Virus record (IMG/VR): IMGVR_UViG_3300037189_002866
Coordinates: 1-20,426 of that record
Direction: 5' to 3' (one strand)
Origin: a virus
DNA: 20,426 bases
Part shown: piece after piece, positions 1-20,426 of the stretch
Layout of the letters: the number at the start of each line of letters is the position of its first letter
Position numbering within the stretch: position 1 is the first letter of the stretch
Translations under genes and position numbers: made by a program
Notes under the pieces: generated by a model
Databases searched by the model: none
What the model saw: the letters and a program-made list of their open reading frames with translations, nothing else
What the model was told of the DNA's origin: nothing

Positions 1-845
1 ACATACAGATTGAGGTTGTCCTGAATGAACAGGCCGCGTACGTAGCTGGTTACGTCAACGCTGACGACCTCGCTGTCATTGGTTGTGTCAATGACTACCG
101 CCCGGTCGTAATTGGTAATTGCGATCTTGCCAATGCGGAAGCGAGAACCGGAATAGAGCTTGACGCCGTAGTCGGTTGCCAATGCAAGCTGCGCCTGCTG
201 GCTTACCGCCGTCAGCTTAATCAGGCCAATATTGATGTCATCGCCGGTTGCGATAATGCCATAGGGCCGCGTCACGCCCGATGGAATTTCCACCGCGATG
301 GCATCGGCACTAAACCCGGCAGGAATCGTGACCGCTGGGATGCCGGTCGATTGCGACTTTGTGAACCGAAGCGTAGCCCCGTTGGTCCGAACGGCAATTG
401 AGGGGAACGCCAGCGTATCCTGCGCAATCGCATAAATCTTGTCGGCAAAGTTCAGCGGGACACCGTTTGCCAAAGCCACCGCCGCCGCTGCGACAATCGC
501 CGCGTAATCGTCCGTAGTCCCGTTGCCGACCGCGCCGTAGGTTTCTGGTGTGACGTATTCCAGATTAGGCCCCGGCCCGATGGGATCGAAATCAAAAAGC
601 TGGCGCGAGCCATCGGCATTCGTGCATACCGCGCGATACGAAACCGTCTTGCTCAGATACATGGCAGGAAACCACCCGCCGCCATCCGCCACAACGGGAT
701 TTGACAGCGGTGTGGTTAGCGCGCTGTCCGCATAGACCGATGCAAGGGTAGTTGTCCCCGTCTGATAGAAATAGAGCAGGGCACCGGAATACGGCACGCC
801 GGTAGCATCCGTTGCCCGAGCAGGGACGGTGAAGCGTTCAATCAT
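1..845 (-). CDS. Tailspike / tail fibre with pectate-lyase-like fold, 3' end missing
   Basis: I translated this frame by hand from the ATG at 845; it stays open for 281 codons to the left edge, so the C-terminus is outside the window. Residues 1 to about 90 form a phage particle-attachment type head domain rich in short beta segments (for example LLYFYQTGTTTLASVYAD and LSNPVVADGGGWFP). Next comes ETYGAVGNGTTDD, the usual opening of pectate-lyase-3 beta-helix domains found in tailspikes and depolymerases. By family knowledge such proteins bind or cleave host surface polysaccharide; the catalytic part is not visible here. The gene follows the ejection genes and is separated from them by an intrinsic terminator, so it may have its own expression control. 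The ribosome site is weak (GGGGCTCCCAA before ATG). The fold assignment is fairly sure; the substrate is unknown. Confidence 0.85.
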   Translation of the reverse strand, partial: MIERFTVPARATDATGVPYSGALLYFYQTGTTTLASVYADSALTTPLSNPVVADGGGWFPAMYLSKTVSYRAVCTNADGSRQLFDFDPIGPGPNLEYVTPETYGAVGNGTTDDYAAIVAAAAVALANGVPLNFADKIYAIAQDTLAFPSIAVRTNGATLRFTKSQSTGIPAVTIPAGFSADAIAVEIPSGVTRPYGIIATGDDINIGLIKLTAVSQQAQLALATDYGVKLYSGSRFRIGKIAITNYDRAVVIDTTNDSEVVSVDVTSYVRGLFIQDNLNLY

Positions 846-856
846 TTGGGAGCCCC

Positions 857-882
857 AAAAGAAAGGGGGCGCAATGGCCCCC
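857..882 (-). terminator. Rho-independent terminator before the tailspike gene
   Basis: Read on the minus strand, a six-pair all-GC stem (GGGGGC at 882-877, GCCCCC at 870-865) with a six-base loop is followed by the T-rich run TTTCTTTT. It lies between the stop of the last ejection gene (909) and the tailspike start (845), so it should reduce read-through into the tailspike gene. Confidence 0.75.
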
Positions 883-908
883 GGTTTGTGCTAGATTTTG
901 CGCGGTGT

Positions 909-3488
909 TTATTTGTTGACCGTGCTTGCCTGAATGCCCGTTGTCGCGGCTGCGGTTGCCCCAGGCAGCGCACCAAGCAACGCATTCTGCCCGCGCTGGT
1001 TGGCGGTCAAAGTGGCGGTGTTGACTTGGTTCATAGCCTTAAGGAAATCATTCGGATTCGACGTGAAGAGAAGAGACGCCGCATCCTCGCGCGCGCGCTG
1101 TCCGGCCTGTCCCGCACCGTACCGCATAGCCCCCTGAGCCTGCCGGATGCCGTGGTTAAGCAGGAACTCCTTGACACCACCGCCGCGCCCGAAATGCCCC
1201 GCAGCATCAATCCCAAGCGCGGCATTGTTGCTCTGGTTTTCCAGAAGATTGCCCGCCGTGGTTGAACCCCCAGTGACCTTGTTATAGGTCACATTCATTT
1301 GCTGTTCTCGTTCCAGCGAGCGCATGAAGTTTTCAAGGTTAGCCTTGCCCCCGGCAGCTTCCGCAAGGGCATCGCGCTTTGCACCCGATCCTACCAGCGT
1401 GCGAACAACGTTCACGCCGTCATTCGCTTCCGCCGCTTTTTGGGCAAGCGCCGAGCGCATACCAAGCCAGAACTGGTCCTTTTCCGCTTGGCTCATATTC
1501 GACACACGGGCACGGATTTGATTGGCTGGCCAATTTAAGGCATCGTTGCCGGTGTTAAGCGCTTCTTTCATCGATGCAGGACCAGCATAGGCTGCGCGTG
1601 CCGCCGCATAGTCGGAGTTTGCCTGATCCACGCGAGACAGAAAATCCCGAAGCGTATTGTTGACCGCACGCCCCTGCGTATCAAGATTGAGCTTTCCGCT
1701 AGTGGGGTCGCGATAGCCCTCCACAACGTCATCAAGCCCGCGCTTGATATAGTCAAACGTCTGCCACGTAGGAGCCGCAACCTCTTTCTGCCCATAGGCT
1801 TCAGGCGGAGGCGACTGATAATCAAACTGCCCAGCGGAAACGGACGTGTCCCTCACAGGCACACTGCCATCGGTAAACCGCGCGTCACGAAGGGCATTGT
1901 TTTGTTCGGTATGCGCCGCAAACTGCTCCACGATGCCCTGATCTTCGGGCAGGAAATGACGATTCCAGCCTTCATGCGTGCCGCGCAAAGCGTCCAGAAA
2001 CTCATTCACCGAAGGCCGGTCAGACAAGTGCGGGAAATACCCCGCCTCCCATGCCGCATGAGCCGCATCGTCCAGTGTGCGGCCATTGTTATGCACCAGC
2101 GGCCCAAAGCGCGCCTCTTGCCCGACAAACGGCATCCCACGTCGAGCCGCATTGTTGAGCCCCATTTGGCCAAGCTCGCCATTCTGATCGCGCAAACCGC
2201 CATTTTGACGCAGCCACCCAACCAGATCGGTAGGCCCAACCTTTGAGGTAGTGCCCCCGTTGTACGTGCGAACACTGGTACGCGGCAGATCGGCAGACGG
2301 GTTGCCCATAGCGACCGGTTGATAACGGCCCGTCTGCGGTGCAAGCCCGACCTGCCCGGTATCGTCCACGATGAAGCCAAGCTCTTCAGGCTTGCGCCCC
2401 TCTTCCGCTGCAATCGCCCGCGCGTTCTGAAGAGCCTTTTGCATTGAGGGGCGATTCATCAGGTCGGCAATCGACTGATGGAAGTCCAAAGCACCCGGTG
2501 CCTGATACGCCTTGTCATAAAGCGGACCCGCCGCAGCCTTTGCCTCATCGTGGAGCGCCTGCGATGCCGCAATAGGATCGGTGACAGGTCCAAGGTCACG
2601 CGAGATCGCCGTCTGCACCCGCTGCGATTGGCTTGGCACGGTATTGGTCCCAAACGGGTTATCACCAATCTGTCGATCACGAACCGCATTAAGGCCAATG
2701 TCCCGAGCAGTGCCCGGTTGCCGTGCCACGTCCGCAGCAAGCGCCCGCGTGTTATCGCCCATATCGGCCAGCATAAGCGGCTGCCCGTTGGCAGAAGCGG
2801 TTTGCATCTCTTGCGCCGCTTCAAACGGATGGACGTTATCTTCGCCTAACTTCTTGGCGACCAGACGCGCGCCCGTCATGTTCGGATTGCTCGGTGTGAA
2901 AGCATTTGCCACACGGCCCACTACAGTAGGCTTTGCAGGCGATAGGGCATTGACCCCCGGCAGAACCGGACGCACGCCTACGAGCCTTTCAGCGGCATTC
3001 TGCACGGTAGTTGCACCCGCACCAGGAAGCGCGCCGCCGAGAAGCTGCGCACCGAAGCGAGCGACTTGGCCAGACGTGCTTTGCGGAGTGGGCGCAGCCC
3101 TTTCAATCAAGCCGCCAATGGTGACGGGATGATTGAGCGCGCTGGCGTAACGATCCGATGTCGCAGCATACGATTTGTCGCCAGTAACCGCGCTGGCAAG
3201 ATGCCCCGCCCCCTGAACACCGTAACTCATCGCACCGGCAGCCGCGTGCGTCACCGCATCGGGAATTGACACAAGCCCTTGAGCGGCACCCGCGACATTA
3301 TTGACGGTCGCGTTCCGCACGTCATTGAACCAATCGCCCCAAGTGCGCGGCTTCGGCTGCTGGGGTGCCTGCTGCTGCGGACGGCTCTGCGCAATGCGCT
3401 GCTTGACCACACGGTCAATGACGGCATCAGACGTTTCATCGGGAAATTCGAGAACCGTGCCGTCAGCAAGGTGCGCTTGCTTGCTCAT
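909..3488 (-). CDS. Large virion protein, probable DNA ejection / internal protein (859 aa)
   Basis: The N-terminal 33 residues (LADGTVLEFPDETSDAVIDRVV) look like a short module often seen at the front of phage internal virion proteins. A Pro/Gln linker follows at about 34-48, then an Ala/Gly-rich, weakly hydrophobic stretch at about 60-110 that could contact membrane. The rest is long, polar and rich in Ala, Asn and Gln, without a catalytic motif I recognise. The ATG overlaps the stop of the upstream gene (ATGA), with AAGGAA about ten bases before it. Position after two other ejection-type genes and before the tailspike matches the last of three P22-like ejection proteins. The role is inferred from position and composition. 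A different internal structural role is possible. Confidence 0.7.
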   Translation of the reverse strand: MSKQAHLADGTVLEFPDETSDAVIDRVVKQRIAQSRPQQQAPQQPKPRTWGDWFNDVRNATVNNVAGAAQGLVSIPDAVTHAAAGAMSYGVQGAGHLASAVTGDKSYAATSDRYASALNHPVTIGGLIERAAPTPQSTSGQVARFGAQLLGGALPGAGATTVQNAAERLVGVRPVLPGVNALSPAKPTVVGRVANAFTPSNPNMTGARLVAKKLGEDNVHPFEAAQEMQTASANGQPLMLADMGDNTRALAADVARQPGTARDIGLNAVRDRQIGDNPFGTNTVPSQSQRVQTAISRDLGPVTDPIAASQALHDEAKAAAGPLYDKAYQAPGALDFHQSIADLMNRPSMQKALQNARAIAAEEGRKPEELGFIVDDTGQVGLAPQTGRYQPVAMGNPSADLPRTSVRTYNGGTTSKVGPTDLVGWLRQNGGLRDQNGELGQMGLNNAARRGMPFVGQEARFGPLVHNNGRTLDDAAHAAWEAGYFPHLSDRPSVNEFLDALRGTHEGWNRHFLPEDQGIVEQFAAHTEQNNALRDARFTDGSVPVRDTSVSAGQFDYQSPPPEAYGQKEVAAPTWQTFDYIKRGLDDVVEGYRDPTSGKLNLDTQGRAVNNTLRDFLSRVDQANSDYAAARAAYAGPASMKEALNTGNDALNWPANQIRARVSNMSQAEKDQFWLGMRSALAQKAAEANDGVNVVRTLVGSGAKRDALAEAAGGKANLENFMRSLEREQQMNVTYNKVTGGSTTAGNLLENQSNNAALGIDAAGHFGRGGGVKEFLLNHGIRQAQGAMRYGAGQAGQRAREDAASLLFTSNPNDFLKAMNQVNTATLTANQRGQNALLGALPGATAAATTGIQASTVNK

Positions 3489-5605
3489 TGGATACGGTTT
3501 CCTTGTGCATCGTAACTGATCACATTCGGCAACCCGCCACCGCCGCCCCTAATCCGCCCCAACGTGTCCGCGCGCTCGCTCTCAAATGCCTTGCGCCGGT
3601 TTTCCATGTCGGTTTTGAGCGTGGCCACGACGCCCGCAATCTGTTGCGGTGACTGCGCCGTGTTCAGAACCTCCCGCGCGTGTTCGCGCAAGCTGTCCGT
3701 AGGCGTGCCGCCGCCCATGACCTTCGCGTACTCATTGACGAACGTGTCGAGCGAGGCCGCAAACTTGGCAATGCTCGGGTCGCCGTTCATCGTGTTCCAA
3801 TGGTTTTTCCAGCCATTGAAAATCGTGATGTTCCCGTTGCCAACCTTGCTGGCCAGAGACAGCGCCAAGTCTGCGTTGCGTTGCGCCGCGCCTTCCGCCG
3901 CACGTACAATCGTCGCCTGCTTTTCCAATGTCGCCAGCGAGCCGGTATCGGCATGAAGCGCAGCCTTACCGGCCAGCACGTCCTTAGGCGTCAGCCCGCG
4001 CTCCTGCATCACCCGCTGGATTGCATTCGTGATTGCCGCCTGAGCCGCCTTGTTGCGCGCCATGCCGGGAAGCGGAGTAAGCGAACCCGCCGCAATAGCA
4101 CTTTCCGCTTCCTGGCGGATCGCAGCCTGACTAAGCCCACCAATCGCACCGCCGCCATCAGGTGCAGCTGCCATTTTTTGATTAGTCCAAATCTGAAAAC
4201 CCCGAACAGTCATGTTTTTAAACTGTGGATTCGCAGCAATGACCGACTTAGACAAAATTGAGCTTAGGCCAGCATCAGGCGATGCCTGCAAAACGCGGAT
4301 CGCATCACCCGCGCCCAAAATATGCGCAGCGTATACATTTCCCGGACTTGGATTGATACCCGCAGCCTGCAAAGCCTGCTGATTACCCTGCGTAAAATCC
4401 TGCATCATTCTGGTTTCAACGCCAGAACCACGCTGCGCAAGAATTTCCTTGTCACTCATTCCAGCTTTTTCGGGAAATGAAGCGCGGAATTGCCGGATGA
4501 ACGTCCCGTTAGTAAATTGCCCAATACCACTGGCTGACGAATTGGGGTTTTTCCCCGTTCCTTCAACTTGAATAATTTGGTCTACTAGATTTCCGCCAGA
4601 TTCACCGAGCGCCCCCGGCGAGTAGACAATCTGGTGCGTAACCGGATCAATCATGTTGCCGGTCATCGGGTCAACGATTGGCTTATGGGCTTCATACTGT
4701 GCGCGCTGCGAGCCAGTTTGCGCATTGATAAAGCCGGTCTGCGCGTTCAACTCTTCAATACCGAATTGACGCTGCTTATTGGCCTGTTCGATCATGCCGA
4801 CCACGCCAACGGCTTGCCCGATGAACCCCTGCAATTGCTGGTCGGTAAGCCCGCCCTGAATGGCCTGATTGATCTGATCGACCGTAACGCCGTGCTGCTG
4901 AAGATACGTTGCGTTCTGGGTCAGGATTGCCGCGCGCTGTGCCTGCGGAACTGCAAGCAACTGCTGCGCAACCGTGCCGAGTGCATTGGAAAGATCGGCC
5001 AGCTTGGTTTTTCTGACACTATCCATTTTGCTAATGGTGTCAACCATGGAACTGGCAGTTTCAGGCGACAATGCCACAAGCTGCGCAAAGGCTTCCCGAG
5101 GGTCGGCCCCCTGCGTAACCGCCGCGCCAAGCTGCTGGATATGCGGGGCTTCCGGTGCAATGAACGTCTGCGGATTCACCGGCTGCTGTCCCGGCTGTCC
5201 CACGGGTGCCATTGCATCGGCGAACGAAGCCCCCTGAGCGACGGGAGGCAATGCGCCGGGCTGGTTTATATCGGGAGCAGCTTGCGGTGCTGTAGGGGCT
5301 GCTGGCGCGATTTGAGGCGTAAACGCATTGGTCGAGGCCCGCACAAAATCAGCCGCCTTGGCGTTGGCCATAAGCTGGCGCTGGCGGTCCTGCGCTGCCA
5401 TGACGCCTTGCGCCGCAGCCGGATCATAAATCGACAGCTTCGCCAGTGCGTTTACGTCATTCGGATGCGCCAGAATGTCCGCCCGCGCTTCGTCCTGCGT
5501 CTTGGTAAGAGCAATCTGGTGCGCGCCGGAAAACCCCTGCATGAATGCATTGAACGGGTTGGCATTGGCAACCGGGCTGAAGTCAACGCTGATCGTATCG
5601 CTCAT
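3485..5605 (-). CDS. Ejection protein with lytic transglycosylase-like domain (706 aa)
   Basis: I chose the ATG at 5605 because GGGAGGGG lies just upstream and the previous gene stops two bases before it; an in-frame start ten codons earlier would lie inside that gene. Residues 1-330 are helical and Ala/Gln-rich with a Pro-rich linker near 95-150. Residues about 338-480 resemble the lysozyme/SLT fold: DQIIQVEGTG carries a likely catalytic Glu near residue 348, followed by SASGIGQFTNGTFI. By family knowledge such virion-borne domains open peptidoglycan locally during DNA entry. The C-terminal third returns to an Ala-rich helical style. DNA coding for the enzyme-like domain is visibly lower in GC than its flanks (25 of 60 bases at 4201-4260 against 41 of 60 at 3961-4020). 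The transglycosylase call is moderate; the virion role fits the neighbours. Confidence 0.75.
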   Translation of the reverse strand: MSDTISVDFSPVANANPFNAFMQGFSGAHQIALTKTQDEARADILAHPNDVNALAKLSIYDPAAAQGVMAAQDRQRQLMANAKAADFVRASTNAFTPQIAPAAPTAPQAAPDINQPGALPPVAQGASFADAMAPVGQPGQQPVNPQTFIAPEAPHIQQLGAAVTQGADPREAFAQLVALSPETASSMVDTISKMDSVRKTKLADLSNALGTVAQQLLAVPQAQRAAILTQNATYLQQHGVTVDQINQAIQGGLTDQQLQGFIGQAVGVVGMIEQANKQRQFGIEELNAQTGFINAQTGSQRAQYEAHKPIVDPMTGNMIDPVTHQIVYSPGALGESGGNLVDQIIQVEGTGKNPNSSASGIGQFTNGTFIRQFRASFPEKAGMSDKEILAQRGSGVETRMMQDFTQGNQQALQAAGINPSPGNVYAAHILGAGDAIRVLQASPDAGLSSILSKSVIAANPQFKNMTVRGFQIWTNQKMAAAPDGGGAIGGLSQAAIRQEAESAIAAGSLTPLPGMARNKAAQAAITNAIQRVMQERGLTPKDVLAGKAALHADTGSLATLEKQATIVRAAEGAAQRNADLALSLASKVGNGNITIFNGWKNHWNTMNGDPSIAKFAASLDTFVNEYAKVMGGGTPTDSLREHAREVLNTAQSPQQIAGVVATLKTDMENRRKAFESERADTLGRIRGGGGGLPNVISYDAQGNRIQ

Positions 5606-5607
5606 GG

Positions 5608-6306
5608 TCAGCCCCTCCCAACGCCATAGTCCCAACCGCCCATCCCAACGGAATTACCGCCAGACTTGTTGCCGTAGCTGGAACCGAAAAGCTGCGTTAG
5701 CTGACCCGCCGTGGAGCCCAGCGCATTTGACCAAGCATTGCCCGAGGCCACCGCCGCATTGCCCGCCACGCTCGCCGCGTTGTTGTTGTTTGACGATACC
5801 GCGTTAGCATAATTGGTCCCGGCGCCCGCCAGAGCATTAGTGGCCGAGAGCCCAACGTCCTGTTGCCGCTGAAGTGCCACCAGATAAGGCGAGAACGCAT
5901 TCTGCACCGCCATGTTCTGACCGTACTGGGTTGCCGCCTTGATCGCCGCGCCGCTATCGCTCGCGCCCCTCAGTGCGAGGTTGTTATCAAGCGCCCGCTG
6001 CCCCTCATTAAACGCAAAATCATAGCCCGACGAATGGCGAAACGTGTTGAATGCGTTGTTGATCGCAGTCTTGTTTCCGCCGAGGCCGAGGAGCCCGTTA
6101 ATCTCCACGCCCGCCGTATTGCCGCGATCCATGAACGGGGTAGCATTGGCCGTGTTGCGGTTATAAATCTGCTGCTGAAGCGCATTGTTTGATGCTGCGG
6201 CCTGCGCTGCTTTGTCTGCCGCGCTACCCGCAGCACTTGACGTAATAAGCGCGCCACCAATGCCAGCCACCGCCGTTCCAGCTACAAGAGCTGCTGCCAA
6301 ACCCAT
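5608..6306 (-). CDS. Probable DNA ejection protein, glycine-zipper N-terminus (232 aa)
   Basis: The first 30 residues are an Ala/Gly-rich hydrophobic helix (ALVAGTAVAGIGGALITSSA) able to enter a membrane. The middle contains SGYDFAFNEGQRALDNNLAL and GASDSGAAIKAATQYGQNMA, a pattern I associate with small phage DNA-transfer proteins. The C-terminus is rich in Asn, Ser, Ala and Gly. The size is close to P22 gp7 (229 aa), and the protein heads a run of three ejection-type genes. GGAG sits eight bases before the ATG, and the upstream gene ends one base earlier. The family call rests on composition and gene order, not on a firm motif. Confidence 0.65.
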   Translation of the reverse strand: MGLAAALVAGTAVAGIGGALITSSAAGSAADKAAQAAASNNALQQQIYNRNTANATPFMDRGNTAGVEINGLLGLGGNKTAINNAFNTFRHSSGYDFAFNEGQRALDNNLALRGASDSGAAIKAATQYGQNMAVQNAFSPYLVALQRQQDVGLSATNALAGAGTNYANAVSSNNNNAASVAGNAAVASGNAWSNALGSTAGQLTQLFGSSYGNKSGGNSVGMGGWDYGVGRG

Positions 6307-6307
6307 A

Positions 6308-7363
6308 TCAATGCTCCGTTAATTGCAGGCGGTATGTCTCGCCATGTTCCGCCGCGCCTAACCGGCGATACAAAGCCCCAATCCGAGGCCCCGAACCGCG
6401 TTTGCCGGCTTCCCAAAAAACCTCATTCACGCCGCGATCGCGCAATTCCTGAAGCGCGAACCGCTGAATCTTGCCGCCCAATCCCGGTAAACCTGGATCG
6501 GCGTAGAATGTCGTATTGGTTGCAGATAGGATGCCATCATTGACCAAAGATGGCGAAAGAACAGTCATCAGGTAGCCGAACATCCGGCCATTGCTGCGCG
6601 CGGTCACAATCTGCATTGCGCCGATACGTTCCAACGCATCAAATAACGCCCAGTTCTTGGTTTGCCATTCGCGCGGGTCTTCACCAACAATCGCGCAATG
6701 TTCTTCAAACAGCTTTTTGCCATCCTTGCGCCATGTAGCGCAATCTTCGACTTGAAGTGTGACGGTCTCAGGATCGGTAACCGGCTTAAGCACCAGTTCC
6801 TTCAACTCATAATGCTTTGCAACCGACGCCAGCTTTTCCAGTTGGGGCCGAAAAGCGACCGCGTACCGCGTCATCATGCGCATATCGCATTGCACGTTGA
6901 CCGATGCCCACCGCGCCCAGTGCAAGCTATCATACTTGTATGGAAGGCAGTGCTCAAAAACCTTAGCGCAAATCGCCTCATCATTCAGTGCGTCAAATTC
7001 AACCACCAGTGCGCCCGGTATACGCTTTGCGGCTTGCCGGAGTTTTGCTTCAAGCCTGCGCATGACAGGTTCAGACGAAGCCGGATCAAACCCTAGCCGC
7101 ACCAGACTTTCCACCACATCACGCACCGGACGCCGCACGATGACAACACGAACATCAGGAGCCAAACGAAGCAAGGTTCGCCACCATGGAGCCGCCGCCG
7201 TTTCAGCACTGCCCACATACCCCATGCCAATCCAAGTTTTTACATCATCGAGCGACCGCGCGTGCCGCAACTCCTCGTGGCCGCAAATATAGTCACCGTA
7301 CGTCAGGAATTTAGCCAACCAAGCAGTGCGCGACCTTGGCAGGCCCAAAACAATGAACCTCAT
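6308..7363 (-). CDS. Sulfotransferase-like / GNAT acetyltransferase-like fusion protein (351 aa)
   Basis: Two enzyme-like parts are visible. Residues 1 to about 170 look like a P-loop sulfotransferase: GLPRSRTAWLAKFLT at 7-21 matches the 5'-phosphosulfate loop, CGHEE at 27-31 is a usual follow-on in short bacterial members, and RRPVRDVVESL at 77-87 matches the 3'-phosphate-binding element. Residues about 180-350 resemble a GNAT acyltransferase, with a YADPGLPGLGGKIQRFALQE segment at about 287-306 in the place of the acetyl-CoA loop and helix, and LYRRLGAAE near the end. By family, the first part would move sulfate from PAPS and the second an acyl group from acyl-CoA. The gene sits among fibre and ejection genes, so a target on the virion or the host envelope is plausible but inferred. 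GGAG lies about 12 bases before the ATG, which is long. Loss of either activity is possible. Confidence 0.75.
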   Translation of the reverse strand: MRFIVLGLPRSRTAWLAKFLTYGDYICGHEELRHARSLDDVKTWIGMGYVGSAETAAAPWWRTLLRLAPDVRVVIVRRPVRDVVESLVRLGFDPASSEPVMRRLEAKLRQAAKRIPGALVVEFDALNDEAICAKVFEHCLPYKYDSLHWARWASVNVQCDMRMMTRYAVAFRPQLEKLASVAKHYELKELVLKPVTDPETVTLQVEDCATWRKDGKKLFEEHCAIVGEDPREWQTKNWALFDALERIGAMQIVTARSNGRMFGYLMTVLSPSLVNDGILSATNTTFYADPGLPGLGGKIQRFALQELRDRGVNEVFWEAGKRGSGPRIGALYRRLGAAEHGETYRLQLTEH

Positions 7364-7397
7364 CCGTTAGTCATCTCCAAAGCACAGGAATGATTGC

Positions 7398-8954
7398 TTA
7401 CGCGGCTTGATAACCTTGCGCGTTCCAGAACACGCTGGCGCTGGTCGTCCCGAGCTGGATGTTGACCGCCGTGGCCGCAGTGCCGCGCAGAGGCGTCGGG
7501 AAGTTGATATTCACCGGGACCACTGGGAGCGAAGCCGTCGTGGCGGGAAGCCATCCGGCCCAGAGTACCGTCGCGCCATCAAGGATCGCAACGTTGGTGC
7601 TGACCGTGGCCGAGTTGTTGAAAAGCTGGATCGCGGTCGTGTAATTGCGAACACCCGCCGCGCCCGCTGTCTTGACCACCGTGCTGGTCGTGGTTGCCAG
7701 AGGTGTAAGCCCAGACGTTGCCTGCCAATCGACTTCAGGAACCGCGTAGGGCTTCACCACTTGCGCGCCGCTCGTGGTCATAAAGATGTCACTCGCATCG
7801 CCCGCAACCAAGGTCGTATCGACCGCCGTGTTGACGCGGCCAGCCACACGAACCGGGCTGCCCGTTGATGCCGAGGAATGCGCCGTCTGGCCGTTGGCGA
7901 GTGTCGTGCAAAAAGCATTGACACCGAACACGTTCCCGGTCGGTGCCGTGCCATAGGCCGTGACCGTGCCTGTCAAGGCCGTGCCGTTATAGCTGGCGAT
8001 GTCCGAGCGCAGCCCGCCGCCCGTGGTAAGCGATAGCCAGTTGGCCGTTGCGTTCGTGTAACCGGGGGCGGCGGTAGTAACCGACCCCATGGAAACGATG
8101 CCAGCCTGCCCGCCGATGGCCGTGGCAGCGGTCGTGCTGCCGGTCGTTGAAACTGTACCCGTGACCGCGACGGTGCCGATCTGGAACGTGCCGCCCGATG
8201 GCCCGATGTTCAGCGGGATCGCCGCCTGCAAAGCCGCGTTCCGTTTCTGCGTGAGCGAAACCGATGTGAACCCTGCCACGAACGTCGAAATGCGCGCCCG
8301 CACATAAGCTGCGGATGAACTGAAATTGAAAACGCCCGTGCCGTTCGAGGTGGTTACAGGACTTGAACCAACCACAGCCGGAATCGTCAGCAACATGACC
8401 CAGTTGGTATTGTCGTTTGACTGCTCGAACGAAACGGTATTGCTGCTCGCGTTCGCGGTGATGTGGAACGAACCGCCGTTGAACCCCGCATTCGCGACCG
8501 ACACGATATTGGTTGCAGATGATGCGCTTCCGGTGGTCGTGAGGTTATCGAGGATATTGTCGGGGCTGACGTTGAGCGCCGATTGATTGCTGGCAAACGT
8601 CACCGCAAGGCTGTTTGCCATCGTGGTCTGGCCCAAAGCAGTCGGCAGCTTGGCAGACATTGCCGCCAGCGTGGTTTCCGTCGAAGCGCCCGTGGGAAGC
8701 GGCAGGGACGCCGCAGAGACAGCAAACGTGCCCGTGCCTGCATTGGCCGTCACCGTTCCCGAAACCGGCTGCGTAGCCTGCCAGAACGTGCCGGTAACCG
8801 CGACCGATCCGGTAACGCCCACATTTCCGCTGATCGGCTGCGTGACCGCCGAGCCATCCACCTTGACCGCCGTCATGGAGGACACGCCCTGAACCGTCAC
8901 AACGGCTGCGTTCGGGCTTCCTGCGGTGCCGGTAGGTATAGGATTGTAAGCCAT
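7398..8954 (-). CDS. Thr/Gly/Ala-rich repetitive virion protein, fibre-like (518 aa)
   Basis: The protein is very rich in Thr, Ser, Gly, Ala and Val and built from short beta-type repeats such as GNVGVTGSVAVTGT, ATQPVSGTVTANAGTGTF and TVAVTGTVSTTG. This style is common in phage head or tail fibres and other surface-exposed virion proteins. The C-terminal part (TVLWAGWLPATTASLPVVPV, then NINFPTPLRGTAA) looks like a conserved capping domain seen at the end of several phage proteins. No catalytic motif is apparent. Its ATG overlaps the stop of the preceding fibre-like gene by one base (TGATG), so the two are probably co-translated. Host binding or decoration is an inference; the exact family is not known to me. 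Confidence 0.65.
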   Translation of the reverse strand: MAYNPIPTGTAGSPNAAVVTVQGVSSMTAVKVDGSAVTQPISGNVGVTGSVAVTGTFWQATQPVSGTVTANAGTGTFAVSAASLPLPTGASTETTLAAMSAKLPTALGQTTMANSLAVTFASNQSALNVSPDNILDNLTTTGSASSATNIVSVANAGFNGGSFHITANASSNTVSFEQSNDNTNWVMLLTIPAVVGSSPVTTSNGTGVFNFSSSAAYVRARISTFVAGFTSVSLTQKRNAALQAAIPLNIGPSGGTFQIGTVAVTGTVSTTGSTTAATAIGGQAGIVSMGSVTTAAPGYTNATANWLSLTTGGGLRSDIASYNGTALTGTVTAYGTAPTGNVFGVNAFCTTLANGQTAHSSASTGSPVRVAGRVNTAVDTTLVAGDASDIFMTTSGAQVVKPYAVPEVDWQATSGLTPLATTTSTVVKTAGAAGVRNYTTAIQLFNNSATVSTNVAILDGATVLWAGWLPATTASLPVVPVNINFPTPLRGTAATAVNIQLGTTSASVFWNAQGYQAA

Positions 8955-9643
8955 CAGATAACCTGCCAGTTCGCGTTGTCAGAGACGATGGTGATCGCCG
9001 TGTATTGAACAGAGGTCGCCGCCGTCGCGCCGCCGTCAATCGTCTGCCCGCCCGATGCGGAAAGCGTCATGGTCCCCGCGACCGTGAGCTTGAAGGTCAG
9101 CCGCGCAGCATTGCCCACCGCCGTGGGAAGCGTGACCGTCACCGCAGCCCCCGTCACAAGGATTACATTGTCGCCGCTGGTTGCCGTCTCGGTGTACGAA
9201 ACGTTCCGCGTTGTGACCGTGTAGCTATAGCCACCACCGCCGCCCGGGGGTGTGGCCCATGTTCCATCCGCCCGGAGAAACTGCGTTGTTCCGCCAGGAT
9301 ATGGCAGCGACATGACCCCGGTAGCGGAATCATAAGACAGCGGACTTGTCGCGCTGATCGCCGCTCTTGCTCGAGCGTCGGTAAAGTAGAGATTGGCTCC
9401 TTCCGCTATATTTGACGTGTTGAGATCGTAAGCCGTGGCCGAAGTAACCCGCCCACGTACATCAACCGCAAGCGAAAGCGTCTTGCTATTGGCCCCGTAT
9501 GCCCCCGCCGTGATGCCGCTTGCCGAAAGGCTTTCGACCAACCCGGAAAGCGAGTTATTCCACCACTGGACAAAATAGTTATTCGGGACGCCCGCCTGAT
9601 CGACAATCGGAACCGACTGCGAAAGGCTGGGAACCTTATACAC
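8954..9643 (-). CDS. Tail fibre-like structural protein (229 aa)
   Basis: The start is GTG at 9643, overlapping the end of the gp10-like gene by eight bases; GGGCGGG just upstream can serve as ribosome site. Residues 1-50 (VPIVDQAGVPNNYFVQWWNN) look like an attachment region. The middle has LYFTDARARAAISATSPLSY and GGTTQFLRADGTWATPPGGG, segments that recur in phage tail fibres as repeats and spacers. A glycine hinge leads to a beta-rich C-terminal domain (about 140-229). It lies directly after the tail-hub genes and before another fibre-like gene, which fits a short fibre or a fibre base. The receptor is unknown. Confidence 0.7.
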   Translation of the reverse strand: MYKVPSLSQSVPIVDQAGVPNNYFVQWWNNSLSGLVESLSASGITAGAYGANSKTLSLAVDVRGRVTSATAYDLNTSNIAEGANLYFTDARARAAISATSPLSYDSATGVMSLPYPGGTTQFLRADGTWATPPGGGGGYSYTVTTRNVSYTETATSGDNVILVTGAAVTVTLPTAVGNAARLTFKLTVAGTMTLSASGGQTIDGGATAATSVQYTAITIVSDNANWQVI

Positions 9644-10991
9644 CGCGCCCGCCCATCGGCTCGTTCATATGCAAAGACTGCACCGTAAACGGCGCTGCGT
9701 CCGTAGTCCGAAAGTCCAGCACCGCGCCCATGTCATACAGGCCCAAGCGCCGCCACATGGCCCGCTTGCGGTACTCCCCGCGCTTGCCCAAATCCGTCTG
9801 AACGAACGGGCTCCACGTCTGGCTTCCATCGCGGCTCAGGGACAACTCCACCACGATAGGCGACGTGTCCCCACCGACCCCGCCTTGCGCATCGAGAAAC
9901 AAGTTATCAATCTGCACCGGCCCCGGCAGCATAGCCGTAAACCGCCGCTCAATTGCCGCGCCCGCATCTGCAATCGCGCCTTCATCAAGCGTCAGGACGT
10001 TACCCGCCTCATCGCCGAATACAGGCTCTATCCCGTTGGCCTGCCCGCACACCGCGCGCCAACCGTCAAACCCGATGGTCGAGAACTCCAACCATTCCTG
10101 CGTTTGGAAATCATATGCAAGCGTCATGCCATTTAGCGAAAGCACAAGGAACGTATGCCCCCGCCAGATGAACGTGAACAGGTACGCCGTCCCGCTTTTG
10201 GCAATCTGTTCCTCTACGCCGTTGTCTGAAATGCGCTGTGGCGTTGCCGACCGGCGATACACAATCCCATCACTGCCAACCCAAATCAGGGTATTATCAG
10301 CATAAACCGCCGCGCCCGTATTCAAGACGCCCTTGCTGTAGGTCAGCCCGTCAATCCGCGTGAACGGGAGATCGGCAGCGCCCGAAGGATTGGCCTGCCA
10401 GAACTCAATCCCACTTTCGCCCAGCAAAGCAATCTGATCGTTCGACACAACCACATCTAGCAGGTTATCCGGCCTGCTGGTTGCCGCCGAGTAATTCAGG
10501 GCAGGCCATGACGTGCCATCGTTCGAGGCCGACCAATAAAGCCGCTGTGTACCGTCCCGAACCGCCAGAAAGAACGTGTCGAAAACAGCCACCGCCCGCA
10601 CCCGCGCGCCGTCAGGAAACGCGATAGTGGAAAGCCCCGTCTTATCGACATGGTAGAGGCTTCCGCCGTTGCAAAACACCAGCTCATAAGCGGTGCCTGC
10701 AAACCTTGCGGCCCTGTCCGCTTGAGCCCCGATGATGCCCGTCAGCTTATCGTTCAGATAAACACCGTTTCCGGCAAGGCTCACCACAGAACCCCCGAGA
10801 ACGCCCGGTTCGCAATAGATCGCTTGAACCGGCGCACCGAGATTGTAAGCAGCCTTGAGGCCTGGACGCGGGAGAAGAACAATCTTTTCACTGGCGGCAG
10901 GCGTTTGCTCGACAATCAGATTCCGCAGCCGCAATTCCGGCAGAAAGCCCGCATCGCGCTTGTAGCTGCCGAGCGCGAAGGGAACAATCAT
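9636..10991 (-). CDS. Packaged DNA stabilisation protein, P22 gp10-like tail hub (451 aa)
   Basis: I place the start at the ATG at 10991, which overlaps the stop of the upstream gene by one base (TGATG); an earlier in-frame start would lie deep inside that gene. The protein begins with MIVPFALGSYKRD and continues with beta-propeller-like repeats, including YWSASNDGTSWPALN, LGESGIEFWQ and LIWVGSDGIVYRR, as in the P22 gp10 family. Length is near that of P22 gp10 (472 aa). In P22, gp10 sits under gp4 at the portal and closes the channel after packaging. The upstream gene looks like gp4, which supports the assignment. Direct sequence similarity was judged by eye only. Confidence 0.8.
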   Translation of the reverse strand: MIVPFALGSYKRDAGFLPELRLRNLIVEQTPAASEKIVLLPRPGLKAAYNLGAPVQAIYCEPGVLGGSVVSLAGNGVYLNDKLTGIIGAQADRAARFAGTAYELVFCNGGSLYHVDKTGLSTIAFPDGARVRAVAVFDTFFLAVRDGTQRLYWSASNDGTSWPALNYSAATSRPDNLLDVVVSNDQIALLGESGIEFWQANPSGAADLPFTRIDGLTYSKGVLNTGAAVYADNTLIWVGSDGIVYRRSATPQRISDNGVEEQIAKSGTAYLFTFIWRGHTFLVLSLNGMTLAYDFQTQEWLEFSTIGFDGWRAVCGQANGIEPVFGDEAGNVLTLDEGAIADAGAAIERRFTAMLPGPVQIDNLFLDAQGGVGGDTSPIVVELSLSRDGSQTWSPFVQTDLGKRGEYRKRAMWRRLGLYDMGAVLDFRTTDAAPFTVQSLHMNEPMGGRGV

Positions 10992-11650
10992 CAGAAATAG
11001 TCCTGCATCGCCGCAACACGGGTTGAACCATATCGCGACGAAAGCCCCCACTTGAATAGCGAGGCTTCACGCTCAACACCGGGCGAAGTCTGCGCGCCGT
11101 ATTCATCGGCCAGCTTTTGCGCGAGGCACGACACAAAACCCGTAACGCCACGATCTGAAAGAGGCGCATTTCCCGCAGCTTCAAGCGCGCTGATCGGCAG
11201 CCAAGCCCGCGCATGGGCATCGTACAGATACCGCGCCGAAGCCCCGTCCTCGACAACCTCAATGCACGACAGGTCACGCGGGGGACGATTGATCGTCACC
11301 TGCAACGCGCTCCACGTCCGTTCATCCGGCCATGTGGGGTAATAAGTGCCCTGCGTCTGGTTGGAATAAGTCAGAGGTAATGTGATCGTATAGCCGCCGT
11401 CATTGTTCACCCGGTCCTGTTCGCTAGCCGTGTAATCCGAGGTCGGGATTACGTCATTCAGCCGCCCGAAAAGGCCGGTGCTGCACCAGAGATCGTACAT
11501 GCCCTGAAGCGCCCGTAGGCCGTCCTCAAGTTCATTGCCCTGCGGAGTTTCGCCCGCACGAAGTAGCCGAAGCCGCATCATGGCAAGGCGCACAACTTCC
11601 ACGCACGACAGCGCGGAGGTATTCAAAGGCGCATCAGTTACAACCGCCAT
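10991..11650 (-). CDS. Head-tail adaptor, P22 gp4-like tail accessory protein (219 aa)
   Basis: The ATG at 11650 (MAVVTDAPLNTSALSCVEVV) is preferred because GGGGGA precedes it and a longer form would start inside the terminator stem. The helical N-terminal part (VEVVRLAMMRLRLLRAGETP then LEDGLRALQGMYDLW) matches the gp4 pattern, in which these helices bind the portal ring. The middle contains an insertion with NDVIPTSDYTASEQDRVNN and a Trp/Pro-rich loop. The C-terminal helices (CLAQKLADEYGAQ) also fit gp4. P22 gp4 is shorter (166 aa) and also has muramidase activity; I see no catalytic signature here. It is coupled to the gp10-like gene by a one-base overlap. Confidence 0.75.
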   Translation of the reverse strand: MAVVTDAPLNTSALSCVEVVRLAMMRLRLLRAGETPQGNELEDGLRALQGMYDLWCSTGLFGRLNDVIPTSDYTASEQDRVNNDGGYTITLPLTYSNQTQGTYYPTWPDERTWSALQVTINRPPRDLSCIEVVEDGASARYLYDAHARAWLPISALEAAGNAPLSDRGVTGFVSCLAQKLADEYGAQTSPGVEREASLFKWGLSSRYGSTRVAAMQDYF

Positions 11651-11662
11651 AAATCCCCCGCC

Positions 11663-11696
11663 AAAGAAGGAAGGGCCGAGAGTTTCCCCCCGGCCC
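11663..11696 (-). terminator. Terminator-like hairpin after the decoration-type gene
   Basis: On the minus strand GGGCCG (11696-11691) pairs with CGGCCC (11678-11673) around a 12-base loop, followed by the T-rich run TTCCTTCTTT. It lies between the stop at 11702 and the gp4-like start at 11650. The tail is interrupted by C, so termination may be partial. The stem is the same as in the terminator at 12151-12179. Confidence 0.6.
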
Positions 11697-11701
11697 AACT
11701 A

Positions 11702-12139
11702 TCAGGAAGCGCCGCCTTCCAGCGTATAGAACACGGTCAGGGTGACAGTGCCCGCAGCGCCGGTTGCAGCGTTGTTTGCCGCCGTGCCGGTGATGACCGT
11801 ATCGGCAGCGTACTGGTATTCCTCACCACCCGCCGCAATCGCGGTCGAGAGCGTACCGGCCTGCGCAACGGTCGAAGCCGCGAACAGACGCGAGGCCGAG
11901 CCGCTGTCACCGATATTGAGGGTGATTGTCGGCGAAACGTTGGTGTCCATGTCATCCGCCTTCAGAACGGCAAAATGGACGCGGCTGTTCTTCGGCATGG
12001 TGAAGAAGTTGAGGGTATCCGAAGTGGACGGCGCAGCCGTGCACGAAACGGTAGCGGTCATAACCAGAACCGAACCAGCCACCCCGTAGGACTTGGCAGG
12101 AGCGTTGTTGGTGTAGGCCGAGGACGAATAAGTGGCCAT
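11702..12139 (-). CDS. Small virion protein, probable capsid decoration protein (145 aa)
   Basis: The protein is Ala/Thr/Ser/Gly-rich and beta-type throughout (SYGVAGSVLVMTATVSC, then VSPTITLNIGDSGSASRLF and GTVTLTVFYTLEG), with no membrane segment or enzyme motif. GGAG lies eight bases before the ATG, directly beyond the T-run of the upstream terminator. A small beta protein placed immediately after the major capsid gene, with its own good ribosome site and bracketing terminators, is typical of an abundant head decoration or stabilising protein. This is inference from position and composition. A minor head-completion protein is the alternative. Confidence 0.6.
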   Translation of the reverse strand: MATYSSSAYTNNAPAKSYGVAGSVLVMTATVSCTAAPSTSDTLNFFTMPKNSRVHFAVLKADDMDTNVSPTITLNIGDSGSASRLFAASTVAQAGTLSTAIAAGGEEYQYAADTVITGTAANNAATGAAGTVTLTVFYTLEGGAS

Positions 12140-12150
12140 TGTTTATCTCC

Positions 12151-12179
12151 AAAAAAGGGCCGAGCGTTAACCCGGCCCT
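12151..12179 (-). terminator. Rho-independent terminator after the major capsid gene
   Basis: On the minus strand a perfect seven-pair stem (AGGGCCG at 12179-12173, CGGCCCT at 12162-12156) with a ten-base loop is followed by a run of six T. It begins a few bases after the major capsid stop, and its T-run leads directly into the GGAG ribosome site of the next gene. It probably lowers downstream expression relative to the capsid protein. Confidence 0.85.
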
Positions 12180-12185
12180 ACATCA

Positions 12186-13307
12186 TCACGAATCGGCGGC
12201 AGCGCCCACGAGGACCGTAACCATGCCGTTCTGCTTGCCGTTGAAGTTGATCTTCTTGACGCCAAGAAGCTCTTCAATTGCGCAGCCAGGACGGAAACCG
12301 TAGTCCTTGATCATGTCGGTGCGCATGGTGGGAAGCTGACCCCACGCAATACCGGCAGCGCCAGTACCGCACACAAACACCGGGCGAACGTCAGCCGACG
12401 AACCACCAGCGCCGTCATAGATACCCGAAGCCGTGGCCCAAAGATCGATTTCCGGCACTTCATGGTGAATGATACCATCATAGATGATGTCGCCGTCCTG
12501 GAAGATCGGGTTCTTCATCATGCCGTCACCTTCACGAGCGCGCGCGTTGGTGTTGGCCGAAACGATGGTGCTATCCGCCTTGAGATCGCGGAACGAACGC
12601 GAGCCGTGGAACGCGACGAAGAACTCGTAACCGCTATCGGTCTTGTACGGACGGATATGCGGGTCAGCGAGCTTCGCAATGCGCTTGGCAAGGCTCATGT
12701 TCGCAGCCGATGCCTTCATAGCAGCGGTGACGTTGCCCATGGCGGTAGCCCACGTAGCCGAGTAGTTCGACTTCGTGTTACCGAATAGGAGACGGTCCGA
12801 GTTCGCAGCGCAAAACGTGTTGCGGTTGGCAGCGGTCGAGGCAAGCGCCGTAACCGTGGTGCCGCTGGTGTCCGTGATGAACGAACCGAGCGCGTCGGTA
12901 ATATCATCACGCAGCTTTTCCGCTTCCCAGACCTTCAGCGCGTCCTTTGAAGCGTTCCACAGGTCGATTTCCGTCTTGAAGGATTCCGACTTGGGGACAC
13001 GCACGCCGTTGCGCCGCCAATCAATGCTGATCGGCATGTTGAAGTTGGTAAGCGATTCTTCGTTGCCGTCCAGCGGGGTCGAGCCGGTGACGCCCGACGA
13101 CTTGAGACGGCCAATGAACGGGATGTTGATCGTTTTACCGGCTTCGCGCTGAAGCTGGTCATAACGGGTCAGGATGATGCCCGACTTGTTCCCGTTGTTG
13201 GTGTTGGTCATGTAAGGAAGATAGTTCGACAGGCGAACGTATTCCTGGAAGTACTGGTTCTGCCAAACCTGCTTTACAGAGGCAGATGCAAGTGCGATTT
13301 CAGCCAT
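12186..13307 (-). CDS. Major capsid protein, N4-gp56 / DUF4043-type (373 aa)
   Basis: The central segment carries the features I associate with the N4-gp56 / DUF4043 major head proteins: AGKTINIPFIGRLKSSGVTG at 56-75, LDGNEESL at 79-86, and IDWRRNGVRV at 95-104, followed by the helix KDALKVWEAEKLRDDITDAL. The family adopts an HK97-like shell fold and self-assembles into the capsid. Length is a little below N4 gp56 (401 aa). AGGA precedes the ATG by about nine bases, and the scaffold gene ends six bases upstream. The terminator right behind the gene and the scaffold gene in front both fit this role. A terminal protease is not seen here. Confidence 0.85.
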   Translation of the reverse strand: MAEIALASASVKQVWQNQYFQEYVRLSNYLPYMTNTNNGNKSGIILTRYDQLQREAGKTINIPFIGRLKSSGVTGSTPLDGNEESLTNFNMPISIDWRRNGVRVPKSESFKTEIDLWNASKDALKVWEAEKLRDDITDALGSFITDTSGTTVTALASTAANRNTFCAANSDRLLFGNTKSNYSATWATAMGNVTAAMKASAANMSLAKRIAKLADPHIRPYKTDSGYEFFVAFHGSRSFRDLKADSTIVSANTNARAREGDGMMKNPIFQDGDIIYDGIIHHEVPEIDLWATASGIYDGAGGSSADVRPVFVCGTGAAGIAWGQLPTMRTDMIKDYGFRPGCAIEELLGVKKINFNGKQNGMVTVLVGAAADS

Positions 13308-13313
13308 TGTCCA

Positions 13314-14030
13314 TTATCCTGGGATGGCAGCCGCGTATCCGCTTTCGGGGTCAACCACTTGCTGCGTCACACCGCCCGCCGATGGGGTCGATGCAATGGA
13401 GCGCGGTACGGCTGCGGGAGGGGTTGGTGCCGCTGCGGGAGCGGCTGCGATTTGTGCCTGCGCAGACTTCCAAGCCTGAAAAGCCTTGAAGTCATCGGCA
13501 CTGACTTGCGATGCGATCTGGTCGCGCTGATATGCCTCGATGGCATATCCGTAAGGGTCAGGGTTGCCCAAAACTTCAGCCTGAAACGCCGGATTGCTCT
13601 GGAAACGGGACATTGCCCATTCTTTCGCAGCGTCGGTAATCTCCGGCCCGTAATGACGGCGCGCGGCGGTTTCCGACATGTTGAGCCGCGTATCCAACAC
13701 CGTCTGCTGCACCTGCTGCATAAGGTGCTGCTGATATGCGTAAGGATCGGCGGTAGGATCGGGCAACGCAACCTGCTGCTGCGTTTCGCGCAGAGCCGCC
13801 AATTGCCGTTCCAGTTCCTTGCGCTTTTCCCGCTCATCCAAAAGCGCCGTAATCGGGATATGTCCCGGTTCAGGCTTAAGGTCCGGCTTTGCTTCCGGTT
13901 CAGGTGCGGGGGCTGGCGGGGTTTCCGCAACAGGCTCTGCAACAGGTTCCGGGATAGCTACCTGCGTTTCTACGGCGGGCACGGTTTCAGGTTCGGGCGC
14001 GAGCCCGTCAAAGAAGTTGTCGGTGTCCAT
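13314..14030 (-). CDS. Capsid scaffolding protein (238 aa)
   Basis: Residues 10-57 are a Pro/Glu/Ala-rich disordered arm. A charged coiled coil follows at about 62-88 (LLDEREKRKELERQLAALRE), then helical segments (MSETAARRHYGPEITDAAKE, DDFKAFQAWKSAQAQ) and an Ala/Pro-rich tail. This layout, the acidic start and the location between portal and major capsid genes are typical of phage scaffolds, which guide coat assembly and then leave. GAGGA stands four bases before the ATG. No protease motif is present, so self-cleavage is not expected from sequence. The family was not identified by a specific motif; the call rests on composition and order. Confidence 0.75.
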   Translation of the reverse strand: MDTDNFFDGLAPEPETVPAVETQVAIPEPVAEPVAETPPAPAPEPEAKPDLKPEPGHIPITALLDEREKRKELERQLAALRETQQQVALPDPTADPYAYQQHLMQQVQQTVLDTRLNMSETAARRHYGPEITDAAKEWAMSRFQSNPAFQAEVLGNPDPYGYAIEAYQRDQIASQVSADDFKAFQAWKSAQAQIAAAPAAAPTPPAAVPRSIASTPSAGGVTQQVVDPESGYAAAIPG

Positions 14031-14041
14031 GAGTTCCTCAA

Positions 14042-14142
14042 CGCCCGTCTATGTCGGCGGCACATAATCGCCCGAACCTCGGCGGCAGGACATTGCTTGC
14101 ATCGCAATGCGGGAAGTCATCGCCCGTTAAGGTCGGCGGCAC
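14042..14142. repeat. Three-copy hairpin-forming motif in the portal-scaffold gap
   Basis: The plus strand shows CGCCCG-N5..7-TCGGCGGCA at 14042-14062, 14069-14087 and 14121-14141. On the transcribed strand each reads TGCCGCCGA..CGGGCG, and each can fold as CGCC with GGCG around an eight- to ten-base loop. Start-to-start spacings are 27 and 52 bases. The gap (14031-14185) has no clear gene. The copies could be RNA elements or protein sites; their function is unknown. Confidence 0.6.
14049..14120 (-). CDS. Possible 23-aa micro-ORF between portal and scaffold
   Basis: An ATG at 14120 opens 23 codons ending in TAG at 14049 (peptide starts MTSRIAMQAM and ends GSGDYVPPT). It overlaps by four bases (ATGA) an even shorter 11-codon frame whose ATG lies at about 14153 behind GGGAC. 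No clear strong ribosome site precedes the 23-aa frame, so it would depend on coupling. It lies inside the repeat cluster. I list it only because the overlapped starts look orderly; chance is a fair explanation. Confidence 0.2.
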   Translation of the reverse strand: MTSRIAMQAMSCRRGSGDYVPPT

Positions 14143-14185
14143 CTATCGCCATGTCCCGAGCGTCCCCGGAACACGTCAAATTCTG

Positions 14186-16087
14186 TTAAGCTGCACCCTT
14201 TTCTGGCGCGTGCTGATTAGCCAAGCGTTCAAGCGACTGCGCAACCATCTGTTGCTTTGCAAGCAAGCGGTCAGACTGCATCTGCGCCTGCTGCATCCCA
14301 GCCATAACACCGGCCTTGAATAGATCATTCTGCGGCTGCTGCGCCTCAATAGCCGTACGGACCTGCAAGTGCTGCGCCTGCGCCGCTCTGTGAGCCGCGC
14401 TGGCCTGCTTTTCCTGCACATCGGCTTGCATAGCCGCCTGCTGCATCTGCGCCTGCGGGTTAGGCTGTTCCGCCTGCTTTTGCATGGCCTCGATAATCTT
14501 GCCCTTGCCGGGGAGCGAGGAAGCCTGAAGCAACAAGATAGGATCGATCGGCACGCCGTTGCGGCGAAGCTCGACCAGCGCCATGAATTGCTCTTGCTCC
14601 ATGTTTGCATTGTGCGGCGTGGTGTCGAGCGTGATGTCCACATCCATTTCGCCAAGCGCGTTCTTGTAGCCGAGAACAGGCTTCACAATCGCAGGCATTC
14701 CAGATGCCGGATCAACGCCAATCTGAGGCGGTCCATATTCCGGCTGATTGATGCAGACGTACTGTGCCGCCCCCGCGTCATCGGTCACGCGCACGTAATC
14801 CGGCGCTTTCCAGAATTGCTTGGCACGCGACCACATCTGGCGGTAAATCCGCAGTTCCCAGCTTTCAATCCCACCGAGGACTACAGCCAATTCCGTCAAA
14901 CCGGCATTCTGGCGCACAAGCTGCGCACGCCCGCTTTCCTCATTGCCCAGACGCCCGAGAATAGCCGGGTTAGGTGCGAGCCGCTGAATATCAAGCTTGG
15001 CCGTTTCGAGTAACTGAATCTGGATCGCCGCCACATCATTCATGGCAACCGGCTTCCAGCCAATCGGGATTACCCCGTCAGGCTTGGCAGCCTCAGAGCG
15101 CACGGTTTCCGCATTGGCATTCAGTGCCAGTTCGTTTTCCGCAAATACCTGGCGATTGTTCAGAATGTGGAGCAGCTTGGAATGCCGCTTGTTCACTTCA
15201 TCCTGAAGCGGGCGCATGTCCCGCACCACGCCATAGCGGTTATTGTCCCGATCCACGAAGCACGATTGCGCTTCAATCGGATTCGAGGGCTTGCCGTCAA
15301 GGTCAAGGTAAGGCGACGGCCCTTCCTCTAGCAGCTTGTCGCCATAGAACACGCAGCGCGCCCATTCGCCGGTGTCGTTGTAATACATTTCGACCAGCAT
15401 GACACGGCGCAGCTTCTTGTCGTACCACTGGCCGTTTTGCGCGTGCGGACGATCCATAAATGAAGGATCAAGCGGACCAGAACCCCAGGCATCAATTGCG
15501 CTGTCAACGTCCCCAGCGTCGGGATACATGCGCTTCAGGCTGTCCGCATAAATCCACTTGGCAATACCCATATAGCGGGCATCCTTCAAATCCTTACGCC
15601 GAGCGCGCGGATCATAGAAGAACTCTTCCCAGCGAATCTGAGTAACCGGAACCGAGCCCGAGCCGTCACCCTCGACAATCGCGGCGCAGGTGCCTTTCGT
15701 CATGTAGTCGCCAGCGGCTTCCATGCGAATTTCAGCAAAGGCAGTCTTGTCCGAAAGATAGCGCAGCACCTTGGTTGCTACGCCTGCCGTTTCATCGTCA
15801 TCGGGATTGCGGCCCCAAGCCTTGGGATCGGTGCGGCCTTGCTTCAATACCCCAAGAATGCCCAGCACAGCCTGCCTGACAACGTTGTTCGTCGTGTCGG
15901 GTTGCTTCCGCAGGGCAAGCGCGCGGCGCTCCGTAGGGGTCCATTGGTAGCCGTGGAAATAGTCGTCGTCGATCTCGCAATCGCGGCGCGCTTCCGCCGT
16001 CATGTCGCGCGCTTCCATGAAGCGGCGCTTCAAGGTGACAAGCGTTTCCTGCCCCACGTCAGGAGCAGCGGTCAAACTATCCGCCAA
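14186..16087 (-). CDS. Portal protein, P22-type (633 aa)
   Basis: The start is TTG at 16087: GGGAGAG lies seven bases before it, while the first in-frame ATG (16018) has no ribosome site and would cut the conserved front. The N-terminal region (RRDCEIDDDYFHGYQWTPTE, then QPDTTNNVVRQAVLGILGVL) and the stem region with RWEEFFYDPRARRKDLKDARY match the P22 gp1-like portal family. The last 130 residues are a Gln/Ala-rich coiled coil, comparable to the barrel of P22 portal; P22 portal is longer (725 aa). The dodecameric portal forms the packaging vertex and binds the terminase and the gp4 adaptor. The gene overlaps the end of the terminase large-subunit gene by 16 bases. Confidence 0.88.
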   Translation of the reverse strand: MADSLTAAPDVGQETLVTLKRRFMEARDMTAEARRDCEIDDDYFHGYQWTPTERRALALRKQPDTTNNVVRQAVLGILGVLKQGRTDPKAWGRNPDDDETAGVATKVLRYLSDKTAFAEIRMEAAGDYMTKGTCAAIVEGDGSGSVPVTQIRWEEFFYDPRARRKDLKDARYMGIAKWIYADSLKRMYPDAGDVDSAIDAWGSGPLDPSFMDRPHAQNGQWYDKKLRRVMLVEMYYNDTGEWARCVFYGDKLLEEGPSPYLDLDGKPSNPIEAQSCFVDRDNNRYGVVRDMRPLQDEVNKRHSKLLHILNNRQVFAENELALNANAETVRSEAAKPDGVIPIGWKPVAMNDVAAIQIQLLETAKLDIQRLAPNPAILGRLGNEESGRAQLVRQNAGLTELAVVLGGIESWELRIYRQMWSRAKQFWKAPDYVRVTDDAGAAQYVCINQPEYGPPQIGVDPASGMPAIVKPVLGYKNALGEMDVDITLDTTPHNANMEQEQFMALVELRRNGVPIDPILLLQASSLPGKGKIIEAMQKQAEQPNPQAQMQQAAMQADVQEKQASAAHRAAQAQHLQVRTAIEAQQPQNDLFKAGVMAGMQQAQMQSDRLLAKQQMVAQSLERLANQHAPEKGAA

Positions 16088-17619
16088 TCGTTCTCTCCCG
16101 ATCTATCGCGCTGGAAATAACCGTCCGAAGGATCATTCGGCGGCGGCGGCGGTATCTTCAAAATGGCAGGATGCGCCTGATCTATCGCCCGCCCGATCAA
16201 ACTGGCCGTGTCCACATCATCGTCATGCTTGCCAGCGGGAAACACCAAAAACTCCGATATGTCCGCGCCGCGCTCAAACTTGACCCGGCCACTCGCCGCC
16301 ATGGCTTGAAACGACCGCGCCCGCGTCGGCTTGTCATTGACACTGGAAAGCCATTCCAACCGGCAGAACACCGAGCGTTCCCGCATCCGGCGCTTCAGCA
16401 TCGGTTCGATAGCCTTTTGGATAACCCCGCCTTCACCGAACCACGCCATGGGCCGGTATTTATCTATCAGGTCAATCTTGCGCTCAATCCATACGTCAGA
16501 GGTTGACTGTCCGCGCCAACCGTCAACGCGATAGATGTTGCCTTCGTGATCGACGCCCCAGAGCCGATGAACAGTGTAGTCCCCGCCGTTATCGGTGACG
16601 GCATAGTCACTCGTTCCATAGTAGCGGACTTGCGGGAGTTTATCCCACGTTCCGAACCATTCCCTTTGGAAGAACGTCCCTTCATCGGGTGCCGGCCTTT
16701 GTTGATAGAGACTGGTCCACGTGCGCGGATTGCGCTTGAACGGTTCCCAGTGCGAATAACTGAACCATTCCGGCCAGAGCGTTTCACCCGGCTTGCGCCC
16801 TAACGGATCGGTCGGATGTTCGGCCAAAGCAGGGCAACAAAGCACATGCCACGTCCGCCCGTCGCGGCCCTCAAAAACCCCGCTTTCACCAGCCCAATCT
16901 TCCGGCAAAATGCGGCCCGCAGGATCGTCCTGGTGCCAACGGGTCAAAATCATCATCTGCGGCGCGCCGGGAATCAGACGCGAACAAAAATCATCTATGT
17001 AAGCGTCCCAAGTCTTATCGCGGATTGTCTGACTTTCCGCCGCTTCGCGCCCCCGAATGGGATCGTCCAAAATGCCAAGCGCCGCGCGATTGCCGGTCAG
17101 ACCTGAGAGCAAGCCACCAGCCATGAACTCGCTGCCATTTGACAACGCCCATTCATCCGCCGCGCTCTGGTCCCCCTTAAGCTCAACCTCCATCAGGTTG
17201 GCAAAAGACGGTGACTTGATTAGCTGCCTTGCCCTTCGCCCCTGCTTTTTAGCAATGTCGCTTGCATAGCTGGCGAGGATCACATTCCGCCGCGCAAACT
17301 TGGCCATGAACCACGGCACGAACACAACGTCCGCATAAGTGGACTTGGCCGAGCCAGGGGGGAACAGAAGCATGAGGTTGGGGATTTGCCCCACCGCCAA
17401 CGCCTGCATTTTCCGCAGCATCAGTTCATGGTGCGCAACCAAGCTATCAAGCCGGATCGTGCTGAACGTGTCCACTTCATCATCATCGCTAAGCGGCACA
17501 GTCGGAATATCGACCATGCACGCAAAACGCCTTACATCCCGCCGCGCCAATTCCCGGCGAGCGGCGATCACATGCTCCCGATCAAATCCTGATTGATGCG
17601 AGCGCGCTAAGCTGTTCAT
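16072..17619 (-). CDS. Terminase large subunit (515 aa)
   Basis: This is the packaging motor ATPase and nuclease. Walker A is PPGSAKST at 87-94, Walker B LGILDDP at 181-187, and a coupling-type motif ILTRWHQDDPAGR follows near 224. The RNase H-like nuclease has acidic residues in SDYAVT (Asp338), GEGG (Glu396) and HDDDVD (466-470). The set and spacing fit the large terminase family with psiM2-like C-termini. The ATG at 17619 lies 38 bases inside the small-subunit gene; the ribosome site is weak, so coupled translation is likely. The protein acts at the portal vertex. Whether cutting is headful or site-specific cannot be told; no cos site was recognised. Confidence 0.92.
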   Translation of the reverse strand: MNSLARSHQSGFDREHVIAARRELARRDVRRFACMVDIPTVPLSDDDEVDTFSTIRLDSLVAHHELMLRKMQALAVGQIPNLMLLFPPGSAKSTYADVVFVPWFMAKFARRNVILASYASDIAKKQGRRARQLIKSPSFANLMEVELKGDQSAADEWALSNGSEFMAGGLLSGLTGNRAALGILDDPIRGREAAESQTIRDKTWDAYIDDFCSRLIPGAPQMMILTRWHQDDPAGRILPEDWAGESGVFEGRDGRTWHVLCCPALAEHPTDPLGRKPGETLWPEWFSYSHWEPFKRNPRTWTSLYQQRPAPDEGTFFQREWFGTWDKLPQVRYYGTSDYAVTDNGGDYTVHRLWGVDHEGNIYRVDGWRGQSTSDVWIERKIDLIDKYRPMAWFGEGGVIQKAIEPMLKRRMRERSVFCRLEWLSSVNDKPTRARSFQAMAASGRVKFERGADISEFLVFPAGKHDDDVDTASLIGRAIDQAHPAILKIPPPPPNDPSDGYFQRDRSGENDWRIV

Positions 17620-18004
17620 CCGATAGCCCGCTTAAATCGAGCTTGTTTTTGACAGGGATTGGCGCGCCGTCAGGGCCGCTGTGTTCATGCTTGCGGGCTT
17701 TGTCGTCGCTAAACGCATTCGACAGCTTTCCCAGATACCACCGCTCAGCATCAAACGCCAATCGGCCCTTTGTCGCGTCCTCAGCCGTTTTTGCCGCAAT
17801 CACGGCGTTTTCTGCGCGGATCATGTAACCGACCTCGCGCGCGCGCGTTATCTGCGCAGCAAACAGCGGATCGTCATTCATCCAATTCTGCACTGAACGA
17901 ACAGACGGCATGTCATCTGCCTTGCACACCTCGACAAGGCTGCGACCTTCAGCAAGCCGCTCGCAAAGCTCTTCGCGAACAGCGTCCTTATAGGAACCGT
18001 CCAT
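17582..18004 (-). CDS. Terminase small subunit (140 aa)
   Basis: The protein has an N-terminal helix-turn-helix-like region (ELCERLAEGRSLVEVCKADD, then SVRSVQNWMNDDPLFAAQIT), a helical centre that fits oligomerisation (VIAAKTAEDATKGRLAFDAE, RWYLGKL), and a charged tail. This is the usual small terminase layout: it recognises the packaging site and regulates the large subunit. I prefer the ATG at 18004 with AGAGG nine bases upstream. A GTG at 18037 with GAGGGG about 12 bases upstream would give 151 aa and cannot be excluded. It is the first gene after the terminator at 18110-18143 and so probably opens the late operon. Confidence 0.85.
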   Translation of the reverse strand: MDGSYKDAVREELCERLAEGRSLVEVCKADDMPSVRSVQNWMNDDPLFAAQITRAREVGYMIRAENAVIAAKTAEDATKGRLAFDAERWYLGKLSNAFSDDKARKHEHSGPDGAPIPVKNKLDLSGLSDEQLSALASIRI

Positions 18005-18037
18005 TGCGATTGGCCTCTTGTGATATTCGCCCGTCAC

Positions 18038-18183
18038 ACTCGCACCGATTGCCCCTCAAAGCTTGGGCTCGCATAATGCTCAGGCGGGGACGGGCAGGGC
18101 CGGAGCCCTAACAGAAACGCCCGCAACCATTTCGGCGCGGGCGCAATTCGGATAATCCTATTTCGGCATTTAGCAAATGCAAG
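18038..18183 (-). other. Non-coding gap between early-type and late gene blocks
   Basis: The gap separates the 176-aa gene from the terminase genes. It holds the terminator at 18110-18143 and, just downstream on the minus strand, a small five-pair hairpin with a four-base loop (AGGGC/GCCCT, 18096-18109). A late promoter would be expected between about 18095 and 18040, but I could not find a convincing sigma70-type box pair there, so a phage-specific or activator-dependent promoter is possible. Confidence 0.5.
18110..18143 (-). terminator. Rho-independent terminator closing the replication block
   Basis: On the minus strand a perfect seven-pair stem (CGCCCGC at 18143-18137, GCGGGCG at 18124-18118) with a 12-base loop is followed by TTTCTGTT. 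It lies 41 bases past the stop of the 176-aa gene. It would stop early transcripts before the terminase genes unless antitermination occurs. Confidence 0.75.
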
Positions 18184-18714
18184 TCAGCCTGTCAACACTT
18201 CCAAAGCATCAAGCGCGCGGCGCATCTGCGCTTTCACAACAAGCGGAGCCGGCAACTTGCGGTGCTCATGCCAAATCGCAGTATCAAGCCATGTCGGCCC
18301 ATGATCGGGATGCACGTCAATCACAAGCTGATCGAATGCGCGGCGCACATCGCGGCCCATGCGGTTGACCACGTTCAAGCATTCCGTCAGCCATTCTTCA
18401 CGGCGCTTAACCTTGGCCTGATCAATCTGCTCGACGTTGCCGTGTGTCCGGTCACCGAGCGCGCATTGATACCGGCCCTGTTCAAAGGCTACCCAGTACG
18501 CCCCACTTATAGCCCTGGCGGTATCAAGCAGCGCCTTGGCTTCATTCCCCTCGCCCAGCAGACCGGCCCTGTAAGCCCTGCCGATAGCATCACATCCATC
18601 GGGACCGTAAAGCGCCTGCATAGCCTGTACGCGCTCTGTGCCACGATCCAGAGGGGTAATTAGGCGACCGGACTTTGTGCGAGGTCCAGCTTTGCGTTTG
18701 CGTCCTGCCATCAT
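18184..18714 (-). CDS. Unknown phage protein with basic N-terminus (176 aa)
   Basis: I do not recognise the family. The first 18 residues are strongly basic (MMAGRKRKAGPRTKSGRL), suggesting nucleic-acid contact. The rest is mostly helical: LLGEGNEAKALLDTARAISG, then a charged helix EQIDQAKVKRREEWLTECLN and DVRRAFDQLVIDVHPDHGP. No zinc, P-loop or nuclease motif is apparent. The start overlaps the stop of the 41-aa gene (ATGA), with a second ATG directly after it. It is the last gene before the block-closing terminator and the terminase genes, a position where some phages carry a late regulator or packaging accessory factor; that is only a suggestion. Confidence 0.7.
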   Translation of the reverse strand: MMAGRKRKAGPRTKSGRLITPLDRGTERVQAMQALYGPDGCDAIGRAYRAGLLGEGNEAKALLDTARAISGAYWVAFEQGRYQCALGDRTHGNVEQIDQAKVKRREEWLTECLNVVNRMGRDVRRAFDQLVIDVHPDHGPTWLDTAIWHEHRKLPAPLVVKAQMRRALDALEVLTG

Positions 18715-18836
18715 TCCGCCTCCTTGACTGCGATCACATCGAACGGGCTTCCATCGTGAATCCAGACCAGTTGGCTGGCCGTGTAAGCGTTGGCGCGATC
18801 AACGAAGCCGTTTCGGAATTGCACCTGGTACTTCAT
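18711..18836 (-). CDS. Small phage protein of unknown function (41 aa)
   Basis: The ATG at 18836 has AAAGGA seven bases upstream; a longer in-frame form would begin inside the previous gene and lacks a clear site. The peptide (MKYQVQFRNGFVDRANAYTA ... VIAVKEAE) looks like a small beta-alpha fold with alternating hydrophobic residues and no membrane segment. It sits 62 bases after the 148-aa gene and is coupled to the 176-aa gene by ATGA. No function can be assigned. Confidence 0.6.
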   Translation of the reverse strand: MKYQVQFRNGFVDRANAYTASQLVWIHDGSPFDVIAVKEAE

Positions 18837-18897
18837 CGTTTGATCCTTTGGGCCTTGCTTGCCAGAGACTAGGCGGAAACCGGGGGCGGGGATTGGA

Positions 18898-19344
18898 TCA
18901 GTCGGTGAGCCCATCAGGCCCCGTCAGTTGTGCGCGGTTCTGCATGGCAAGCACGCTGGGCGACGGTGAATTGCGCAGCAGTGGTGTTGCTGTTCCGTTG
19001 TGCGCTGCCAGAAACGGATGACCCCAATCGTAGCGATCCTTCGGCTTCATCAGGTCAAGGCATTCGCGGATCGTCGGGAAGAACGTGCAATTGGCCTTGA
19101 GCAGCTTGGTAAGCTCGACAAACCCTTCTTCGCTCAGGTACTGCAAGCTTTCGTAATACTCGGCAATCAGCCACTTTTCGGATTCGGTGTCGCCGGTATC
19201 CTTACAGCGAAAGAGAAGCGCCCAGCGTTGGTATTCGCGGACAAACGCCCGCTTATGGCCCGAGGAATGCAAGGGCTTCGTCTGCCGCGCGCTGCCTTGC
19301 GCTTCGGTGATCTGCGCCGCTAGTTGTCCGAATTGGTTTGCCAT
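18898..19344 (-). CDS. Possible helicase loader-like replication protein (148 aa)
   Basis: I choose the ATG at 19344 (AGGA nine bases upstream) over a TTG six bases earlier. The gene overlaps the initiator gene by 92 bases, unusually long for this window. The central part is helical (KRAFVREYQRWALLFRCKD, YESLQYLSEEGFVELTKLL) and contains FFPTIRECLDLM, reminiscent of the short FPT-type turn in phage P/G39P-like helicase-loading proteins. The C-terminal 40 residues look disordered. The position directly behind an O-like initiator is that of lambda P. Similarity is weak, so the loader role is inferred mainly from order. Confidence 0.55.
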   Translation of the reverse strand: MANQFGQLAAQITEAQGSARQTKPLHSSGHKRAFVREYQRWALLFRCKDTGDTESEKWLIAEYYESLQYLSEEGFVELTKLLKANCTFFPTIRECLDLMKPKDRYDWGHPFLAAHNGTATPLLRNSPSPSVLAMQNRAQLTGPDGLTD

Positions 19345-19906
19345 TGCCAAATTTCCTGTTGTTCAAAACCCAAGTTGACCAGGCCGCTTGCCAATCCACA
19401 AAACAGTCACCCTTCTTCCGATGATGTGCGCGGAAGTGTTCAAGCTGGTGCGCCCGTTCGCCCGGCGGCCAACCATCCTCGACAGCGCGGCTCTTGGTGC
19501 CCGCGCCAAACGGTTCAGGCTCAAAATCATCCGGCAGCGGATGGGCTTGCGCCTTCTCTCTCTTAGTTTTGACGGTTCTTGATGGTTTGGGTGCAGATTT
19601 TGCGGGGGTGTCCGGAAAATCTTGCGGGGGTGCAGATTTTGCGGGGGTGCAGATTTTGCGGGGGTCCAATATGTATTTGGCACTAGTCCCGTTCCGGCAA
19701 TCGCGGCGAAAATACCCATTTTCTTCCAGCCAGCGCAAAGCCATCTGCACAGTGCGCTCGCTCTTGCTAGTCTTGCGGCACAATGTCGCTACCGATGGCC
19801 AGCACAAGCCCTCATCATTGGCATGGTCGCAAAGACTCATCAGCACCATCTTTTCGGTGGAGCCGATGTCCAAATCCCATGATGCAGAAAGAAGCTTGAT
19901 GCTCAT
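19253..19906 (-). CDS. Replication initiator, helix-turn-helix (lambda O-like role) (217 aa)
   Basis: The ATG at 19906 overlaps the stop of the nuclease gene by four bases (ATGA). Residues 7-80 form a winged helix of the HTH_36 type: SASWDLDIGSTEKMVLMSLC, then SVATLCRKTSKSERTVQMAL and RWLEENGYFRR. A Pro/Ala/Lys linker follows at about 82-105 and is encoded by 17-bp repeats read in different frames (PRKIC, TPAKSA, PPQDF, PDTPAKSA). The C-terminal part with DCFVDWQAAWSTWVLNN resembles the end of many phage O-like initiators. In lambda, O binds iterons inside its own gene and recruits the helicase through P; the layout here is the same. A transcription regulator is the alternative. Confidence 0.75.
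   Translation of the reverse strand: MSIKLLSASWDLDIGSTEKMVLMSLCDHANDEGLCWPSVATLCRKTSKSERTVQMALRWLEENGYFRRDCRNGTSAKYILDPRKICTPAKSAPPQDFPDTPAKSAPKPSRTVKTKREKAQAHPLPDDFEPEPFGAGTKSRAVEDGWPPGERAHQLEHFRAHHRKKGDCFVDWQAAWSTWVLNNRKFGNGKPIRTTSGADHRSARQRAADEALAFLGP
19590..19662. repeat. 17-bp iterons inside the initiator gene, candidate replication origin
   Basis: The plus strand has three exact copies of GGTGCAGATTTTGCGGG at 19590-19606, 19629-19645 and 19646-19662, plus a 22-base degenerate copy between the first two (19607-19628, starting GGTG and ending TTGCGGG). The last two are directly tandem. Each unit contains the inverted pair GCA..TGC. Repeat length is not a multiple of three, so the protein is not repeated in one frame, which points to selection on DNA. 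T-rich DNA flanks it at 19555-19590 and an AT-rich stretch at 19665-19680. Confidence 0.7.
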
Positions 19907-20391
19907 TTGCGGCGCACCACCCATTCGCCGATTTGCGCTGCGCAACCGCGTGCGTCTCGATGAATTTCGCTGCCAGAAAAGCGCATGACGGGAATGCCTT
20001 GTGACGCAAACCAACGGTCACGCCGCTTGTCGCGACTCACCTGATCCGGCGCCGTATGCCATTCACGCCCATCACACTCGACAGCGAGGCGCTCGCATGT
20101 GAAGCTATCAATAACGACAATATCGGCGCGATACTTGCCAATCCGAACCTGCGTCCGAGCAACGTACTTTTCAGTCAGGTCATTGTGGAAAAGCCAGCCC
20201 CGAATTGCCTGAAGCAACTTCAATTCAATCGGGCTCTCGGTATCGGTGTCATCATCGCCAGCCAGCGCGCAAAAAGTCTGGCCTATCCAACGTTCCCGAT
20301 GAAACGATTTACGGTCGCCGCGTTTACCTTGACACGGAGTCTTCGCTGGTGCGCCACACTTCGGGCAATGCCGGTCATAAGCGTGCGTCAC
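19903..20391 (-). CDS. Zinc-ribbon plus DUF559-like PD-(D/E)XK endonuclease (162 aa)
   Basis: The start is GTG at 20391 with GGAGG seven bases upstream. Residues 10-34 hold CPKCGAPAKTPC and a later SFHRERW, the C-x2-C..C..H..R pattern of a small phage zinc ribbon. Residues about 52-160 look like a Vsr/DUF559-type nuclease: ESPIELKLLQAI supplies an N-terminal Glu, KYRADIVVID the metal-binding Asp, and LAVECDGREWH the E-x-D/H centre, followed by DKRRDRWFASQGIPVMRFSG. By family such proteins cleave DNA, and in phages they may take part in recombination, packaging or host DNA damage. It directly precedes and is coupled to the initiator gene. Target and partner are unknown. Confidence 0.8.
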   Translation of the reverse strand: MTHAYDRHCPKCGAPAKTPCQGKRGDRKSFHRERWIGQTFCALAGDDDTDTESPIELKLLQAIRGWLFHNDLTEKYVARTQVRIGKYRADIVVIDSFTCERLAVECDGREWHTAPDQVSRDKRRDRWFASQGIPVMRFSGSEIHRDARGCAAQIGEWVVRRK

Positions 20392-20426
20392 GCCAGCGCC
20401 TCCACAAACACATGCAGCCCCGGCAC
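20388..20426 (-). CDS. C-terminal end of an upstream gene (partial)
   Basis: A frame open to the right edge ends with TGA at 20388, giving the terminal residues VPGLHVFVEALA. Its stop overlaps the GTG start of the nuclease gene (GTGA), the same coupling seen elsewhere in this block, which is the only reason to believe it. Too little is present to name it. Confidence 0.4.
   Translation of the reverse strand: MPGLHVFVEALA

Follow-up and report, generated by a model that had tools for sequence, protein, structure and literature searches.

A probable lambda-type origin inside a phage HTH_36 initiator gene, with iterons that co-vary with two helix residues

We have identified an array of four 17-bp iterons inside the replication initiator gene of a phage, which very probably marks a lambda-type, self-contained origin with iterons cognate to the initiator. 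The window analysed here is the whole 20,426-base virus record IMGVR_UViG_3300037189_002866 of IMG/VR, in which a terminase and a P22-like portal are also encoded. Its last minus-strand genes are an endonuclease-like gene, the 217-aa initiator P0001 and a 148-aa protein without a family (Table 1). Our computations revealed the array, selection on its DNA, co-variation of the iterons with their cognate protein, and exchange of the N-terminal domain and the iterons as a module.

By family, P0001 is a phage replication initiator. Residues 14-65 match Pfam HTH_36 (PF13730) at E 2.3e-16 (59.8 bits, gathering cut-off 25), and the protein matches PHROG 1032, replication initiation protein (E 2.6e-23), PHROG 391, O-like (E 3.6e-19), PHROG 270 and others; PHROG 1408 and 3992 match residues 111-205. 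The preliminary description of this DNA had spoken of an O-like initiator. The role of initiator stands, but kinship with lambda O does not: lambda O is not among the matches of the HTH_36 profile at E 1e-5 and so has no detectable sequence relation to the family. In the AlphaFold model (mean pLDDT 85.5) the winged helix and the helical C-terminal domain are confident, and residues of about 81-120, the stretch encoded by the repeat block, are poorly ordered (block mean pLDDT about 61-73). A sequence search of P0001 against solved structures gave no match, and a fold search returned winged helices of a generic kind, all of them with E-values of 1e-3 or more; no lambda O structure was among these, an absence that proves nothing.

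HTH_36 relatives sit among early genes, beside repressor, Cro, replication P, NinG or DnaB-like helicase genes. Just upstream of P0001, a gene at 19903-20424 (minus strand) joins a phage zinc-binding motif to a Vsr-like/DUF559 nuclease domain; phage VSN-002 has at the same place a T5orf172 protein, of the type to which the origin-directed nuclease Odn belongs. The only ATG of the downstream gene P0002 lies inside the initiator gene, with an out-of-frame overlap of 92 nt (19253-19344), and its true start may be unusual. Among the structural genes of the window, a 351-aa ORF at 6308-7363 (minus strand) appears by eye to be a sulfotransferase-like and acetyltransferase-like fusion.

Table 1. Features of the initiator gene and its surroundings (window positions).
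Feature	Position	Strand	Remark
Initiator gene P0001, 217 aa	19253..19906	-	HTH_36 winged helix N-terminal, disordered linker, helical domain C-terminal
Winged-helix DNA-binding domain, residues 1-80	19667..19906	-	Pfam, AlphaFold model, fold search
Predicted recognition helix, residues 50-62	19721..19759	-	AlphaFold model; E50 and M55 co-vary with iteron (mutual information ranking)
Iteron 1, ACCCCCGCAAAATCTGC	19649..19665	-	exact
Iteron 2, exact copy of ACCCCCGCAAAATCTGC	19632..19648	-	
Iteron 3, degenerate ACCCCCGCAAGATTTTC	19615..19631	-	
Iteron 4, exact copy of ACCCCCGCAAAATCTGC	19593..19609	-	start 22 bp past iteron 3 start
AACCRTCA repeat copy 1, AACCATCA	19580..19587	-	
AACCRTCA repeat copy 2, AACCGTCA	19570..19577	-	10 bp beyond copy 1
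Inverted repeat CATCCGCTGCCGGATG, 6-bp stem	19528..19543	-	weak alone; relatives enriched for hairpins at same place
C-terminal domain, about residues 121-190	19337..19546	-	AlphaFold; exchanged independently of N-terminal domain and iterons
Next gene of operon P0002, 148 aa, no family	18898..19344	-	occupies the position of lambda P

The coding-strand (minus) unit ACCCCCGCAAAATCTGC occurs as three exact copies and one degenerate copy directly after the HTH_36 coding region. This is the pattern reported in the preliminary description, whose coordinates, 19590-19662, were right to within a few bases. Seen on the plus strand, the exact 17-mer is TGCAGATTTTGCGGGGG, at 19592-19608, 19631-19647 and 19648-19664, and no further copies were found in the whole record at up to 2 mismatches. 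Each iteron in the window is composed of ACCCCC and, after it, an 11-bp dyad, GCA-N5-TGC, in which a 5-bp spacer separates two 3-bp arms. On the minus strand the iterons start at 19665, 19648, 19631 and 19609, in steps of 17, 17 and 22 bp, so that the 17-bp period holds throughout except for the 22-bp step leading to the fourth iteron. The copies therefore occupy all three frames, and successive iterons are translated as PRKIC, TPAKSA, PPQDF and TPAKSA.

That selection acts on the DNA of the repeat block and not on the protein, as had been proposed from the copies lying in different frames, is supported by two comparisons. Among exact repeats whose offset is no multiple of 3, the longest in the P0001 gene measures 27 nt, against a maximum of 16 in 1,000 synonymous-codon shuffles and 7-11 nt in the other large ORFs of the window. 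Between P0001 and its closest relative (L004, N-terminal domain 83% identical), synonymous differences occur in 32 of 66 conserved HTH codons, as opposed to just 1 of 26 conserved codons of the repeat block (Fisher p 2e-5 vs HTH). Because the shuffles never reach 27 nt and the synonymous sites of the block are frozen, we place the constraint on the DNA. It might be argued that the repeats are a proline-rich linker at the protein level, or the outcome of replication slippage, without any DNA function, since prediction gives the linker little order and tandem arrays are prone to expansion. Such an account is extremely improbable, given units that lie in three frames and are never reproduced by synonymous shuffles, frozen synonymous sites, and arm bases that co-vary with single helix residues as described below. 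The protein-repeat explanation in particular was rejected, being contradicted by the shuffles and the frozen synonymous sites.

A proposed check on the array was that the iteron should co-vary with the recognition helix among relatives, and residues 50 and 55 indeed track the arm bases. Across the 149 unique domains that have two or more ACCCC[CT]G units (residue positions in P0001 numbering), D at position 50 goes with A at arm base 2 in 35 of 36 cases and E with C in 91 of 103; all 12 of the E exceptions carry R at position 55. Where R stands at position 55 (after VQ), base 3 is C in 20 of 21 domains, as against 0 of 128 with any other residue, and the single R exception (L356) has mixed arms. 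Exceptions to the code include L048, L602 and L605. Position 50 explains 91% of the base-2 entropy (next best domain column, 40%) and position 55 explains 82% of the base-3 entropy (next best, 29%). On chemical grounds, contacts of arginine with a C:G pair, and of E or D with C or A, would be plausible.

As read from these sequences, then, two helix residues predict repeat letters, E or D giving C or A at arm base 2 and R giving C at base 3, and the rule survives a phylogenetic test. To see whether shared ancestry could produce the co-variation, dependent and independent models of evolution were compared on a tree of the short domain from which the helix columns had been removed, fitted on the loci in which the rule was noticed; the likelihood ratio in favour of dependence was 72.8 (p 6e-15) for position 50 and base 2 and 69.6 (p 3e-14) for position 55 and base 3; six other variable columns used as controls gave p 0.09-0.58. 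Strongly supported branches offer only few independent tree pairs, of which 4/5 and 3/4 are concordant and none opposite, and greedy pairing of closest domains gives 25/26 and 17/18 concordant. Two loci, L074 and L055, are 98% identical outside the helix, yet differ in E/D and in GCA/GAA.

With the hypothesis fixed in writing beforehand, we ran two follow-up scans based on DNA only. GAA arms led to D in 12 of 14 new domains and GNC arms to R in 14 of 14, although some of the new domains are near training domains (identity 0.49-0.98 outside the helix). The four GNC-scan domains with D all have GAC, which matches the prediction of the combined rule. Since the two residues predict the repeat letters, the initiator and its origin seem to evolve together, each matched to the other.

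Iterons within the initiator gene are not a peculiarity of one phage; judging by the sequences sampled, HTH_36 initiator genes that contain them form a large class. Close relatives that share the domain also carry the repeats, a comparison to which the preliminary description had pointed. The 17/17/22 layout is kept in Sphingopyxis phage VSN-002 and in Microcystis phage Mvi-Yong1342-1, where the unit is ACCCCCGAAGCGGCTTC. An annotated telomere resolvase in VSN-002 (L636, at 14717-15835) implies that the prophage of this phage may be a linear plasmid. In a scan of IMG/VR with ACCCCCG-N10-ACCCCCG, the remainder of the unit being left free, 69 among the 120 matches listed fall within HTH_36 ORFs, every one of these 69 on the coding strand and none on the opposite one, whereas the reversed pattern of equal composition gave 0 among 120 matches listed inside such ORFs. 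The 51 listed matches outside HTH_36 genes we attribute to chance, because the 120 listed for the control include none inside. When 80 loci were sampled by protein instead, 61 had at least three units and 10 had two, so that 71 of 80 have at least two; the remaining 9 visibly carry variant units such as ACCGGTGGCAAAATCTGC or CCGGCATCACATGCC. When genomes drawn evenly from two classes were searched for further prophage arrays, almost none came up.

Dyads of other clades differ in sequence (GGGCAGGAGCTGCCC, TGCCACCAGATGGCA, GTGCAAATTTTGCAC), and the preferred geometry is one of 3-bp arms with a 5-bp spacer, found at 140 of 211 loci against 2.7 in shuffled sequence. In two loci (L389, L394) the variant iterons ACCGGTGGCAAAATCTGC accompany an altered helix, CRRSLQ or CKRSLQ. 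The ACCCCC half, otherwise constant, changes there with the start of the helix, which suggests a further determinant of specificity.

Directly after the last iteron comes a second frame-independent repeat, AACC[A/G]TCA or AACCAGTCA. It is present in 191 of 207 related linkers, with 573 copies compared with 69 in synonymous shuffles, typically at a spacing of 10-12 or 17 bp and in all three frames, and it is common to clades with unrelated iterons; none was found in lambda O. In the window, an AT content of 52% after the last iteron compares with 44% for the gene, and in 126 relatives the 40 nt after the last unit average 52% AT against 39% for the gene; the lambda value is 78%. Hairpins with stems of at least 6 follow the iterons at 46% of related loci, compared with 5% in shuffled sequence. 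In L004, L013, L137 and L425, hairpins of differing sequence (e.g. GTATCAGCTAACGCTGATAC) lie about 10-40 nt past the AACCRTCA repeats.

The closest N-terminal relatives of P0001 (L004, L137, L568) have unrelated C-terminal domains, and its closest C-terminal relative (L005) has an unrelated N-terminus. The DNA-binding domain and its iterons therefore travel as one cassette. The same movement is described for pPR9, in which an HTH_36 (PF13730) N-terminus replaced the pSK41 RepA_N domain along with the origin, and which replicates (PMC5703833). Such exchange near the array would also be expected if the repeats were recombination junctions for swapping initiator modules, with initiator binding a secondary matter. 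We consider this most improbable; it gives no reason to expect that arm bases track residues 50 and 55, or that a dyad with a 5-bp spacer is conserved, and a preserved match between domain and iterons accounts for their joint movement.

The mechanism that we infer for the proposed origin involves binding, a dimer, DNA opening and helicase loading. The HTH_36 winged helix would bind the four 17-bp iterons within the DNA that codes for its own linker. The dyad would most simply be read by a dimer, one recognition helix per arm, with residue 50 reading arm base 2 and residue 55 reading arm base 3. A nucleoprotein array of iterons and initiator would then form, and the adjoining DNA, with its AACCRTCA repeats and hairpin, would open. 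The C-terminal domain may recruit the replicative helicase or a helicase loader, in the manner of lambda O (PMC5043065). GC skew in two complete relatives shows no switch at the gene in L636 and a switch only near the gene in L637.

The main rival to an origin is an operator: the repeats could be an array that the HTH_36 protein binds to regulate its own gene or to control incompatibility, with the origin elsewhere. Binding by a cognate protein would explain the co-variation equally well. However, the array lies about 240 bp inside the gene rather than at a promoter, PHROG annotates the family as replication initiators, and the gene region of pPR9, with its HTH_36 N-terminus, supports autonomous replication (PMC5703833). 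An operator in place of an origin is accordingly unlikely, while repression and initiation may coexist.

How initiator and origin change specificity jointly without loss of function has usually been discussed on the basis of a handful of lambdoid phages. The present system keeps both partners within a single gene; every phage sequenced thus supplies a matched pair, of which there are hundreds. We lean somewhat towards a general scheme, a large family of exchangeable origin cassettes in HTH_36 phages and prophages, in which a two-residue code would set specificity and a specificity-independent AACCRTCA element, often followed by a hairpin and shared between clades whose iterons are unrelated, would serve one joint step, for example opening or helicase loading. 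The E/D and R rules yield single-substitution predictions, for which L074 and L055 are a natural one-step switch, and would allow origins and compatibility groups to be predicted from sequence for many uncharacterised phages. Neither the residue-to-base code for the HTH_36 family nor the AACCRTCA element was found described when an open-access library was searched, which is no proof of novelty. Iterons inside initiator genes, and initiators that differ in their iterons, are already known (PMC7466680, PMC8022706 and PMC5703833), and HTH_36 proteins have been noted in replication regions, without iterons (PMC8951638).

Among known systems, lambda O with ori-lambda is one of the closest. The preliminary description had already likened the array to the lambda arrangement, with a different sequence and an HTH_36-type domain, and Pfam bears out the latter. 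In both systems four iterons lie mid-gene, just past the DNA-binding domain, and the units are dyads with a 5-bp spacer (CCCTC-AAAAC-GAGGG in lambda, read from NC_001416). The lambda iterons bind O dimers (PMC5043065), and related phages (P22, phage L gene 18) carry different iterons in their own initiator genes (PMC8022706). Unlike lambda, P0001 has a different unit with an asymmetric ACCCCC element, and the neighbour of its array is only mildly A+T-rich and bears AACCRTCA repeats.

The RepA_N plasmid initiators provide a second parallel. In pSK41 and pPR9, origin boxes lie inside the rep gene and encode a dispensable linker between the winged-helix N-terminal and the C-terminal domains, and N-terminal domain and origin swap as a unit (PMC5703833). 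These are staphylococcal plasmids, unlike the phage of P0001, and the text consulted describes no residue-to-base code for them. RepA_N (PF06970) is not among the Pfam matches of P0001 up to E 0.1. Initiator structures 4pql and 4pt7, which we take to be RepA_N proteins, are among its fold matches, a generic winged-helix likeness that does not imply descent. Finally, Odn and PLE RepA of the Vibrio phage ICP1 satellites resemble the system described here in that the specificity of the initiator and the semi-palindromic iterons can be exchanged as cognate modules (PMC8263062). They differ in that the PLE origin is noncoding and that RepA_N belongs to another domain family.
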